Source: Streptomyces sp. CBMA29
GTDB lineage: Bacteria > Actinomycetota > Actinomycetes > Streptomycetales > Streptomycetaceae
DNA length: 64,000 nucleotides
Assembly: GCF_014596445.1 (NCBI RefSeq)
Contig: NZ_MECL01000224.1
Location: 62,001 to 126,000, forward strand
Direction of reading: 5' to 3'
Shown here: positions 1 to 64,000 of the stretch, in pieces
Position numbering within the stretch: the first letter of the stretch is position 1
How the letters are laid out: every line of letters starts with the position of its first letter
Notes under the pieces: model-generated
Seen by the model: only the letters and a program-made list of their open reading frames with translations
What the model was told of the DNA's origin: nothing
Databases searched by the model: none
Translations under genes and position numbers: made by a program

Positions 1-366
1 GCCCAGCGCGGCGGCCAGGGCGTCCGATACGCCGGGGTCAGCGCGGTCGGCGTTGGTGTGCGCGACGTGCAGCGCGACCCCGTTCCTGATCAGGTCGTGC
101 ACGGCGCGGCCCTTGAAACCGGCCGGGCCGGTCGGCGCCACCGTCGTCGTACCGCGCAGATAGAGCGGGTGGTGCGTGACCAGCAGGTCCGCGCCGATCC
201 GTACCGCCTCGTCGACGACTTCCCGCACCGGGTCGACGGCGAACAGCACGCGCCCGACCTCGGCCTCGGGCTCGCCGCAGACCAGGCCGACGGCGTCCCA
301 CGCCTCGGCCAGCTCCGGGGGCCAGAGGGCGTCGAGCGCGGCGATGACGTCGGACAGTGTGGGCAC
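1..366 (-). CDS. Nif3-like dinuclear metal-centre protein, partial
   Basis: The reading frame opens with GTG at 366 and runs off the left edge, so only about 122 N-terminal residues are visible. They fit the Nif3/YbgI family: a start of the type VPTLSDVIAALDALWP, then AWDAVGLVCGEP, then the metal-ligand segment LLVTHHPLYLRG. Family members bind two metal ions and form hexameric rings; the cellular role is unsettled and often annotated as GTP cyclohydrolase I type 2. It points away from the next gene at 649, with about 280 bases between them. The family call is strong; the function is not. Confidence 0.85.
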   Translation of the reverse strand, partial: MPTLSDVIAALDALWPPELAEAWDAVGLVCGEPEAEVGRVLFAVDPVREVVDEAVRIGADLLVTHHPLYLRGTTTVAPTGPAGFKGRAVHDLIRNGVALHVAHTNADRADPGVSDALAAALG

Positions 367-648
367 GGTAGGAAGGTTACCTGGCCGCCCGTGTCCGCCG
401 GATGCCGTACGCCGTGACCGCGGGCGCCGGGGGGTGCCACGACGGGTGCGCGGGCCCGTTCGTCAAGGGCGCGCGGGGCGCATCCGATGTTCACGGGGAG
501 CGCGACCGCTCGCCGGGCGGAGCACATCTGCCCCTTCGCACGGAGCAGAACGGGAGAACCCGCACTCTTACGTGTGAACCGCACCGAGTCGCGTTGATCG
601 TCCGGAAAAATGAAAACTACGGTCCTGTGCCGGAGGTGGATGAGTCAT

Positions 649-1992
649 ATGAGCGCCAGTACACATGCGAGTACACATGCCAGTGCCAGTGCCATGGAGA
701 TCCCCCCGGCCGTCCGCGTACTGCGCCGGTCGGGCTTCACGATCGCCGCGGACGGGTCGTACGCGGCCTGCCTCGCCGAGGCTCGCGTACCCGCGCCGGA
801 GGGGGACGGGTACGCGGACGCGGGTGAAGACGGGAACGGCGGGGGCGGCGTCAGCGGCTGGTTCCCCGAGCGGTGGACGCTCGGGCCCGAGCCGTACGCG
901 GTGCCGCTGCCCGGCGCCCAGCCGGAGGAGGCCGGGACGCAGGTCGTACCGCTGCCCGACGGGCGCGTCCTGATCCGGCGGCGGGTCGCCGACCGCCACG
1001 ATCTGGCGCTGCTGTACCCGGCGGGGGCCGGTACCGGGGAGGTGCCGATCGGGTCGCTCGGCGGGGATGCAGTAACGCTTCTTCCCCCGTGTCCCTTGGG
1101 TGGGGCGGCTTTCGCGCTCGTCTACGAGGGGGGCTCCGGCGAAGGGGGTTCCGTCAAGGGGGACGGGGTCACGACCGTCTGGCAGGTGTACGGCGCCGGG
1201 AAGGACGGACCTGTCGCCGTCATGCGCGTGCCCGGCCGCTGCACCGGCGGCGTCTGGCTCGACCGTACGGGGCGACTGCTCGCCGTCGACCGTACGCTCG
1301 CCGGCCGCACGAAGGCCGTCGCCGTCGACCTGCGACTCGGCGAGGCCAGCCCGCTCCTCCAGATCACCGAGGACAGCGACGACCGGCTCGTCCTCGCGGA
1401 ACCCGACAGCGGCCTGCTGCTCCTGCGCAGCGACGCCACCGGGGAGGCGCGGCTCGGCTGGGGCGTCCTCGGCAGCCGGCGGCCGGTGCGTTTCCCCGAC
1501 GCGCTCCAGGTGCCGGGCATCCTGCTCACGCCGGTCGCCGCGCAGCCGGGGCAGATCCTGATGCCCGAGGCGGCGGTGGTCGCGCTCCGCGCGGAGGCGC
1601 CGGGCGGGGCGGAGTCGCTGGCGCTGTGGCGACCGGGTGAGCGGCGGCCGCACTGGCGGGCGTCCCCTCCGGGGTGGCTGGGGGCGACGGGGTACTGGGG
1701 GGCCGACGATTTGCTGCGGCTGCCGTGTTCGGTGCCGGAGTGGCCTTGTGGGGTGGCGCCGTACGAGGCACCACGGGTGCGGCCTGCCGCCGGGGCTTCA
1801 GGGGGGCGGCGGCGGCCGGCGGCGCTGCCCGCGGCTCTGCCTGGGCCCGGTTCTTCCGCTGACCTCGGCTCCGGTTCTTCCGCTGACCTCAGCTCCGGCC
1901 CTTCCGCTACGGCTCTGGCCGCGCCGACGCGGTTGCCCTGGCGGGTGCTGCCGCTTCAGCAGGCGCCGCTGGCCGCCGCCAAGGCGGGGTGA
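649..1992 (+). CDS. conserved protein of unknown function, beta-propeller-like
   Basis: About 447 residues, not recognised as a named family. The body alternates short beta-strand-like segments with GG, DG and WLDRTGRLL-type turns, as in propeller proteins; this is inference only. The C-terminal part is low complexity and contains three tandem copies of a 27-base unit coding for variants of GSSADL. In-frame starts exist at 610, 640, 649 and 694. A GGAGG at 632-636 is rather close to 640 and rather far from 649, so the start is uncertain. The stop overlaps the next start as GTGA at 1989-1992. No signal peptide is seen. Confidence 0.6.
   Translation: MSASTHASTHASASAMEIPPAVRVLRRSGFTIAADGSYAACLAEARVPAPEGDGYADAGEDGNGGGGVSGWFPERWTLGPEPYAVPLPGAQPEEAGTQVVPLPDGRVLIRRRVADRHDLALLYPAGAGTGEVPIGSLGGDAVTLLPPCPLGGAAFALVYEGGSGEGGSVKGDGVTTVWQVYGAGKDGPVAVMRVPGRCTGGVWLDRTGRLLAVDRTLAGRTKAVAVDLRLGEASPLLQITEDSDDRLVLAEPDSGLLLLRSDATGEARLGWGVLGSRRPVRFPDALQVPGILLTPVAAQPGQILMPEAAVVALRAEAPGGAESLALWRPGERRPHWRASPPGWLGATGYWGADDLLRLPCSVPEWPCGVAPYEAPRVRPAAGASGGRRRPAALPAALPGPGSSADLGSGSSADLSSGPSATALAAPTRLPWRVLPLQQAPLAAAKAG
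659..693 (+). repeat. short tandem repeat at the 5' end of the 649 gene
   Basis: Two copies of AGTACACATGC(G/C) are followed by two copies of AGTGCC. They code for the THAS-rich N-terminus if translation starts at 649 or upstream. The repeat may explain the unclear start. Confidence 0.6.
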
Positions 1993-2303
1993 CCCCCATG
2001 ACCGGGACGTCGACCCCGCCAGTAGACTCACCCGAAGCCGCGCATCCGGGCACTCCGCGTGACCACCGCGGGGCGGCTTCGCCGCAGTCCGGGTCGAGTT
2101 TGTTCGCGCGCTTTCGGCGTAAGCCGGTTCGTTGTTCCACGGGGATTTCGGGGAGATTCAGGAAGATGTCGTCCGACGCGCGTTCCTCTCACGACCACGG
2201 GGGGTCCGGGGATACCTCGGGGCGCCACCGGGGGCCTGCTTCTTCCTCTGAGGAGGGTGAGGCTCAGCCTCAGGGGAAGCATCGTCGTCCTTCGGACGAT
2301 TAG
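1989..2303 (+). CDS. small hydrophilic protein, GTGA-coupled
   Basis: A 104-residue frame starts at a GTG that overlaps the preceding stop (GTGA), the usual sign of translational coupling. The product is rich in Ser, Gly, His and Arg and ends in KHRRPSDD. No domain is recognised. An internal ATG at 2166 would give a 45-residue protein with the same acidic/basic tail. The codons are GC-rich but the composition is low complexity, so it could be a chance frame. A copy of the 3'-end repeat begins 14 bases after its stop. Confidence 0.4.
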   Translation: MTPMTGTSTPPVDSPEAAHPGTPRDHRGAASPQSGSSLFARFRRKPVRCSTGISGRFRKMSSDARSSHDHGGSGDTSGRHRGPASSSEEGEAQPQGKHRRPSDD

Positions 2304-2316
2304 CGGGTTTTTCTTT

Positions 2317-2496
2317 TTTTCCCGCCCGCCCACCCGTGCGGGTGCTTTCTCCGTCTGCGGGTGCCGCTTGTGCCTGGTCGGTCCCGGTCCGGGGTACCTC
2401 CTCGAAATCCGTAACACCTGGCCATTCCGAATCCGGTGACGTTCCTGTCAACGTATTTCTGCGGGGGCACCCCGGCCCGTCCCCTTCCGGTACGTC
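2317..2496 (+). repeat. 3'-end repeat family, copy 1
   Basis: This 180-base unit matches the reverse complement of 8821-9000 over its full length with few differences. Read in the direction of the upstream gene it contains, in order: a CACCCG/CGGGTG hairpin followed by CTTTCT, the block GGTACCTCCTCGAAATCCGT, AACACCTGGCC, and AACGTATTTCTGCGGGGGCA. It starts 14 bases after the stop at 2303. Copies 2 and 3 have the same orientation relative to the gene they follow. It could be a terminator-linked repeat or a REP-like element. Confidence 0.75.
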
Positions 2497-2640
2497 GGCG
2501 TCCGACGGTCCGTGGGGGCTGGGAGGGCCGGGGGTGGGTGGGGCTCAGGTACGTCGGCGGTCGCCAGTCGGTGCGGGTGGGCGGGCGGGGGTGGGGCTCG
2601 GGTACGTCAGCGGTCGCCAGTCCGCTGTGGCTGAGGGGGG
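2490..2640 (+). repeat. three imperfect direct repeats of 53-59 bases
   Basis: Units begin with GTACGTC(G/A)GCG at 2490, 2549 and 2602, each followed by a G-rich run. They fill the space between the two inverted repeat copies. No convincing gene is seen anywhere between 2304 and 2889; GC-rich open frames here look like chance. Confidence 0.55.
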
Positions 2641-2726
2641 CGTCAGAGACCGCAATCGCACCCCGCGGTTCCTCCGGCCAAGGCCCGCAGGTCACCTCAG
2701 CCGTCCACGGACAGGCAGTCGTAGTC

Positions 2727-2842
2727 GTACCGGAGGGGACGGGGCGGGGTGCCCCCGCAGAAATACGTTGACGGCCGGGTACCGGATTCGGAAAGGCCAG
2801 GTGATACGGATTTCGAGGAGGTACCCCGGACCGGGACCGACA
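2727..2842 (-). repeat. 3'-end repeat family, copy 2 (shorter)
   Basis: About 116 bases matching copies 1 and 3 but lacking the part with the CACCCG/CGGGTG hairpin. It lies 48 bases beyond the stop of the TetR gene (2890, minus strand), in the same orientation relative to that gene. With copy 1 it forms an inverted pair around a 230-base spacer. Confidence 0.7.
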
Positions 2843-2889
2843 CCACCGACACCACGGCCACCACGGAAAGGACGTCGGCGGGGGCGGTT

Positions 2890-3609
2890 TTAGGGGGTCC
2901 GCCCCGGTGGGGTGCCGGCTTGGAGGCGGAGGCCGGTCAGGGTGAGGTCGAGGGCGGCGCGGAATTGGTCGATGTCGTCGTGGCCGTCGAACTCGTCGAC
3001 GATTTCGTGGACGAAGGGAAAGTCGGCGGGGTCGAGTTCGCGCCAGGTCTTGGCGAAGCGGCCGAGGAATTCGTCGCGGGTGACGGCGCCGTTGAGGACT
3101 TCCGGCGGGGGCTCCTGGCCGAGGTCGACGGCGGAGCCGACGACGACGCCGACGATCGCGGAGACGGCGTGGAAGCGCTGCTGGGCGGTGAGGTCGAGGC
3201 GGAGGGTCTGTTCGCCGAGCCTCTCGTAGACGAGCAGGGCGTTGGCCTGCACGTCGGTGTTGCGCATGAAGTAGGCGCCGAGCCAGGGCCGGCGCACGAT
3301 CGCGTCGAAGAGGCTCAGGGCCATCGCGCGAAGGTCGTCGATCGGGTCGTCGCTGCGCGGCAGTGCCTCGACGCGGGCGAGGATCGCGCCCATCACGTGG
3401 TCGGTGGCGCGGTCGAACAGTTCGTCCTTGCTCTCGACGTACCAGTAGATGCTGGCGACGCCGCCGCCGAGGCGCTGCGCGAGGGCGCGGAAGGTCAATC
3501 CGGGCGCACCGGCCTCGTCCAGGAGGGCCACGGCCTCGGTGAGGACGGACTCCATCGAGTGCGAGGCCCGTCGGCGTCCCTGGGCCGAACGGTTTTGCAG
3601 GCGTGCCAT
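2890..3609 (-). CDS. TetR family repressor
   Basis: 239 residues. The N-terminal helix-turn-helix reads LTFRALAQRLGGGVASIYWYVESKDELF, typical of TetR proteins that regulate efflux pumps. The ligand-binding half fits the TetR_C class. It is divergent from the MFS gene at 3713, and two near-identical palindromes sit between them, so it probably represses both itself and the pump. The ligand is unknown; such repressors usually bind the exported drug. Confidence 0.88.
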   Translation of the reverse strand: MARLQNRSAQGRRRASHSMESVLTEAVALLDEAGAPGLTFRALAQRLGGGVASIYWYVESKDELFDRATDHVMGAILARVEALPRSDDPIDDLRAMALSLFDAIVRRPWLGAYFMRNTDVQANALLVYERLGEQTLRLDLTAQQRFHAVSAIVGVVVGSAVDLGQEPPPEVLNGAVTRDEFLGRFAKTWRELDPADFPFVHEIVDEFDGHDDIDQFRAALDLTLTGLRLQAGTPPGRTP

Positions 3610-3640
3610 GGCTCACATCCCCATCGCGATCTTGCATCGT

Positions 3641-3682
3641 ATCGAACGTTGTTCTATCGTAGCGGATCGTACGTTGTTCGAT
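3641..3682. promoter_or_regulatory. tandem TetR operators between tetR and the MFS gene
   Basis: Two 17-base palindromes, ATCGAACGTTGTTCTAT (3641-3657) and ATCGTACGTTGTTCGAT (3666-3682), share the plan ATCGwAC-GTT-GTTCkAT and are spaced 25 bases centre to centre. A further half site, GTTCGAT, lies at 3694-3700. The position between divergent genes fits an operator for the adjacent TetR. Confidence 0.7.
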
Positions 3683-3712
3683 AACCGAATGACGTTCGAT
3701 TGGAGGACTGCC

Positions 3713-5182
3713 ATGACTACTCCCACGCTTCAGAAAACGTCACACACCTACCCGTCCCTGAGCGCGGCGTGGATTCCGCTGGCCGCTCTCTGCCTGGCCT
3801 TCTTCGTCGAGATGGTCGACAACACGCTGCTGTCGATCGCGCTGCCGACGATCGGCCGTGACCTCGGCAGCGGGACGACCGCGCTTCAGTGGGTCACCGG
3901 GGCGTACTCCTTGACCTTCGGCGGCCTGTTGCTCACGGCGGGGTCGATGGCCGACCGGCTCGGGCGCCGCCGGGTGCTGCTGGTCGGACTCGCCGTGTTC
4001 GGCTCGCTGAGCCTGTGCGTCGTCCTCGTCACCACGGCGGGCGAACTCATCGCCCTGCGGGCCGCGCTCGGCGTCGCCGCCGCGGCGATGGCGCCGATCA
4101 CGAACTCACTGGTCTTCCGCCTGTTCGACGACAAGGCCCTGCGCATGCGCGCGATGACGGTGATGATCGTCGTCGGCATGTCCGGCTTCGTCCTCGGACC
4201 GCTGCTCGGTGGCACCGCGCTGGCCCATGTGCGCTGGGAATGGCTGCTCGTCGTCAACGCCCCCATCGCCGTCATCGCGTGCGTCGGCGTCCGGCTCGGC
4301 GTCCCGGCCGACCGGCCGGAGGACCTGACCAAGGACAAGCTCGACCTGCCGGGCGCCGTCCTGAGCGTCGCCGCCATCGGACTCGCCTGCTACTCCCTGA
4401 CCAGCGGCGTCGAGCACGGCTGGCTCTCCGCGATCACCCTCGCCTCGATCGTGGGCGCCGTCGTGGCCGCGATCGCCTTCGTCCGCCACGAGCGCAGCAC
4501 CCCGGCGCCCATGCTGGACCTCAGCCTCTTCTCCAACGGCACCGTTCGCGGCGCCGCCATCGCCCAGATCGGCACGTCCATCGCGATGGCCAGCGTGATG
4601 TTCGGGCTGATCCTCCACTTCCAGTACGCCTACGGCTGGAGCCCGGTACGCGCCGGCCTCGCCAACCTGCCGATCATCGTGACCATGCTCGCCGCGACCC
4701 CCTTGTCCGAATGGCTCGCCCGCCGGTTCGGCCACCGCGTCGCCTGCCTCGTCGGCGCCGCCTGCCTGGCCGGCGCCCTCGCCGGCCTCTCCTGGGGCGT
4801 CGACCACGGCTACGCCGCCATCGCCGTCTGCATGGTGATCATGACCGTCGGACTGCGCACCGTCATGACGATCTGCGCCGTCGCCCTCGTCGACGCCATG
4901 CCGAGCAACCGCACCTCCATCGGCGCCGCCCTCAACGACACCGCCCAAGAAGTCGGCTCCAGCGTCGGCACCGCCATGGTCGGCACCCTCATCGCCGCCC
5001 TCGTCACCACCCAACTCCCGCCCGGCACCTGGAGCAGCGCCCTCGTCGCCTCCTTCTTCCACGGCGAACGCATCACCTACGCCCTCCTCGCCCTCCTCGT
5101 CGGCCTCATCGCCGCCGGCGGCGCCCTCAGCCTCACCAACTCCCACACCCTCGAAGACCCCGCCACCGAAGCCCCCGCCTGA
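3713..5182 (+). CDS. MFS drug efflux transporter, DHA2 type
   Basis: 489 residues with about 14 hydrophobic helices. It has the DHA2/EmrB-QacA signatures: FFVEMVDNTLLSIALPTIGRDL in the first helix region, WVTGAYSLTFGGLLLTAGSMADRLGRRRVL covering motif A, and LGPLLGG for motif C. ATG 3713 is preceded by GGAGG at 3702-3706, which decides the start against longer frames. The protein should export hydrophobic cations or antibiotics by proton antiport. Control by the divergent TetR is inferred from the paired operators. Confidence 0.9.
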   Translation: MTTPTLQKTSHTYPSLSAAWIPLAALCLAFFVEMVDNTLLSIALPTIGRDLGSGTTALQWVTGAYSLTFGGLLLTAGSMADRLGRRRVLLVGLAVFGSLSLCVVLVTTAGELIALRAALGVAAAAMAPITNSLVFRLFDDKALRMRAMTVMIVVGMSGFVLGPLLGGTALAHVRWEWLLVVNAPIAVIACVGVRLGVPADRPEDLTKDKLDLPGAVLSVAAIGLACYSLTSGVEHGWLSAITLASIVGAVVAAIAFVRHERSTPAPMLDLSLFSNGTVRGAAIAQIGTSIAMASVMFGLILHFQYAYGWSPVRAGLANLPIIVTMLAATPLSEWLARRFGHRVACLVGAACLAGALAGLSWGVDHGYAAIAVCMVIMTVGLRTVMTICAVALVDAMPSNRTSIGAALNDTAQEVGSSVGTAMVGTLIAALVTTQLPPGTWSSALVASFFHGERITYALLALLVGLIAAGGALSLTNSHTLEDPATEAPA

Positions 5183-5218
5183 CCACGCACAAGAGCAAAC
5201 CCCGCCCACCCACTCCCT

Positions 5219-5239
5219 GGGCTCCGGGGAGAATCCCGT
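5219..5239 (+). repeat. left terminal inverted repeat, ISAs1 type
   Basis: Begins GGGCTCCGGGGAGAATCCCG and matches the reverse complement of the right repeat at 20 of 21 positions. It starts 37 bases after the MFS stop codon. Confidence 0.75.
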
Positions 5240-5397
5240 CACTCCCGGTTTGACCGGTTGATCATCGATGCCTGGACATGAGACGAGCACGGCTCTTGTG
5301 GATCATGGAGTTCTCTACGCTCCCAGATCAGCAAGGCTGCCGTGCTCGTCGCTCAATCTTCCCTCATGTCCGTGTCCCTGAGCGCCTCGCCCTGCTC

Positions 5398-5619
5398 GTC
5401 CTGTACGCCCAGGTCAGGAAGCTGCCCTGGCGGGACATCCCACTCGGGCACCGCACTCGCGACCACGCCGACCACCTCGACGAGGTCCGCCGGCTCAAAG
5501 TCGCCGCTTTCAGCCACCTCGACTACCCCGGCGCCCGCCAGACGATCCAAGTCGTACGGTGGCGACGCGACTTGAGGACCGGGAAGCTGACCATCGAGCG
5601 CGTCTACTTAATCGCCACT
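5398..5619 (+). pseudogene. ISAs1-family transposase fragment (left)
   Basis: Within an open frame from 5278 to 5757, the part from VLYAQVRKLPWRDIPLGHRT through LDYPGARQTIQVVRWRRD to ERVYLIAT matches the middle of ISAs1-family transposases. The catalytic N-terminal half is missing and the C-terminus is lost after LIAT. It cannot encode an active enzyme. Confidence 0.72.
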
Positions 5620-5786
5620 CCGCACGGTCCGCCACGCAGCCGACCCGCCCTACTCGAACCACCCATAAGGGCGCGAAATCTATGCCCAATGACCACTGGA
5701 AGTGATTTGATTGAGAAATCCCCAGCGGCTCACCTTTCCCATCTCCCGCCACGTTAGGCTTCATAAGCCAAGGCCGAATGTTGAAA

Positions 5787-6005
5787 TCAGTCCGAGTTGT
5801 TGCGGTACGGTCCAACCACCATGGCCGCCAGGAAGGGCGTAGCCGTCATAATCGGAAGCGAGGTGGAGAAATTCCCCGTGATCAACCTGTGGGCCACCAC
5901 CGTAATAATATAAACAGCCGCAAATACTGCCCCCTTGATCAACCTGGATAGACCAAGATAGCGATTCAACCATCTTGCACACCGGTCAAGAAACAGCATC
6001 GTCAC
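5787..6005 (-). CDS. small membrane protein, candidate Rhs immunity protein
   Basis: 72 residues starting at a GTG that overlaps the rhs stop (GTGA at 6005-6002); ATG 5999 is an alternative. Two hydrophobic segments are visible, one from LIKGAVFAAVYIITVVAHRL and one from LPIMTATPFLAAMVVG, so it should sit in the cytoplasmic membrane. Small genes directly downstream of an Rhs tip usually encode the cognate immunity protein; that role is inferred from position and coupling only. The region is lower in G+C than its surroundings. No homologous family is recognised. Confidence 0.6.
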   Translation of the reverse strand: MTMLFLDRCARWLNRYLGLSRLIKGAVFAAVYIITVVAHRLITGNFSTSLPIMTATPFLAAMVVGPYRNNSD

Positions 6006-8191
6006 TTACCGAACCTCTCCAACATCATGGTCACTTCGTATTCCATCTGCGTTACCTGTATTTGCAGTTGAAGGTACCGCCCCTCCAGATTGGCCCCTAC
6101 GGCCGGGCCGGCCGCTCTCGTCGTCGCCTTCAACGTCGAGTAACGCGCCGACCCCAGGCGAAGAACCCCGATCGTAAGGAAGCCGAGAGCACCTCCTGTC
6201 ACAGTATCCTTGATGAAAACCGGGTCATTCCACGGTGTGTGCCCGCCGCTTATTACCTCGTCACTCGCTGCCGCCGCGCTAGCCCCTACGGCAACGGCAC
6301 ACGCAATACCCGTTTCAGGACAAAGAAATCCCGATACGCCGATCGAGAGGTAGGTCAGACCGGATGCGATCGTAAGCGTTGTTGGATCCGGGGCTGGTAC
6401 CACGTCGTACGGCAGTACAGGAGAACCGGACTTCACGTGGCCTACTCGCCGAGTTCCATACTGGCACGTTTGGTAAGCAGAGCCCTGAGAGAGCATGCAG
6501 GCCGCCATGTACCGCTCCATGGCCTGATCGGCGTCCCCAGAATCGATCCACTGCGCCACGGAAGCTACTGTCACTGCTTTCGAGCCTTTATAGCCCAGTT
6601 TTTTGAGTTTTTCGTACTCGTCGCTGGTTGCTGGATAGCCGAGGAACAAAATGGTGGCCGTGGTGGGTTGCTTGGGCTTGGCTGTGCCCCCTGTTGACAG
6701 CTGACCGTAGTTGGGGTCGTGCGGCTGGCCGTCCAGTGTGCACATTGGTGGGCAATCACTGTCTGGAGTGGTGCTCGTACTTGCCGGCCGAGTAGAGGGT
6801 TGCGGGCACGCCTCTTCGAAATTGCCGCCGCAAGCAAGGCGTGTGCCTGTGGGGTCGCTGTTGGTAACAGGGGTGTTGTCGGCGTAGTCGTAGCCGCTGA
6901 GGGACTGGGGGTCATTGGGGTCAAGGAGGGGGTCGACGCTGATGAAACGGCCGGTGGTGGGGTCGTAGTCGCGGGCGCCGATGTGTGTGTAGCCGGTGGT
7001 GGTGTCGATGTCGCCGTTGACGAAGCCTTTCTGGCCGGGCCAGAAGCTAGGGGCGGTGCCGCGGGGGGCGCCGTAGGGCATGGTCTTGCGGCGGTTGAAA
7101 GCGAGCGTGGTGGCGCTCACAGAGAGGGTGTTGGTGCCGTGCGGATCCGCTACCAGGAGGCGGACGCGGGCGTCGCTGCTGGTGCGGATGGCTGAGCCGC
7201 CGGGGATTGTGTAGTAGCGAGTTCCGGCCACGGTGTTGATGGACTTAGTGAGGGCGAGTTCTTGTCCGCCAGGCAGGTAGAGGGTGGTGACAGTGGGTTC
7301 GCGCTTGAGGATGCGGGTGCCATCAGCGTCGTAGAGGAACGCGGTGGTGGCACCGGAGACCGCAGAAGTGGCCAGCCGTCCCTGTTGGTTCCAAGTGAGG
7401 CCCTGCGCGGCTCTGGTGGCGGGGGTCTTCGTGGTGAGGTTACCGGCTTCGTCGTACTGGTAGGTATCTGTCCCTGTGGCTCCGCCTGTGGCGGTGACGT
7501 TGAGCACCGCGTGGGGCCGTGCGGCACCGGTGGTGGTGGGGTAGGTGTAGTTGCGGGTCGTGTTGGCCGTGATGGGGCCGGCTTTGTGCTGAGTCTCCGT
7601 GGCCCGGTCGGCACTGTTGGTGAAGGTCCAACTGGTCCAGTACGGGTCCACGCTGCCGAGCGCCGGGGTACCGGTGCCGTTGACTGGTCGGGTCGTGCAG
7701 GCGTCGGCGGTGGTCCATGCTTCCGACAGACGCCGGGCCCAGTCGTAGGCGAAGCACTGGTCGTCGGCGATGGTGCCGTCGTTCTGATCGTCCCGGACCC
7801 GCGTGACGTTCCCTGCCGTGTCGTAGGTGTACTTGATGTTCGACAGGGTCTGCGGTCCGGATGCCTGGCGGTCGACGAGCGTTGAGGCCAGGCGGTGAGT
7901 GATGGCGTCGTACCCGAGAGTCTGGACGACCATGGCTCCGGTATTGCCGAGCTGAGCCTGGGCGAGTTCCCCGAAGAGGGTATAGCTGGCGCCACGCAGG
8001 TAGACCTGCGACAGCGTGCCGTCGACGATACCGAGTTGGTCCTGGTCACCATAGTGGTTGGTGACGGTCTCGGTGGGCAGGGCCGTCGTGGCGTTGGCAT
8101 TGCCGGTGCTGTAGGCAGTGGTGGCGGGCAGGCGGGCGTTCGCCGTGCTGGACACCATCGACGACGCGGACCTGCACGAGGTCGTGATCAC
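6002..8191 (-). CDS. C-terminal part of an Rhs/YD-repeat polymorphic toxin, truncated
   Basis: The frame (729 codons) opens with GTG inside transposase sequence; true Rhs sequence begins near 8130, so the long N-terminal shell and any secretion domain are missing. Visible parts are YD repeats (YTYDTAGNVTRVRDD, YQYDEAGNLTTKT, FLYDADGTRILKR) and the Rhs core (GYTHIGARDYDPTTGRFISVDPLLDP, then PVTNSDPTG). After the core the last 280 residues change character: a Pro/Thr/Cys-rich linker, a soluble stretch with LKKLGYKGSKAV, then two hydrophobic segments (ASGLTYLSIGVSGF with AVAVGASAAAA, and GALGFLTIGVLRL). No nuclease, deaminase or ADP-ribosylation motif is recognised. The tip may act on membranes. 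Expression is uncertain because the native promoter is gone. Confidence 0.75.
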   Translation of the reverse strand: MITTSCRSASSMVSSTANARLPATTAYSTGNANATTALPTETVTNHYGDQDQLGIVDGTLSQVYLRGASYTLFGELAQAQLGNTGAMVVQTLGYDAITHRLASTLVDRQASGPQTLSNIKYTYDTAGNVTRVRDDQNDGTIADDQCFAYDWARRLSEAWTTADACTTRPVNGTGTPALGSVDPYWTSWTFTNSADRATETQHKAGPITANTTRNYTYPTTTGAARPHAVLNVTATGGATGTDTYQYDEAGNLTTKTPATRAAQGLTWNQQGRLATSAVSGATTAFLYDADGTRILKREPTVTTLYLPGGQELALTKSINTVAGTRYYTIPGGSAIRTSSDARVRLLVADPHGTNTLSVSATTLAFNRRKTMPYGAPRGTAPSFWPGQKGFVNGDIDTTTGYTHIGARDYDPTTGRFISVDPLLDPNDPQSLSGYDYADNTPVTNSDPTGTRLACGGNFEEACPQPSTRPASTSTTPDSDCPPMCTLDGQPHDPNYGQLSTGGTAKPKQPTTATILFLGYPATSDEYEKLKKLGYKGSKAVTVASVAQWIDSGDADQAMERYMAACMLSQGSAYQTCQYGTRRVGHVKSGSPVLPYDVVPAPDPTTLTIASGLTYLSIGVSGFLCPETGIACAVAVGASAAAASDEVISGGHTPWNDPVFIKDTVTGGALGFLTIGVLRLGSARYSTLKATTRAAGPAVGANLEGRYLQLQIQVTQMEYEVTMMLERFGK

Positions 8192-8755
8192 GGTGGACGC
8201 GATGCACGCGCAGAAAGATCACGCCCGCTACATCGTCGAGGACCGCCACGCCCACAACCTGCTATCGGTGAAGAACAACTAGCTTACGCTCGCGGGTCAG
8301 TTGAGAAAGTTGCCCTGGGCCAAGGGCATCTGTCCTTGACCGTTCATGCGAGCGGGGACACGGCCGCAAGGAGATACGGGAGGTAAAAGTCGTCTCCGTG
8401 GACGGCCTGCTCTTCCCGCACGCCCGCCAGGTCGTTCGCATCCACCGCAAACGCCGGCCCCTCGGTGCGAAGAAATGGCAGACCGAGACGGTCTACACAG
8501 TCACGGACCTGCCCGCCCACCAGGCATCCCCCGCCGAGATCGCCTCCTGGGCCCGCGACCACTGGATCATCGAGGACACCGTCCACTGGATCAAGGACGT
8601 CACTTTCCCCGAGGACGGCAGCCAAATCCGAAGCCGCCACAGCCCGGCCGTCATGAGCCCCTTACGCGACCTGACCCGGCTGGACCAACATCGCCAGCGG
8701 CAGACGCGCTCACACCCGCCTCGACACAGCCCTCAACCTGCACGGCATCCCATGA
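8137..8755 (+). pseudogene. ISAs1-family transposase fragment (right)
   Basis: The translation FAVLDTIDDADLHEVV, ITVDAMHAQKDHARYIVEDR and LLSVKNN matches the ISAs1 catalytic core. It is broken by CAG to TAG just after KNN at about 8281, a further stop, and a frameshift before GHGRKEIREVK at about 8350. It then continues through LFPHARQVVRIHRKRRPLG and WIIEDTVHWIKDVTFPEDGS. A second frameshift near 8670 restores the C-terminus WTNIASGRRAHTRLDTALNL, ending at TGA 8753-8755. The N-terminus is missing, cut at the rhs junction. Confidence 0.75.
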
Positions 8756-8768
8756 TCAAAACGGACGA

Positions 8769-8789
8769 ACGGGATTCTCCCCGGGGCCC
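8769..8789 (-). repeat. right terminal inverted repeat, ISAs1 type
   Basis: The sequence ACGGGATTCTCCCCGGGGCC plus one base is the near-perfect reverse complement of the left repeat and lies 13 bases after the transposase stop, as expected for an ISAs1 end. Confidence 0.75.
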
Positions 8790-8820
8790 TGCACCCACCC
8801 CCACCGGACAGGCGGACGCC

Positions 8821-9000
8821 GACGTACCGGGAGGGGACGGGGCGGGGTGCCCCCGCAGAAATACGTTGACAAGAAGGTCACCGGATACGAGGGGCCAGGT
8901 GTTACGGATTTCGAGGAGGTACCCCGGGCCGGGACCGACCCAGGCACAAGCGGCACCCGCAGACGGAGAAAGCACCCGCACGGGTGGGCGGGCGGGAAAA
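8821..9000 (-). repeat. 3'-end repeat family, copy 3
   Basis: Full-length 180-base copy. Read on the minus strand it begins 5 bases after the SDR stop (9006) with TTTTCCCGCCC and the CACCCG/CGGGTG hairpin, then the conserved GGTACCTCCTCGAAATCCGT block. It lies just outside the right IS end. Confidence 0.75.
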
Positions 9001-9005
9001 GACAA

Positions 9006-9944
9006 CTAGGAGCGGCGCAGCCGCAACACCTCAACGGCAGAAAAAGAGCCCCGCTCCCCCCCTTCGAAATACGGCGTCAAAACCCCGTCAAGCTCCCCAT
9101 ACGAAAAAACCGACTTCTCCGTGTCGAACTGCGCCGCCACCACCGGCCGTTGCAGAACGGCCACCATCCCCCCGTGCACAACGAAAACCTGCCCGGACAC
9201 CCCCGCGGCAGCGGGCCCGGCAAGGTACCCGACAAGCGGAGCAACATGCTCGGGAGCCAGCGGATCGAGCCCCCCGGCCTCGGCAGAGCCGAACACGTCA
9301 AGCGTCATCCTCGTCCGCGCCCGCGGACAAATGGCGTTGGCGGTGACCCCGTACCGCCGAAGCGCCTCCGCCGTGGACGTCGTGAGCCCGACAATGCCCC
9401 CCTTCGCGGCGGCATAGTTCGGCTGTCCGGCCGACCCGGCGAGAAACGCCTCGGACGCGGTGTTGACGATGCGCCCGAAGACCGGAGCCCCGGAGGACTT
9501 GGCGCGCGAGCGCCAATGCGCGGCGGCGAACCGGATGGTGTTGAAGTGGCCTTTGAGGTGCACCCGGATGACGGAGTCCCACTCGTCCTCGGTCATGGAG
9601 AAGACCATGCGGTCGCGGAGAATCCCGGCGTTGTTGACGAGGATGTCGAGCTGCCCGGAGCGCTCGACGGCCAACTGAACGAGTTCCGAAGCCTGTTCGT
9701 GGTCGGCGACATCGCCGTGGTGGGCGACGGCGCTGCCGCCCGCGGCGGCGATCTCGGCGACGACCTCCTGCGCGGGGGTGGCGGAGGAGGCGCCGGAGCC
9801 GTCGCGGCCGGGCTGCCCGAAGTCGTTGACGACGACGTGCGCCCCGAGCCGGGCGAGTTCGAGCGCTTCGGCGCGCCCGAGTCCGCGCCCGGCCCCGGTG
9901 ACGACGGCGGTCCGCCCGGCGAGCGGGAGTTCACCGTTCGGCAT
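9006..9944 (-). CDS. SDR-family 3-hydroxyacyl-CoA/hydroxysteroid dehydrogenase-like protein
   Basis: 312 residues. The Rossmann motif is TGAGRGLGR, followed by NNAG (LDILVNNAGILRD), an active-site Ser region (RIVNTASEAFL) and YAAAK. It resembles mycobacterial SDRs used in steroid or fatty-acyl side-chain oxidation (Hsd4A-like); the substrate is inferred. ATG 9944 has GGGGGA just upstream; ATG 9959, overlapping the upstream stop as TGATG, is an alternative. It is co-oriented with the alcohol dehydrogenase and MaoC genes, which suggests a three-gene operon. Confidence 0.85.
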   Translation of the reverse strand: MPNGELPLAGRTAVVTGAGRGLGRAEALELARLGAHVVVNDFGQPGRDGSGASSATPAQEVVAEIAAAGGSAVAHHGDVADHEQASELVQLAVERSGQLDILVNNAGILRDRMVFSMTEDEWDSVIRVHLKGHFNTIRFAAAHWRSRAKSSGAPVFGRIVNTASEAFLAGSAGQPNYAAAKGGIVGLTTSTAEALRRYGVTANAICPRARTRMTLDVFGSAEAGGLDPLAPEHVAPLVGYLAGPAAAGVSGQVFVVHGGMVAVLQRPVVAAQFDTEKSVFSYGELDGVLTPYFEGGERGSFSAVEVLRLRRS

Positions 9945-9958
9945 TGGCTGATCCCCCA

Positions 9959-11044
9959 TCAGATCGTGATGCTCGTACGCAGCGCGACACCCGTCCGCAT
10001 CTGGTCGATCGCCTCGTTGATGTCCTCCAGGCGCACGCGGTGCGTGATCAGCCCTTCGAGGTCGATGCGCCCGGCGCGCCAGAGCCGGATGACGCGGTCG
10101 TAGGAGCGCAGGACGTCGCCGCCGCCGTAGAGGGACGGCAGGATGCGCTTCTCGTCGAAGAACAGCTCGAACATGTTGATCTGGAGGTTGTCGTCCATGG
10201 CGCCCGCGCCGACGATGCACAGGGTGCCGCCGCGTCGGGTGGCGTCGTACGCGGCGCGCGCGGTCGCGGACTTGCCGACCACTTCGAAGACGTAGTCGAA
10301 GCCCTCGCCCGCGGTGAGCCGGTTCTTGGCGTCGGCGAGGCCGTCGGGGTCCACGGACTCGGTGGCGCCGAAGCGGCCGGCGGCCTCCCGGCGGGACTCG
10401 ACCGGGTCGACGGCGACGATCTCGGCTGCGCCCGAGGCCCGCGCGCCCTGGATGACGCTGATCCCGACGCCGCCGCAGCCGATCACGGCGACCGACGAAC
10501 CCGCTTCCACCCGGGCGGTGTTGAGGGCGGCGCCGATGCCGGTGGTGACCCCGCAGCCGATCAGCGCGGCGATCTCGTACGGCACGTCGTCGGGGATCGG
10601 CACCGCGCACCTGGCGTCGACCACGACCTCCTCGGCGAAGGTGCCGGTCCCGGCGAAACCGAAGACGTCGGGTGAAGCGGCTCTGGGGCGGCGGTAGTTG
10701 GCGGTGCCCGCGTTGAGGAATCCGGCGATGCACAGCTCGGTCTGGCCGCGCTTGCAGGACGCGCACTCGCCGCACGCGGGCAGCCAGCAGACCAGGACGC
10801 GGTCACCGGCCTTGACGGACGTGACGCCCTCGCCGACCTCGGCGACCTCGCCCGCGCCCTCGTGGCCCGGCACGAAGGGGGCGGGCTGCGGCAGGACGCC
10901 GTTCATCGCGGACAGGTCGGAGTGGCACAGTCCGGTCGCCTTGACGCGGATACGTACCTTGCCGGGCCCGAAGCCCGCGGCCTCGATGTCGTCGACGACT
11001 TCGAGCTTGTCCTGGCCGGTCTCCTGCTGGATGGCTGCGCGCAC
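9959..11044 (-). CDS. zinc-dependent alcohol dehydrogenase
   Basis: 361 residues of the MDR family. Catalytic zinc ligands are seen in ATGLCHSDLSAMNG and GHEGAGEVAEVG; the structural zinc site has the spaced cysteines of CGECASCKRGQTELC. The NAD-binding motif is VIGCGGVGISVIQGA. It is close to class III-like and mycobacterial AdhD-type enzymes. Its stop shares one base with an upstream ATG option of the SDR. The pairing with an SDR and a MaoC hydratase behind a KstR-like operator suggests lipid or sterol side-chain oxidation; the substrate is not shown by sequence. Confidence 0.88.
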   Translation of the reverse strand: MRAAIQQETGQDKLEVVDDIEAAGFGPGKVRIRVKATGLCHSDLSAMNGVLPQPAPFVPGHEGAGEVAEVGEGVTSVKAGDRVLVCWLPACGECASCKRGQTELCIAGFLNAGTANYRRPRAASPDVFGFAGTGTFAEEVVVDARCAVPIPDDVPYEIAALIGCGVTTGIGAALNTARVEAGSSVAVIGCGGVGISVIQGARASGAAEIVAVDPVESRREAAGRFGATESVDPDGLADAKNRLTAGEGFDYVFEVVGKSATARAAYDATRRGGTLCIVGAGAMDDNLQINMFELFFDEKRILPSLYGGGDVLRSYDRVIRLWRAGRIDLEGLITHRVRLEDINEAIDQMRTGVALRTSITI

Positions 11045-11109
11045 GGTACGGCTCCCCTCGGATGGTGCGAAGACGTTGGTCGCTACGGAGGCCCGGCAGA
11101 AGACCGGGC

Positions 11110-11154
11110 CGAAAGCTGCTGAGCCGAAAGCCGCTGAGCCGGAAGCCGCCGGGC
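11110..11154. repeat. three 15-base tandem repeats between maoC and adh
   Basis: Variants of CGAAAGCTGCTGAGC in three copies lie in the 135-base gap. No hairpin or gene is evident there. Confidence 0.6.
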
Positions 11155-11179
11155 GCGAGGCCCGGTGTGCCCCACGGGC

Positions 11180-12052
11180 TCAGGTGTGCTCGATGACGGT
11201 GTCCGCCAGGACCGGCGCCTCGTCCCGCTCCACGGCCGCCACCGCGGCCACGATCCGGCCGGGACCCGCGCCGCCGTCCCCGTCCGCCCACATCCGCACC
11301 CGCAGCGTCTCGCCGGGGTAGACGACACCCGCGAAGCGCGTCGCGTACGACCGGATACGGGCGACGTCGCCGCCGAGCAGCGTGTCGGTGACGGCCTTGA
11401 GCGTGGCGCCGTACGAGCACAGTCCGTGCAGGATCGGGCGGTCGAATCCGGCGGTGGCGGCGAACTCGGGATCGGCGTGCAGCGGGTTCCAGTCGCCCGA
11501 CAGCCGGTAGAGCAGCGCCTGGTCCTCGCGGACGGGTACGTCAACGGTCTTGTCGGGGGCGCGGGTTGGTGGTTCCGGACGGCGGGAGGGACCGCGTTCG
11601 CCGCCGAAGCCGCCTTCGCCGCGGACGAAGATCTCGTTGTCGGAGGACCACAACGGCCCGTCGTCGTCCGCCACTTCGGAGCGCAGCACGATGACGGCGG
11701 CCTTCCCCTTGTCGTAGACGGCGGCGACCGATCCGGTCCTTACGGCACGGCCGCTCACCGGCAACGGCCGGTGGAGTACGAGGCGTTGGCCCCCGTGCAG
11801 GACGGCGGCGAGGTCCACGTCGATGCCGGGGCCGATCGAGCCGTCCACCGAACCGGGCCCGCCGCCCGCGACGGTCGCGAAGCTCGGCAGTACGTGCAGC
11901 CGGCTCTCCAGCGTGTAGCGCAGTTCGTCCGCGCCGGTGGCCGGGCGCCCGGCGCCGATCCCCAGGTGGTAGAGGAGAACGTCCTTGTGGTTCCAGGCGA
12001 TTTCGGTGCGGCGCGGCTCGGCCGCGAGGGCCTTGGCGACGTCGATGGGCAT
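11180..12052 (-). CDS. MaoC-like 2-enoyl-CoA hydratase
   Basis: 290 residues with two hot-dog halves. The second half has the hydratase-2 signature: LYRLSGDWNPLHADPEFAAT, followed by AGFDRPILHGLCSYG, with the catalytic Asp and His. The overall pattern, including GEGGFGGERGPS in the linker, resembles the M. tuberculosis KstR-regulon hydratase Rv3538, which acts on steroid side-chain enoyl-CoA. The start is ATG 12052; longer frames have no support. A perfect KstR-like palindrome lies 47 bases upstream. Confidence 0.87.
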   Translation of the reverse strand: MPIDVAKALAAEPRRTEIAWNHKDVLLYHLGIGAGRPATGADELRYTLESRLHVLPSFATVAGGGPGSVDGSIGPGIDVDLAAVLHGGQRLVLHRPLPVSGRAVRTGSVAAVYDKGKAAVIVLRSEVADDDGPLWSSDNEIFVRGEGGFGGERGPSRRPEPPTRAPDKTVDVPVREDQALLYRLSGDWNPLHADPEFAATAGFDRPILHGLCSYGATLKAVTDTLLGGDVARIRSYATRFAGVVYPGETLRVRMWADGDGGAGPGRIVAAVAAVERDEAPVLADTVIEHT

Positions 12053-12098
12053 GGTCCCTCCGAGGCACTTCCGGTGACGGGTACTTCCGGTGCGCTGG

Positions 12099-12114
12099 CT
12101 AGAACATGTTCTAG
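12099..12114. promoter_or_regulatory. KstR-type operator upstream of maoC
   Basis: CTAGAACATGTTCTAG is a perfect 16-base palindrome containing TAGAACATGTTCTA, which fits the KstR consensus TNNAACNNGTTNNA. It lies in the maoC promoter region. A KstR-like gene is present at 40067. Confidence 0.75.
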
Positions 12115-12291
12115 AGGTGGTTTCTGTATAACGCAAAGCCCAGGAAGTGAGAAGAGCTGACACATCGTCAGGTGAGACGATTCCCGTCCGCCCCGCCCGC
12201 CGGAGCCCCCCGCACCCGTGACATTTGTACTGCCCCGCTCCGGACATTCACCTCTGCCCGCCCCGCCTCTCCCCTCCCTACGCTCCTGGCC

Positions 12292-13293
12292 ATGGAGAAA
12301 ACCTCACCCGCCGTACGCTTCACCGCCATCCACAAGAGCTTCGGGCCGGTCAGGGCCGTGGCCGGGATCGACCTGGAGATCGCGCGCGGCGGCACGATGG
12401 CGCTGCTCGGCCGTAACGGAGCCGGGAAGTCGACCGCCATCAGCCTGCTGCTCGGCCTGGACCGGCCCGACGCCGGCGAGGTGCGGCTGTTCGGCGGCAC
12501 GCCGCAGGAGGCGGTCAGGGCCGGGCGGGTCGGCGCGATGCTCCAGGACGGGCGGCCGATCCCGCGCGCCACCGTCAAGGAGTTGGTGACGTTCGTGGCG
12601 ACCACGTATCCGCGCCCGATGCCTGTCGCGGAGGCGCTGTCGCTGGCCGGGATCACGGAGTTGGCGGGCCGCCGCGTGGACAAGCTGTCCGGCGGCCAGA
12701 CGCAACGGCTCCGCTTCGCGCTGGCCGTCGCGGGCAACCCGGAACTGATCGTGCTGGACGAGCCGACGGCCGCCCTCGACGTGGAGGCGCGGCGGGTGTT
12801 CTGGCGGTCGATGCGCGGTTACGCGGCCCGCGGCAACACCGTGCTGTTCTCCACGCACTACCTGGAGGAGGCGGACGAGCACGCCGACCGCATCCTGGTG
12901 ATCGACCGGGGCCGTACCGTCGCCGACGGCACCGGCGAGCAGATCAAGCAGGCCGTCGGCGGCACGCTCGTCTCGTTCGACCTCGCCGGGTCCGGCTCCG
13001 CGGGCCTGCGCGCGCTGCCCGGTGTGACCGGCGTCGAGATCCGCGGCGACCGGGCCCTGCTGCGTACCTCCGACTCCGACGCCACCGTCGTCGCCCTCGC
13101 GGCGAGCGACCGTGTCCGCCGGTTGGAGGTCGTCCCGGCCAGCCTGGAGGACGCCTTCCTCACCCTGACCGCACCCCACCCGGCCACCGAACTCCCGGCC
13201 GCCCAGCCCCCGGCCGCCGAACTCCCGGCTACCGACCCCCCGACCCCGCACTCCACGCCCGCCCGCCCCCTCAAGAAGGAAGCCGTCCGATGA
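12292..13293 (+). CDS. ABC transporter ATP-binding protein
   Basis: 333 residues. Walker A is GRNGAGKST, the signature is LSGGQTQRLRF, Walker B is LIVLDEPTAALD, and the switch His is in FSTHYLEE. The C-terminal extension is Pro/Ala-rich. It belongs to the DrrA/NatA-like exporters that pair with ABC-2 permeases. ATG 12292 has no clear ribosome site, and a TACGCT box lies a few bases upstream, so a leaderless message is possible. The stop overlaps the permease start as ATGA. Confidence 0.92.
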   Translation: MEKTSPAVRFTAIHKSFGPVRAVAGIDLEIARGGTMALLGRNGAGKSTAISLLLGLDRPDAGEVRLFGGTPQEAVRAGRVGAMLQDGRPIPRATVKELVTFVATTYPRPMPVAEALSLAGITELAGRRVDKLSGGQTQRLRFALAVAGNPELIVLDEPTAALDVEARRVFWRSMRGYAARGNTVLFSTHYLEEADEHADRILVIDRGRTVADGTGEQIKQAVGGTLVSFDLAGSGSAGLRALPGVTGVEIRGDRALLRTSDSDATVVALAASDRVRRLEVVPASLEDAFLTLTAPHPATELPAAQPPAAELPATDPPTPHSTPARPLKKEAVR

Positions 13294-14021
13294 CCGAGTA
13301 CGTGAAGCTCGAAGTCCGGCGCGCCCTGCGCGACCCCGGCTTCATCGTCATGGGCTTCGCCATGCCCGTGCTGATGTACCTGCTCTTCACCAACCTCGGG
13401 GTCGGCGGCGACGGCCAGGACAGGATCGACTACGCGCGGTACTACATGGTCGGCATGGCGGCGTACGGCGCGCTCGGCGCGTCGATGGGAATCGGGACCG
13501 GCGTCGCCGAGGACAAGGGTCTGGGCTGGCTGCGGCAGCTCCGCGTCACCCCGCTCAGCCCGTTCCGGGTCGTGGTCGGCCGGGCGCTGACCGCCGGGGT
13601 GACGGTACTGCCCGCGATCTGCGCCGTCCTGCTGGCCGGGGCGCTGGTGAACGGCGTGCGCCTGGCCGTGTGGCAGTGGGTCGCCACCGCCCTGCTGCTG
13701 TGGGTCGGCACGATCCCCTTCACCCTGCTCGGCCTCGGCAACGGCTACGGTCTGACCGCGCAGACCACCGGCGTCACGAGCATGGCCTGCATGATGGGCC
13801 TGTCGATCGTCGGCGGCCTGTGGATTCCGGTCGACGCCTTCCCGCACTGGCTCGCCCAGGTCTCCCAGTGGACGCCCGCCCAGCGCTTCGGCCAGCTCGG
13901 CTGGAGCGTGCTTGACCGGCACGCGCCCGGCGCGGGTACGGTGGCCGTGCTCGGCGGATGGCTGGTCGTCTTCGCCGGTTACGCCGTCCTCTCCTACCGG
14001 CGGGGCGCGCGGACCGCATGA
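13290..14021 (+). CDS. ABC-2 type permease
   Basis: 243 residues with six hydrophobic segments (for example VMGFAMPVLMYLLFTNLG, WVATALLLWVGTIPFTLLGL, VAVLGGWLVVFAGYAVL). It matches the ABC-2 export permeases that work with the upstream ATPase. Both ends overlap neighbours by ATGA, so the three genes are translated as a coupled unit. The exported substrate is unknown; such systems often give drug or peptide resistance. Confidence 0.9.
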   Translation: MTEYVKLEVRRALRDPGFIVMGFAMPVLMYLLFTNLGVGGDGQDRIDYARYYMVGMAAYGALGASMGIGTGVAEDKGLGWLRQLRVTPLSPFRVVVGRALTAGVTVLPAICAVLLAGALVNGVRLAVWQWVATALLLWVGTIPFTLLGLGNGYGLTAQTTGVTSMACMMGLSIVGGLWIPVDAFPHWLAQVSQWTPAQRFGQLGWSVLDRHAPGAGTVAVLGGWLVVFAGYAVLSYRRGARTA

Positions 14022-15385
14022 CGACGACGCACCAGGCGACCCCCCGCCGGGACACGTACAGCGCGTACCGAACGGGGACGGTGACCGCCATGACGGCGAA
14101 CAACGGCATGGCCGACGGCGTGACCGACCGCCCGCCCGGCGCGGCCGGCCACCCGGCCGAGGCCACGGACAAGCCGTGCGGCAGGGCCTTTTGGCGGCGC
14201 GGCACACCGCACGACTTCGCCCGCGAGATCGAGCACATCAAGTCCCCCGACGGCAAGGCGTTCTACCCCTGGCTGCTGATGGTCATCGGCCCCGGCAACG
14301 ACATCGCCCAGAGCCGGGTCCCCGCCCCCTGGCTCGCGGGCTGCGGCCTCGCGCTGTTCTGCCTCTTGTACGTGTTCACGGTCCGTTCGGCTTTCCACGA
14401 GCGGTGGCGCAGGGGGCCGGTCCCGTACCGTCTGCTGGGTGCGCTGGCCGTCTGTACGGCCACGCTGGCCATCGCCTACGGCGGGAATTTCCTGCTGCTG
14501 TACACGCTGGTCTCGCTGAGCGTCGGCGCCGTGGCCTCCACCCGTCGCGGCCTCGGCCTGATGCTGACGCCGCTGAGCGCGACCGCCGGAGTCACCGCGA
14601 GCACCCACGGCCAGGGCTTCTGGGGCACGGCGGGCCTGGCGTACGGCACCTTCCTGTCCGGCCTGGTCGTCTCGGTGATCATCACGCTCTCCTACGCCGT
14701 CGCCCAGCTCAGGGAGACCCGGCAGGAGCTGGCGCGCGGCGCGGTCGCCCAGGAGCGGATGCGGTTCTCACGCGACCTGCACGACCTGCTCGGGCACACC
14801 CTGTCGGTGGTCGTGGTGAAGTCCGAGGCCGCGCGCCGGATCGCGCCGCGCGACATCGACGCGGCGCTCGCCCAGGTCGCCGACATCGAGGCGGTCGGCC
14901 GCCAGGCGCTCACCGAGATCCGCGAGGCCGTCACCGGTTACCGCGAGGGCAGCCTGTCGACCGAACTCGACCGGGCCCGTTCCCTCCTGACCGCCTCCGA
15001 CATCGAGGTCGTGGTCCAGGAGTCGGGCCCGCCCCTGCCCCCGCAGACCGAGGCGCTGCTCGGCTGGGTGGTCCGCGAGGGCGTCACCAACGTCGTCCGG
15101 CACAGCGGCGCGACGCAGACCCGTATCGAACTCGCCACCGGGCGCGGCCGGGCCCATCTGACCATCAGCGACAACGGCCGCGGGTCCTGTCCGCCGCCGT
15201 CCGGTCAGGACGGCGACGCCAGGACCCGCACCGGTACCGGCCTGCGCGGCCTGACCGAACGCCTCGCCGCCGCCGGCGGCTCCCTCACCTCGGGCCCGGC
15301 CGCCGACGGCGGCTTCCGTCTGACGGCCGCCCTCCCGGTGGAGGAGGACGCGGCCCCGGCCGCTCGCACCGTGCCGGCGCGCTGA
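14018..15385 (+). CDS. sensor histidine kinase, HisKA_3 (NarX/DesK) type
   Basis: 455 residues. The membrane part has about five hydrophobic segments. The dimerisation/phosphoacceptor motif is FSRDLHDLLGHTLSVVVVK, and the ATPase part has WVVREGVTNVVRHSGA, ISDNGRG and GTGLRGLTERLAAAGG. ATG 14018 overlaps the permease stop. In streptomycetes such kinases are normally followed at once by a NarL-type regulator; here the next gene is on the other strand and the nearest such regulator is at 24104. Confidence 0.9.
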   Translation: MTTTHQATPRRDTYSAYRTGTVTAMTANNGMADGVTDRPPGAAGHPAEATDKPCGRAFWRRGTPHDFAREIEHIKSPDGKAFYPWLLMVIGPGNDIAQSRVPAPWLAGCGLALFCLLYVFTVRSAFHERWRRGPVPYRLLGALAVCTATLAIAYGGNFLLLYTLVSLSVGAVASTRRGLGLMLTPLSATAGVTASTHGQGFWGTAGLAYGTFLSGLVVSVIITLSYAVAQLRETRQELARGAVAQERMRFSRDLHDLLGHTLSVVVVKSEAARRIAPRDIDAALAQVADIEAVGRQALTEIREAVTGYREGSLSTELDRARSLLTASDIEVVVQESGPPLPPQTEALLGWVVREGVTNVVRHSGATQTRIELATGRGRAHLTISDNGRGSCPPPSGQDGDARTRTGTGLRGLTERLAAAGGSLTSGPAADGGFRLTAALPVEEDAAPAARTVPAR

Positions 15386-15412
15386 CCGGCCGGGGCCGCC
15401 GTCCGCCCGGGG

Positions 15413-18400
15413 TCAGCCGTCGATGACCGACGTGATCTGGTCGGAGTCGGTCATCGCGCCCGACCAGACGCGGATGTCCTCGATCTGGCCCGCCAGGTAG
15501 TGCCCCCAGGTCGCGCCGACGTAGGCGCGGCCACCGGTGAAGTCGCCCGCTCCCTGGACCGGGGTGTAGGGCTGGGTGTCCTGGAGGTTGTCGCCGAGGT
15601 AGAGGCTGACCGTGCCGGACTGGGCGTCCAGGACGCCGGTGACCTGGACGGCGCCGTCCGCACTGCCGCCGCCGGGGTCGTCGTTGGGCGAGACGGCGCC
15701 GGTGAAGGTGCCGTCGGCGGCGACCCGGCCGAAGAGCCACTGGCCCTGCGGGACGGTGATGACGTTGCCGTCGTCGTCCAGTGTGGTGGTGGTGCCGGTG
15801 TACTTGAACCACACGCCCCACGAGGAGCCGTCGGCCGAGCGCTGCCCGGCGATCTGTTCGGTGTAGCCGACGGGGTGGGTGACCAGGGCAGCCGCGTCGA
15901 GCTGGGTGCGGGTGGTGACCGTGAAGGAGCCGGTGTCGTCCACGACGGAGCCGGGGGTGGAGACCGAACCGGTGGTGCCGTCGAGAGCGACGGTGTCGCC
16001 GTCGAGGGTGGCGCCGCCCGAGGTGGTCAGGGTGCGGCCGTAACCGGAGGCGGTGTCGGCGAGGGTGGTGCCGGAGGCGCCCGACGGGTCCCAGGCCGCG
16101 GTGAGTTCGACCTGGGCCTTGCCGTCGGCGCCGAGCAGCCGCGCCTCGTCGGAGGCTTCCCGCGAGGTCAGCGTCCGCTGCCAGACCTTCACCTCATCGA
16201 TGCTGCCCGAGAAGTTGTACTGGTACGTCCCCCACTTGTAGCGCCCGATCTGGAAAGCGCCGGTCGCCGACCACGAGCCGGTGGTGGTCGCGGTGCCCTG
16301 GAGCACGCCGTTCACGTACAGCGCGCTCTGCGAGGTCGCCGGGTCGTAGCTGCCCAGCAGGTGGGTCCACACCCCGGTCCTGGGCGGGGACTTGGCCGCC
16401 ACTCCGTAGTACGCGGTGCCGGTGTTGGCGTCCTGCTGCTTCACCCCGAAGAACCAGGTGCCCAGGCCGTGGTCGTAGGCCAGGATGAACGGGCTGTACG
16501 TCGTCCCGTCCTGGGAGAGCACGATGCCGTTGGGCGTGGTGGTGTCCAGCTTCACCCACGCCGAGACGGTGTACGCCGAGCGGGTCTCCAGCACGGGCCC
16601 CGCCGTCGAGGCGTACCCCGACGTCCCGTCCAGGTGCAGGCCCTTGTCCGGGGTGCTGCCGCCGTTGCCGTCCGGCAGGTCGCCGCGACGGCCGTTGGCG
16701 TCGCGGACCGCGCCGGTGCCGGACAGCGTCGCGTTGTGCTGCTGCGCCGGCACCGTGGTCGAGGTGTCGACGGCCTGGCCGCCGCTCTCGTCGAAACTCC
16801 ACTGCCCGACCGGGCCCGCACCGGCCGCGACCAGGAAGTCCTTGACCGTCTCCGCGCCCCAGCGGCCGACGACGTCCTTGGCGCGTACGTCCAGGTGGTA
16901 CGTGCCGGAGACGGGCGGTGTGATCGTCGCGCTGGTGACCCCGGCCGCGAGCGCGATCCACGCGGCAGACGAGGACAGCTTGTACTCGTAGGCGGTGTTG
17001 GTGTCACCGGACGCGGGCCCGAAGGTGACCTTGCCCTCTACTCCTGGACCGCCCGCCGGAACACAGGCGTTGGGCAGGCACTCGCTGTAGGTACGCGCGA
17101 AGGCGACCGTCGGCGCCTTGGGGGCGGTGGAGTCGACCTTGAAGTAACACCAGCCGGTGGTCGAGCCGTTGGACGGTCCCGACAGGTAGCTGCTCTGGTT
17201 GTCGTAGTACGAACGGGTCCATGTGCGATAGCGGTACAGCGTGCCGTCGGTCAGGGTGGGCGCGGTGGCGACCCCGGGTGAGACGTTGTCGCCGACGAAT
17301 CCGGTCGCGGGCCGCACGATGTCGCCGAACGCGCTCGACCACGTGGCGCTGGACGCCGTGTACTTGTCCATGCTGAAGACCGAACGCAGCCGCGCGCCCG
17401 ACTCGCCGCCCGCCGCCGTCTGCGGCACCGACGACAGCGCGGGCGTCGGGTCGGAGATCACCGACGGGTCGGCGCTCTTGGTCGAGCACACCACGCCGCT
17501 GCCCGTGACCAGACCGATCTTCGTCGGGAGCGCGGGGTTGGCCACGTAGTTGACGGACAGCGCCGCGTTGTTCTTGAACCGCTTCCACGCGGAGGTGTCG
17601 GACTCGTCGTGCGCGCGCAGTTCGAGGGTGAGCTTGGCGAATTTGCCCGCGGCGAAGTCCGCGACCGTGGGCGTCAGATTCTCGTTCGTCTCCTCTGGGT
17701 TGTCGGCGAATTCGATCGGCGCGTCAGGGGAGTTGGGATCGCAGGCCGAACCGCGGCCGGCCGAGAAGGAGCGGTCGACCATCAGGTCGAGTTCCTTGGG
17801 GCGGGACGACCAGGTCGTGGACGACGAGAAGTTGTTCGTACGCTCCAGGTCCGTCCAGCGCGCGGCGCACTGGAACGCCCAAGGCGAGGTGACGCGGAAG
17901 GTCGCCTTCAGGACCTTCTTGCCCTTGAGGGCGCCGGGGGTGAACTGGAAGTAGAGCCGTTGCGTGTAGCCGGGACCGCAGTAGTAGCCGTTCCAGGAGC
18001 CGCAGTGGCCGTCGCCCTCGCCGTTGGTGCCGTTGCCCCAGCCGTAGCTGGTGTAGCCGTCGCTGCGCAGGAGCGTGCGCTGCGGGGCGCCCGAGGCGAG
18101 CGACACGTCGGGGTCGATGTACAGCGGATACGCGGCGGTGTCCTTGGCCGCGAGGAGGCGGGGGTCGGGGACGACGGCGACGGAGGTGCCGGTGACGTCC
18201 AGCGGGGTGGTGGCGGTGGTGGCGCCGGGGGCCGGACCGTCTTCGGGGGCGAGGGCCTCGGCGGTCTTGGCGGTCGTCTTGGCGGTCTTCGCCGTCGGGT
18301 TGTCGACCGGGTCGGACGCCGTACCGAGCGAGTCCCACATCTGGGCGGCCGAGGACGTGAACAGCTCCTGCCCGTCGGGGCCGACCGCGCTCAGACCGCC

Positions 18401-19060
18401 GCTCGCGGTGTCGCTGACGTCCAGGCCGGAGGCGCGCATCCCGAACTCGATCCGCTTCAGCGCCGGATTGGCCGCCGCGGTCGGCGTCTTGACCACCAGC
18501 ACCTCGCGGTAGCCCTGCGTGGTCGCCGTCATGCGCAGGTCCACGCCCGGCAGTACGTCGGCGTACACGGCGCTCTCGCCGTCCAGCGTCGGAGCGGGCA
18601 GCGTACCGGGCCAACTGAACGCCAGCGTGCGGCCGTTACGCCCGATCGTCACCAACGGGGCGGTGCCGCCGCCGGAGAAGGCCAGGTCCACCACGGCCGC
18701 CTTCGGGGCCAGGCTCCCGTCGGCCTTCCTGGCCAGGGTCGCGTCCGGCTCGGCCCAGGAGCCGTCCGTCCGCGCGACGCGCACCGGGGCCGTGAACTGG
18801 TCGAGCCGCATGGTGAATCCGTCGGGATTCGCGTACGTCGTCGTGCTCTCCGTACGCGCCCCCACGACCTCCACCGGCTGCCCGGACGCCTGCGCCTGGT
18901 CCAGGTCCCGCTGCGCCTCGGTCTGCGGTGCGGGTCCGGGCGCGGGGTCCGCCGCCGCGTTCAACGGCGTGAGCCCCGCCCACGCCACCGTGGCCGCCGC
19001 CCCCACCGCGACCCCCTGCCACGCCAGCTTCCGCGCTCTGCGCCGCATACGAATATTCAC
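15413..19060 (-). CDS. large secreted LamG-domain protein
   Basis: 1215 residues. A GTG start and a twin-Arg-like, Ala-rich signal (MRRRARKLAWQG, then GAAATVAW, cut near NAAA) indicate export. The N-terminal half fits the streptomycete family with DNRLRE-like beta domains (DVLPGVDLRMTAT, RLYFQFTPGALKGKKV). A Fn3/Ig-like region ends near residue 770. Two laminin-G-like lectin domains follow: QWSFDESGGQAVD to GSIDEVKVWQRTL, and VELTAAWDPSG to GQIEDIRVWSGAM. Relatives often sit beside wall-associated YD-repeat proteins; a role at the cell surface is inferred. A strong hairpin lies upstream between it and the VCBS gene. Confidence 0.85.
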   Translation of the reverse strand: MNIRMRRRARKLAWQGVAVGAAATVAWAGLTPLNAAADPAPGPAPQTEAQRDLDQAQASGQPVEVVGARTESTTTYANPDGFTMRLDQFTAPVRVARTDGSWAEPDATLARKADGSLAPKAAVVDLAFSGGGTAPLVTIGRNGRTLAFSWPGTLPAPTLDGESAVYADVLPGVDLRMTATTQGYREVLVVKTPTAAANPALKRIEFGMRASGLDVSDTASGGLSAVGPDGQELFTSSAAQMWDSLGTASDPVDNPTAKTAKTTAKTAEALAPEDGPAPGATTATTPLDVTGTSVAVVPDPRLLAAKDTAAYPLYIDPDVSLASGAPQRTLLRSDGYTSYGWGNGTNGEGDGHCGSWNGYYCGPGYTQRLYFQFTPGALKGKKVLKATFRVTSPWAFQCAARWTDLERTNNFSSSTTWSSRPKELDLMVDRSFSAGRGSACDPNSPDAPIEFADNPEETNENLTPTVADFAAGKFAKLTLELRAHDESDTSAWKRFKNNAALSVNYVANPALPTKIGLVTGSGVVCSTKSADPSVISDPTPALSSVPQTAAGGESGARLRSVFSMDKYTASSATWSSAFGDIVRPATGFVGDNVSPGVATAPTLTDGTLYRYRTWTRSYYDNQSSYLSGPSNGSTTGWCYFKVDSTAPKAPTVAFARTYSECLPNACVPAGGPGVEGKVTFGPASGDTNTAYEYKLSSSAAWIALAAGVTSATITPPVSGTYHLDVRAKDVVGRWGAETVKDFLVAAGAGPVGQWSFDESGGQAVDTSTTVPAQQHNATLSGTGAVRDANGRRGDLPDGNGGSTPDKGLHLDGTSGYASTAGPVLETRSAYTVSAWVKLDTTTPNGIVLSQDGTTYSPFILAYDHGLGTWFFGVKQQDANTGTAYYGVAAKSPPRTGVWTHLLGSYDPATSQSALYVNGVLQGTATTTGSWSATGAFQIGRYKWGTYQYNFSGSIDEVKVWQRTLTSREASDEARLLGADGKAQVELTAAWDPSGASGTTLADTASGYGRTLTTSGGATLDGDTVALDGTTGSVSTPGSVVDDTGSFTVTTRTQLDAAALVTHPVGYTEQIAGQRSADGSSWGVWFKYTGTTTTLDDDGNVITVPQGQWLFGRVAADGTFTGAVSPNDDPGGGSADGAVQVTGVLDAQSGTVSLYLGDNLQDTQPYTPVQGAGDFTGGRAYVGATWGHYLAGQIEDIRVWSGAMTDSDQITSVIDG

Positions 19061-19198
19061 AGTCCGCCCCCACCCCGTTCCACCCGAACTCCCCTATGAG
19101 CGAAGTGGATTCTGTGTCCATCTAACGAAGCGCGTCAATCCTTTCACGAAAAAATTAAGTGGAATCCCGCCTTCTGCACCTGCTGCTACCTGCTCCGA

Positions 19199-19234
19199 TA
19201 CGTACCTCGGGGTTCACGAACCCCGAGGTACGTA
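19199..19234. terminator. perfect 17-bp hairpin between two minus-strand genes
   Basis: TACGTACCTCGGGGTTC and its exact complement are separated by two bases. It lies 83 bases downstream of the VCBS stop (19317, minus strand) and upstream of the LamG gene. It is probably the terminator for the VCBS gene, although a regulatory hairpin cannot be excluded. The rest of 19061-19316 holds only an AT-richer stretch near 19150 that may be the LamG promoter. Confidence 0.65.
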
Positions 19235-19316
19235 CAGCCTTTTCCCGCCACCCTTTCCGCCCACCGGATTCCGGGACGAATTCCCCCCGCAGCCCCTTTA
19301 TCCACTTTTCCGCCGG

Positions 19317-20939
19317 TCAGTCCGCCGCCACAACGCCCGCCCAGTCCAGCCCACCCCGCGCCCCGACCGCGGGCGCGTAGCCGCCGCCGGGCAGACCGGC
19401 GAAGAACTTCAGCACGCCGTGCTTGGTCGCCGCGTAGAGGTCCGGTATCCCGTCCCCGTTGGCGTCCCCTGCGCTGAGGACGCGCGGGTAGGCGGCGGCG
19501 GTGAAGCCGGTGCCGTACGCCGTCCAGTCCGCGGGAGCCGCGAGCGTGCCGTCCGCGTTGCCCGCGGCCAGCTTGAGCGTGCCGGAGGAGTCGTCGCGGA
19601 CGAGGATGTCGGGTATGCCGTCACCCGTGATGTCGCCGGGGGTGATGACGGTGCCGTGGTCGAGGCCGGTGGCGATCACCGTGGGCGTCAGCGGGCCGTA
19701 ACCGCCGTTCCAGCGCAGCAGCTCGCCGTGCTCGACCGTGAGCAGGTCGCCCATCCGGCCGGAGGGACCGCCGCTTCCGCTGTTGCCGTGCAGGATCTGC
19801 CGGGCGACGGTCCAACTGGCGCCGTCGGCACGGCTCCAGGGTGCGCTCATCGCACCGAACCGGCCGAAGTCGCCGAGCCCGTTGTTGGCGTAGGAGGACG
19901 CGTAGCCGGTGCCGCTGAACCGCAAGACGTCCTGGTAGCCGTCGAAGTTGTTGTCCCCGTTGCGCACGATGGTGCCGGGCGCCCAGTCGTCACCGCTGTC
20001 GGCGTACGTCACGGCCTTCTTCAGCGTGCCGTCGCCCTTGCCGTAGAGCACGTACAGCTTTCCGTCCGTGCCGGTGGCGAGCAGGTCGGCCGTCCCGTCG
20101 CCGTTGAGGTCGCCGACGTGGTCCTGCTCGGTGGCGGAGGCCACCGAGAACTCGTACCGCACCACTGGGGAGACGTTCCCGGCCCGGTCGACCGTCTGAA
20201 CGTTGAGCCAGTTGCCGCCCCACTGAGTGGGCGTCAGCTTCACTTTCGCGGTGCCGTCCGGGCCCACCGGCACCGAAGCGTTGCCGCCGCCGACGGACAT
20301 CTCCCGGTTCAGCGCGTACTCGAAGCGGACCGTGTCCTGCGAGGCCGGCCCCGACACCTTGAGCGTGAAGGTCCCGGTGGTGCGGACCGGCGGTGCCGGA
20401 TGCGTCGGGGTCACCGGACCGAAGATCTTCGACGTCACGACGGGCAGGGCAGGTTGAGTATGGTCCGCGATGAAGTGGCAGTCGCCCGACCAGTCCGAGG
20501 CGGCCCCCGCCTGGTCCACGTCGCGGGCACGCCAGGTGTATGTCACGCCGTCCGTGAAGTCCGTCGACGGCAGCGTCAGCCAGCGCCGCCCGCCCCCGTA
20601 TCCGGACGCCGAATAGTCGTACGGCGCCGAGCCGTCGTCCGGCTGCACGAGGAATTCGGTGTCGTAGAAGACTCCCGGATTACCGTTCGACGTCGCGTTG
20701 AAGGTGATTCCGGTGTTCCCGATGTATCCGTACGGCGCGTCCGCCCCGCACCCGTCGTCGCTCCCGCCGGCCACCGGGGCCGGGGTCGTACTCAGCCCGC
20801 TCGGCGCGGGTCCCGCCGTGTCGGCCGCCCGCGCCGGCGTCGGTGCCACCGTCAACGCCGCCGCGGCGGCGAGCAGTACGGCGGCCACCAGGCCGCCGTA
20901 CCGTCGCGATCCACGCATGCTCGCGCGCATCCCTGTCAT
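19317..20939 (-). CDS. secreted FG-GAP/VCBS-repeat protein
   Basis: 540 residues. ATG 20939 is preceded by GGGGGGAC. The signal peptide has an Arg-rich start and the core LVAAVLLAAAAALTV, cut near ARAAD. The N-terminal part is Fn3/Ig-like (YTWRARDVDQAGAASDWSG). From about residue 285, four or more beta-propeller repeats carry calcium-loop motifs of the FG-GAP/VCBS kind: DLNGDGTADLLA, DNNFDGYQDVLRF, DITGDGIPDILVRD, DANGDGIPDLYA. It is an extracellular protein with an unknown partner. Confidence 0.87.
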   Translation of the reverse strand: MTGMRASMRGSRRYGGLVAAVLLAAAAALTVAPTPARAADTAGPAPSGLSTTPAPVAGGSDDGCGADAPYGYIGNTGITFNATSNGNPGVFYDTEFLVQPDDGSAPYDYSASGYGGGRRWLTLPSTDFTDGVTYTWRARDVDQAGAASDWSGDCHFIADHTQPALPVVTSKIFGPVTPTHPAPPVRTTGTFTLKVSGPASQDTVRFEYALNREMSVGGGNASVPVGPDGTAKVKLTPTQWGGNWLNVQTVDRAGNVSPVVRYEFSVASATEQDHVGDLNGDGTADLLATGTDGKLYVLYGKGDGTLKKAVTYADSGDDWAPGTIVRNGDNNFDGYQDVLRFSGTGYASSYANNGLGDFGRFGAMSAPWSRADGASWTVARQILHGNSGSGGPSGRMGDLLTVEHGELLRWNGGYGPLTPTVIATGLDHGTVITPGDITGDGIPDILVRDDSSGTLKLAAGNADGTLAAPADWTAYGTGFTAAAYPRVLSAGDANGDGIPDLYAATKHGVLKFFAGLPGGGYAPAVGARGGLDWAGVVAAD

Positions 20940-21058
20940 CGTCCCCCCCTGGGAACCGGCACGTGTGGGTGCCGGTAATCATCCGGTGATCGTCGGTGAC
21001 GACCACGCGAAAAATCTACGCCGGGGGTCTGACAACGCCAACGGGATTCTTGGGGCGC

Positions 21059-21646
21059 CTAGGGCTTGTCGTCGGGGGCGGGCGGGGGCGGAGGGGTGGA
21101 GGGGGCGGGCTCGGACGTCGGGGCGGGGGGTTCGGAGGAGACGGGGGGATCCGAGGGGGCGGATTCGGCGGGGGCGGCCTTGCGGAGGCGGGGGCGGGCG
21201 GGGGCGTCGGAGAGTTCCTTGATGTCGTCCATGCCCTCGTCGTGGCCGGTGAGGGGGGCGGTGGGTCGGTCGGCCCCCACGCCCGGGGCGCCGGATGCCT
21301 GGCCCTCCGGCGGGAGGAGCCCGTAGTGGGCGTACAGCTCCTGCTCCTGGTCGAGTCCGAGGTGCTGCTCGGCGTCCTCGCGCGGCGCGGCCTTGATCGT
21401 GTCGAGGTCGTACGCCACCCGCAGCACACCGCCGCCCGTGTCGCGCCCGATCTCGTGCTCGGCGCCGGCCAAGGGGACGAACGTCTCCTCGAAGCCGTGC
21501 ATCCCGGTCCTCACCGTCACCCACTGCGGCCGACGGTCCCAGTCGTCCACGTACACATGGCTGACCCGGCCGATGAATTGCCCGTGCCGGTCGTGGATCG
21601 TCAGTTCCCTCAATGCCTCGGAACTCCCGAAGACGTCACCCGTCAT
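21059..21646 (-). CDS. PRC-barrel domain protein
   Basis: 195 residues. The first 75 fit a PRC barrel (LTIHDRHGQFIGRVSHVYVDD, VLRVAYDLDTIKAAP). A short linker follows (EEQHL-like acidic segment and LYAHYGLLPPEG), then a Pro/Ala/Ser-rich, probably disordered tail. No signal peptide or membrane segment is seen. PRC barrels often bind RNA-processing or photosystem partners; in actinomycetes the role is unknown. Confidence 0.75.
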   Translation of the reverse strand: MTGDVFGSSEALRELTIHDRHGQFIGRVSHVYVDDWDRRPQWVTVRTGMHGFEETFVPLAGAEHEIGRDTGGGVLRVAYDLDTIKAAPREDAEQHLGLDQEQELYAHYGLLPPEGQASGAPGVGADRPTAPLTGHDEGMDDIKELSDAPARPRLRKAAPAESAPSDPPVSSEPPAPTSEPAPSTPPPPPAPDDKP

Positions 21647-21842
21647 ACGAATTCACTCCTCTACGACGTGCCTGCGGCCCAACCGGAAAAGGTGCGGCAC
21701 CGTCCTCCCGCGAACCGCGTGCCCGACGAGGCCACCTTCTCCCATCCCGACCGCTACCCCGTGGCGGGCCGCCTAGCGCGTGTCGCCCCGATCACCCACA
21801 CCCCACGGTGGCCCGGCGACCCGACGGGTGCACGAGGCGGGG

Positions 21843-22061
21843 TCACGTCGCGGGGAACTCGCCGCTGCGGGCGGCTTCCGCGAAGGCGTTCCACGCCTCG
21901 GCCGGGAAGACCAGGGCGGGGCCCTGGGGATCCTTGGAGTCACGGACGGCCATCGCGCCGTCCGGGAGGCGGGCACCCTCGACGCAGTCGCCGCCCAGGC
22001 CGTCGCTGTAGCTCGACTTGAACCAGGTAACGCCAATGAGGGAGTTGGCCTTGAAGGTCAT
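21843..22061 (-). CDS. DUF397 protein
   Basis: 72 residues with the family pattern WFKSSYSDGLGGDCVEGARL, VRDSKDPQGPALVFPAEAW and F. It starts 4 bases after the stop of the XRE gene. In streptomycetes DUF397 proteins are small partners of XRE/DUF5753 regulators (BldB/WhiJ/AbaA-like systems) in development and antibiotic control. That role is inferred here from the pairing. Confidence 0.88.
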   Translation of the reverse strand: MTFKANSLIGVTWFKSSYSDGLGGDCVEGARLPDGAMAVRDSKDPQGPALVFPAEAWNAFAEAARSGEFPAT

Positions 22062-22065
22062 GGTG

Positions 22066-22953
22066 TCAGTGCTCCTTGATCGCTTCTTTGATCATGCTCA
22101 GAGACTCGTCCGGTCCCAAGGCGAGGGCCTGGAGGTCGGAGAAGGCGTTCGCGAATCGCTTGACGTCGGCTTCATCGCGCTTGATCCATGTGTCGGCGAT
22201 ATGTTCCAGATGCACCAGCGGCTTCAGGTTCAACCGGTCCGGAAACTGGAAGATGGCGAATGAGCCGTTCATGCCCATGCTGGCACCCGCACGGAATGGC
22301 ATGACCTGCACCTTGACGTTCGGACGAGACTCCACGACCTCGACGATGTGGGCCAGTTGATCGCGCATGACCTGTGGACGGCCCGCGCTTCGGCGAATGA
22401 CTGCCTCGTCGATGACCGACGTGTGCCTCAGCGGCGGCGCATCGGTCCGGCTCAGCGCCTGCTGCCGCATGATGCGGACGGTGACCATTCTGCTGATTTC
22501 CTCAGCCGAGAATTGCCCATCGGAACGTTGGTGGATATCTCTGGCATACCCCTCGGTCTGCAACAGTCCAGGGACGAAGCCATTTTGGAACATCTGCATT
22601 GCTTCGGCGGCGGCTTCAAGGTCAAGAAACGCTTTGAAGCCGGGCTTCATAATCGCGCGGTACTCGGGCGTCAGCCACCAGTCACGCCTGGTCTTGGTGA
22701 CCGCCGCATAGCTCATCAGAACGGCCCGCTTGTCCGCGTCGGCCCCGTAGATCTCGCACAGCGCCATCACGTCGGCGGTATCGACGGATGTGTTCTCTCC
22801 CGTCTCCAGTCGGGTGAGCTTAGACGGGCTCCAGATCAGCTTCTTGACGACCTGAGCGCCCTTAAGGCCCGCTGCCAGGCGAAGTTGACGCAGTTCGCTC
22901 CCCAACTGAAGGCGGCACAGCGCAGGGGTCGCCGACTCCATGTCTGCCATCAT
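22066..22953 (-). CDS. XRE-family regulator with DUF5753
   Basis: 295 residues. The helix-turn-helix (LGSELRQLRLAAGLKGAQVVKKLIWSPSKLTRLETG) is followed by a C-terminal DUF5753 region (FVPGLLQTEGYARDIHQ, VDEAVIRR, FPDRLNLKPLVHLEHI). ATG 22953 has GGAGG nearby; ATG 22950 is also possible. It is paired with DUF397 and divergent from an anti-sigma-type ATPase gene, the usual three-part arrangement in Streptomyces. Confidence 0.9.
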   Translation of the reverse strand: MMADMESATPALCRLQLGSELRQLRLAAGLKGAQVVKKLIWSPSKLTRLETGENTSVDTADVMALCEIYGADADKRAVLMSYAAVTKTRRDWWLTPEYRAIMKPGFKAFLDLEAAAEAMQMFQNGFVPGLLQTEGYARDIHQRSDGQFSAEEISRMVTVRIMRQQALSRTDAPPLRHTSVIDEAVIRRSAGRPQVMRDQLAHIVEVVESRPNVKVQVMPFRAGASMGMNGSFAIFQFPDRLNLKPLVHLEHIADTWIKRDEADVKRFANAFSDLQALALGPDESLSMIKEAIKEH

Positions 22954-23184
22954 CCACTCTCTCCTCCGTGCGGTTCGGCTCCTGGGAGAACGTTCTGCCT
23001 GCGCGCGAAACGTTCTGCGCCGCAGCGGGAGATTCCGCCGCGCCGCGTGAAAGTGCTATTCGGGCGCGGGAATTCACGCCAAAGGTTGGCGCTCAGAATT
23101 CCGACTACCCGGTGTCAGCGTATCCCTTTCGCTGCCACGCTTGAAGGGAATCGCTAACACAGCGCATCAGACCCCTCCCTGAAA

Positions 23185-23643
23185 GTGAGCAAGGCCATGC
23201 ACGAGACCCCGCCGCCCACGGCGGCCAACTCATCCGAACCCGTACGGACTTGGCCGCCCACGGCGCTAACCGTGCACCGCGCCCGGCACGCCCTCGCAGA
23301 GACCCTCGGGGAGTGGAAGATGGACGAACTCGGGGACGCGGCAGCGCTCGTGCTCTCGGAGTTGCTGACCAACGCCATGCAGCACGGGAGGGTGCCGGGG
23401 CGAAAGATCGGCACCCGCTTTCTGAGGCTGGCCGACGGCGGTCTCCGTATCGAGGTGCACGACGCGCGCAGCGAAGCTCCTTCGCCGCGCGAGGCCACCG
23501 CCTGGGACGAGCACGGGCGCGGGCTGGCGCTGGTGGAGGCGCTGACGGAGGGGTGTTGGGGGACGGCGACCCGGGAGGGGCCGGGGAAACTCGTGTGGGC
23601 CGAGCTCAGTTGGGGCGGGCGGCAGGGGAATCGGCCGGCTTGA
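23185..23643 (+). CDS. RsbW-like ATP-binding protein
   Basis: About 152 residues from GTG 23185, or 148 from ATG 23197. It is a single HATPase_c domain: LVLSELLTNAMQHG is the N box, VHDARS the G1-like box and DEHGRGLALVEALTEG the G2 box. Such proteins act as anti-sigma kinases or partners of DUF397/XRE regulators. Its 3' end overlaps the convergent SnoaL-like gene by 38 bases, so antisense effects are possible. Confidence 0.85.
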   Translation: MSKAMHETPPPTAANSSEPVRTWPPTALTVHRARHALAETLGEWKMDELGDAAALVLSELLTNAMQHGRVPGRKIGTRFLRLADGGLRIEVHDARSEAPSPREATAWDEHGRGLALVEALTEGCWGTATREGPGKLVWAELSWGGRQGNRPA

Positions 23644-24001
23644 TCTCTCCGGCGAAGACGATGACCTGGTCGATGAGGCTCCGCCGCAGATGGACGACGT
23701 CGGTTCCCGTCAGACGGGGGCCTCCGTCGGGAGTGGTGAAGACCCACTCGTACCGGGCCCACTCGTCGGGCATGTCCACCGCCGAGCGGCGCTCCATCGT
23801 GCCGGCCCCCGCCGGGTGGCGCCGGATGTCCAGCACGAAGCGTTCGACCGCCTCGATCCCCTCGCTGCGTCCCAACGGCCCCCAGAAGAGGACGTCCGAG
23901 GTCAGGGCCTGGGAGAGCAGCCCGGTCACATAGGCGTCGTCCGACGCGTTGAACGCGGAGATGAACGTGTCGATCGCGGACTGCGCGGTCTCTTCATGCA
24001 T
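23606..24001 (-). CDS. SnoaL-like / NTF2-fold protein
   Basis: 131 residues from ATG 24001. The pattern ETAQSAIDTFISAFNASD, LTSDVLFWGPLGRSEG and EWVFTTPDGGPRLTGTDVVHL fits the small alpha+beta cone fold of SnoaL-like proteins. The ligand or reaction cannot be told from sequence. Its 3' end overlaps the convergent ATPase gene. Confidence 0.75.
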   Translation of the reverse strand: MHEETAQSAIDTFISAFNASDDAYVTGLLSQALTSDVLFWGPLGRSEGIEAVERFVLDIRRHPAGAGTMERRSAVDMPDEWARYEWVFTTPDGGPRLTGTDVVHLRRSLIDQVIVFAGEIKPADSPAARPN

Positions 24002-24103
24002 GTACCAGTAGTACCAGCCCACTCGCGGCCATAGTCGCTGTGCGAGCCATGTCCCGGAGACGGTGAGCGGACCGCGCGGGCGGGGGCTGTCTAGGGTGGG
24101 GGG

Positions 24104-24766
24104 ATGACCCACGGGGAGACAGGGCAGGACGGCGAGCAGGGCGACAGCCGGGGCGGGGCGCTGACGCGGGTGCTGCTCGCGGAGGATCAGGGGATGATGC
24201 GGGGCGCGCTCGCGTTGTTGCTGGATCTGGAGGACGACCTGGAGGTCGTCGCGCAGGTGGCGGCCGGGGACCGGATCGTGGCGGAGGCACTGGAGGCGCG
24301 GCCGGACATCGCGCTGCTGGACATCGAACTGCCGGGGTGCAGCGGGCTCGACGCGGCGGCGGAGCTGCGCAAGCGGCTGCCGTCGTGCCAGGTGCTCATC
24401 CTCACCACGTTCGGCCGGCCGGGGTATCTGCGGCGCGCCATGGAAGCGGGCGCGGCCGGATTCCTGGTCAAGGACGGGCCCGTCGAGGAACTGGCCCACG
24501 CCATCCGCCGCGTCCTGCGCGGCGAGCGCGTCATCGACCCTGCCCTGGCGGCAGCCGCGCTCAGCGCGGGGCCCAGCCCGCTCACCCCGCGTGAGCGCGA
24601 TGTGCTCAACGCCGCCGCCGACGGTTCCACCGTCGCCGACATCGCGGCCCGCGTCTTCCTCTCCGAATCCACCGTGCGCAACTACCTCTCCGCGGCCATC
24701 GGCAAGACCGGCACCCGTAACCGCATCGAAGCCGTACGCCACGCGCGCCAGAACGGCTGGCTCTGA
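24104..24766 (+). CDS. NarL-type response regulator
   Basis: 220 residues. The receiver domain has VLLAEDQGMMRGAL (acidic pocket), PDIALLDIELPG (phospho-Asp) and LVKDG (conserved Lys). The C-terminal LuxR-type helix-turn-helix is LTPRERDVLNAAADGSTVADIAARVFLSESTVRNYLS. It is of the DesR kind usually encoded right after an ABC transporter and kinase. No kinase gene is adjacent; the histidine kinase at 14018 is the nearest candidate partner. Confidence 0.9.
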   Translation: MTHGETGQDGEQGDSRGGALTRVLLAEDQGMMRGALALLLDLEDDLEVVAQVAAGDRIVAEALEARPDIALLDIELPGCSGLDAAAELRKRLPSCQVLILTTFGRPGYLRRAMEAGAAGFLVKDGPVEELAHAIRRVLRGERVIDPALAAAALSAGPSPLTPRERDVLNAAADGSTVADIAARVFLSESTVRNYLSAAIGKTGTRNRIEAVRHARQNGWL

Positions 24767-24770
24767 CCCC

Positions 24771-25331
24771 TCACCTCAGCGAGGCGAGGAACGCTTCGGC
24801 CGCGTCGTCGACGCGAGCGCGGTCGCCGGTGGCGAGGAGGTCGAGGAGCAGGCCGCGAACGGTGGCGATGACGAGGGTGGCCGTACGTACCGCCAACTCG
24901 GGTGAGACATCGGGCCCTTGGGCGGCGCACAGGGCGTTCATCCAGTCGGTGACGACGTGGTCGAGGAAGTCGGAGAACTGCTCGGGCGCCTGGAGCGCAC
25001 GGCCGTAAACGGCGAAGAAGAGCCGGAATTCGGCGCCTTGGCGCGGGTCGGAGGCGCGTTGCCAGACGGCGCGTACGGACGTCGCCAGATCGGGCTGGTG
25101 TCCGGCCGTCTCGTTGGTGGCCTGGAAGATGCGCTCGCGCAGGCGCCCGAGGACGGCCTGGAGCATCTGCTCCTTGGTGCCGAAGCGGTGGACGAGGGTC
25201 GTGGGCGACACCCCGAGGGCGGCGGCGACCGGCCGCCACGACACCTCGGAGAACCCGTGCTCGACCGTGTAGTCGACCACCGCGTCGAGCAGTTCCGCGC
25301 GCCGCTGGTGGTCGACGGGCCGCCCCGCCAT
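24771..25331 (-). CDS. TetR family regulator
   Basis: 186 residues from ATG 25331, where the TetR homology begins (AELLDAVVDYTVEHGFSEVSWRPVAAALGVSPTTLVHRFGTKEQML). A longer frame to 25436 would add only sequence coded by a tandem repeat and is unlikely. It is divergent from the SDR gene at 25556 and probably controls it through the palindrome at 25467. Confidence 0.85.
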   Translation of the reverse strand: MAGRPVDHQRRAELLDAVVDYTVEHGFSEVSWRPVAAALGVSPTTLVHRFGTKEQMLQAVLGRLRERIFQATNETAGHQPDLATSVRAVWQRASDPRQGAEFRLFFAVYGRALQAPEQFSDFLDHVVTDWMNALCAAQGPDVSPELAVRTATLVIATVRGLLLDLLATGDRARVDDAAEAFLASLR

Positions 25332-25344
25332 CGCTGCCTCCGGT

Positions 25345-25421
25345 TGATCGTCGCGGTCCGTCGTGATCGCCGGTCCGTGGTGATCGCCGCGGTCCGTCGT
25401 GATCGTCGCGGTCCGTCGTCG
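25345..25421. repeat. four-copy 17-22 base tandem repeat upstream of tetR
   Basis: Units of the kind TGATCGTCGCGGTCCGTCG start at 25345, 25364, 25381 and 25400. They lie in the tetR leader. They could alter expression by changing promoter spacing or could be repeated binding sites. Confidence 0.65.
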
Positions 25422-25466
25422 TCCAGCACCCATCATGCGTCAGCCGACGTCACCGCTTGACTTTTC

Positions 25467-25482
25467 TTGCACGACCGTACAA
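25467..25482. promoter_or_regulatory. putative TetR operator with overlapping promoter
   Basis: TTGCACGACCGTACAA is a near-palindrome (TTGCAC/GTACAA) of the common TetR operator type. A -35-like TTGACT lies at 25457-25462, so binding would block transcription of the SDR gene. Confidence 0.5.
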
Positions 25483-25555
25483 AGAATGGAGGGTGACCGC
25501 AAGGCCGCCCGCCGCGGATTCGCCGGACGGGCGCGCCCCTTTCTGGAGGTTCCCC

Positions 25556-26527
25556 ATGCGCGTTTTCGTCACAGGAGCGTCGGGCTGGGTCGGCCGCGGG
25601 CTCGTACCCGAGCTGATCACCGCCGGTCACTCGGTCGTCGGGCTCGCCCGCTCCGATGCCGCCGCCCGGACCCTGCGGGCCGCGGGCGCCGAGGCTCTGC
25701 CGGGATCGCTCGACGACCTCGGCACGCTGCGGGAGGCCGCCGCGTCGTCCGACGGCGTCGTCCACCTCGCGTTCAAGCACGACATCGCCTTCGCGGGCGA
25801 CTTCGCCGGTGCCACCGACGCCGACCGCGCGGCGATCGAGACCTTCGGCGAGGCCCTGACCGGTACGGACAAGCCCTTCGTCATCGCCTCCGGCATCCTC
25901 GGCGTGCTCGGACTGCCGCCCGGCGTCGTCGCGACCGAACGCGACGGACTCGCGACGGCCGCGAGCACGGAGGACGGCACTCATAGCACCAACAGCAGCA
26001 GCAACAGCAACGGCCCGATCAGCGGCTCCGGCGGCCGGATCGGCAACGCCCACTACGTACAGGCCCTCGCCGGCCACGGCGTCCGCTCCTCCGTCGTACG
26101 CCTCCCGCCCGCCACGCACGGCACCGGCGACAACGGGTTCATGCCGGTCGCGATCGGCTTCGCGCGCGAGAAGGGCGCCGCGGCCTACGTCGGCGACGGC
26201 GCCAACCGCTGGCCGTCCGTCCACCGCGACGACGCCGCCCGGCTGTTCCGCCTCGCGCTCGAATCCGCGCCCGCCGGTTCCGTGCTGCACGCGGTCGCCG
26301 ACGAGGGCGTTCCGATCCGCGAGGTCGCCGAGATCTTCGCCTCGCACCTCGGCGTCCCCGCCGTCTCCGTCACAGCCGAGCAGGCCGGGGAGTACGTCGG
26401 CTGGCTCGGCCGCTTCTGGGCCGTCGACGGCCCCGCCTCCGCACGGATCACGCGCGATCTGCTCGACTGGCGGCCGACCCGTCCCGGCCTGATCGCGGAC
26501 CTGAAGGACGGCCACTACTTCGGCTGA
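25556..26527 (+). CDS. NAD-dependent epimerase/dehydratase-type SDR
   Basis: 323 residues from ATG 25556 with TGGAGGT upstream. The Rossmann motif is VTGASGWVGRGL. The rest fits atypical SDRs acting on nucleotide sugars or reductions (SVHRDDAARLFRLALE). A Ser/Asn/Gly-rich insert (THSTNSSSNSNGPISGSGG) replaces the region around the catalytic Tyr loop; it is coded by AAC/AGC triplet repeats. Paired divergently with a TetR gene. Confidence 0.85.
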   Translation: MRVFVTGASGWVGRGLVPELITAGHSVVGLARSDAAARTLRAAGAEALPGSLDDLGTLREAAASSDGVVHLAFKHDIAFAGDFAGATDADRAAIETFGEALTGTDKPFVIASGILGVLGLPPGVVATERDGLATAASTEDGTHSTNSSSNSNGPISGSGGRIGNAHYVQALAGHGVRSSVVRLPPATHGTGDNGFMPVAIGFAREKGAAAYVGDGANRWPSVHRDDAARLFRLALESAPAGSVLHAVADEGVPIREVAEIFASHLGVPAVSVTAEQAGEYVGWLGRFWAVDGPASARITRDLLDWRPTRPGLIADLKDGHYFG

Positions 26528-26604
26528 GCCCCCTCCCCCGGGGATTCCCGCCATGTCCGATTCGTTCAAGAAAACGGCGCCGGCCGGCCGCTAGCGTCGC
26601 GGTC

Positions 26605-27060
26605 ATGGACAGCACAGGCATGGACAGCACGGGTACGGACAGCACGGGCACGGAATCCCGGCACCTCGGCATCCGTATCGACCGTCCCGTCAAGGACGTC
26701 TACGACTACGCCTCGAACCCGGCGAATCTGCCGGAGTGGGCGCACGGGCTCGGCGGCTCGATCGAGGAGATCGACGGTGAATGGGTCGCGCGGTCAGCCC
26801 CCTTGGGGCGTGTGACCGTCGCCTTCTCGCCCGCCAACGAGTGGGGCGTGCTCGACCACGACGTCACGTTGCCCTCCGGGCAGACCGTCTACAACCCGGT
26901 CCGGGTGATCGCGGACGGCCACGGCCAGGCCAGCGAGGTCGTCTTCACCCTTCGGCGGCAGCCGGAGATGAGCGACGACGACTTCCGGCGCGACGCCGAG
27001 TCCGTCACCGTCGACCTGGCCCGGCTCAAGAGCCTGCTCGAAGCGGCCGGTCGGCCGTAG
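26605..27060 (+). CDS. SRPBCC-fold (START/polyketide cyclase-like) protein
   Basis: 151 residues. The pattern IRIDRPVKDVYDYASNPANLPEWAHGLGGSI fits the first strand and helices of the SRPBCC fold, which binds hydrophobic ligands. The N-terminus is a three-copy repeat of MDSTG/TDSTG coded by a 15-base tandem repeat (26605-26649). The function is unknown. Confidence 0.78.
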   Translation: MDSTGMDSTGTDSTGTESRHLGIRIDRPVKDVYDYASNPANLPEWAHGLGGSIEEIDGEWVARSAPLGRVTVAFSPANEWGVLDHDVTLPSGQTVYNPVRVIADGHGQASEVVFTLRRQPEMSDDDFRRDAESVTVDLARLKSLLEAAGRP

Positions 27061-27157
27061 GCGTCCGCGCGGGTGTCAGTGCCGTGCGATAGACAACTCC
27101 GCACAGACTCCCGCGGTAGCGGTAGCGGTAGCGGGAACGAGCGACGAGGGGGCGACC

Positions 27158-27763
27158 ATGGCGGTCGAGGGCGCGGCAACGGCAGGAACGGGCGGGCAGG
27201 TGGGCGCGGAGGCGGACACGGCGGCGGACACGGAGGCCGGGCTGACCGGGCTGGCCGGGCGTACCAAGGTGGTCGGCGGGATCGAATCGCTGGTCCTCGA
27301 CGGCCGCCGCCTCTGGTTCGGCTTCGACTTCTCCTCCGACCAGGTGCTCTCCCCGCTGATCGACGACGCGGGAGCCATGGCACGGTTCGCCGCGCGGCAC
27401 ATGCGGCAGCGCACCGGGGCGCACGACGAGGCGTACTGGGCGGAGCTCGTCGCATCCGCCGTCGACAGCTCGGACCTGGTGTGGCGCGACGACCAGCGCG
27501 CCTTCACCACGAGCGCGCTGGAGGCCGGGGACGAGGGCCCGGCGACCGAGCACCTGCTGTATCTGCTCGACGCGGCCACCGAGTGGGACGGCCGGGTGCC
27601 CGCGGACCTCACGGCAGTCGGCCTCACCCCGGCCGGCCTCCCCGCCGAGGCGGAAGAGACCGGACAGGCACTGCGCGCCCACCACGCCGTGGGCAACTGG
27701 TCCCTGCTCTTCGACCCGTACATCCGCGGCATACGGCACACGGCGGCCGGGCGCGGGCGGTAG
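27158..27763 (+). CDS. protein of unknown function
   Basis: 201 residues, no family recognised. The N-terminal 30 residues are Ala/Gly/Thr-rich and probably disordered; the rest is acidic and helical with several Trp (YWAELVASAVDSSDLVWRDD, NWSLLFDPYIRG). There is no signal peptide or membrane segment. The start is uncertain. Codon usage fits a real gene. Confidence 0.6.
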   Translation: MAVEGAATAGTGGQVGAEADTAADTEAGLTGLAGRTKVVGGIESLVLDGRRLWFGFDFSSDQVLSPLIDDAGAMARFAARHMRQRTGAHDEAYWAELVASAVDSSDLVWRDDQRAFTTSALEAGDEGPATEHLLYLLDAATEWDGRVPADLTAVGLTPAGLPAEAEETGQALRAHHAVGNWSLLFDPYIRGIRHTAAGRGR

Positions 27764-27925
27764 CCGGTCAGAGGCTCTCCCGGCCAGGAACTCCTGACGA
27801 AAGGGGCGGCGGGAATCGGCAGGGGCGCCGGCCATGAGTGAGAGCGGCACCGTCGCCCGGCAGGCCCCGGGCCGGCAGGCCGCTGCGCGGTGCCGCCAGG
27901 CGGTGTCGGGGCCGGTCGGCGCGGG

Positions 27926-28342
27926 TCAGGAGGCGGGGGCGAAGAGTTCCAGGGCGATGTTGTCCGGGTCGCGGAATTCCAGGATCCAGCCCGCGCCGAT
28001 GTCCTTGATCCCGGCGTTCGGGATGCCGCGGTCGTCCAGGACGCGCAGCGCGGCCTCCAGGTCGTCCCGGCCGCTCACCGCGAAGCTGACGTGGTCCAGG
28101 CCCACCCGGTCCTCGCTGAAGCGGTCCGAGGCGACCGGGCGCAGGCCGAGCAGGGAGTCACCGAGCTGGTAGATGACGCCGCCGTAGAGGAACGACAGCT
28201 CCTCGCGCGTCCTGTCGTCCGCGTCCGCGGGCAGTTCGAAGGCGACGGGCAGTCCGAAGAGGTCCTCGTAGAAGGCGCGGGAGCGGTCGATGTCGGTGAC
28301 CGTGAGGCGGACGTGGGCGAAGGCGCGCGGAGTGATCTGCAT
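27926..28342 (-). CDS. VOC/glyoxalase-fold protein
   Basis: 138 residues with two beta-alpha-beta-beta-beta units: FAHVRLTVTDIDRSRAFYEDLFGLPV and GLDHVSFAVSGRDDLEAALRVLDDRGI, ending ILEFRDPDNIALELF. Metal ligands His and Glu are in the expected strands. Members include dioxygenases, glyoxalases and resistance proteins; the substrate is not predictable. Confidence 0.85.
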   Translation of the reverse strand: MQITPRAFAHVRLTVTDIDRSRAFYEDLFGLPVAFELPADADDRTREELSFLYGGVIYQLGDSLLGLRPVASDRFSEDRVGLDHVSFAVSGRDDLEAALRVLDDRGIPNAGIKDIGAGWILEFRDPDNIALELFAPAS

Positions 28343-28504
28343 CCACCCATCATGTGGCCCGGGTGACGGGATGCCCGGGAACCACTCCGGAAGGCGCGAG
28401 CAGCCACCTCGCCTGCCCGAAGGACGCCGTCACGCGCTGCGCCTGGGAAGACGCCGTCATGGTCGAGTACGCCGCGACGAGCCGCTGCGCGGTCGCCGAC
28501 CGGA

Positions 28505-29245
28505 TCACTCCGTTACGGGCAGGCACTCGGTGAGCAGGCCGACGACGTCGCGCCAGGCGCGCCGCGCGTGCTGTGGGTGGTGGCCGACGCCGGGGACGGT
28601 GGGGTGGTCGACCGTCGGGTGGTGGAAGGCGTGCAAGGCGCCGCCGTAGACCACGAGGCGCCAGTCGACACCCGCGGCCTGCATCTCGGCGGTGAACGCG
28701 TCCCGTTGCGCGGGCGGCATGATCGGGTCTTCCGACCCGACCCCGGCCCACACCGGGCAGCGGATGCGCGCTGCCTCGCCCGGCCGGCCTGTGGTCGTCG
28801 CGTTGACGGTGCCGATCGCGCGCAGGTTGGCGCCGTCGCGCCCGAGTTCCAGCGCGATGGCCCCGCCGGTGCCGTAGCCGACGGCGGCGATCCGGTCGGG
28901 GTCGGTGCGCGGTTCGGCGCGCAGCACGTCGAGCGCCGCGTGGCCGATGCCCCGCATCCGCTCGGGGTCGGCGAGCAGCGGCAGGCAACGGGCCAGCATC
29001 TCCTCGGGGTCACCCACATAGCGACCGCCGTGGAGGTCGAAGGCCAGCGCTACGTATCCCAGCTCGGCGAGAGCGTCGGCCCGGCGGCGCTCGACGTCGC
29101 TGAGCCCCATGCCCTCGGGTCCGATCAGCACCGCGGGCCGGCGATCGGCACCGGCCGGGAGCGCGAGGTGCCCGATCATCGTCAACCCGTCGGCCGGATA
29201 CTCGAGCGTGCGCGTCGTCGTCGTCATCGTCGTCGTCGTCGTCAT
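28505..29245 (-). CDS. dienelactone-hydrolase-family protein lacking the nucleophile
   Basis: 246 residues. The alpha/beta hydrolase fold is clear: GPEGMGLSDVERRRADALAELGYVALAFDLHGG, the acid site VGSEDPIMPP (Asp173) and the His site GALHAFHHP (His205). The nucleophile elbow reads VGYGTGGAIALE, with Gly125 where the family has Cys or Ser, so a normal hydrolase triad is absent. The first residues come from a (GTC)n run, so the start may be 29227. It may be a binding protein or use another residue such as Thr126. Confidence 0.82.
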   Translation of the reverse strand: MTTTTTMTTTTRTLEYPADGLTMIGHLALPAGADRRPAVLIGPEGMGLSDVERRRADALAELGYVALAFDLHGGRYVGDPEEMLARCLPLLADPERMRGIGHAALDVLRAEPRTDPDRIAAVGYGTGGAIALELGRDGANLRAIGTVNATTTGRPGEAARIRCPVWAGVGSEDPIMPPAQRDAFTAEMQAAGVDWRLVVYGGALHAFHHPTVDHPTVPGVGHHPQHARRAWRDVVGLLTECLPVTE

Positions 29246-29349
29246 AAGACTGGACCGTAGTGATCGTCGGGCCTGGCCGGGCCGGTGTTCTCCGCCGGCG
29301 GAACAGCGCGGGGGCCTCTGAAACGCGCCGACACGAAGACGGCCCCGAC

Positions 29350-29409
29350 GGCCCCAGCGGCCCCGGCGGCCCCGGCGGCTACGGCGGCTACGGCGGCTAC
29401 GGCGGCTAC
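29350..29409. repeat. 9-base tandem repeats (GGCGGCTAC x4 and relatives)
   Basis: Four perfect GGCGGCTAC units (29374-29409) preceded by GGCCCCGGC-type units. They lie at and just beyond the 3' end of the MFS gene. A plus-strand open frame with a GYGGYGGYGG peptide here is antisense and probably not real. Confidence 0.7.
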
Positions 29410-30869
29410 GACACCGGAACGATCTTCGGAGTCGGCTTCGGCAACAGCGCCGTGAGCGCGGTGCCCACGACCAGGAAGGCCGCGCCGATCAGGAAGGCCA
29501 GGGAGTATCCGGAGGTCAGCGCGCGTGTCGCCGACGCTCCCGCGTGAGCGCGGGAGGAGATACGACCGGCGGCGGCGGTCGCGAGGATCGTGAGCCCGAG
29601 TGCCCCGCCGAGCTGGCGGGAGGTGTTGAGGAGGCCGGAGACGAGCCCCTGTTCGCTCATGCCGACACCGGAGGTGGCCGCCGCCGCGATGGGGGTCATC
29701 ATCAGGCCCGCGCCGAACATGGTGAGGACGCCGGGTCCGAGGATCGAGGTGAGGAAGGCCCCGTCCACGGTGAGGCGGCTCTGCCAGGCCAGGCCCGCCG
29801 CCGAGATGAGGCCGCCCGCCGCGCCGATGATCCGGCTGTCCACGTAACTCATCAGCCGGGGCGCCAGCTTGGAGCCGACGATGATGCTGACGGTGTGCGG
29901 CAGGAAGGACAGACCGGCCCGCACCGGGCTGTAGTGCAGCACGTTCTGCATGTACAGCGACAGGAAGTACCAGGTGGCGAAGGTCGCGGCGCCGACCGCG
30001 AGCAGGACGGTGTTGGCCGCGGACACCGAACGGATACGGAACAGGCGCAGCGGCATCAGCGGCTGGGCGGTCCTGGCCTCGACGGCGACGAAACCGCCGA
30101 GCAGGACGGCGCCCCCGATGACCGGCAGCAGCGCGGTGGCGGACGTCCAGCCGTGCGACTCGCTCTCGGCGATGCCGTACGCGAGGGCCGCGACACCGCC
30201 GGTGACCAGGACGGCGCCGGGTATGTCGAGACGGCGGCTCGTACCGCCGCGGCTCTCGGTGAGCCACAGCGCGGCGCCGACGATCACCAGCGCGCCGATC
30301 GGCACGTTGACCAGCAGCACCCAGCGCCAGGACAGGTAGTCGGTCAGCAGGCCGCCGACGAGCCCGCCGGCCGCGCCGCCGCCCGCGCCGACCGCCGTCC
30401 AGGTGCCGATCGCCCTCGTCCGCTCGGGGCCCTCGGGGAAGGACGTGGTGAGGATGGCGAGCGTGGTGGGCGCCAGTACGGCGGCGCCGATGCCCTGGAG
30501 GGTGCGGGCGGCGATCAGCAGCCCCGAGGACTGCGCGAGGCCGCCCGCGAGGCTCGCGGCCGTGAACAGGCCGAGGCCGACGAGGAAGACGCGCTTGCGG
30601 CCGAAGAGGTCGGCGGCCCGGCCGCCGAGCATCAGCAGGCCGGCGAACGTGATCGCGTACGCGTTCACCACCCACTGCTGACCGGCCTGGCTCAGCGCCA
30701 GGTCCGTACGCATCGACGGCAGCGCCACGTTCACGACGGACACGTCGAGCACCACGAGGAACTGGCCCGCGCACACCGCGACCAGCACCGCCCAGGCGGG
30801 CGGCGCCGGGCGCCCGGTACGGCGGGGGGTTCGTTCGCGCTGTCCGAGGAGATCACTCATGAGGACCAT
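29406..30869 (-). CDS. MFS drug efflux transporter, DHA2 type
   Basis: 487 residues, about 14 helices. Signatures: VVLDVSVVNVALPSMRTDL in helix 1, WVVNAYAITFAGLLMLGGRAADLFGRKRVF (motif A), and LVGGLLTDYLSWRWVLLVNVPIG. ATG 30860 is an alternative start. It should be a proton-driven multidrug exporter. No regulator is adjacent; a palindrome of 8+8 bases (30907-30939) in the divergent gap to the methyltransferase could be a control site. Confidence 0.9.
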   Translation of the reverse strand: MVLMSDLLGQRERTPRRTGRPAPPAWAVLVAVCAGQFLVVLDVSVVNVALPSMRTDLALSQAGQQWVVNAYAITFAGLLMLGGRAADLFGRKRVFLVGLGLFTAASLAGGLAQSSGLLIAARTLQGIGAAVLAPTTLAILTTSFPEGPERTRAIGTWTAVGAGGGAAGGLVGGLLTDYLSWRWVLLVNVPIGALVIVGAALWLTESRGGTSRRLDIPGAVLVTGGVAALAYGIAESESHGWTSATALLPVIGGAVLLGGFVAVEARTAQPLMPLRLFRIRSVSAANTVLLAVGAATFATWYFLSLYMQNVLHYSPVRAGLSFLPHTVSIIVGSKLAPRLMSYVDSRIIGAAGGLISAAGLAWQSRLTVDGAFLTSILGPGVLTMFGAGLMMTPIAAAATSGVGMSEQGLVSGLLNTSRQLGGALGLTILATAAAGRISSRAHAGASATRALTSGYSLAFLIGAAFLVVGTALTALLPKPTPKIVPVS

Positions 30870-30906
30870 GCTGCCGTCCCGACTGTCACGAAAGCATCGG
30901 GATTTT

Positions 30907-30939
30907 GGCCTACGTCCACCCCCACCGGGGGCGTAGGCC
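30907..30939. promoter_or_regulatory. inverted repeat in the divergent MFS/methyltransferase gap
   Basis: GGCCTACG and CGTAGGCC enclose a second inner palindrome (CCCC-ACC-GGGG). Its place between divergent starts suggests an operator rather than a terminator; no bound protein is known. Confidence 0.4.
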
Positions 30940-30985
30940 CCGCACGGCCCCAGCCCCGGCCCGGCCCGGGGCCTGGCGGAAATAA

Positions 30986-31710
<725 letters not shown>

Positions 31711-31816
31711 CCCGCGCCGCCCGTCGCCGTAACGACTGCCTAGCCCTCCGTAGCTCCCCGGCCGCGCCGGGCCACCGCCCTTCAGGGATGTCCGCGAGGC
31801 CGATAGAGTCGCGGGC

Positions 31817-32800
31817 GTGTTCAGGAACGAGTCGTACGGGGGCGGCAAGGGCCGCACTCTGATCATCGCGGTCGCCGTGGTCGTACCGGCCTGCCTGGCA
31901 GGCGGTCTGGTGTACCACGCCGTGGGACATTCCGGGGGCTCGGAGCAGGACAGCGCCGTACGGGCCTCGCCGACGTCCTCGCCGTCGGCCTCACCGACCT
32001 CGGCGGGTACCGGCGGCGACGACCAGAAGGGCTCGGCGCCGCAGGCGGACCTGGCGGGCGCGGCCCCGACCGCCCAGGCGACGGCCTCCCCCAGACCGCT
32101 CAACACCACAGGCGTGAAGAAGCCGTTGGCGGGCAAGGTCGTCGTCCTCGACCCCGGCCACAATCTCAACAACGCCAAGCACACGGCGGAGATCAACAAG
32201 CTGGTGAACATCGGCACCGCCCGCAAGGAGTGCGACACCACGGGGACGGAGACCAACTCCGGTTACGCGGAGGCGACGTACACCCTGGACGTCGCGCACC
32301 GGGTGCGGGCGATTCTGCTGGCGCGCGGCGCGCAGGTGAAGCTGACCTACGACGGCGACCGGGCGTTCGGCCCGTGCGTGGACGAGCGGGCCCGGATCGG
32401 GAACGGGGCGCACGCGGACGCGGCGCTGTCGATCCACGCGGACGGCGCGCCCGCGTCGGCGTCCGGCTTCCATGTGATCGCGCCCACGTCGGTGCACGTC
32501 GGCATCGCGGACACCCGTAAGATCGCGGCACCCTCGTATCTGCTGGCCACGACGTTGCGCTCGCATTTCGCCGCGGCGACCGGCGAGCACTTCGCGGACT
32601 ACCTGGGCGACGGTACGGGGATGACGGTCCGCGACGACCTCGGCGGGCTCAACCTGTCCACCGTTCCGAAGGTGTTCATCGAGTGCGGGAACATGCGCAA
32701 CGCTCATGACGCCACGTCGTTGACGGACTCCGCGTGGCGGCAGCACGCTGCCCAGGGGATCGCCGACGGCCTCACCGCCTTCCTCGAAGGGAAGAGGTGA
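31817..32800 (+). CDS. N-acetylmuramoyl-L-alanine amidase (Amidase_3)
   Basis: 327 residues from GTG 31817. A single N-terminal membrane/signal segment (LIIAVAVVVPACLAGGLVY) and a Ser/Thr/Ala linker precede the catalytic domain. Zinc and catalytic residues lie in VVLDPGHN, a central Glu (GYAEATYTLDVA), SIHADGAP and FIECGNMRN. It cleaves the amide bond between MurNAc and the stem peptide, at the wall during growth or division. Confidence 0.9.
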   Translation: MFRNESYGGGKGRTLIIAVAVVVPACLAGGLVYHAVGHSGGSEQDSAVRASPTSSPSASPTSAGTGGDDQKGSAPQADLAGAAPTAQATASPRPLNTTGVKKPLAGKVVVLDPGHNLNNAKHTAEINKLVNIGTARKECDTTGTETNSGYAEATYTLDVAHRVRAILLARGAQVKLTYDGDRAFGPCVDERARIGNGAHADAALSIHADGAPASASGFHVIAPTSVHVGIADTRKIAAPSYLLATTLRSHFAAATGEHFADYLGDGTGMTVRDDLGGLNLSTVPKVFIECGNMRNAHDATSLTDSAWRQHAAQGIADGLTAFLEGKR

Positions 32801-32913
32801 CAGGGCTGTAGCAGTCCGGTATGGATCGTGCACCAATGGTCATACCCGGCTGTCCGGACATGATCACACCCGTACGATGGGGCACCGCCCGATTGAGTAC
32901 GGCTGCGTTTATA

Positions 32914-32950
32914 GCGTTTGTTGCGTTTGTTGCGTTTGCTTGAGTTTGCT
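32914..32950. repeat. 9-base tandem repeat (GCGTTTGTT) upstream of the 32985 gene
   Basis: Two perfect and one variant unit, then shorter GAGTTTGCT units. AT-rich for this genome and located in the promoter/leader region. Confidence 0.65.
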
Positions 32951-32984
32951 GAGTTGACCGAACTGACAAAGGACAGGACCTGAC

Positions 32985-33824
32985 GTGAACATCCGCTCCC
33001 TGACCCGAGGAGACGGCGCGGTGATCGGAGCAGCGGTGCTGCTGCTGATCGCCTCGTTCCTGCCGTTCTTCAGCTTCAAGTCGCCGTTCAACGGCGCGGA
33101 AAGTTCGCGGAACCTGTGGCACTCGGACTACTTCCCGATCCTGCCTTCGGTGACGCTGGCCGCGCTGATCGCCGCCGCCGCGGTGGTGCTGGCGCGTACC
33201 GGTCCGCTCGTCGGGCGGCAGATCCTGGGGCTCTCGCTTGAGCAGTGGGCGGTCGCGATCTCGCTGTTCGTGGGCTGGACCGCCCTGTGGGCGACGCTGT
33301 TCGACAACCCGGACGGCGTCGACAAGGGCGCGGGCAACTGGCTGACGCTGCTGTTCGGCATCGTCATCGCGGTGGCGGCCCCGCTGTCCAACCGTCTTCC
33401 CGCGCTCAAGGCCCCGCTGCTCGGCGCCCCGCGGCCCGCGGCCCAGCCGTACGGTGTCGGCCCCGGCCAGCAGCCGTACGCGGCGGGTCCGCCGCAGGCC
33501 GGTTACGGCTACCCGGGCGGCGCGCAGTCCGTCGAGACGCCGTACGGTCAGCCGCAGCAGGCCCAGCAGCCGTACGGCGCGCAGCAGTCGGCGCCGCAGC
33601 CGGCCGCCGCGCAGGGTCCGTCGTCGGACTTCACCGCTTTCTGGTTCGCGGTGCCGGTGCCGCGCCCGTTGTTCGCGGAGGACAACCCGGGCGCGCAGAT
33701 CGCCGAACTGACGCCGGGTACCTGGTACTTGGCCGTGGACCAGCGCGGGCCCGCGCTGGTCGCGCAGACCCAGGACGGGCGGCGCGGTGTGCTCCAGGAC
33801 AGCAGCGGCATCCAGCGCGGCTGA
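32985..33824 (+). CDS. DUF5336-like membrane protein
   Basis: 279 residues from GTG 32985. Four hydrophobic segments (AVIGAAVLLLIASFLPFF, VTLAALIAAAAVVLA, WAVAISLFVGWTALW, LTLLFGIVIAVAAPL) are followed by a Gln/Pro/Tyr/Gly-rich linker with repeated QPYG and a small C-terminal domain (WYLAVDQRGPALVAQTQDG). This plan matches actinobacterial DUF5336 proteins. The function is unknown. Confidence 0.75.
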   Translation: MNIRSLTRGDGAVIGAAVLLLIASFLPFFSFKSPFNGAESSRNLWHSDYFPILPSVTLAALIAAAAVVLARTGPLVGRQILGLSLEQWAVAISLFVGWTALWATLFDNPDGVDKGAGNWLTLLFGIVIAVAAPLSNRLPALKAPLLGAPRPAAQPYGVGPGQQPYAAGPPQAGYGYPGGAQSVETPYGQPQQAQQPYGAQQSAPQPAAAQGPSSDFTAFWFAVPVPRPLFAEDNPGAQIAELTPGTWYLAVDQRGPALVAQTQDGRRGVLQDSSGIQRG

Positions 33825-33846
33825 TCGTTTCTCCTTCCGGTACGCG

Positions 33847-33900
33847 ACAGCGGCCGGTCCCGCTCCGGACCTCCCTCCGGACGCCGGGACCGGCCGCTGT
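33847..33900 (+). terminator. strong terminator after the 32985 gene
   Basis: A perfect 16-bp stem (ACAGCGGCCGGTCCCG) with a 22-base loop is followed by TCTTT, 22 bases after the stop codon. Confidence 0.8.
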
Positions 33901-33983
33901 TCTTTCGTCACCCGCGAACGGCTTTGCCGCCGCAGCCGTCGGTCTTCCGGCCCGCGGCGGGCACGCGTACCCTCCCAGTATTA

Positions 33984-33998
33984 CTGACGCACCGTCAG
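33984..33998. promoter_or_regulatory. palindrome CTGACG-CAC-CGTCAG before the F420 oxidoreductase gene
   Basis: A perfect 6+6 palindrome with a 3-base spacer, 25 bases before ATG 34023. The same plan is found at 44167-44181 and 46976-46990 before other lipid-catabolic genes, so it is probably a shared TetR-type operator. Confidence 0.6.
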
Positions 33999-34022
33999 AT
34001 CACCTGCCCCCAGGAGGCGTTC

Positions 34023-35033
34023 ATGCGGCTCGGACTCGCGCTCGGTTACTGGGGCCGCGGCCCGGACCCCGGCCATGTGGGGCTGGCGCAGGAGGCGGAA
34101 CGGCTGGGCTACGACTCGGTGTGGACCGCGGAGGCGTGGGGCTCGGACGCCTTCACCCCGCTCACCTGGATCGCCGCGCACACCAGCCGGATCAGGCTGG
34201 GCACGGGTATCGCGCAGATGGCGGCCCGCTCCCCCGCCGCCACCGCGATGCAGGCGCTCACCCTCGACCACCTCTCCGGCGGGCGGATGATGCTCGGCCT
34301 CGGCCTGTCGGGACCGCAGGTGGTGGAGGGCTGGTACGGCCGCCCGTTCCCGAGCAGTCCGCTGACCGCGACCCGCGAGTACGTGGACGTGATCCGCCAG
34401 GTGCTGCGCCGCGAGGCGCCGGTACGGCTGGACGGCCGCTTCCACGCGCTGCCGTACGCAGGTCCCGACGGCACGGGGCTCGGCCGCCCGCTGAAGCCCA
34501 TCACCCACCCGCTGCGCGCCGCCCTGCCGGTGCTGCTGGGCGCCGAGGGTCCCAAGAACATCGCTCAGACGGTACGGATCGCCGACGGCTGGCTGCCGCT
34601 GTACTGGTCGCCGTTCCGTACCGACGGCTACGACGCGCCGCTCGCCGACGCGCCCAAGGACTTCATGGTCGCCCCGCTGGTCCGCGCGCAGGTCTGCGCG
34701 GACCCGGCCGACGGGCTGCTCCCGGTCAAGGCGATGCTCGGCTTCTACATCGGCGGCATGGGCGCGCGCGGCCGTAATTTCCACGCCGAGCTGATGGGCC
34801 GGATGGGGTACGAGGAGGAGGCCGGGCGGATTCAGCGGCTCTTCGCCGAGGGCCGCCGCGAGGAGGCGGTGCACGCCGTGCCGGACGCCTTCGCCGACGA
34901 GATCTCGCTGGTCGGGCCGCGCGAACGGATCGCCGACCGGCTCGCGGCCTGGCGGTCGGGCCCGGTCACCGACCTGCTGGTGACCGCGCCCGACCGGGAG
35001 ACACTGCGGGTGCTGGCGGAGCTGAACGCCTAG
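34023..35033 (+). CDS. LLM-class F420-dependent oxidoreductase
   Basis: 336 residues from ATG 34023 with AGGAGG upstream. It has the luciferase-like barrel: RLGLALGYWGRGPDPGHVGLAQEAERLGYDSVWTAEAWG, RIRLGTGIAQMAARSPAATAM, and DHLSGGRMMLGLGLSGPQVVEGWYG. It closely resembles the M. tuberculosis KstR-regulon oxidoreductase Rv3520c. It should reduce or oxidise a lipid or sterol intermediate with coenzyme F420; the step is not established. Confidence 0.88.
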   Translation: MRLGLALGYWGRGPDPGHVGLAQEAERLGYDSVWTAEAWGSDAFTPLTWIAAHTSRIRLGTGIAQMAARSPAATAMQALTLDHLSGGRMMLGLGLSGPQVVEGWYGRPFPSSPLTATREYVDVIRQVLRREAPVRLDGRFHALPYAGPDGTGLGRPLKPITHPLRAALPVLLGAEGPKNIAQTVRIADGWLPLYWSPFRTDGYDAPLADAPKDFMVAPLVRAQVCADPADGLLPVKAMLGFYIGGMGARGRNFHAELMGRMGYEEEAGRIQRLFAEGRREEAVHAVPDAFADEISLVGPRERIADRLAAWRSGPVTDLLVTAPDRETLRVLAELNA

Positions 35034-35056
35034 CCTGACGGTCGGCTCCGGGTGCG

Positions 35057-35611
35057 TCAGCCGCCGATGTCCTTGAGCGAGGGCACGTTGTTGGTGACGT
35101 CCGCCCCCGCGCTCTTGCCCGCTTCCTTGACCTTGTTGATCACGTCGTCGAAGCTGTTCGCCGCCTGGTCGGTGGAGTCGCCCTTGCGGAGCTTGGACGG
35201 CAGGTCCTTGAGCGCGTCGATGCCCGCCGTCAGCGGTGCCACCGCCTTGCTCAGCGTGGGGTCGGCCTTGGCGTTCCCGGCCGCCGCCTTCAGCCTGTTG
35301 TACGCGAAGGTGCCCGCCAGACCGGCCTTGACCAGCGCGAAGGTCCGGCCGCTCGTGCCCTTCTTGAACTTGCCCGCCTTGTACGGCTTCACGATCCACT
35401 GGTACGTGGCCCCGGCCGCGAGGCCCGCGTTGGCGACGAAGCGCGTCTTGGCCAGCTTCTGCTTCTCGACGGTGCTGGTCGGCGACGCGCTCGGGTCCGA
35501 ACTCCCGGTCGACATGGAGTCCGTGGACTTGCCGCAGGCGGTCGCCGTGAAGAAGGTGACGGCGAGCAGGAGCGCGACGATCGTCCGGCGCAACGGGATG
35601 CCTGTCGGCAC
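35057..35611 (-). CDS. putative lipoprotein of unknown function
   Basis: 184 residues from GTG 35611, preceded by GGAGG; ATG 35632 is an alternative. The signal (RRTIVALLLAVTFFTATACGKS) ends in a lipobox-like TATAC, so the Cys is probably lipidated after export. The mature part is Lys/Ala-rich and helical (NRLKAAAGNAKADPTLSKAVAPL). No domain is recognised. Confidence 0.7.
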   Translation of the reverse strand: MPTGIPLRRTIVALLLAVTFFTATACGKSTDSMSTGSSDPSASPTSTVEKQKLAKTRFVANAGLAAGATYQWIVKPYKAGKFKKGTSGRTFALVKAGLAGTFAYNRLKAAAGNAKADPTLSKAVAPLTAGIDALKDLPSKLRKGDSTDQAANSFDDVINKVKEAGKSAGADVTNNVPSLKDIGG

Positions 35612-35796
35612 GGGGACCTCCGGGGGTGGCATTCGGACTACGGATGCGGGGGGTGCGTGGTCTTCGGCAGCATCACCCGGCCCCGGTCCGCCCGCCACTC
35701 GGGAGTTCTGGCCAGATCCTCACGCTTCGCGAGAACGCGCCGTCACCGCGGAATCGAAAGGAGTTTCAATCGCCTGAGCCGGGCAAGACGGTTGTC

Positions 35797-36084
35797 ATGG
35801 CCAGACGGTATGGCGGTAACCCCGCCGCGGCGATCATCCTCATCGTCGCAGACATCGCTGCACTGATCCTGATTCTGTGGATCTTCTTCTTCGTGTTCGA
35901 CGCCAACCGGGCGAACGACCTGGTCAACTGGGTCCATCACTCGGCGAATTGGCTCGCGGGCTGGTCGAAGGACCTGTTCACGGTGGACAACGCCAAGTGG
36001 CGCACCGTGCTCAACTACGGTCTGCCCGCAGCCGTCTACCTGCTGGTCGCGCACGCGGTGGCAGGCCGGGTCAACCGCGCCTGA
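35797..36084 (+). CDS. small membrane protein of unknown function
   Basis: 95 residues. One long hydrophobic helix (AAIILIVADIAALILILWIFFFVF) and a second near the C-terminus (GLPAAVYLLVAHAVAG). The loop between is Trp-rich (WVHHSANWLAGWSK). No family is known to the annotator. Confidence 0.7.
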   Translation: MARRYGGNPAAAIILIVADIAALILILWIFFFVFDANRANDLVNWVHHSANWLAGWSKDLFTVDNAKWRTVLNYGLPAAVYLLVAHAVAGRVNRA

Positions 36085-36099
36085 CGTACGGCACGCGCC

Positions 36100-37206
36100 T
36101 CAGCAGCAGCCCGTCCTGCCGGACGCCTCGGGCTCCAGCCCGACCGGCAGCCGTTCCCCGCTGAATACGGCGGTGGTCGCCTCGTCCCCCCCGAGCGCGG
36201 CCACCGCCAGCAGCACGGCGGCGGCGGTCCACGCGGTGCGCTCCACCGGCCAGACGGCGGCGTCGTCGTAGACGTACCCCGTCCAGTACAGGCCGTCGTC
36301 CGCCCGCAGATGCCGCATGTCGGCCAGCAGCCGTACGGCGCGGTCGGACTCGCCCACCGCCCAGAGCGCCAGGGCCAGTTCGGCGGTCTCGCCGCCGGTC
36401 ACCCACGGGTTGGGCACCACGCAGCGGACGCCGAGGCCCGGCACCACGAAGCGGGACCAGCCCTCCTCGATCCGCTCCAGCGCGCGGGGCCCGCGCAGCG
36501 CGCCGGACAGCACCGGGTAGTACCAGTCCATGGAGTAGCGGCTCTTGTCCAGGAACCGCTCCGGGTGGCTGCGGATCGCGTGCCCCAGCGCGCCGGTCGC
36601 CAACTCCCAGTCCGGCTGCGGCTCTTCGCGGTGTTCCGCGATGGCCAGCGCGCAGCGCAGCGCCTGATGGATCGACGAACTCCCGGTCAGCAGCGCGTCG
36701 GTGACGACTGCCCCGCCGTGCTCGGCCGCCTCCCGCTTCCAGCCGATCTGGCCGCCGGGCTGCTGGAGCCCCAGCACGAACTCCACCGCCGCGTGAACCG
36801 TCGGCCACAGCCGGTCCACGAACGCGTCGTCCCCGGTGGACAGATAGTGGTGCCACACGCCGACGGCGACGTACGCGCAGAAATTGGACTCCTGGCCGCG
36901 GTCGGTCGGCCGCTGCGGGTCGCCGTCCTGATAGGCGGCGTACCAGGACCCGTCCTCGTTCTGGTGCCTGGCCAGCCAGTCGTACGCGGCCAGCGCGCGC
37001 TCGTGCTCGCCCGCCGCGTCCAGCGCCATCGCCGCCTCGACGTGGTCCCACGGGTCCAGGTGGTGGCCGCGGAACCACGGGATCGCGCCGTCCTCGCGCT
37101 GGACCGCCGCGACGGCGTCCACCGTCGCCGCGGCCTGCTGCGCGGTGAGCACACCGGGCAGTGCCAGCCGCTCCGTGCGGTCCGGCCTCCGGCTGGGGTA
37201 CGTCAC
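36100..37206 (-). CDS. prenyltransferase/terpene-cyclase-like alpha-toroid protein
   Basis: 368 residues from GTG 37206, which overlaps the methyltransferase stop (GTGA). The repeats AVQREDGAIPWFRG, LARHQNEDGSWYAAY and VLGLQQPGGQIGWK are QW/PFTB-type motifs of squalene-hopene cyclase and prenyltransferase folds, but the protein is half the size of a cyclase and no DxDD motif is seen. It ends in two cysteines. It is the last gene of a glycosyltransferase-methyltransferase operon, so it may act on a lipid-linked glycoside; this is inference. Confidence 0.7.
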   Translation of the reverse strand: MTYPSRRPDRTERLALPGVLTAQQAAATVDAVAAVQREDGAIPWFRGHHLDPWDHVEAAMALDAAGEHERALAAYDWLARHQNEDGSWYAAYQDGDPQRPTDRGQESNFCAYVAVGVWHHYLSTGDDAFVDRLWPTVHAAVEFVLGLQQPGGQIGWKREAAEHGGAVVTDALLTGSSSIHQALRCALAIAEHREEPQPDWELATGALGHAIRSHPERFLDKSRYSMDWYYPVLSGALRGPRALERIEEGWSRFVVPGLGVRCVVPNPWVTGGETAELALALWAVGESDRAVRLLADMRHLRADDGLYWTGYVYDDAAVWPVERTAWTAAAVLLAVAALGGDEATTAVFSGERLPVGLEPEASGRTGCC

Positions 37207-37988
37207 TTGGCGGCGCCCGCGGCTTCGGTGTGCTCCGCCGCGCTTTCGATGGGGCTCGTCGCCGCTTCCACCGGCAGGTGCGGCTTGGTCGCGTAGGCCA
37301 CGAAGCTCTTGCCGATCAGCGGGTTGAGCGCCTGCTCGGCGACCCGGGTGGCCAGCGGTTTCTTCATGATGTCCCAGACCAGCAGCTTGTGGTACAGCTT
37401 CACCGGCAGCGCCTTGTCGTTGTCCACGCCGACCGCGCACTTGATCCACCAGTACGGCGCGTGCAGCCCGTGCGCGTGGTGCGTGCCGTACGGGCGCAGG
37501 CCCGCCTCCCGCATCCTGCCGAGCAGTTCGTCGGCCTTGTAGATGCGGATGTGGCCGCCTTCGACCTCGTGGTAGGCGTCCGACAGCGCCCAGCAGACCT
37601 TCTCCGGGCCGTAGCGCGGCACCGTGACCGCGATGCGCCCGCCGGGGCGCAGCACCCGCACCATTTCAGCGAGGACGCCCTTGTCGTCGGGGATGTGCTC
37701 CATCACCTCGGAAATGATGACGACGTCGAAGCTCTCGTCGGGGAAAGGGAGTTGGAGAGCGTCGCCCTCCATCGCCACCGCCGACGCGCCCTCCGGCGCC
37801 TCGCCCTCCTCCTTCATCGCCGCGAACCAGCGGGCGACTTCGCGGATCTCCTCGCCGTTCCTGTCCAGCGCCACCACGTGCGCTCCGCGCCGGTAGCACT
37901 CGAAGGCGTGGCGCCCGGCGCCGCATCCGAGGTCCAGCACGCGGTCGCCTGCGGCGAGCGGGAAACGGGTGAAGTCGACGGTCAGCAT
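37203..37988 (-). CDS. SAM-dependent methyltransferase
   Basis: 261 residues, Methyltransf_11 type. The SAM loop is VLDLGCGAGRHAFECYRRGA, followed by VVALDRN, EGDALQLPFPDESFDVVIISEVMEHI and VLRPGGRIAVTVPRYGPE. The C-terminal part has HAPYWWIKCAVG. It overlaps the downstream gene (GTGA) and shares base 37988 with the glycosyltransferase stop region. The acceptor is probably the glycolipid made by the neighbouring transferase; not shown by sequence. Confidence 0.85.
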   Translation of the reverse strand: MLTVDFTRFPLAAGDRVLDLGCGAGRHAFECYRRGAHVVALDRNGEEIREVARWFAAMKEEGEAPEGASAVAMEGDALQLPFPDESFDVVIISEVMEHIPDDKGVLAEMVRVLRPGGRIAVTVPRYGPEKVCWALSDAYHEVEGGHIRIYKADELLGRMREAGLRPYGTHHAHGLHAPYWWIKCAVGVDNDKALPVKLYHKLLVWDIMKKPLATRVAEQALNPLIGKSFVAYATKPHLPVEAATSPIESAAEHTEAAGAAK

Positions 37989-39778
37989 CAGCGGTTGCTC
38001 CCTACCGGGCCGGACTCAGTCTTGGGGGGCACGTCCCCCGTACGTTCACCTTGCGCAGCCGAGCGCCCCTCAGGGGCGCGGGAAACCGCACCGTCACCTT
38101 GCGCAAGTGGGCGCCCTTCAGGGGCGCGGGGAACTGCGCGCTCAGCCGACGCGGCGCCGCGGCTCACCGACCGCCCCAGCGGGGCAGACCCGGTCCGTTC
38201 CGCGACCACAGGCCCACGCGGCGGCAGCCGCGGATCGGATGCGGGCTCGCGGCCCTCCTGGGCGGCCCCGGCGCCAGAGGGCCGACCCGCACCGTCACCT
38301 TGCGCAAGTGGGCGCCCTTCAGGGGCGCGGGGAACTGCGCGCTCGGCCGACGCGGCGCCGCGGCTCACCGACCGCCCCAGCGGGGCAGACCCGGTCTGTT
38401 CCGCGACCACAAGCCCGGTGGCGGGTTGCTCGCGCAGTTCCCCGCGCCCCTTCGGGGCACGTCCCGGCTCCTCGCGCCCACGCGGCGGCAGCCGCGGATC
38501 GGGGGCGGGCTCGCGGACCTGGGAGGCGGAGGCGATCACTTCGCGGTACAGGGCCACCGTCGCCTCGGCGGCCCGCTCCCATGTGAAGTGGGCCAGGACG
38601 CGGGCGCGGCCGGCGGCGGCGAGCCGCTTGCGAAGGTCGGGGTCGGACAGGAGGCGGTCGAGGGCGGCGGCGAGGGCGCCGGCGTCGCCGGGTAGCGCCG
38701 CCAGGCAGGTCTCGCCGTCGGGCCCGGCGACCTCGGGGATGGCGCCGCCGGTGGTGGCGACCAGCGCGGTGCCGGTGGCCATCGCCTCGGCGGCGGGCAG
38801 CGAGAAGCCCTCGTAGAGCGACGGCACGCAGGCGGCCTCGGCGCCGCGCAGCAGGTCGACCAGCTCGGCGTCGCTGATGCCCTTGACGAATGCGACGGCG
38901 TCCTCGAGGCCGAAGTCGGCGATGGCCTCGGCGACGGGCCCCTTCTCGGGCCGTTTGCCGACGACGACGAGATGGGCGTACGGCCGCTGCGCCCGTACCT
39001 TGGCGAGCGCCTCGATCAGGAAGACCAGGCCCTTGAGGGGCACGTCGGCGCTCGATGTGGTGACGATCCGGCCGGGCACTTCGGCCACGGAGGGGTCGGG
39101 CGAGAAGAGCCGGGCGTCGGCGCCGATCGGGACGGCGCGGATCCGGTCCGGCCGTACGCCCAGGTCCTCGATGATCTCGTCGCGCGAGGAGCCGGAGACG
39201 GTCACCACGGACGGCAGGCGGCGGGCCACCCGCTTCTGCATCTGCGTGAAGCCGTACCAGCGGCGTACCGACAGCCGTCGCTTCCAGTCCTGGGCCGCGG
39301 CCAGGTCCAGGCGGCGGTCCACGGTGATGGGGTGGTGGATCGTGGTGACCAGCGGCAGGCCGAGGCCGAGCAGCCCGTATCCGAGCGTCTGATTGTCGTG
39401 GACGACGTCGAACTCGGCCCGGCGGGCGGCGAGATGGCGCCGGGCACGCAGGCTGAAAGTGAGCGGTTCCGGGAAGCCGCCGGTCCACATGGTGGCGACT
39501 TCGAGGGCGTCGACCCAGTCGCGGTACTCGCCGCGCCCCGGCGTACGGAAGGGGTCCGGCTGCCGGTACAGGTCGAGGCTGGGCAGCTCGGTGAGGGTGA
39601 CGCCCTCGCCGACCGCGTCCAGCACGGGGTAGGGCTGCGCGGCGATCACCTCGACGCTGTGGCCGAGCGCGGCCAGCTCGCGGGACAGGTGCCGGACGTA
39701 CACGCCCTGGCCGCCGCAGAAGGGATTTCCCTTGTAGCTGAGCAGGGCAATCCGCAGCGGCCCGGCCTGTGAGGTCAC
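37988..39778 (-). CDS. family 4 glycosyltransferase with a repeat-derived tail
   Basis: 596 residues. The first 430 are a GT-B enzyme: FCGGQGVYVRHLSRELAALGH near the N-terminus, VGKRPEKGPVAEAIADFGLE, and the donor site VPSLYEGFSLPAAEAMATGTALVAT. It should transfer a sugar from an activated donor in the cytoplasm. The last 165 residues are unlike the family: they are coded by GC-rich sequence of the common streptomycete intergenic type, with a 201-base in-frame duplication. The tail is probably disordered and dispensable. A KstR-like site lies upstream, shared with kstR. Confidence 0.87.
   Translation of the reverse strand: MTSQAGPLRIALLSYKGNPFCGGQGVYVRHLSRELAALGHSVEVIAAQPYPVLDAVGEGVTLTELPSLDLYRQPDPFRTPGRGEYRDWVDALEVATMWTGGFPEPLTFSLRARRHLAARRAEFDVVHDNQTLGYGLLGLGLPLVTTIHHPITVDRRLDLAAAQDWKRRLSVRRWYGFTQMQKRVARRLPSVVTVSGSSRDEIIEDLGVRPDRIRAVPIGADARLFSPDPSVAEVPGRIVTTSSADVPLKGLVFLIEALAKVRAQRPYAHLVVVGKRPEKGPVAEAIADFGLEDAVAFVKGISDAELVDLLRGAEAACVPSLYEGFSLPAAEAMATGTALVATTGGAIPEVAGPDGETCLAALPGDAGALAAALDRLLSDPDLRKRLAAAGRARVLAHFTWERAAEATVALYREVIASASQVREPAPDPRLPPRGREEPGRAPKGRGELREQPATGLVVAEQTGSAPLGRSVSRGAASAERAVPRAPEGRPLAQGDGAGRPSGAGAAQEGREPASDPRLPPRGPVVAERTGSAPLGRSVSRGAASAERAVPRAPEGRPLAQGDGAVSRAPEGRSAAQGERTGDVPPKTESGPVGSNR
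38087..38415. repeat. 201-base in-frame duplication within the glycosyltransferase tail
   Basis: Segments starting at 38087 and 38288 are nearly identical over about 125 bases; the offset is 201 bases (67 codons). Both contain the streptomycete motif GGGGCGCGGGGAACTGCGCG. A second shared piece, CACGCGGCGGCAGCCGCGG, is at 38216 and 38479. Confidence 0.8.
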
Positions 39779-39834
39779 TCCGGCCCCCTTCTGAGTCGCG
39801 ATTGAGCCGGAGCGTAACCGCTGTCGCGCTAATC

Positions 39835-39848
39835 TAGAACAAGTTTCA
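39835..39848. promoter_or_regulatory. KstR-type operator between glycosyltransferase and kstR
   Basis: TAGAACAAGTTTCA fits TNNAACNNGTTNNA. It lies in the divergent gap and suggests autoregulation of kstR and possibly control of the glycosyltransferase operon. Confidence 0.65.
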
Positions 39849-40066
39849 GACTTGATGGTACAGAAAGCCAGTCCACCGGCCGCCGGACGGTCGGATCACG
39901 CCGCCGGGGGCGGGGCCCGGTGCGGGCCGAGGGTGACTCGCACCACGTCACCCGCCCTGCCATCATGCACGCAGCGCGGGACACCGGCGGCACGGGCCGA
40001 CCGGCCCGCGGATCGGCACCGAGACGGGCACGGAAACGGGTACGGGAACGGCACGGGATGGGACAC

Positions 40067-40717
40067 ATGAGCACTGACTCCAAGCCGTCCAGCCCGCCTC
40101 TTCCGCGCGTACCCTCGCACTCCCCCGCGCCGCACTCGCCGCCGCTGACGGAGCGGCAGGAGGCGCGGCGGCGCCGCATCCTGCACACCAGCGCGCAGCT
40201 CGCCTGCCGGGGCGGTTTCGACGCCGTGCAGATGCGGGAGGTCGCCGAGACGTCGGGCGTCGCGCTCGGCACGCTCTACCGCTACTTCCCCTCCAAGATC
40301 CACCTGCTGGTCGCGACCATGCAGGACCAGCTCGGGCAGTTGCACGGGACGCTGCGCAAGCGGCCCCCGGTGGCGGCCGAGCCGGCCGACCGGGTCGCGG
40401 AGACCTTGATGCGGGCCTTCCGCGCGATGCAGCGCGAGCCGCATCTGGCCGACGCGATGGTGCGCGCCCTCACCTTCGCCGACCGCTCGGTCAGCGCCGA
40501 GGTCGACACCGTCTCGCGGCTGACCACCGCGATCATCCTGGACGCGATGGGCCTGGACGCGCCCCCCACGGCCGAGCAGCTCTCGGCCGTCCGGGTCATC
40601 GAGCACACCTGGCACTCCGCGCTGGTCACCTGGCTCTCCGGCCGGGCCTCGATCGCCCAGGTGAAGATCGACATCCAGACGGTCTGCCGCCTGATCGACC
40701 TGACGTCCCCCGAGTAG
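40067..40717 (+). CDS. kstR: KstR-like TetR repressor of steroid catabolism
   Basis: 216 residues from ATG 40067; upstream in-frame starts (40058, GTG 39920) are possible. The helix-turn-helix region reads RRRRILHTSAQLACRGGFDAVQMREVAETSGVALGTLYRYFPSKIHLLVATM, very like mycobacterial KstR (VQMRAVADRADVAVGTLYRYFPSKVHLLV). The C-terminal half keeps AMQREPHLADAMVRALTFAD and TWHSALVTWLSGRAS. KstR is released from DNA by steroid-CoA thioesters. Operator-like sites in this window before itself, maoC and fadA5 support the call. Confidence 0.85.
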   Translation: MSTDSKPSSPPLPRVPSHSPAPHSPPLTERQEARRRRILHTSAQLACRGGFDAVQMREVAETSGVALGTLYRYFPSKIHLLVATMQDQLGQLHGTLRKRPPVAAEPADRVAETLMRAFRAMQREPHLADAMVRALTFADRSVSAEVDTVSRLTTAIILDAMGLDAPPTAEQLSAVRVIEHTWHSALVTWLSGRASIAQVKIDIQTVCRLIDLTSPE

Positions 40718-40779
40718 CGCCCGCGCGGGCGCGGCCCGGGGGCGCCCCTGGCCGCGCCCGGCCGAAGATCCCGGCCAAC

Positions 40780-40827
40780 GATCCCGAGCGAAGATCACGG
40801 GCGAAGATCACGGGCGAGATCACGGCC
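40780..40827. repeat. 13-14 base tandem repeat after kstR
   Basis: Units of GCGAAGATCACGG occur three times with small variation. They lie in the 400-base gap between kstR and the XRE gene, which otherwise shows no gene. Confidence 0.55.
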
Positions 40828-41013
40828 GCCTCCGGCCGCCACCGCCCGGCGACCGGGGCCTCACCGGCCCTTCACGGGAACTTCACCGGGTCCTCGCCGA
40901 CCCGTCGCCCGCCGTACCGTCGGAGCGGGATCTCCGGTAACCGGATACCCGGTCAACGCACGTACACCTCAAGGGAGTTGACTGTCCGCGTGCGCGGAAG
41001 CGCGCGCAGCATA

Positions 41014-41031
41014 TGGGGCAATAATGCCCCA
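41014..41031. promoter_or_regulatory. palindrome upstream of the XRE gene
   Basis: TGGGGCA-ATAA-TGCCCCA is perfect over 7+7 bases and lies about 90 bases before ATG 41122. It may be an operator for the XRE protein or a leader hairpin. Confidence 0.5.
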
Positions 41032-41121
41032 CTGCAACCTTGTCTCCGAAATTTCCAGAAACGATCTGGACCCCGCGTGAGCGGAACGGCAGACTCGGAA
41101 CCACCATTCAGAAGGGACACC

Positions 41122-41976
41122 ATGCCGCTCAGAAGCACCGCAACCGCCCGCCAGGAGCGCCTCGGTGCGGAGCTACGGAAAATGCGGGAAGCCGCAGCGA
41201 TCACCGCGCGCGACACCGCGCGGCTGCTCGGCACCGACCCGGCGAAGGTGAGCCACATCGAGGCCGGGCGGCTCGGCGTGAGCGAGGAGCGGTTACGCAG
41301 ACTCGCGGCGTTCTACGAGTGCGGCGACACCGCGCTGATCGACGCGCTCGTGGTCATGGCCAACAGCCAGGGCCGCAAGGGCTGGTGGGAGACCTACCGT
41401 GGCGTCGTACCGGCCGGGCTGCTGGACATCGCCGAGCTCGAACACCACGCCACCCGGCTCCGTACCATCCAGATCACCCACATTCCGGGTGTGTTCCAGA
41501 CCGAGGACTACACCCGTACGGTCTTCGGCTACGCCATCCCGCCGTTGCCCGACAACGAGCTTGAGGCGCGGGTGGCCCAGCGCATGGAGCGTTCGGGAGT
41601 GCTCTACCGGGAGACGGCGCCGCCGTACGAGGCGCTGATCCACGAGGCCGCGCTGCGTATGCGGTTCGGCGGCGGGAAGGTGGCGCGCGCCCAGCTCGAA
41701 CACATCCAGGAGCTGAGCCATCTGCCGCACATCAGCGTGCGGGTGATCCCCTTCGCGGTGGACGGTCACATAGGTTCCGGCCACGCGATGCTCTACGCGA
41801 GCGGTCCGGTACGGCCGCTCGACACCGTTCAGATCGACTCCGCACACGGCATCAGTTTTCTGCACGCGGCACCGCATCTGTCCAATTACCGCGTGCTCTA
41901 CAACACTCTCGCGGAGGTTGCGCTGGATCAGTCCCGGTCACGGGACTTCATCCGCGACATCTCCCAAGACCTCTGA
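41122..41976 (+). CDS. XRE-family regulator with DUF5753, contains a TTA codon
   Basis: 284 residues from ATG 41122. The helix-turn-helix is LGAELRKMREAAAITARDTARLLGTDPAKVSHIEAGRLG and the rest is DUF5753 (HIPGVFQTEDYTRTVFGYAI, HEAALRMRFGG, PLDTVQIDSAHG). Codon 58 is TTA (41293-41295), which in streptomycetes makes translation depend on the developmentally timed bldA tRNA. It is followed 11 bases later by a DUF397 gene; no ATPase gene is next to it. Confidence 0.9.
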   Translation: MPLRSTATARQERLGAELRKMREAAAITARDTARLLGTDPAKVSHIEAGRLGVSEERLRRLAAFYECGDTALIDALVVMANSQGRKGWWETYRGVVPAGLLDIAELEHHATRLRTIQITHIPGVFQTEDYTRTVFGYAIPPLPDNELEARVAQRMERSGVLYRETAPPYEALIHEAALRMRFGGGKVARAQLEHIQELSHLPHISVRVIPFAVDGHIGSGHAMLYASGPVRPLDTVQIDSAHGISFLHAAPHLSNYRVLYNTLAEVALDQSRSRDFIRDISQDL

Positions 41977-41987
41977 AAGGCCCGCCG

Positions 41988-42173
41988 ATGATCGCGCCCG
42001 CGCCGCTCGTTTGGCAGAAGTCCACGTACTCGCAGGAACAGGGCGAGTGCGTCGAGCTGGCCGAGGACGGCGGCGCGGTCCTGCTCCGCGAGAGCGACGA
42101 CCCAGGGGTCGTGCTGTGTACGACCCCGACCGCGCTGGCCCGCTTTCTGCGGGCCATCAAACGCGGCGGATGA
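41988..42173 (+). CDS. DUF397 protein
   Basis: 61 residues: WQKSTYSQEQGECVELAEDGGAVLLRESDDPG and ALARFLRAIKRG fit the family. It is the small partner of the preceding XRE regulator. Confidence 0.87.
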   Translation: MIAPAPLVWQKSTYSQEQGECVELAEDGGAVLLRESDDPGVVLCTTPTALARFLRAIKRGG

Positions 42174-42282
42174 GGCGGGGGCGGTCCCGGGCTGTCGTGG
42201 CCGGCCCGGCCCCGCAAGGCCAGGCCCGGTCCGATGCGGCCCGGTGCGGCCCGCTGCGGCCCCGCAAGGGTGACGACGGGTA

Positions 42283-42308
42283 GCCCGGCCGGGTGATTCC
42301 GGCCGGGC
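42283..42308. terminator. bidirectional terminator between DUF397 and ferredoxin
   Basis: A perfect 10-bp stem GCCCGGCCGG/CCGGCCGGGC with a 6-base loop lies between convergent genes. Confidence 0.65.
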
Positions 42309-42332
42309 GGGCTGTTCACACCGTCCGTCCGG

Positions 42333-42569
42333 TCACTCCTCCGGCGGGAAGACCGGCTCTCCCGACCCCTGCACGGTCAGGGTGATGGCCTCCACCGGGC
42401 AGCTCTCGGCTGCCGCGAGAAGGCCCTCCGAGGCGTCCGCCTCCGCCTCCACCGCGCGGGACTGGCGGGGCACGCCGCCCAGCACGAAGGCGCCGGGGGC
42501 GCCGGTCGCGCACAGTCCCGAGCCGATGCAGACGGAGCGGTCCACGTCCACGTGCCAGCGGTCGCCCAT
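42333..42569 (-). CDS. ferredoxin, 3Fe-4S type
   Basis: 78 residues. The cluster ligands are in DRSVCIGSGLCATGAPGAF and ESCPVEAITL, the three-Cys pattern of small ferredoxins that feed electrons to cytochromes P450. Its ATG shares one base with the aldehyde dehydrogenase stop (TGATG), so the two are coupled. CYP125 at 47023 is a likely client. Confidence 0.88.
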   Translation of the reverse strand: MGDRWHVDVDRSVCIGSGLCATGAPGAFVLGGVPRQSRAVEAEADASEGLLAAAESCPVEAITLTVQGSGEPVFPPEE

Positions 42570-44122
42570 CAGTCGGTGCCGCCCGCCGTGCCGCCCGCCG
42601 TGCCGGCGGCCCCGGCGGCGGCCCCGGCGGCGTCCTGCGCCGGGGCGGCCGGGTAGTCGGCCGGGAGGTGGATCATCTTGTGCTCAAGGTACTCGCCGAA
42701 CCCCTCGGGCCCGAACTCCCGCCCGAGACCTGAGTCCTTGTAGCCGCCGAAGGGGCCGAGCATGTCGAGGCTGAAGGTGTTGACGGAGTACGTGCCGGTA
42801 CGCACCTGGCGCGCGATGTCGATGCCGTGCTCGGTGTCGGCGGTCCACACGCTGCCGGACAGGCCGTAGTCGGAGTCGTTGGCGATGCGTACGGCGTCGG
42901 CCTCGTCGTCGTACGGCAGCAGGCAGATCACCGGGCCGAAGATCTCCTCGCGGGCGATCCGCATCCCCGGTGCGACGTCACCGAACAACGTCGGCTCGAC
43001 GTACCAGCCGGTGTCCAGGCCGCTCGGCCGCCCGCCGCCGGTCAGCACCTTGGCGCCCTCGCGCTGGCCGATCGCGATGTAGTCCAGGGAGCGCTGCCGC
43101 TGGCGTTCGGCGACCAGCGGGCCGACCTCGGTGGCCGGGTCCAGCGGGTCGCCGACCACCAGCGCGGACGCCGCCGCCGCCAGCCGCTCGGCGATCTCGT
43201 CGTAGTGGCTACGGGGGGCCAGGACGCGGGTCTGGGCCACGCACGCCTGGCCGTTGTTCATCCACGCGTTGGGCACGATCCCGGCGACGGCCGCCGTCAG
43301 GTCGGCGTCCGGCAGGATCACGGCCGCCGACTTGCCGCCCAACTCCAGCGTCACGCGCGTGAGATGGCGCGCGGCCACCTCCATCACGCGCTTGCCCGCC
43401 GCGACCGAGCCGGTGAACGACACCTTGTCCACACCGGGGTGGCCGACCAGGTACTCGCTGACCTCGCGCCCGGCGGGCACGATGTTCAGCACCCCGTCGG
43501 GCAGCCCCGCCTCCTGCGCGATCTCCGCCAGCAGATACGCGTCCAGCGGCGACTCCGGCGACGGCTTGAGCACCGCCGTGCACCCGGCGAGCAGCGCGGG
43601 CCCGAGCTTCGCCGCCGCCGTGAACTGCGGTACGTTCCACGGCACCACGGCCGCGACGACGCCGACCGGCTCGCGCCGTACCAGGATCGGCCCGAGCACT
43701 CCGGCCCGCCGCTCCTCGTAACGGAAGTCGCGCGCCACGGTGATCGCGGCGTCCCAGACCATCATCGCGCCGAGCGCCTGGGCCAGGACGCTCCAGGAGA
43801 CCGGTGAGCCGTTCTCCCGGCTGATCAGCCGGGCTATCTCCTCGTGCCTGACCAGGATGGCGTCCTTGATCCGGCCGACGACCTCGATCCGTTCCGCCAA
43901 CGCCGTGCGGGGCCAGGGCCCTTCGTCGAACGCCGTGCGGGCCGCCGCCACCGCCCGGTCCACATCGGCCCGCGACGCGTGCGGCACCCGTCCGAACACC
44001 CGCTCCGTGTGCGGCGACACGACCTCGATCGTCCCCCCGTCCCCCGCCGGATCGACGAACGCCCCTCCGATGAACAGCTTTCCGTGCTCGATGAAGTCGG
44101 AACCAGGACCGGGATCGTTCAT
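42569..44122 (-). CDS. aldehyde dehydrogenase
   Basis: 517 residues from ATG 44122, which has GGAGG at a good distance; ATG 44164 would overlap the operator and is less likely. Conserved parts: VVPWNVPQFTAAAKLGPALLAGC, FTGSVAAGKRVMEVAARHL, the general base VTLELGGKSAAVILPDADL and the nucleophile NNGQACVAQTRV. The C-terminus has an Ala/Gly-rich tail. In this setting it may oxidise the aldehyde produced by CYP125-type hydroxylation; that is inference. Confidence 0.9.
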   Translation of the reverse strand: MNDPGPGSDFIEHGKLFIGGAFVDPAGDGGTIEVVSPHTERVFGRVPHASRADVDRAVAAARTAFDEGPWPRTALAERIEVVGRIKDAILVRHEEIARLISRENGSPVSWSVLAQALGAMMVWDAAITVARDFRYEERRAGVLGPILVRREPVGVVAAVVPWNVPQFTAAAKLGPALLAGCTAVLKPSPESPLDAYLLAEIAQEAGLPDGVLNIVPAGREVSEYLVGHPGVDKVSFTGSVAAGKRVMEVAARHLTRVTLELGGKSAAVILPDADLTAAVAGIVPNAWMNNGQACVAQTRVLAPRSHYDEIAERLAAAASALVVGDPLDPATEVGPLVAERQRQRSLDYIAIGQREGAKVLTGGGRPSGLDTGWYVEPTLFGDVAPGMRIAREEIFGPVICLLPYDDEADAVRIANDSDYGLSGSVWTADTEHGIDIARQVRTGTYSVNTFSLDMLGPFGGYKDSGLGREFGPEGFGEYLEHKMIHLPADYPAAPAQDAAGAAAGAAGTAGGTAGGTD

Positions 44123-44166
44123 CGCTGTCGCCTCCGCCGCTCTCGCTGTCGCCGCTCGAACCATTT

Positions 44167-44197
44167 CTGACGCTCAGTCAGAACTGATACCAGTTCT
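44167..44197. promoter_or_regulatory. two palindromes between aldehyde dehydrogenase and MBL genes
   Basis: CTGACG-CTC-AGTCAG (44167-44181) matches the sites at 33984 and 46976. It overlaps AGAACTG-ATAC-CAGTTCT (44180-44197). A TATAGT box follows at 44201-44206. The pair could regulate both divergent genes. Confidence 0.6.
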
Positions 44198-44254
44198 CGT
44201 TATAGTGGGCAATGGACGCGGCACGCCCGGCGGCGGCCGGAGAGGAGCCATCCC

Positions 44255-45295
44255 ATGGCGGACCACGGCACGGCTGGCCGGCGGGAGGATCGGGGGCGGG
44301 TGGTCGACCACGGCGGCGGGGTGTGGAGCGTGCCGGTGCCGATTCCCGACAACCCGCTCGGGTACACGCTGGTGCACCTGCTCGACACCGACGACGGGCC
44401 GGTGCTGGTGGACAGCGGGTGGGACCACCCGGACTCGTTCGCGGCGCTGGAGCGCGGGCTGCGGGAGGCGGGGACGTCGGTGGGTGACGTCCTGGGGGTG
44501 CTGGTGACGCACCACCATCCCGACCACCACGGGCTGAGCGCGCGGGTGCGGGAGGCGTCGGGGGCGTGGATCGCGATGCACGCGGCCGACATCGACGTGG
44601 TGCGGCGCACCCGGGAGGCCGAGCCGGGCGTGTGGGTGGAGTACCTGCTGGCGCGGCTGGCGGCGGCGGGCGCGCCCGAGGAGCACCTGGCGCCGCTGCG
44701 CGAGTACGGCGGCCAGGCGCTGCCGGGACGGCCGCCCGCCCTGCCGGACCGTGAGATCGTCCCGGGCGAGCTGCTGCCGCTGGCGGGCCGCCGGCTGCGC
44801 GCGGTGTGGACGCCCGGCCACACGCCGGGGCACGTCTGCCTGTACCTGGAGGAGAGCCGCCGGCTGTTCTCCGGTGACCACCTCCTGCCGGAGATCTCGC
44901 CGCACATCGGCCTGTACGAGGACCCGGACGCCGTCGTCGAGACCGACCCGCTCGGCGACTACCTGGACTCGCTCGAACGCATCGCCCGGCTGGCCCCCGC
45001 CCAGGTGCTCCCGGCGCACCAGTACGCCTTCGCGGGCGCGGCGGGCCGGGTCGGCGAACTCCTGGAGCACCACGCCGCGCGCCTGGCGGAGCTCCTCGCC
45101 CTGATCACCCCCGAGCCCCGCACCCCCTGGCAGCTCGCCGAGGCGCTGCCCTGGAACCGTCCCTGGTCGCAGATCCCCACGTCCTCGCGGACCATCGCCG
45201 TCTCCGAGACCGAGGCGCATCTGCGGCGGCTGACCAAGGCGGGGCGCGCCGAGGCGGTGCCGGGGTCCGGCCCGGTGACGTACCGGGCCGTATAG
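44255..45295 (+). CDS. metallo-beta-lactamase-fold hydrolase
   Basis: 346 residues. The metal motif is LVTHHHPDHHGLSA; further ligands in WTPGHTPGHVCLYLEE, LFSGDHLLPEI and LPAHQYAFAG. It may be a thioesterase or glyoxalase II-like hydrolase. Divergence from the aldehyde dehydrogenase gene with a shared operator suggests a place in acyl-CoA or sterol catabolism. Confidence 0.88.
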   Translation: MADHGTAGRREDRGRVVDHGGGVWSVPVPIPDNPLGYTLVHLLDTDDGPVLVDSGWDHPDSFAALERGLREAGTSVGDVLGVLVTHHHPDHHGLSARVREASGAWIAMHAADIDVVRRTREAEPGVWVEYLLARLAAAGAPEEHLAPLREYGGQALPGRPPALPDREIVPGELLPLAGRRLRAVWTPGHTPGHVCLYLEESRRLFSGDHLLPEISPHIGLYEDPDAVVETDPLGDYLDSLERIARLAPAQVLPAHQYAFAGAAGRVGELLEHHAARLAELLALITPEPRTPWQLAEALPWNRPWSQIPTSSRTIAVSETEAHLRRLTKAGRAEAVPGSGPVTYRAV

Positions 45296-45324
45296 CGCGG
45301 CACCGGGACGTTAGGGTGTTCCCC

Positions 45325-45600
45325 ATGCTCCTGCGCCGCCGCGCCACCACCGTGGCCACCGTCGCCGTCCTGGCACTGGCCGCCCTGACGGCGGCGCCGT
45401 CCGCCGTCGCCGCGTCGCCCGGCACGAGGTCGCACGTGACGGCGGCGGGCGCGACGGCCTCGCCGAGCCCGACCGGCGACACGAAGAAGGACGGCGGATC
45501 GGCCGGCACCAGTACGTGGCTGATCGTCAGCATCTTCTTCGTCGCGAGCGTCGGCGTGGGCTTCCTGCTCAGCGGCCGCAAGGGCCGCAGGCAGCGCTGA
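45325..45600 (+). CDS. small membrane-anchored exported protein
   Basis: 91 residues from ATG 45325. A signal-like segment (RRRATTVATVAVLALAALTAAPSAVAAS), a Thr/Ser/Lys-rich middle and a C-terminal helix (TWLIVSIFFVASVGVGFLLSG) followed by RKGRRQR. There is no LPXTG motif. The function is unknown. Confidence 0.65.
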   Translation: MLLRRRATTVATVAVLALAALTAAPSAVAASPGTRSHVTAAGATASPSPTGDTKKDGGSAGTSTWLIVSIFFVASVGVGFLLSGRKGRRQR

Positions 45601-45630
45601 CTCCCGCGCGGGGTCCGTCCGGGCAGCCCT

Positions 45631-46990
<1,360 letters not shown>

Positions 46991-47022
46991 ACAACTTATG
47001 ACACGTCAGACCTGGAGTGCCG

Positions 47023-48270
47023 ATGCCCTGTCCCGCGCTTCCCGAAGGCTTCGACTTCACCGATCCGGACGTCTACCAGGACCGCGTCCCCCTGCCGGAG
47101 CTGGCCGAACTCCGGCAGACCGCCCCGGTGTGGTGGAACGCCCAGCCGCACAACACCGCGGGTTTCGGAGACGACGGCTACTGGGTGGTGACCCGGCACG
47201 CGGACGTCAGAGCGGTGTCGACCAACCCGGAGGTCTTCTCCTCGTACACCAACACCGCGATCATCCGCTTCAACGACCGGATCAGCCGCGACCAGATCGA
47301 CGTGCAGCGCTTCATCATGCTCAACATGGACCCGCCCGAGCACACCCGGCTGCGGCAGATCGTCCAGCGCGGCTTCACCCCGCGGGCGATACGGGCCCTG
47401 GAGGACGCGCTACGGGCGCGCGCCCAGCGGATCGTGACCGGCGCGGCGGAGGCGGGCCGGGGGAACTTCGTCACCGACGTCGCGTGCGAACTGCCGCTCC
47501 AGGCCATCGCCGAACTCATCGGCGTGCCGCAGGACGACCGGCTCAAGCTCTTCGACTGGTCGAACAAGATGGCCGCCTACGACGACCCGGAACTCGCCAT
47601 CACCGAGGAGATCGGCGCCGAGTCGGCGATGGAGCTGATCTCGTACGCGATGAACATGGCCGCCGCCCGCAAGCAGTGCCCGGCCGCCGACATCGTCAGC
47701 AAACTCGTCGCCGCGTCCGACGAAGGCAACCTGACCTCCGACGAGTTCGGCTTCTTCGTGCTCGTGCTGACCGTCGCGGGCAACGAGACGACGCGCAACG
47801 CCATCACCCACGGCATGCACGCGTTCCTGACCCACCCCGAGCAGTGGGAACTGTTCAAGGAGCGGCGCCCGGACACGACCTCGGACGAGATCGTCCGCTG
47901 GGCCACCCCGATCGTGTCCTTCCAGCGCACCGCCACCCAGGACACCGAACTCGGCGGCGCGAAGATCAAGGCGGGCGACCGGGTGGGGATGTTCTACTCC
48001 TCCGCCAACAACGACCCCGAAGTCTTCGACGACCCGGGCACGTTCGACATCCTGCGCGATCCCAACCCGCACCTCGGATACGGCGGCGGGGGCCCGCACT
48101 ACTGCCTCGGCGCGAATCTCGCCAAGCTGGAGATCAACCTGATGTTCAACGCCATCGCCGACAATCTGCCGGACATCCGGCTGCTCGGCGATCCGCGGCG
48201 GCTGCGCTCGGCGTGGATCAACGGCGTCAAGGAACTGCAAGTCGACTACGGGGGCTCTCACCGTAGGTGA
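47023..48270 (+). CDS. cyp125: cytochrome P450 CYP125-like steroid C26/27-monooxygenase
   Basis: 415 residues from ATG 47023 (GGAG upstream). It follows M. tuberculosis CYP125 closely: LPEGFDFTDPDVYQDR, QRFIMLNMDPPEHTRLRQIV, FVLVLTVAGNETTRNAIT (I helix), DEIVRWATP (ExxR) and YGGGGPHYCLGANLAKLEI (heme Cys loop). CYP125 hydroxylates the terminal side-chain carbon of cholesterol, the first step of side-chain loss. Electrons probably come from the ferredoxin at 42333. Confidence 0.92.
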   Translation: MPCPALPEGFDFTDPDVYQDRVPLPELAELRQTAPVWWNAQPHNTAGFGDDGYWVVTRHADVRAVSTNPEVFSSYTNTAIIRFNDRISRDQIDVQRFIMLNMDPPEHTRLRQIVQRGFTPRAIRALEDALRARAQRIVTGAAEAGRGNFVTDVACELPLQAIAELIGVPQDDRLKLFDWSNKMAAYDDPELAITEEIGAESAMELISYAMNMAAARKQCPAADIVSKLVAASDEGNLTSDEFGFFVLVLTVAGNETTRNAITHGMHAFLTHPEQWELFKERRPDTTSDEIVRWATPIVSFQRTATQDTELGGAKIKAGDRVGMFYSSANNDPEVFDDPGTFDILRDPNPHLGYGGGGPHYCLGANLAKLEINLMFNAIADNLPDIRLLGDPRRLRSAWINGVKELQVDYGGSHRR

Positions 48271-48278
48271 GAACCCCC
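48250..48278 (+). terminator. hairpin overlapping the cyp125 stop
   Basis: GGGGG-c-TCTCACC / GGTGAGA-a-CCCCC with a GTA loop. It includes the stop codon and probably ends transcription. Confidence 0.6.
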
Positions 48279-48348
48279 GTCCGTCCGCTGTCGTCAGCCG
48301 TCAGCCGTCGGCCGCGCGCCTGCGCCCGCGCGCGGTCCGGCTCCGGCG

Positions 48349-49371
48349 TCAGATGCTGGTCGTCAGCAACTGCCGTGCCATGTCGCGGTACTTGGTGAGC
48401 GCGATCCGCAACTCCTCGGTCCCGGTGCCGTCGCTTCCGTCGTCACCGTGCCACGACCCGCGCAGCGCGGTGCGCCGCTCCTCCAGCAACCGGGTCAGCC
48501 GCGCGGCGGCCTCGTCCAGTACGGCGTCCGCCTCGCGCACGGCGCGCTTCGGGTCGTCCACGAAGCCGCCGACCGCGCGGTCCATCCGCCGGCTCAGCCG
48601 GTCCACTTCCTCGGCCCCGCCGTCGGCCGCACCGGACGTGCTGTCCGTCGCGGTCGTGGTCGGGGTCGTGGTCGTGGACGGGGTCGCGGTCGTGTCCGTG
48701 CGCGTGGACGTGTCCGTGCGCGTGGACGGGGACTCAGGCGTGGCCGTGGCCGTGGTCTCCGTCTCGGAGGCCGTCGCGGGCTTGGTGGCGAACGCCGATG
48801 TCCCGGTGCCGAGACCGGCCTCGCGCTCGGCCTCCGGCCCGGTCGCGGTGGTCCCGGTCGTCGACTCGGCAGGGGTACGCGGCGCCGGTACGGACGAGCT
48901 CGCGCTCGTACCCGTACTGGTCGTCGCCCGCCCGGTGTCGGACCCGGACGTCTCGGCGGCCTCAGCAGCCTCAGCGGACTCAGTGGCCTCAGCGGACTTG
49001 GAGGCCCCCGAGGTCCAACGGGCCGACGTGCCGGACCCGGTGGAGGAAGCCGCTTCAGGCTCCTTCTCCGGCGGTTCGGAGAACTCGGGCCTGTCCAGTC
49101 TGCCGGGCCTGTCGGTCCCGGACCCGGACCCGGACCCGGCCCCGTACGTGGTCGTCCGGGTCTTGCCGGACCCGATCCTGTCGGTGCCGTTCCGCTCTGT
49201 GCCGGTCCGGTCCGTGCCTGTCCGCTCCGCGCTGCTGCGGTCCGTGCCTGTCCGGTCCGTGCTGCTCCGGTCCGTGCCGGTCGCGGCCTTCTCGGCCTCG
49301 GTCTTCTCCGCCTCGGTCTTCTCGGCATCAACCCGGTCGGTGCCGGTCTTCTCGGTGTCGCGGTCACTCAT
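48349..49371 (-). CDS. long disordered Thr/Ser/Glu-rich protein with conserved C-terminal helix domain
   Basis: 340 residues. The first 250 are low complexity (TDRTGTDRSSAERTG, KTEAEKTEAEK, TSTRTDTTATPSTTTTPTT) and almost certainly disordered. The last 85 (DRLSRRMDRAVGGFVDDPKRAVREADAVLDEAAARL) are helical and resemble the region FVDEPGAAVGQADALIGEIAA of the neighbour at 49471. No signal peptide. The function is unknown; the shared domain suggests a heteromeric partner. Confidence 0.65.
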   Translation of the reverse strand: MSDRDTEKTGTDRVDAEKTEAEKTEAEKAATGTDRSSTDRTGTDRSSAERTGTDRTGTERNGTDRIGSGKTRTTTYGAGSGSGSGTDRPGRLDRPEFSEPPEKEPEAASSTGSGTSARWTSGASKSAEATESAEAAEAAETSGSDTGRATTSTGTSASSSVPAPRTPAESTTGTTATGPEAEREAGLGTGTSAFATKPATASETETTATATPESPSTRTDTSTRTDTTATPSTTTTPTTTATDSTSGAADGGAEEVDRLSRRMDRAVGGFVDDPKRAVREADAVLDEAAARLTRLLEERRTALRGSWHGDDGSDGTGTEELRIALTKYRDMARQLLTTSI

Positions 49372-49470
49372 CGCTTCATCTCCCTGTCCGTGGTCCTGCT
49401 GAGCCGACTCGTCCGGCCGGCGCAGGGTGGTGCACCCCGCTTGGGGGGTCGAGCGGCGCCCAGCCGAACG

Positions 49471-50241
49471 TCAGGGACGTTCGTCCGCGTCGTCGTGCTC
49501 CCGCCGCCCGCCGCTGAGGGCCGCGAACCGGCCGCCGAGCGCACCGCGCCGACCGCCCTCCTTCGCGTCCTCGTCGGCCGCGGCATCGTGCTCCACGACA
49601 GCCTCGTCGGCCTCGTCCGCCTCGTCCGCCTCGTCCGCCCGCTCCGTGGCGTTCTTCGTTCCGCGCGCGCTCTCGGTCATCAGCTCGTCGAAGAGCCCTC
49701 GCGCGCCCAGCAGCGCCTTGCGCAGGTCCTCCGTGGACTGCCGCTTCTGCGGCGCCGCGGAACCGGGGGCCCCTACGGGGTCGACCAGCGTGTGGGCCTG
49801 GCGGTAACCGTGCACCGCGTGCGGGTGGTGAACGGACAGCGCGTCGAAGTGCTCCGGCTCCTGCGCGGCCGGGAAGCCCCGGCCTGCGGCGATCTCGCCG
49901 ATCAGCGCGTCGGCCTGGCCGACCGCCGCGCCGGGCTCGTCCACGAACCGCGCCTGGAGCGCGGTCCAGTCGGCGGTGTACCGCTCCCGCTCCTGCTCGG
50001 AGACGGGTCGCAGTTCGAGGTCGCCGTGGCGCTTGACCCGCTCGGCGAGTTCCGCCCGGGTGGCCTTCACATCGCCGTCGTGCCGTTCGAGCACGCGGTC
50101 GTACTCGGGTCCGAAGCGATGCTTCAGCCGCGCTCCCGAACCCACACCTCCCGTACCGTCGCCCCTCATCACCAGGGTCGCGATCAGCGCCAGGACAATC
50201 AGCGCCACTACGACGATGGCTACAGTCGCTCCGGTGGACAT
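49471..50241 (-). CDS. membrane-anchored protein related to the 48349 product
   Basis: 256 residues from ATG 50241. An N-terminal helix (VAIVVVALIVLALIATLVM) anchors it. The body is FGPEYDRVLERHDGDVKATRAELAERVKRH, ELRPVSEQERERYTADWTALQARFVDEPG and AVGQADALIGEI, followed by an acidic repeat (DEADEADEADEA) coded by a 9-base tandem repeat. It is co-oriented with and upstream of the disordered protein gene, probably in one operon. Confidence 0.72.
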   Translation of the reverse strand: MSTGATVAIVVVALIVLALIATLVMRGDGTGGVGSGARLKHRFGPEYDRVLERHDGDVKATRAELAERVKRHGDLELRPVSEQERERYTADWTALQARFVDEPGAAVGQADALIGEIAAGRGFPAAQEPEHFDALSVHHPHAVHGYRQAHTLVDPVGAPGSAAPQKRQSTEDLRKALLGARGLFDELMTESARGTKNATERADEADEADEADEAVVEHDAAADEDAKEGGRRGALGGRFAALSGGRREHDDADERP

Positions 50242-50351
50242 GGCGTGCCTCCCGTTCCTACGGGTCGTCAGACAGTGACGTTCTCTCCCTGCTCGGCTTG
50301 CCACTGCCAGGCACCGCAAACGGACGGCTTCAGGACGACGGGCTCGAACCG

Positions 50352-52418
50352 TCAGGCCGCAGGCGTACCGCCGGCCGCCGGCTGGTGCCGCGTACGGCCC
50401 TCGGGGCGGTCCCCGTCGCCGCCGCACAGTTCGCCGCTCAGCTTCGTGACCAGGGCGGCCAGGTCGGCGTGGGCGGCCGGGTCCCAGTCGCCGAGCAGAT
50501 CGGCGAGGACCGTGCGCCGCGCCTCGGTCAGGCGTTCGGCCAGCGCGTGCCCCGACGCGGTGAGGACCAGCGGACCGCCGTCGCGTACGGCGAAGCCGCG
50601 GGACTGCGACTCCTCGGCCGCCGCCTCGATGACCTCTGCGGGCACGGTGGTACGGGCGGCCAGCTCGACCGGGTCGGCCTCGCCGTCGTGGGCCAGCCGC
50701 AGCAGCAGCCAGCTCGTGGCCGGGTGGATGTCGAGCCCGGCCAGGCCGGTGATCCGGGTGTAGAGGTCGCGGCGGGCTTCCCGGCTGCCGAGCAGCGAGA
50801 GGCAGCGGGCGATCTCGTCGAGCGAGGACCGCTCCACCGGGTTGGTGCCGAGCGTCTCGCTGGCGTCCGGCACGGTCACCGTGCCCCGCAGCGGCTGCTC
50901 CTTGAGCAGCCACGCCAGCAGGAAGCCGACCAGCACGATCGGCACCGCCCACAGGAAGACGGTGGTGATCGAGTTCGAATACGCGTGCAGCACGGGCCCC
51001 TTGACGGCCGCGGGCAGCTTGCCGACCGCCGTCGGGTCGGCCTGAAACTGCGCCGGATTGACCCCGGCGGGCAGCGACTTGCCCGCGAAGGCCGAAGTCA
51101 GCTCGTCAGAAAGGCGGTTGGCGAAGATCGTGCCGAACAGCGAGACGCCGAAGGACGCGCCGATGGACCGGAAGAAGGTGGCGCCCGACGTGGCCGAGCC
51201 CAGGTCCTCGTACCCGACGGCGTTCTGCACGGCCAGCACCAGCACCTGCATCACCAGGCCGAGACCGAGGCCGAAGACCAGGAAGTACAGGCTCATCACC
51301 CAGGTGCTGGTCGTCTCGTCCAGGGTGTGCAGCAGGACGAGTCCGACGGAGATGACGCCGGTGCCCGCGATCGGGAAGACCTTGTAGTGGCCGGTGCGGC
51401 TGACGATCTGCCCCGACACCGTGGACGACAGCAGCATCCCGATCACCATCGGGATCATGTGCACGCCGGACAGCGTCGGCGAGAAGCCGTGCACGACCTG
51501 GAGGAAGGTCGGCAGGAACGTCATCGCGCCGAACATCGCGAAGCCGATGATGAAGGAGATCACCGAGCAGAGCAGGAACGTACGGTTGCGGAACAGCTTC
51601 GGCGGCAGCACCGGCTCCTGCGCGCGGCGCTCGATCGCCACGAACAGCGCGATGAGGAGGGCTCCGGCGACCGCGAGGCCGATGATCCCGGCCGAGCCCC
51701 ACGCCCAGGTGGTGCCGCCGAGCGAGGTCATCAGCACCAGGCAGGTCGCGGCGGCGGCGATCACCGCCATGCCGAGGTAGTCGATCCGGTGGGCCGTACG
51801 GCGGACCGGGATGTGCAGCACCGCGGCGATCACGGCGAGCGCGATGATCCCGACGGGGAGGTTGATGTAGAACACCCAGCGCCAGGAGAGCTGTTCGGTG
51901 AACACCCCGCCCAGCAGCGGCCCGAGGACGCTCGCCGCGCCGAACACCCCGCCGAACACGCCCTGGTAGCGACCGCGGTCGCGCGGCGGCACGATGTCGC
52001 CGACGATGGCCATCGACAGCACGATCAACCCGCCGCCGCCCAGGCCCTGGAGAGCCCGGAAGGCGATCAACTCGCCCATGTTCTGGGCGATTCCGCAGAG
52101 CACCGAGCCGATCAGGAAGATCACGATGACGGTCTGGAAGAGCCGCTTCCTGCCGTACATGTCGCCGAGCTTGCCCCACAGCGGGGTGGCCGCGGTCGAC
52201 GCCAGCAGATAGGCCGTCACCACCCACGACAGGTGGTCGATGCCGCCCAGTTCGCTGACGATCGTGGGGAGCGCGGTGGACACGATGGTCTGGTCGAGGG
52301 CGGCCAGCAGCATGCCGAGCGCCAAGGCGCTGATCGCAATCCGTACCGCCCGCTTGTCCTGGTGCTGCCCCGGCTCTGCCGCCGCCGGACCCGCGGCGGT
52401 CGTGGTGTCCTGGGCCAT
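50352..52418 (-). CDS. MFS transporter fused to a MarR-like domain
   Basis: 688 residues. Residues 1-520 are a DHA2/EmrB-type 14-helix exporter (LAALDQTIVSTALPTIVSELGG, WGKLGDMYGRKRLFQ, LGPLLGGVFTEQLSWRWVFYINLPVG). Residues about 529-665 form a winged-helix MarR-like domain: LYTRITGLAGLDIHPATSWLLLRLAHDG, DPVELAARTTVPAEVIEAAAEE, LVLTASGHALAERLTEARR. The transporter may sense its own substrate through the domain, or the domain may bind DNA at the membrane; both are inference. Confidence 0.87.
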   Translation of the reverse strand: MAQDTTTAAGPAAAEPGQHQDKRAVRIAISALALGMLLAALDQTIVSTALPTIVSELGGIDHLSWVVTAYLLASTAATPLWGKLGDMYGRKRLFQTVIVIFLIGSVLCGIAQNMGELIAFRALQGLGGGGLIVLSMAIVGDIVPPRDRGRYQGVFGGVFGAASVLGPLLGGVFTEQLSWRWVFYINLPVGIIALAVIAAVLHIPVRRTAHRIDYLGMAVIAAAATCLVLMTSLGGTTWAWGSAGIIGLAVAGALLIALFVAIERRAQEPVLPPKLFRNRTFLLCSVISFIIGFAMFGAMTFLPTFLQVVHGFSPTLSGVHMIPMVIGMLLSSTVSGQIVSRTGHYKVFPIAGTGVISVGLVLLHTLDETTSTWVMSLYFLVFGLGLGLVMQVLVLAVQNAVGYEDLGSATSGATFFRSIGASFGVSLFGTIFANRLSDELTSAFAGKSLPAGVNPAQFQADPTAVGKLPAAVKGPVLHAYSNSITTVFLWAVPIVLVGFLLAWLLKEQPLRGTVTVPDASETLGTNPVERSSLDEIARCLSLLGSREARRDLYTRITGLAGLDIHPATSWLLLRLAHDGEADPVELAARTTVPAEVIEAAAEESQSRGFAVRDGGPLVLTASGHALAERLTEARRTVLADLLGDWDPAAHADLAALVTKLSGELCGGDGDRPEGRTRHQPAAGGTPAA

Positions 52419-52601
52419 GGAACGGCTCCTCGCGTCATCCCCCGACGGTCGGAACCTTATATTCCCACCATTTGTACGACTTTGGCCTCCGATACTCGCC
52501 CACTTGTGCGGTCAGCGGGCTGCGCTCGCCGCCGGAGGTCGGCATAATCGGCACGTCTTTGCGAATATGCGAAATGCGAACGACGGCCGGGAGGGGAACC
52601 A

Positions 52602-53786
52602 GTGGCGCCGCAGCCGGACGCTGCCCGCGAGGTGGACGCCGAGGCGTCCTCGGCGGGGATACCGGTCGTGCCCGGGGCGCCGCACGCTTCACCCGAGGTG
52701 ACCGCCCCGCGGCCACCGGCGCCGGGAACACCGGCGCCGCCGCCGAGCGAGCTGGTGCCGCCGGGGGCCCTGGTCACCTGGGACGACTCGGCCGAGCCGG
52801 GCCCGCCCGGTGTCCCCGGCGAGCAGGACGAGGGCGGGGAGACGCGGGCGGCGGAGCGTTCCGCCGCGCGGGCCGCCGCGCTCGCCGCCACCGAGGGCTT
52901 CCACCCGCTGCGGATGCGCCCCTACGTCGCCGAGCCGGACGGCGAGGCGGGCGAGACGACCGTACGGCCGCTGCTGGCGCCCGCCGACGGCGGTCCTGAG
53001 ACCGCCGATGTCGGGCTGTTCGCCGCGCTCTACTCCGGCGTGGAGTACGCGCCGCGGGGGGACGCGGAGGCCGGGACTCCCGCCGTGTCCGCCGGAGCGG
53101 CGGCCGGGACCGGGCTGTACCAGGACCGGGGCAGACACCGGCGCCGCAGACGGGGCCTGGTGGTGGCCGCCGCCGCGGTCGCCGCCTCCGCGCTGGCCGC
53201 GGGCGCCGTCGCCGTCACCGGTCAGGTCATGGGCGACGAGCCGCGCACCGACCGGGCACTGCCGCCGGACCGGACGTCCTCCATGCCGGACGTCGAGCTG
53301 CCGACGGAGTCCACCGCCGTCGTGGGCACCGTGGCCGTCGGCGCCCCGCGCCACACCCCCGCGCCGACCACGACCTCCGCCGCCACGCCTGTGGCGCCCG
53401 AGGCAGCCACGCCGTCCCCGTCCCCCTCCACGACGGCCCCCGCCGCCACCGGCTCCTCACCGTCCGCCCCCGCCGCGCCCGCCACCACCGGCTCCTCGCC
53501 GTCCGCCCCCGCCACGCCCGCCGGCCCGACGCCCTCCACGCCCCCCGTCACCCAGACCTCCCCCGCCGCCAAGATCCTCCAGCTCGGCGACACCGGCGCC
53601 GCCGTCTCCGACCTCCAGCAGCGGCTCCGCGACGTGTGGGTCTACCACGGCCGCGTCAACGGCTCCTACGACCAGGGGGTTCGCGAGGCCGTCGCCATGT
53701 TCCAGATCTGGTACGGCGTCCGCGGCGACCCCATCGGCGTCTACGGCCCCCAGACCCGCGCCACCCTCGAACACCAGACCAGCTAG
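52602..53786 (+). CDS. membrane-anchored peptidoglycan-binding protein
   Basis: 394 residues from GTG 52602 with GGGAGG upstream. A long Pro/Ala/Glu-rich cytoplasmic-like N-terminus is followed by RHRRRRRGLVVAAAAVAASALAAGAVAVTG (one membrane helix), a Ser/Thr/Pro linker with two SSPSAP repeats, and a C-terminal PG_binding_1 domain (LQLGDTGAAVSDLQQRL, VNGSYDQGVREAVAMFQ, GVYGPQTRATLE). It probably links the membrane to the wall. Confidence 0.82.
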   Translation: MAPQPDAAREVDAEASSAGIPVVPGAPHASPEVTAPRPPAPGTPAPPPSELVPPGALVTWDDSAEPGPPGVPGEQDEGGETRAAERSAARAAALAATEGFHPLRMRPYVAEPDGEAGETTVRPLLAPADGGPETADVGLFAALYSGVEYAPRGDAEAGTPAVSAGAAAGTGLYQDRGRHRRRRRGLVVAAAAVAASALAAGAVAVTGQVMGDEPRTDRALPPDRTSSMPDVELPTESTAVVGTVAVGAPRHTPAPTTTSAATPVAPEAATPSPSPSTTAPAATGSSPSAPAAPATTGSSPSAPATPAGPTPSTPPVTQTSPAAKILQLGDTGAAVSDLQQRLRDVWVYHGRVNGSYDQGVREAVAMFQIWYGVRGDPIGVYGPQTRATLEHQTS

Positions 53787-53875
53787 CGCCGCTTTACAAG
53801 AGTCGGCACCCCCTCAGCACCCGCACCTCGCCCCCCCGGGGGGGTTCCCTCCGCCGTGGACGGCTCGCCGGTCTT

Positions 53876-53975
53876 TTCAGGGGCGCGGGACTGCATCTGA
53901 TCTGCGCCTGCCGCCACGTGAGCGCGCTCAGCCACGACGGGGCTGCGCCCCGCAGGGGCGCGGGGGGACTTCACC
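53876..53975. repeat. streptomycete intergenic repeat
   Basis: CAGGGGCGCGGGACTGC and, further on, AGGGGCGCGGGG with GCGCTCAGCCACGACGGGGC resemble the sequence inside the glycosyltransferase tail (38.1-38.5 kb) and at 62.7 kb. No gene is supported in 53787-54303; this stretch holds this repeat and the two hairpins listed next. Confidence 0.6.
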
Positions 53976-54011
53976 TAAAGACAAGGTCCACTTTACAGGG
54001 GGAAAGGTGCT

Positions 54012-54046
54012 CTGACCAGGGAAAATGAGACATTCTCCCTGGTCAG
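54012..54046. terminator. symmetrical hairpin
   Basis: CTGACCAGGGA / TCCCTGGTCAG (11 bp) with an inner AATG/CATT pair. No T-run follows. It may be a terminator or the end of the foreign island. Confidence 0.5.
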
Positions 54047-54093
54047 TTGGGGTGCGGCCCCGACGGGGTGCGCGTGCGGGCTGGCGGTTGGGC

Positions 54094-54237
54094 GGGGCTT
54101 TGGGCGGGAGCTGCCATGGGGCGAGAGATCGGGGCCCGTAAGCTCGTGCGACTCGGGCAGGCTGTGGACCTGCCCGCAATAGCCCGAAGTGGGCCCCGAT
54201 CTTCGAGGCTCGCCCCATGGTGGCTGCCTAAAGCCCC
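54094..54237. repeat. large nested inverted repeat (structured element)
   Basis: Four paired blocks in order: GGGGCTTT (54094) with AAAGCCCC (54230); CCATGGGGCGAG (54114) with CTCGCCCCATGG (54209); AGATCGGGGCCC (54126) with GGGCCCCGATCT (54191); CGGGCAGG (54154) with CCTGCCCG (54169). The asymmetric bulges suggest a folded RNA or a miniature mobile element. No open frame uses it. Confidence 0.65.
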
Positions 54238-54303
54238 GATCAGCCGCCCATCAGCCATAGCTGCTTGAACCGGTGTGCGGTCTGTCGACGGCAACATCTA
54301 GTG

Positions 54304-54480
54304 CTACAGGCCGAGACGGTAGAAGACCTTCCCCGCCTTCTGCTCGATGCCCAGTGCCTCGTAGAACGCGAGGGCCGGGGGGTTGTCGGTGTCCGCCGTC
54401 CATTCGATCCGGGAGCACGCGGATTCGGCGGCGATCCTCTTCAGTTCGGCCAACAGGGCACGGCCTACGCCGCGACGCTG
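54304..54480 (-). pseudogene. GNAT acetyltransferase, C-terminal fragment
   Basis: QRRGVGRALLAELKRIAAES is the acetyl-CoA loop and NPPALAFYEALGIEQKAGKVFYRLGL the C-terminal strands of a GNAT enzyme. Everything before QRRG is missing; upstream sequence belongs to an unrelated plus-strand frame. It is a remnant cut at about 54475. Confidence 0.7.
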
Positions 54481-54744
54481 AGCGCTCTGCTGACGGGTCT
54501 GGGGGTTCCTGAGGAGGTGTTCCGGGTGGCGGCGGGGACGGCTGTCGAGGGTTCGGGCAGCGTGCGGTTCAAGGGGTCGCCGGAACTGGTCCGTTGGATC
54601 ACGTGGGTACTGACGCACGTGGATATGGGGACGATCCCGGATTCGCCGTACTGCCCGTTGCGCGGGAAGCGGTCGTTAGATGTCCGTGACTCTGCGGTCC
54701 GCGTGGAGGCGCAGTTGACGGCGTCCTTTCCTGGGCACTCCTGA
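54475..54744 (+). pseudogene. 3' part of an unknown gene, 5' end lost
   Basis: The frame AATLSALLTGLGVPEEVFRVAAGTAVEG to EAQLTASFPGHS has normal streptomycete codon use but no start of its own; the open frame upstream is antisense to the GNAT fragment. It ends 17 bases before the 54762 gene, suggesting an old operon truncated at the same breakpoint. Confidence 0.45.
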
Positions 54745-54761
54745 GCGGGGAGACTTGAGCG

Positions 54762-54947
54762 ATGAGGCGGAAGACGGTCGGCGCGGCGTGGCGTACCCAG
54801 GGCGGACGCGGCAAGGTCCGGATCGAAGAGGATGAGCGCGGCGGCCATTGGGTGACATGTTCCGGCTGCAAGCTGGACGCGTTCGCTCCTGGGATCACTC
54901 CCGCGAAGTTCGCCGCGCGAGATCACGCGAAGACGTGTACGCGGTGA
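54762..54947 (+). CDS. small Cys-containing protein of unknown function
   Basis: 61 residues with GGGGAG upstream. The part HWVTCSGCKLDAF with AARDHAKTCTR could bind a metal through CxxC and C-terminal His/Cys. Similar small proteins are common in actinomycete mobile elements; no function is known. Confidence 0.6.
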   Translation: MRRKTVGAAWRTQGGRGKVRIEEDERGGHWVTCSGCKLDAFAPGITPAKFAARDHAKTCTR

Positions 54948-55357
54948 CGTGTGCACGTGAAATGGGCCCCCTGGCCGGCGAGGCGCAGGAGGCTTTGTGC
55001 TGTTCAGGGGGCTGCGGGCTCGTGCGGGCGGGTGCCGCTCCGGACGGGACCGGCCGTCAGGTCGCATGCTCGGCCGGAGGGCGGCAGAGCCGCCCGGCGC
55101 GCCGCAGGCGCGCCCTTGAGGAAGTAAAGAAGATCTAGACCGCCATCCCTAGGCGGCGGTATGCCCCAGGGAGGCAAGCCGCCGCGGTATCGCGAGGCCT
55201 GGCAGCCGTGCATCTGCTCGGTCGGCAGGGCCAGTGCCGGGCTCTACAGCACACAGGCTGCGGGCAGGTGACTAGCTGGCGCGACCGGCGGCGACGCGGC
55301 GGACTATGACCGCGCCCTACTTCGCGTCTGTCAGATCAACCCTCTAGGCTGCACCCT
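54948..55357. other. gap before the restriction-modification genes
   Basis: GC-rich, with several short inverted repeats (for example CCGCC/GGCGG near 55142-55157, and paired GC-rich arms at 55075-55120). No coding frame is convincing. G+C drops sharply near 55320, where the foreign genes begin. Confidence 0.4.
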
Positions 55358-56464
55358 GTGGTTCCACAGGTAGAAACGGTAGAGATGGCACTAAGTGCAA
55401 CGCCCGAGCAGAATGAAGCCTCAACCGATAGTGATCGGGTCCAGGTGCACCACGGTGACGCCTATGACCTGATGGCGACGCTTCCACCTGAATCCATCGA
55501 TCTGCTGATCACTTCGCCACCGTATTGGGGACTGCGCAGCTACGGTCAAGAGCACAACGAAAGCATCCTCAAGGATTGGCTAGCGGAAGACGCTACCAGG
55601 GACCAACTCAACGTCCCCTCTTATGAGTGGTACCGCGAGCACGGCGGCGTCCTAGGCCTGGAGCCGATGCCGGAGTGGTATATCAGTCATCTCGTTGAAA
55701 TCTTGCAACGCGGAGCGCACGCTCTCAAATCGCGCGGCAGCATGTGGATCAACGTGGGAGACACGTACTTCGCGCGTTGGTCGAGCATCCGCCACGACGG
55801 GCGCCAAGGGCTAGGTGACAATCCTCGTTCTCGGCGAAGGACGCCCATGGGCGGCTACCGGCAAGAGAAGCAGCTACTGCTCATCCCGACCCGTTTCGCC
55901 ATCGCCATGCAAGATCGTAGGTGGATCTTGCGCAATGACCTTATCTGGCATAAGCCAAATGTGCCGCCTCGCCCTGAGAAGGATCGACTCAGGCTCGCTC
56001 ACGAGCACTTCTTTCATTTCGTTAAACGCCCCAAGGAAGGCCGCGCCAAGTATTACTATGATATTGAGCAAGCAGAACCTGGAGCACGCGACGTCGTGTA
56101 CTACGACTTCGAAATGCTGGGTGACGAAGAGGAAAGCTCGTACTATGACTATCAGGAAGTCGAGGACGACGCATACGATGTGGTGATGACCCGAGTACGC
56201 TCGGGCTCAGATGGCCACTCTGCAACGTTCCCGATCGATCTCATCACACCTCGAATTCTCAGTTCATGCCCGCCTGGTGGGACTTTGCTCGATCCTTTTT
56301 GTGGTACGGGTCGCTCGCTCACCGTTGCCGCTTCGTCAGGCCGCAAGGCAATCGGTTTTGAACTTCAAAAAGAGTTCCACGCAGCGGCATCCAAGAATGC
56401 GGATGAAGCGGTGGGACAGCTCGCATTTGACCTTAACAACGAGACTGAGGGGATGGAGCCTTAA
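55358..56464 (+). CDS. DNA methyltransferase, N4-cytosine/N6-adenine type
   Basis: 368 residues from GTG 55358; ATG 55385 is an alternative. The catalytic motif TSPPYWGLR is at residues 52-60 and the SAM motif DPFCGTG at 312-318, so the order is that of the beta class. SPPY favours N4-cytosine. Between them lies an unusual acidic, Tyr-rich segment (VYYDFEMLGDEEESSYYDYQ). The next gene is a NotI-like endonuclease, so this is the protecting methylase. Base composition is clearly less GC-rich than the flanks, a sign of transfer. Confidence 0.88.
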   Translation: MVPQVETVEMALSATPEQNEASTDSDRVQVHHGDAYDLMATLPPESIDLLITSPPYWGLRSYGQEHNESILKDWLAEDATRDQLNVPSYEWYREHGGVLGLEPMPEWYISHLVEILQRGAHALKSRGSMWINVGDTYFARWSSIRHDGRQGLGDNPRSRRRTPMGGYRQEKQLLLIPTRFAIAMQDRRWILRNDLIWHKPNVPPRPEKDRLRLAHEHFFHFVKRPKEGRAKYYYDIEQAEPGARDVVYYDFEMLGDEEESSYYDYQEVEDDAYDVVMTRVRSGSDGHSATFPIDLITPRILSSCPPGGTLLDPFCGTGRSLTVAASSGRKAIGFELQKEFHAAASKNADEAVGQLAFDLNNETEGMEP

Positions 56465-57619
56465 GTGCCAAGAGGCGGCGCAAAGGCAAAGAAGGAGCCG
56501 AACAATTTTATTGCAGAGTGGTTTGGTCACAGAGTCTATCCGGTGACAGCGGAGAGTCCCGAAAGCCTTAGTGACCAAGAAGCCGAACGGTGTCCCTTCC
56601 TGACCGAAGCAACGGGGAAGCACGCTAAATGCGTCAAGCGCGTTAACTCAAAGGGCGTTTGCACTATCAGCAGCACGAGCAATGGCCAGCGTCAAGATTG
56701 GCTCGCGTGCCCGTTTCGCGCTCTCGACGTCCCGATGCTGCACGACGCGGCCCACAGGCTGTTCGGCCTTGAGGTTGGCACTGACGTCAGCATCATTGCA
56801 GTGCCGGTCTTGGAGCGGAAGGAAGTAGCCGAGGATCTTCGGGCGCGCGTCGTCTGCGGTAAGCCTACGATCGTCTATTTTCAAAACAAGCTGGGCGGCG
56901 AAATCTCAATCAGAGAGACTGATCGGTCGCCGGAATTCTCGTTCGATGCAACTATGATTGAACTGGTCCCGGATGCCAGCGGTGCAGTTTCTATTGGGCG
57001 TTACGGAATCTTCGAAATCCAGACCATGGATTTTCACGGAACCTACGCCAAGGCCGTGGCGAACCTGAGGAGCGCAAGACATATGCACAAGGGAGAGTTC
57101 GGCGACTCGCTGTCCTCTCACCCGCAGTGGCTGTCAGAAAAGGTTGAAGGCCCGAATATTGCAAACGCCTTCAAACGTACGTTCTATCAGATGATGTTTA
57201 AGTTCCAGATCGGGGCGCATGACGCTTCTGCTGGTTGCATTCTTGCTATCCCCAAGGCAGTTTGGGATAGCTGGCAGAAGCATCTCGGACGTCCAGAGCT
57301 AGCAGAGTATTCCGACGGCACCTGGCGCCTGCTGCAAGCGGGGCAGGAGCCAGTAGAAAACCCGCCAGCTTGGATCTATGTTTTCGATACTGAACTATCG
57401 GCTTCGGAAACACCGAATCGCTTGAAGCTGTGGCGGGTCATTGGAACGGATGCGGCAACTTTGAGTCACTATACTCTCGATGTTGCTCCCCAAGCAGCGC
57501 TCGAAGCAGGTGGATCCGTCGATAGGCTTAGGACCTCAATAACTGTCCGGCTTTCGAAGTACCTGCCCGAACTGCGGCCTCCAAAGAAATCCGCGAAGAA
57601 GAAGCCAGTCGTTAGCTAG
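56465..57619 (+). CDS. NotI-family type II restriction endonuclease
   Basis: 384 residues, start one base after the methylase stop. It aligns by eye with NotI along its length: NFIAEWFGHRVYP, RCPFLTEATGKHAKC, GVCTISSTSNG, DWLACPFRALD, YFQNKLGGEISI, SPEFSFDATM, YGIFEIQTMDFHG and NAFKRTFYQMMFKF. Cys43, Cys56, Cys66 and Cys82 correspond to the iron-binding cysteines of NotI; Glu146, Asp161, Glu184 and Gln186 to its catalytic residues. An 8-base GC-rich target such as that of NotI is possible but unproven. Low G+C relative to the host. Confidence 0.88.
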   Translation: MPRGGAKAKKEPNNFIAEWFGHRVYPVTAESPESLSDQEAERCPFLTEATGKHAKCVKRVNSKGVCTISSTSNGQRQDWLACPFRALDVPMLHDAAHRLFGLEVGTDVSIIAVPVLERKEVAEDLRARVVCGKPTIVYFQNKLGGEISIRETDRSPEFSFDATMIELVPDASGAVSIGRYGIFEIQTMDFHGTYAKAVANLRSARHMHKGEFGDSLSSHPQWLSEKVEGPNIANAFKRTFYQMMFKFQIGAHDASAGCILAIPKAVWDSWQKHLGRPELAEYSDGTWRLLQAGQEPVENPPAWIYVFDTELSASETPNRLKLWRVIGTDAATLSHYTLDVAPQAALEAGGSVDRLRTSITVRLSKYLPELRPPKKSAKKKPVVS

Positions 57620-57641
57620 ACCTTTCCTTGTAGCAGCGCTT

Positions 57642-58406
57642 TCAACGCTGAGCCGCTGACACTCTGTTCGCGGTGACGTGGTACGTCAGTTGCGTGCGTT
57701 CGGCGCTGGCGGTGAGGGTTTCGAGGAATTGCGCGCCTCCAGTGTCGGAGTGGGTTGCGCGGTGGGTTTCGAGGAGCCATGCGGTGTCGGTGATGCGGAG
57801 GGTAGAGCGGTCGTCGGGGGTGGATCGGCGGGCGGTGATGTATTCGTGCCAGGTCAGGGTGTGGCCTGCGGCGGTGAGCAGAGCGTAGATCTCGTTCGGC
57901 TCGGTGGCGGGGTTCTCCTGCAACCGAGGCTGCTGGGCGGCGAGTTCGAACGGGATGAGAGTGCGGTGCTGGGCGCGGAGTCCGGTGGTGGGGTCGACCA
58001 GTAGGTGGTGGACGGCGAAGGCTGCTTCGTCTTCGTGGCCGATGAGTTCGGCTTCGGCAGCGGTGATGTGGGTGTGGGTGGTGTGGGGGTCTTCGGCGTG
58101 GGTGAACTGGGCCTCGTAGGCGAAGAACTGCTCCCCGCGGCGGGTGATCGTCTGGTCGATGTCGGCGCGCGGGGTGGGCTGGCGGACGAGTGAGCCCTTG
58201 CCGCGCTGGCTCTCCACCAGTCCCATCGACCGGAGTTCGGCGACGGCGGCGCGGGCGGTGGGCCGACTGATGGTGAAGGCGTTCATCAGGTCGGTTTCGC
58301 TGGGGAGCATGCTGCCGGGCGGGTACTGGCCCTGGCTGATCTGCTCGGCGAGTCTGGTGGCTACGGCCTCGTAGAGGTGTACGGCTTTGGCGGTCTCGTC
58401 TGGCAT
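57642..58406 (-). CDS. GntR-family regulator (KorSA-like)
   Basis: 254 residues. The winged helix is LAEQISQGQYPPGSMLPSETDLMNAFTISRPTARAAVAELRSMGLVESQRGKGSLV; the rest is a UTRA ligand domain. Such regulators control transfer and replication genes of AICEs. It is divergent from the element's small genes; the intervening 200 bases hold a perfect palindrome. Confidence 0.87.
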   Translation of the reverse strand: MPDETAKAVHLYEAVATRLAEQISQGQYPPGSMLPSETDLMNAFTISRPTARAAVAELRSMGLVESQRGKGSLVRQPTPRADIDQTITRRGEQFFAYEAQFTHAEDPHTTHTHITAAEAELIGHEDEAAFAVHHLLVDPTTGLRAQHRTLIPFELAAQQPRLQENPATEPNEIYALLTAAGHTLTWHEYITARRSTPDDRSTLRITDTAWLLETHRATHSDTGGAQFLETLTASAERTQLTYHVTANRVSAAQR

Positions 58407-58552
58407 GCGAACTGGCCTCCCATTATCCCCGTGTCGTCGGGCTGTCAGTGGGTCGTACTACGTGCATGTCTACCCAATCAGTTGTCAGGATAAGTGCTTG
58501 CCTCTGGTCGTAAAGCGGCGCACTCTCGCAACCTATTAGGACAAGTATCTAA

Positions 58553-58568
58553 CCGGACAGGTGTCCGG
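58553..58568. promoter_or_regulatory. palindrome upstream of the AICE genes
   Basis: CCGGACA-GG-TGTCCGG is perfect over 7+7 bases. Two related direct motifs, GGATAAGTG (58491) and GGACAAGTA (58539), are nearby and could be GntR sites. Confidence 0.5.
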
Positions 58569-58604
58569 TGCTTGTCGTGACCGACGGAGAGGGTGCGTAC
58601 GCCT

Positions 58605-58995
58605 ATGCAATCCATCCCGGTGGATAGGGCGCGGCTGAGGGCGATCTTGTGTGTGGTCCCCCCGGAGCCTCGCGTGAATCCGGAGACGGGTCAGATCCGC
58701 GTGGACCGGGACGGCAACACGATCTACGTCGTGGGGCTGGTCATCCGGCAGGCGGAAGGACGGAAAGCGGACACCGTTGAAGTGGCCGTGCCTGGTCAGC
58801 CACGCGGGCTGGACGCGGGGGCTGCGCGTGGAAGTCAGGGATCTCACGGCGGTCCAGTGGCAGATGAGCGACCGGTCCGGTATCTCGTTCAGGGCGACGG
58901 CGATCACTCCTGCGCCGGAGTCGGGGCCTTCGGTGTCGACTCCGGCCGCGCCTGCTGCGGGCAAGGCCAAGGCTGGTCCTGGGGGTGAGGGGTGA
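58605..58995 (+). pseudogene. AICE-associated conserved gene, frameshifted
   Basis: The first frame reads MQSIPVDRARLRAILCVVPP to VEVAVPGQPRGL; the homology continues in another frame as LRVEVRDLTAVQWQMSDRSG to GPGGEG, stopping at 58995. The break coincides with a run of five G (58817-58821). A true mutation or a sequencing error would look the same. Related genes are common between the regulator and transfer gene of streptomycete AICEs. Confidence 0.6.
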
Positions 58996-59204
58996 TGGCG
59001 GGTACGTGGCTGGATCTGATGGACAGGCTGACGCACCTGGGGTCGATCGGTGACGTGTTGACGGTGGCGGAGCTGGACCCGGCCACGCGCCGGTTGTCGC
59101 TGCTGCGGGTGGCGCGGGGCTGCGATGAGGCGGCTTCGGCGGCGCGGCTGCTGGTGGAGACCGAAACGACCAACGCTGCGGGGACGATGGGCGGAAGTGA
59201 GTGA
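58995..59204 (+). CDS. small AICE protein of unknown function
   Basis: 69 residues from ATG 58995, overlapping the previous stop as TGATG. AGTWLDLMDRLTHLGSIGDV and RLLVETETTN are helical. No domain is recognised; coupling suggests it belongs to the transfer operon. Confidence 0.6.
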   Translation: MAGTWLDLMDRLTHLGSIGDVLTVAELDPATRRLSLLRVARGCDEAASAARLLVETETTNAAGTMGGSE

Positions 59205-59411
59205 GGCGGGGGCTGAGTTGGCCGGCTGGGCCGTGATCTGGATGCGCTGGCCGGGGCCGGGATTTTCCTGGAAGTGGCCGGGCATGACGCGCAGTTCGTT
59301 GCAGTGATGCTGCGCCTGATCGTGCGGCATGGGGAGTTCACGGCTGAGCGGGCGCGGCTGTTGCTGGCGACGGAATACGCCCCGCCTTCGGGATCGGATG
59401 GTGGTTCGTGA
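59197..59411 (+). pseudogene. small AICE gene, frameshifted
   Basis: GTG 59197 begins MSEAGAELAG; a shift near 59220-59235 is needed to reach the well-coded frame RDLDALAGAGIFLEVAGHDA to APPSGSDGGS, which stops at 59411. The second frame has no start of its own. Confidence 0.5.
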
Positions 59412-59839
59412 TGCCGTGGAAACTGATCATCTGGTTGATATCGGCGGCGTTGTGCGTGGTGCTTCTCATGCAGCCGGTGTGGGAGTGTCCGTTGCCGCGC
59501 TGGCTGGGCGGGATCACGTGGGGCTGGGCGCTGGGTGGGTTTCCGCTGACGGTCGGGCGGATGGTGACGACGTGGCGGCGGTTGTGCATTGCCACGGATC
59601 TGGCGGTGACCAACCGGCCGCGCCATGCGGTGATCGCGGGTGACCTGATGGTCAGCGGGAGTCCGTTGCGTCCTTCGGTTCCGCGTCTGGGGTTGCCACG
59701 GTTAACGTGGGCGGGTCTGCGGCTGCGTATCCGGATGCTGCCGGGTCAGACTCCGGCGCTGTATCTGGCGGCGGCCGAAGCGATGGCGCACGACTGGCGG
59801 GTCTACAGGGCTGAGGGTCGGTGTCCTGTGCCTGAGTGA
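59411..59839 (+). pseudogene. N-terminal remnant of a TraB/FtsK-like transfer gene
   Basis: 142 residues from ATG 59411 (TGATG overlap). Two membrane segments (LIIWLISAALCVVLLM and WLGGITWGWALGGFPL) are followed by RMLPGQTPALYLAAAEAMAHDWRVYRAEG, which looks like the region just before the motor domain of AICE TraB proteins. The ATPase domain is absent, so transfer by this element should be lost. A separate small Spd protein is an alternative reading. Confidence 0.55.
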
Positions 59840-59969
59840 GCCTCCGCGCTGCCCGATCTGTGGGCGCCAGCGGGAGTACCGGCGGCGTGGGCGTCTGGTG
59901 CGCTGCCGGTACTGCCGCCGCACCTGGCGCCGTCGTCATCCGCGTTCCCGTAAGCCGCCTCGTCGCTGA
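59832..59969 (+). CDS. possible small zinc-ribbon protein
   Basis: A 45-codon frame reads SEPPRCPICGRQREYRRRGR and LVRCRYCRRTWRRRHPRS, with two CxxC pairs and many Arg, as in zinc ribbons. There is no ATG or GTG start in frame, so it would need CTG 59832 or be a remnant. Confidence 0.4.
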   Translation: MSEPPRCPICGRQREYRRRGRLVRCRYCRRTWRRRHPRSRKPPRR

Positions 59970-59980
59970 GCGTGTCGGCC

Positions 59981-60025
59981 GTACTGGCCGTACTGGCCGT
60001 GCTGGCCGTGCTGGCCGTGCTGGCC
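59981..60025. repeat. 9-base tandem repeat (GTACTGGCC/GTGCTGGCC x5)
   Basis: Five consecutive units upstream of the repSA-like gene. Confidence 0.7.
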
Positions 60026-60081
60026 GGCGGGCGGATTCCGTAATCATCGCAGCTCAACCGCTACGGAAAGGAGGGCTTGTC

Positions 60082-60138
60082 ATGCCGTTCTCGGTCCTGT
60101 CCGCACGGCACGAAAGGGCTCCGCCGTCATGGCTGTGA
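60082..60138 (+). CDS. 18-residue leader peptide overlapping repSA
   Basis: ATG 60082 follows an excellent ribosome site (AAAGGAGGG). The peptide MPFSVLSARHERAPPSWL stops at 60138, ten bases into the next gene, whose own ATG (60129) has no clear site. This is the usual layout of translational coupling. Confidence 0.5.
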   Translation: MPFSVLSARHERAPPSWL

Positions 60139-61058
60139 ACCTGTACGACCGTGCCGCACGGCGTTCCGCGCTCGACCTGGCGGAGCGCCTGCGGCACTTG
60201 AGCGATACCGAAAAGGATCTGATCCGGCTTGCCAATGAGCCCGGCTACGGGCGCTGGCGTGAGCAGATCCGGGCGACAGGGGGCTGTGCCCGCCCGGTGT
60301 ATCTGTCCGGGCACGCCACTACGGCAGATCCTTCTACGGGTCTGGTAGTGCGGCACTATGACACGGCTGGGGAGCCTGGCGGGCGGCTGGCGGTCCGATG
60401 CCGCAACCGCCGTACATCAGTGTGCGCGCCGTGTTCCCGTGAGCACTCCGGGGACACCTTCCACCTGGTGCGCGCCGGACTGCTGGGCGGCAAGAGCGTG
60501 CCCACTGCCGTGGTTAACCACCCTCGGCTGTTCGTCACCCTCACCGCCCCGTCGTTCGGTGCGGTGCACCGTGCGGGCCCGGAACGTTGCCGACCCCGAC
60601 GTGATGGCGGCGAGTGCGAGCACGGTCGGCCGGTCCGCTGCGGGAAAGTCCATGCTGACGACGACCGCTTGATCGGTCAGCCACTGTGCAGTGGGTGCTA
60701 CGACTACCACGCCCACGCGTTGTGGCACGCGCATGCCGGGGAGCTGTGGAACCGCACCTGCCGTGCCATCCGGCGTCGCCTGGCGACCGCTGCGGGGATT
60801 GGTCAGGCGGCGCTGAACGAGCATCTGCGGGTGTCGTTCGCGAAGGTGGTGGAGTACCAGCGGCGTAGCAGGTTCGAATTCTGCTCTTCACCATGGACGC
60901 TCGGACAGGTCAAACATGCCCGAGTCCACGACAGTGCCGCTGGGGTGAGTGGGCGGGACACCGGAGGGCGGTTGACCATCGAACGGGCGGAGATCCGGAC
61001 ACGGACGGGCATGTACGCCGTGCACCTCGTCCCGGTGCTTGTGCTGCCTGTTGGCTGA
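60129..61058 (+). pseudogene. RepSA-like replication initiator, C-terminus replaced
   Basis: Up to VVEYQRR (about residue 247) the protein fits AICE RepSA initiators: CRNRRTSVCAPCSREHSGDTFHL, HPRLFVTLTAPSFGAVH, CSGCYDYHAHALWHAHAGELW. Family members continue with a catalytic rolling-circle half (GAVHFHA-like), which is missing. From 60867 the sequence is unrelated and begins with a tRNA T-arm-like motif. The frame stays open by chance to 61058. Loss of the catalytic half should abolish replication. Confidence 0.65.
60868..60884 (+). other. tRNA T-arm-like sequence at the repSA breakpoint
   Basis: GCAGG-TTCGAAT-TCTGC can form a T-arm with a G-U pair, followed by TCTTCACCA like an acceptor end. 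There is no matching 5' tRNA half, and the usual C after the loop is T. It may be a remnant attachment site. Confidence 0.35.
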
Positions 61059-61132
61059 GGGGGCGGTGACCGTATGGCGGAGGACCCAGTATGAGCGCTG
61101 GGTGCTGGGATCCTACACGTTGTCTCGGCCTG

Positions 61133-62670
61133 TCAGGCGGCCAACGCCGCCGCGAACAGATCCACCTCCGTGACCTTGAGCCGTTCCCCCGCGCCGTCGG
61201 GATACAGGACGAAACGTACGTCGTAGGAGTCGAGAAGTTCACGCCGTGCGGCGTCGTCCGGGGCTTCGGCCCATGCCTGGGCGACGGTCTTGCCGGTGGG
61301 CACCATCCGCATGCCTGCGGGACAGTCGGGAAGCACCTGTAACTCCTTGGTATCCCGCCCGATGCGCGCGTACTGGGTCCGGTATCACTCGGCGCCGTCC
61401 TCGTCGTTGTGCAGACCCGCCAGCCTGTCCTCACGCAGACGCTTCCGGTCCGCCTTCAACTCCGCGATCCGCGAAACGTGGCCGCTACCCGCGTCCCACA
61501 CCTTCTCCATGATCTCGCCCGACCCGTACCGCTCCAGGAACCAACGGGTGATCGTCTCATCAGCGGTCGTGAGCTTGATCGACGGGGCAGGCGCGCATTT
61601 CTCCGACCCCGTGAGCTTCTTCGCCCGGCCCGTGGACCGGTACGAAGCGCCCTCCCTTCCCCGGCTGCCGACCGTGATCGCGTTGCCGCAGTTCCCGCAC
61701 GTGCCCAGCTTCGACCCGAGCCGCTTCCCCTTCGGCGCGCAGGGTGCCGTCGCAGGCTGCGGGTTCGTGGGCCTGCACTTCTCTCGCAGCTGTCCAGGGT
61801 CGGCCGGTCCCACGGCCCCTCACACAACCGCACGGGCTGACCGGTCTTCTCGTCCAGCACCGCGCGCCCGTTGTGCGTCAGATACCCCAGTGACGCCTCG
61901 TTGGTGAGAATGAAGATCAGCGACTTCGGCGACCACGGAGTTCCCTTCGACTCCTTGCCCTACATCACCGCCATATGATCACTCGGCGAAAGGACACCTG
62001 ACCTCGTCAGCCGCGCCGCCTCCGTATACGGCGTGATCCTTCCCGTCTCATCGGCCAACAGCCGGTTGGCGACATTGCGCGCGTTCAGTGCCGCCGCCTT
62101 GTGCAGACGAACATGATCGACCTTGCCCATGGGCGTCAGACGCACGTACTCAAAACCGTACGACGGCGCGTTGTTGGGCTTCCCCATCGTCCGAGCTGTC
62201 ACGGCCCCGTCCCGGTTGCGCTTCTGCATGGCGCGCAACTCCATCTGCGCACCGAACGACTCCATGCTCAACCGCATCTCGTCGACCGGATCATCCAAGT
62301 CCCACGGACCGTCGTGCCCGTCCGTCACCAACAGCTTCTTCTGCTCATGGATCGTGTGCGCCGTGTTCAGCACATCCCACTGGTTGCGGCCGATCCGGTC
62401 CACACTCGGCCCCACGATCCCCGGATACGGACCCTCCTCACCCCGCAGCCACGGCCCCAGCTCCGGCCGCGTCAACGGGTCCGTGCCCCCCGACACCTCC
62501 CAGTCGTCCGCCCCCGCAATCACGTGTCCACCCACGCCCGCCGCCGCCGCAAGGACCTGCGCGCCCTGCTTCTCCGGCGACGACGTCGCCTCTTTCTTCC
62601 GACTGAGCCTGCGCACGCCGACCAGGCACTTGCCACAGCCGTCATACTCAGTCGTCACCATGCCGCTCAT
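61133..62670 (-). pseudogene. large serine recombinase/integrase, inactivated
   Basis: From ATG 62670: catalytic-domain start VGVRRLSRKKEATSSPEKQ (Ser nucleophile in RLS), GPSVDRIGRNQWDVLNTAH, then recombinase domain (GKPNNAPSYGFEYVRLTPMG) and zinc ribbon/coiled coil (LGTCGNCGNAITVGSRGREG, RIAELKADRKRLREDRLAG). It is broken by TAG at 61962-61960, a frameshift near 61800 and TGA (probably from TGG) at 61387-61385. The last part (LPDCPAGMRMVPTGKTVAQA to FAAALAA) ends at 61133. The original length was about 510 residues, normal for the family. Confidence 0.82.
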
Positions 62671-62706
62671 GGACCGCCGCCCTCCTCCGCACGTCACGTG
62701 CGTTTT

Positions 62707-62860
62707 GAGGAAGTCCCCTCGGGGAATTGCGCGCTCAGCCACAGCGGTGGCGCGCCTTTGAAAACCGGCCCCAGCGGGGCAGATGCTGTTGTTCTCGGGC
62801 TAACAACCCGGCGGGGGCTGGCCGCGCAGTTCCTCCCCCAGCCTTCGGCCGTGAGGTGCC
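62707..62860. repeat. streptomycete intergenic repeat
   Basis: Contains CGGGGAATTGCGCGCTCAGC, CCCCAGCGGGGCAGA and GGCCGCGCAGTTCC, the same words as in the glycosyltransferase tail and at 53.9 kb. It lies in the gap 62671-62971, with no gene. Confidence 0.6.
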
Positions 62861-62971
62861 CGCAGCGCCCTAAAAGCAAGGTTCTGCGGGGCAGGCCCTG
62901 CGCAAGGTGAACGCGCTGGCCGCGCGACCTCCTGGCGGGAGGCCACCCGGTGGAGGTTCTAGGGTCGGGGG

Positions 62972-63550
62972 ATGGTCACCCAGGCGTTCGGGATCGCGGA
63001 GTTCCAACTGGTGCTGCTGCGAAGGATGGCGGACCACCAACCGGAACTGGTGGACGAGGCGCTCCGGACGCTGGGAGCGACGCACGCGCAGGCGCGGGAG
63101 GCGCACAAGAGGTGGCAGGCGAGAGTCCACTCGCGCACCTTCCCGGCCGGGGAGCGGCGGTACAGGACGGCGCTGGGCCCTCCGGAGGCGGAGGAGGAAC
63201 GGCGGATCGGCGACCTGACGTGCAGAGCCCTGCGGTGGCCGACCCCACTGTGGCCGGACCTGAGATTCGAGGTGCTGTGCGCGCCGGGCGGCGGCTCGGC
63301 GGTGTGGAACGAGTGGCTGGTACGGGCCCCGGGAGCGCCGACGCCCAGGCTGCGGGAGGTGGCCGACCTGAGGCCGTGGTCGTGCACGGTGGACGACGCG
63401 GCCAGGTCGTTCCCGCCCGCGGAACCGCTGCCGCCGGACGCGCCGAGCCGTACCCGCGTGGCGCTGACACCGCCCGGCGGCGGCGCGAGGGTGGTCGCTC
63501 ACTTCACATGGGGTCTGTTGCAGTACGTGGACCAGGGGGACTGGCGCTGA
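62972..63550 (+). CDS. conserved protein of unknown function
   Basis: 192 residues, soluble, no signal peptide. [30 protein letters not shown] and [15 protein letters not shown] are helical; the C-terminal half is strand-rich with many Trp and Pro. Normal host codon use marks the right-hand end of the foreign island. No family is recognised. Confidence 0.7.
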
Positions 63551-63581
63551 GCGCCCCACTTTTGTACCGTGAGGGAACAAA

Positions 63582-63620
63582 GTGGTTCCGCCCGCTTCCC
63601 TGACCGGCGGGCGGAACCAC
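63582..63620. terminator. terminator after the 62972 gene
   Basis: A perfect 14-bp stem GTGGTTCCGCCCGC with an 11-base loop, 31 bases after the stop. Confidence 0.7.
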
Positions 63621-63621
63621 G

Positions 63622-63684
63622 TTGCCGTAGTTGACGCAGTTGACGCAGTCGACGCAGTTGCCGTAGACGCCGTAGACGCCGTAG
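63622..63684. repeat. seven 9-base tandem repeats before the HAD gene
   Basis: Variants of TTGACGCAG and ACGCCGTAG follow each other without gap and end 29 bases before ATG 63714. Confidence 0.75.
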
Positions 63685-63713
63685 ATCACCGATGTACCGA
63701 GGAGCCCCAGAAC

Positions 63714-64000
63714 ATGCCCGTCCTCTCCGCGAAAGCCCTGCTGCTGGACATGGACGGAACGCTGGTGAATTCGGACGCCGTCGTGGAGCGCTGCTGGCGC
63801 GCCTGGGCCGGCCGGCACGGCCTGGACGCCGACGCGGTGCTGAAGGTCGTGCACGGCCGCCAGGGCCACGCGACGATGGCCGTCCTGCTCCCCGAGCGCC
63901 CGATGGCCGAGAACTACGCGGAGAACGCGCTGATGCTCGCCGAGGAGACCGCCGACACCGACGGAGTCGTGCAGGTGCCCGGCGCCACCGCCTTCCTGGC
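63714..64000 (+). CDS. HAD-family phosphatase, partial
   Basis: The first 95 codons are visible; the gene runs off the right edge. The motif LLLDMDGTLVNSDAVVERCWRAWAGRHG carries the nucleophile Asp and the acid/base Asp, and the cap domain begins with it. Likely a sugar-phosphate phosphatase. ATG 63714 has GAGGAG upstream. Confidence 0.88.
   Translation, partial: MPVLSAKALLLDMDGTLVNSDAVVERCWRAWAGRHGLDADAVLKVVHGRQGHATMAVLLPERPMAENYAENALMLAEETADTDGVVQVPGATAFL

Follow-up and report, generated by a model that had tools for sequence, protein, structure and literature searches.

Our combined findings suggest that the window, by which we mean the whole 64,000-nucleotide stretch of Streptomyces sp. 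CBMA29 DNA analysed here, carries the end of an Rhs polymorphic toxin gene together with a candidate immunity gene. The explanation that best fits the whole, and that we consider fairly probable, is that the 280-residue tip behind the Rhs core is a toxin C-terminus and that the 72-residue membrane protein encoded beside it is the cognate immunity protein. The pair is found in several genomes, with overlapping genes, a common shift in base composition and neighbours of the membrane type. A toxin-immunity pair had already been proposed in a first-pass annotation of this DNA, and that reading is well supported because tip and membrane neighbour co-occur; its qualifications are the weak similarity of the window's small protein to the other two, a membrane action that we infer, and a window copy that is a 5'-truncated remnant.

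The Rhs core, the tip and the overlapping gene

A profile scan of the window matched the Rhs-associated core (TIGR03696) at 51 bits, against a cutoff of 32.5, and YD_repeat_2x was also matched. YD repeats are thus followed by a C-terminal core and then by a variable tip, and because of this organisation of core and tip the gene can be placed among the Rhs polymorphic toxins (Table 1). The core ends in PVTNSDPTG with 280 further residues behind it, as the first-pass annotation had correctly located and described.

Table 1 Features of the Rhs cassette and its surroundings in the window.
Feature	Position	Strand	Evidence or remark
Second ISAs1-family transposase remnant (residues 242-314)	5401..5619	+	tblastn 1.4e-23, 60% identity
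Candidate immunity gene, 72 residues, two predicted helices	5787..6005	-	GTG start overlaps tip stop (GTGA)
Rhs frame, 729 codons	8191..6002	-	YD repeats, Rhs-associated core and tip
Tip (Rhs-CT), 280 residues	6002..6844	-	Homologs L042/L049, L043/L050
C-terminal helix LEGRYLQLQIQVTQMEYEVTMMLERF, approximate	6011..6088	-	Alignment; coordinates from residue numbers
Hydrophobic hairpin GLTYLSIGVSGFLCPETGIACAVAVGASAAAAS with CP.TG..C turn, approximate	6263..6361	-	Alignment, hydropathy; coordinates from residue numbers
GY.G..C..C module (YEKLKKLGYKGSKAVTV...CMLSQGSAYQTC), approximate	6464..6616	-	Alignment; coordinates from residue numbers
3' Rhs gene fragment (YD repeats, Rhs-associated core to PVTNSDPTG)	6845..8146	-	TIGR03696, YD_repeat_2x
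ISAs1-family transposase remnant (residues 193-376 of L049 copy)	8136..8697	+	NF033564, tblastn

The tip is laid out as a Cys/Pro linker, a GY.G..C..C module, a hydrophobic hairpin and a C-terminal LQLxVTQME helix, and it ends at a TGA stop codon (6004-6002). Seven positions of the module alignment are invariant (Y35, G42, Y43, G45, T50, C74 and C85), and the conserved cysteines of the tip suggest an oxidising, extracellular setting. Two hydrophobic stretches had been annotated in the tip; one stretch exceeds a hydropathy cut of 1.6 in a 19-residue Kyte-Doolittle window, a crude measure. The AlphaFold model of the tip (pLDDT 35) was not usable. Neither the tip nor the 72-residue protein gave a significant match among Pfam, NCBIfam, PADLOC or PHROGs profiles or PDB sequences, consistent with the earlier statement that the tip has no known toxin motif, and no wall-protein family appeared among the tip's profile matches. 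Enzyme families were likewise without a match to the tip in profile and sequence searches. In being hydrophobic and without a recognisable enzymatic domain, the tip resembles that of the Tse5/Tsi5 type.

The GTGA overlap between the tip stop and the 72-residue frame, reported in the first-pass annotation, is seen in the sequence, and the frame sits behind a Shine-Dalgarno-like GGAGAGG. When the downstream DNA was shuffled with dinucleotides preserved, that GTG opened a frame of 66 aa or more in 525 of 5000 shuffles, and an equally hydrophobic one in 32 of 5000; an open frame at this GTG is thus not rare by chance, whereas one so hydrophobic is rare. Of the two membrane helices attributed to the small protein, one rises above the 1.6 cut; the second remains below it, yet appears in a low-confidence AlphaFold model (helices 21-43 and 49-67, pLDDT 59). 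The second helix of the small protein does exceed 1.6 in two relatives of the cassette (L049 and L046).

Relatives of the tip and their membrane-protein neighbours

We searched for the tip at several taxonomic depths. Apart from the window's own genome, neither the 395 genomes sampled from the family nor the 396 sampled from the phylum gave a match at E 0.001 or better; weak matches at family level (E ~0.003-0.008) were treated as chance. Among 35 genomes of the genus the linker after the core was matched and nothing else, and two loci considered as tip relatives (L002 and L003) were rejected, as the part they have in common with the window is this linker and not the tip proper. Plasmid and viral-contig searches yielded no tip relative. 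An early contig scan with the window tip alone had missed the relatives that were later recovered by an order-level search, in which a sample of 392 genomes gave two matches (L042/L049, E=5.9e-20; L043/L050, E=3.8e-12). Each match forms the C-terminal end of a full-length Rhs frame, 2,219 aa long in L049 and 2,166 aa long in L050. When 84,980 species genomes were scanned by pattern, the same two loci alone came up, L049 from Streptomyces sp. SM10 and L050 from Streptomyces sp. JJ38. Their tips are ~30% identical to that of the window, with sharp conservation of the C-terminal LQLxVTQME helix and conservation also of the CP.TG..C turn in the hairpin and of a Y.......GY.GS module. Both belong to intact Rhs genes whose N-termini, by inspection, look Sec-type, and each gene lies behind a long gene that is LamG-like (domain named by inspection).

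These searches point to tip and partner as a rare, undescribed family in Streptomyces relatives, with three full-length tips in the narrow family. Its most conserved part is the C-terminal helix (invariant columns L, R, L, Q, V-T-Q-M-E and E). A displaced, broken tip (L046, 1432-1970) retains the hairpin and the C-terminal helix, adjoins a transposase end and lies upstream of an Rhs core remnant. Four further loci (L045, L047, L053 and L054) form a wider set, sharing with the window the GY.G..C..C module and a hydrophobic tail. We also considered whether the window tip had lost its toxin domain by truncation and rejected this, since L049 and L050 share its end motif and its type of gene overlap.

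Directly behind the L049 tip lies a 66-residue membrane-protein frame with a GTGA overlap, and directly behind the L050 tip one of 71 residues with a TAGTG overlap; position, size and layout of the small frame are thus conserved across L049, L050 and the window. The displaced L046 tip is followed, with an ATGA overlap, by a 68-residue two-helix frame of unrelated sequence. By position and type, a predicted immunity gene directly downstream of the tip is conserved in L049, L050 and L046. The first-pass annotation had looked to co-occurrence for its support, and an overlapping small membrane frame was found in both other genomes with a full tip as well as at the displaced one; neither of the two outcomes named as speaking against the pair occurred, as the tip matched no wall-protein family and the position of the small frame is conserved. 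In the wider set, the tips are followed by a 184-residue membrane protein with four helices (L045), a 96-residue membrane protein with two helices (L053), and bPH_6-bearing membrane proteins directly behind hydrophobic Rhs tips (L047, 854-1390; L054, 782-1378), which are a possible immunity family; the bPH_6 score is above the Pfam cutoff in L047 and below it in L054. In total, a membrane neighbour was present at 8 of 8 tip loci (window, L049, L050, L046, L045, L047, L053 and L054) versus 1 of 17 other Rhs loci of the window's genome (Fisher p ~8e-6); in this comparison the few controls all belong to a single genome, the hydropathy cut is crude, and the tip loci, being relatives, are not wholly independent. 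The same comparison for the three full narrow-family loci alone gave p = 0.0035. The sole other Rhs locus of the window's genome with an overlapping membrane protein (L030, G000:C4) has a tip that is not hydrophobic; downstream of its Rhs stop is a 280-residue protein with a -4 overlap and three hydrophobic stretches.

Between the small proteins of L049 and L050 homology is clear, with z 9.5 and, when the shuffles preserve the pattern, z 6.9. To these two the window protein is only weakly similar, at z 2.2-3.2. In the two unbiased tests it reached p ~0.01-0.04 against pattern-preserving shuffles, and rank 5 among the 957 frames of the window with a profile built without it. Its homology in sequence to the other two is therefore probable.

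Tip and partner also stand apart in base composition. The first-pass annotation had pointed to a lower G+C, and indeed G+C is 0.58 in the tip and 0.53 in the small frame versus 0.66 in the core, with neighbouring genes at ~0.70-0.72. GC3 in the window is 0.84 for the core, 0.64 for the tip and 0.67 for the small gene; the corresponding values are 0.82, 0.57 and 0.58 in L049 and 0.80, 0.61 and 0.54 in L050. Tip and partner thus depart together from the core in GC3 at each of the three full loci, which is what an exchange of cassettes would be expected to produce.

The weak similarity of the window protein to the other small proteins, and the different families from which the wider-family partners come, would also fit a small protein that is an accessory of the toxin (a chaperone, or a partner in its export or insertion) or the product of a membrane gene with no relation to it. 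We regard this as improbable. Overlapping translation, conserved position, a common base-composition shift and turnover of the partner with the tip are traits of toxin-immunity pairs, and in Tsi5 an Rhs pore toxin is already known to have a membrane immunity protein with two TM regions. An immunity protein remains our preferred reading of the small frame.

A proposed mode of action and known systems

Rhs shells encapsulate their tips, and an aspartyl protease at the core end releases them (PMC9637101, PMC10684867). Tse5 of Pseudomonas aeruginosa delivers a pore-forming tip, which is neutralised by the two-TM membrane protein Tsi5 (PMC9637101, PMC10684867). By analogy, the most likely mechanism for the tip is membrane insertion and depolarisation, functionally like Tse5/Tsi5. 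We infer toxicity and autocleavage for the tip, and immunity for its partner, as parts of the same scheme. In the intact relatives the tip would terminate a Sec-exported Rhs protein of ~2,200 residues, the shell of which would hold the hydrophobic tip and free it after the conserved DP...DPTG core. The core end in the window reads DPLL-X22-DPTG, as compared with an aspartyl-protease motif of DPXG-X18/19-DPXG; both Asp residues and the final DPTG are kept, whereas the first Gly and the spacing deviate. Hairpin and C-terminal helix would then insert into the membrane of a neighbouring cell, collapsing its membrane potential, and the small protein, in the producer's own membrane, would block insertion or assembly of the tip.

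Doubt about the hairpin as the toxic part arises because a further Rhs locus (L048) has a similar CPET..C hairpin standing before a HINT-like region (HINT read by eye) and further sequence. The hairpin may thus serve in translocation, with the terminal helix as the effector. In its full form, this alternative holds that the hairpin does no more than bring the toxin through the target membrane, that the C-terminal LQLxVTQME segment or the GY.G..C..C module is toxic, and that the small protein blocks entry; the C-terminal helix, which is better conserved than any other part of the narrow family, and the wide sharing of the GY.G module would be in keeping with it. We nonetheless consider it unlikely, because the stretch behind the hairpin is only ~60-80 residues long and shows neither a recognisable catalytic motif nor a family match, and because membrane-protein neighbours at all eight loci fit a membrane target better.

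The proposed membrane-inserting tip has counterparts in several known systems. The likeness to Tse5/Tsi5 lies in the Rhs shell, the hydrophobic tip without predicted enzymatic activity and the adjacent two-transmembrane immunity protein (PMC9637101, PMC10684867). That system, however, is Gram-negative, with T6SS delivery and a PAAR-like N-terminus, whereas the relatives found here are from Streptomyces and have a Sec-type N-terminal signal (by inspection). PDB sequence searches with the tip and with a tip profile gave no significant match and revealed no homology to Tse5-CT or Tsi5. Tip and partner probably work like Tse5/Tsi5, with a sequence relationship not found in the searches run here. 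The T7SS toxins EsxX, TelE and TspA depolarise membranes and are matched by the membrane immunity proteins ExiCD and TsaI (PMC12744356). They resemble the present pair in their Gram-positive producers, a membrane-inserting hydrophobic C-terminus, membrane-located immunity and the known occurrence of orphan immunity genes, but they use a T7SS scaffold in place of Rhs, and EsxX and TelE have cytoplasmic DUF5085 partners, none of which was seen here (PMC12744356). Tox-WTIP (Zhang et al. 2012, PMC3482391), a tip with two membrane-spanning helices that is predicted to form pores, likewise occurs together with Rhs repeats; it differs in its RxxR and Wx[ST]IP motifs and its proteobacterial distribution (PMC3482391), and the window tip, having no Wx[ST]IP, falls outside this two-helix class. 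The immunity proteins Imm17 and Imm-CdiI (Zhang et al. 2012, PMC3482391) resemble the putative partner in having two transmembrane helices; Imm17, however, has WxW (PMC3482391), whereas the 72-residue protein has a single Trp, no WxW and no Pfam match.

It is quite possible, if somewhat short of probable, that the narrow and wider sets together represent an undescribed group of actinobacterial Rhs toxins that are exported by Sec. Their tips would share the GY.G..C..C module and the hydrophobic hairpin, carry no enzyme and depolarise membranes, and would be matched by rapidly exchanged membrane immunity proteins of several unrelated kinds (two-helix of 66-72 residues, two-helix of 96 residues, four-helix and bPH_6-bearing). 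In the narrow family of this putative group, the hairpin would possibly be closed by a disulfide.

A stranded cassette among insertion-sequence remnants

The first-pass annotation had overlooked the 5' truncation of the Rhs gene in the window. Homology of the window frame to its paralogs begins at frame residue 16, near 8146, and its alignment with the intact relative L049 (2219 residues) starts only at residue 1513 of the latter. Judged from these alignments, ~1,500-1,510 N-terminal residues are gone, the export signal among them, and the promoter region has gone with them; a full-length protein with an export signal, as in Rhs polymorphic toxins, is thus not encoded here. The truncation is not a contig-end artefact because the site is inside a 177-kb contig. 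The window copy is therefore a fragment of an Rhs polymorphic toxin member, an orphan cassette of tip and immunity gene and no working Rhs toxin gene.

One transposase remnant (8136..8697), interrupted by an in-frame stop and a change of frame, directly adjoins the Rhs fragment at the truncated 5' end; this remnant scored 53.9 bits with NF033564, under the cutoff of 70, and 2.4e-26 in tblastn. The second lies on the opposite side of the cassette, beyond the 72-residue gene. In SM10, an apparently intact ISAs1-family transposase gene (L049:10486-11697) lies just downstream of the small gene, and the remnants that flank the window cassette are of this same family. A G+C-rich repeat of ~130-217 bp, 87-92% identical, is also present in three copies in the window (8785-9000, 2317-2529 and 2708-2841). 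Rhs cores were matched 19 times in the window's genome, 18 of them above the cutoff, and several cores lie in frames of only 360-600 aa, which suggests that numerous Rhs ends in this genome are displaced or broken. The tip itself was absent from the Rhs paralogs fetched from it.

Whether the window copy is decaying debris only, with tip and small gene neither expressed nor selected here, is in our view evenly balanced. The ~1,510 N-terminal residues, export signal and promoter region lost from the Rhs gene, the transposase remnants on both sides, and a promoter scan that found no sigma-70-like promoter (the scan is weak for actinomycetes) are consistent with decay, whereas no frameshift interrupts the 729-codon Rhs frame or the small frame, each of which is open, and orphan immunity genes are retained in other systems (PMC12744356). 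This question concerns the state of the window copy and is compatible with the toxin-immunity reading of the family. As the Rhs gene has lost its front part, the pair in the window is an orphan cassette between insertion-sequence remnants, and this copy probably lies silent as a spare part. Any remaining activity would at most be that of the immunity gene, or the tip may act as a donor in recombination.

If the toxin-immunity reading is true, it would add a membrane-acting toxin-immunity family to the actinobacterial Rhs proteins, the best characterised Rhs pore-former, Tse5, being from a T6SS bacterium. It would also provide a testable case of partner turnover, in which one tip architecture stands with several unrelated membrane proteins. 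The window copy and L046, by its transposase end, are tip cassettes stranded beside insertion sequences, and may represent a possible store for tip exchange.

What the first reader, a model, noticed from the sequence alone, without database searches (positions are those of the whole stretch)
55358..57619. NotI-type restriction-modification system in a high-GC host
The endonuclease keeps the four Cys and the Glu/Asp/Glu/Gln catalytic residues of NotI. The pair is visibly lower in G+C than its surroundings. If the target is a GC-rich 8-mer, it would be frequent in this genome and would need efficient protection.
Basis: partly seen in the sequence, partly recalled or inferred. Interest (0 to 1): 0.68.

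Follow-up and report, generated by a model that had tools for sequence, protein, structure and literature searches.

The report
Mobile NotI-type restriction-modification gene pair
Two adjacent genes encode a DNA-cutting enzyme of the NotI family and the methylase that protects the host from it; this is a known kind of bacterial defence, but genome counts suggest it cuts the NotI site GCGGCCGC, which this high-GC genome avoids about six-fold.

Summary
Confirmed. 55358-57619 holds an intact two-gene Type II restriction-modification cassette in a streptomycete-like genome. 56465-57619 is a NotI homolog (PDB 3bvq, E 8.6e-80), with all four metal-binding Cys and the E/D/E/Q active site conserved in NotI and in all 23 homologs aligned. 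55358-56464 is its companion, a beta-class amino-methyltransferase with motif TSPPY. A conserved -10 box (TAGGCT) 7 nt before its GTG suggests leaderless transcription; the nuclease gene directly follows the methylase stop codon. G+C is 55.7% against 70.7%.

One reader expectation is refuted: the NotI site is not frequent here. The genome has 395 GCGGCCGC where a Markov model expects 2372 (o/e 0.17), and only 2 in this window. Among 53 genomes counted, four of the five most depleted carry this type of pair (p about 0.003). CGGCCG alone and other-flanked versions are far less affected. The likely target is therefore exactly GCGGCCGC, protected by N4-methylcytosine (inferred).

Relatives split by companion: this m4C-type methylase in one actinobacterial clade, an unrelated C5-methyltransferase elsewhere. 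The cassette moves without its flanks: beside a decayed pSAM2-like element here, in a predicted prophage elsewhere. It is a new member of a known kind.

The parts
55345..55350 (+). Putative -10 box TAGGCT, 7 nt before the methylase GTG (leaderless promoter)
   Evidence: TCTAGGCTGC-N(2-6)-GTG conserved upstream of the methylase in the streptomycete relatives L003-L006 and L169 (TTTAGGCTGC in L002), diverged in L012; occurs once in the window. Transcription start is inferred.
55358..56464 (+). Companion DNA methyltransferase, 368 aa, beta class, probably N4-cytosine. Motif IV TSPPY at 55511-55525, motif I DPFCGTG at 56291-56311
   Evidence: Pfam N6_N4_Mtase 8.3e-34, PADLOC Type II MTase 5.3e-155, motif alignment of 11 relatives.
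56465..57619 (+). NotI-family restriction endonuclease, 384 aa. Cys4 site C43/C56/C66/C82; active site E146/D161/E184/Q186
   Evidence: PDB 3bvq E 8.6e-80; residues invariant in 25 sequences; Foldseek matches NotI chains only at E<=0.001.
57642..58406 (-). GntR-family regulator (KorSA-like position), part of the neighbouring mobile element
   Evidence: Pfam GntR 1.7e-17. KorSA-like is inferred from its place beside RepSA.
60129..61058 (+). RepSA replication initiator of pSAM2 type, N-terminal half only
   Evidence: Pfam RepSA 1.7e-82, profile 2-216 of 438.
61960..62742 (-). Serine recombinase/integrase, short (probably a fragment)
   Evidence: Pfam Resolvase 2.5e-10; PHROG integrase 1.4e-20.

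Best explanation
A self-contained, mobile Type II restriction-modification cassette of the NotI family. The methylase gene is transcribed from its own promoter, probably as a leaderless mRNA, and the abutting nuclease gene is translated from the same message. The nuclease (a metal-Cys4 PD-(D/E)XK enzyme, homodimer by analogy with NotI) cuts unmethylated GCGGCCGC in incoming DNA. The methylase marks a cytosine in the host's own copies with N4-methylcytosine, since a target without A or T leaves an amino-methyltransferase no other base. Shown: gene pair, homology, active-site and metal-site residues, purifying selection, mobility of the cassette, GCGGCCGC avoidance. Inferred: cleavage, exact target, base modified, leaderless start, dimer.
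For: NotI homology and invariant residues. Beta-class methylase with TSPPY, same companion in 10 further actinobacterial loci and L169. GCGGCCGC o/e 0.167 genome-wide with control word CGCCGGCG at 0.98; four of the five most depleted of 53 genomes carry this pair, hypergeometric p 0.003. In 786 kb GCGGCCGC is the most under-represented of 90 testable 8-mer palindromes by z, and again ranks first in S. albospinus. CGGCCG 0.88, ACGGCCGT 0.91, CCGGCCGG 0.85, TCGGCCGA 0.53. Purifying selection.
Against: Avoidance is indirect. G006 lacks the pair yet has almost no NotI sites, and G003, G022, G030 and G031 are at 0.40-0.47 without it; six of ten m4C carriers show weak or no avoidance. Identity to NotI is only about 37-40%, enough divergence for a target change. 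No methylation or cutting data.
Confidence: 0.75

Rival explanations
1. NotI-family pair with a related but different target, for example the inner six bases CGGCCG or another GC-rich 8-mer; the GCGGCCGC avoidance would come from other, earlier systems in the lineage.
For: About 37-40% identity to NotI. Several congeners avoid GCGGCCGC without the pair, and several carriers do not avoid it. GCCCGGGC is absent (0 of 32.5 expected) and GCCGGC is at 0.38 in this genome.
Against: Four of the five strongest GCGGCCGC avoiders carry this clade's pair. CGGCCG itself is only mildly reduced (0.88), which argues against a 6-bp target. GCCCGGGC is not comparably avoided in S. albospinus (0.56) or S. bikiniensis (0.67), which also carry the pair.
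Confidence: 0.18
2. The pair is a silent or inactive remnant left in a decayed mobile element.
For: Neighbouring RepSA and serine integrase are fragments, so the surrounding element has decayed.
Against: Both frames are full length, all key residues are kept, the promoter-like box is conserved, and pN is well below pS against four relatives.
Confidence: 0.05
3. The methylase modifies adenine (m6A) in a target that contains A/T, so the target is not GC-only.
For: Best solved relatives by score include m6A enzymes such as CcrM, so the family score alone does not exclude it.
Against: Motif IV is TSPPY in all 11 relatives, typical of m4C enzymes (general knowledge). Related nucleases pair instead with C5-methyltransferases, pointing to cytosine as the protected base.
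Confidence: 0.05

Closest known systems
NotI endonuclease (PDB 3bvq, 3c25; cuts GCGGCCGC)
   Same: Homologous over nearly the full length, Cys4 metal site and E/D/E/Q active site conserved; probable same target by site avoidance.
   Different: About 37-40% identity; target, metal and cutting untested here.
NotI-like systems with a C5-methyltransferase (proteobacterial loci L011, L013-L020; actinobacterial L024, L027; enterobacterial plasmids L025, L026, annotated 'NotI family restriction endonuclease')
   Same: Homologous nuclease with all key residues; methylase gene directly upstream.
   Different: Companion is a non-homologous C5-methyltransferase; the carriers that were counted do not strongly avoid GCGGCCGC (plasmid hosts were not counted).
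Close relatives in Streptomyces bikiniensis, S. albospinus, Streptomyces sp. ATexAB-D23 and SID12488 (L002-L006) and IMG/VR contig L169
   Same: Same two genes, same order, 69-82% nuclease identity, same upstream box.
   Different: Different flanking DNA; L169 lies beside a phage terminase.

Membership tests
NotI family of Type II restriction endonucleases | Sequence homology to NotI over the nuclease | tested here: met
   phmmer E 8.6e-80, residues 7-373; Foldseek 2.8e-27 to 3c25.
NotI family of Type II restriction endonucleases | Four-cysteine metal site | tested here: met
   C43/C56/C66/C82, invariant in 25 sequences. Bound metal not testable.
NotI family of Type II restriction endonucleases | Active site with Gln in place of Lys (E145/D160/E182/Q184 in NotI) | tested here: met
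   E146/D161/E184/Q186; Gln in NotI noted in PMC4081073.
NotI family of Type II restriction endonucleases | Recognises GCGGCCGC | tested here: inconclusive
   Strong site avoidance associated with carriage, but no cutting or methylation data and some carriers do not avoid the site.
Type II restriction-modification system | Nuclease gene next to a separate DNA methyltransferase gene | tested here: met
   Abutting genes; same companion in 10 further actinobacterial loci and L169.
N4-cytosine DNA methyltransferase, beta class | Motif order IV then I, with (S/T)SPPY as motif IV | tested here: met
   TSPPY at residues 52-56, DPFCGTG at 312-318.
N4-cytosine DNA methyltransferase, beta class | Makes N4-methylcytosine | not testable with these tools
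   No methylation data; solved relatives by score include both m6A and m4C enzymes.

The most novel reading that the evidence does not exclude
One actinobacterial clade of NotI-type systems exchanged its companion methylase (m5C for an unrelated m4C enzyme, or the reverse) while keeping the GCGGCCGC target, and this clade has driven strong loss of NotI sites from several high-GC actinobacterial genomes.
Probability: 0.35. Interest if true: 0.45.

Novelty: new member of a known kind. Interest (0 to 1): 0.34.

Why it matters
It gives a testable NotI isoschizomer candidate and a probable NotI-site m4C methylase. It would help explain why some actinobacterial genomes have very few NotI sites, which matters for genome mapping, cloning and transformation of these strains. 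Two unrelated methylases tied to one nuclease family suggest that protection can be swapped while cutting is kept.

Tried and rejected
Pfam, NCBIfam, PADLOC and PHROGs gave no match for the nuclease, so its placement rests on PDB sequence and fold. The NotI structure paper was not held, so DNA-contact residues could not be compared. The listed results of the literature searches on the motif did not yield a methylome paper for it. No hit in phages; two distant ones in plasmids. I tested whether congeners that avoid NotI sites but lack the pair keep a copy of either methylase: none of the strongly avoiding ones did. The six-base target CGGCCG was considered and set aside because it is only mildly under-represented (0.88).

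Full report
What is there. Two intact ORFs, 55358-56464 (368 aa) and 56465-57619 (384 aa), both on the + strand and both starting with GTG, lie head to tail; the second GTG follows the TAA of the first directly. G+C of the cassette is 0.557 against 0.707 for the rest of the window, the lowest of any stretch of that length. GC3 is about 0.61, against 0.76 for the RepSA fragment and 0.94 for a gene at 52602-53786. In all 11 related loci checked the cassette is also below its surroundings, though only slightly in two of them.

The nuclease. phmmer against the PDB finds NotI (3bvq) at E 8.6e-80 over residues 7-373. AlphaFold2 on an alignment of 21 relatives gave a moderate model (mean pLDDT 71), and Foldseek's only matches at E<=0.001 are the four NotI chains. 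TM-scores are low (0.44), so sequence carries the argument. All four Cys and the E/D/E/Q residues are invariant in the 25 aligned sequences: the window protein, NotI and 23 homologs. The Fe-Cys4 site of NotI and its Gln in place of the usual Lys are recorded in PMC4081073.

The methylase. It is an N6_N4_Mtase (Pfam 8.3e-34; PADLOC Type II MTase 5.3e-155) with motif IV TSPPY near the N terminus and motif I DPFCGTG near the C terminus, the beta-class order. TSPPY is typical of N4-cytosine enzymes (general knowledge). If the target holds no A or T, an amino-methyltransferase can only make m4C (inference).

Expression. A TCTAGGCTGC element lies just before the GTG. It is conserved in the streptomycete relatives and in L169, with one change in L002 and a diverged form in Actinomadura. 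A -10 box 7 nt before the start codon suggests a leaderless transcript, with the nuclease translated from the same message (inference).

Relatives and mobility. Twenty loci came from one scan of species genomes, one each from the whole-genome searches of genus and phylum and two from IMG/VR. The nuclease is rare: 2 of 35 genomes in the genus and 2 of 396 in the phylum sample, the window's own genome counted each time. DNA similarity stops at the cassette edges. In the window the neighbours are a GntR regulator, the N-terminal half of RepSA and a short serine recombinase, which look like remains of a pSAM2-like integrative element. In L169 the pair lies next to a phage terminase. The pair therefore appears to move as a unit among different mobile elements.

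Two kinds of companion. Ten loci (L002-L010, L012) and L169 carry the same beta-class methylase; in L010 it lies downstream on the other strand. L011, L013-L020, L024, L027 and the two enterobacterial plasmids carry a C5-methyltransferase directly upstream. On the nuclease tree the m4C group is one side of a single branch (support 80/86; 86% of bootstrap trees need one change), so one exchange of companion suffices. L027 was unlabelled in that tree run; its C5-type methylase was read from the same output.

Target. Direct evidence is lacking, so site avoidance was used. In 786 kb of this genome GCGGCCGC is found 35 times against 198 expected (z -17, the most extreme of 90 testable 8-mer palindromes), while CGGCCG is at 0.88 and the other flanked forms at 0.53-0.91. 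Genome-wide, o/e is 0.167 (395 of 2372) and the reversed control word CGCCGGCG is at 0.98. Among 53 genomes the five below 0.3 are G006 (0.02), S. albospinus (0.10), this one (0.17), SID12488 (0.22) and Actinomadura logoneensis (0.25); the last four all carry the m4C-type pair (p 0.003). That p is optimistic, because the carriers are related and the threshold was set after seeing the values. A rank test of m4C carriers against congeners without the pair gives p 0.012. Rusinov et al. (PMC4687349) report avoidance for about half of orthodox Type II systems, more often for long-resident ones, and avoidance as a trace of lost systems. That fits carriers without avoidance (recent arrivals) and avoiders without the pair (past carriage). 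It also means that the avoidance here may partly predate this copy, whose low G+C suggests fairly recent arrival.

Verdict. This is a functional-looking NotI-family system, most likely a GCGGCCGC isoschizomer with m4C protection. It is ordinary in kind.

Noticed in passing
Genome G006 (congener), loci L068-L087: Only 43 GCGGCCGC in 8.2 Mb against 2282 expected (o/e 0.02), yet no NotI-like nuclease and neither methylase type was found. It may hold an unrelated isoschizomer or have lost a system.
   Followed up: partly
Genome G000, 786 kb sampled (window, L022, L023, L028-L067): GCCCGGGC (SrfI site) is absent, 0 against 32.5 expected, and GCCGGC is at 0.38; both suggest further restriction systems, present or past.
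   Followed up: no
window 57642-62742: Remains of a pSAM2-like integrative element: GntR regulator, N-terminal half of RepSA, short serine recombinase.
   Followed up: partly
window 54304-54618 (-): Short GNAT acetyltransferase-like ORF upstream of the cassette covering only the C-terminal part of the domain (Pfam 3.1e-10); perhaps a broken gene.
   Followed up: no
L005 and L006: Streptomyces sp. SID12488 carries two copies of the same type of pair on different contigs.
   Followed up: no
L169: IMG/VR contig with an 82%-identical nuclease and its methylase, lying between a phage terminase and a ParB-like gene: the pair appears to be cargo of a prophage.
   Followed up: partly
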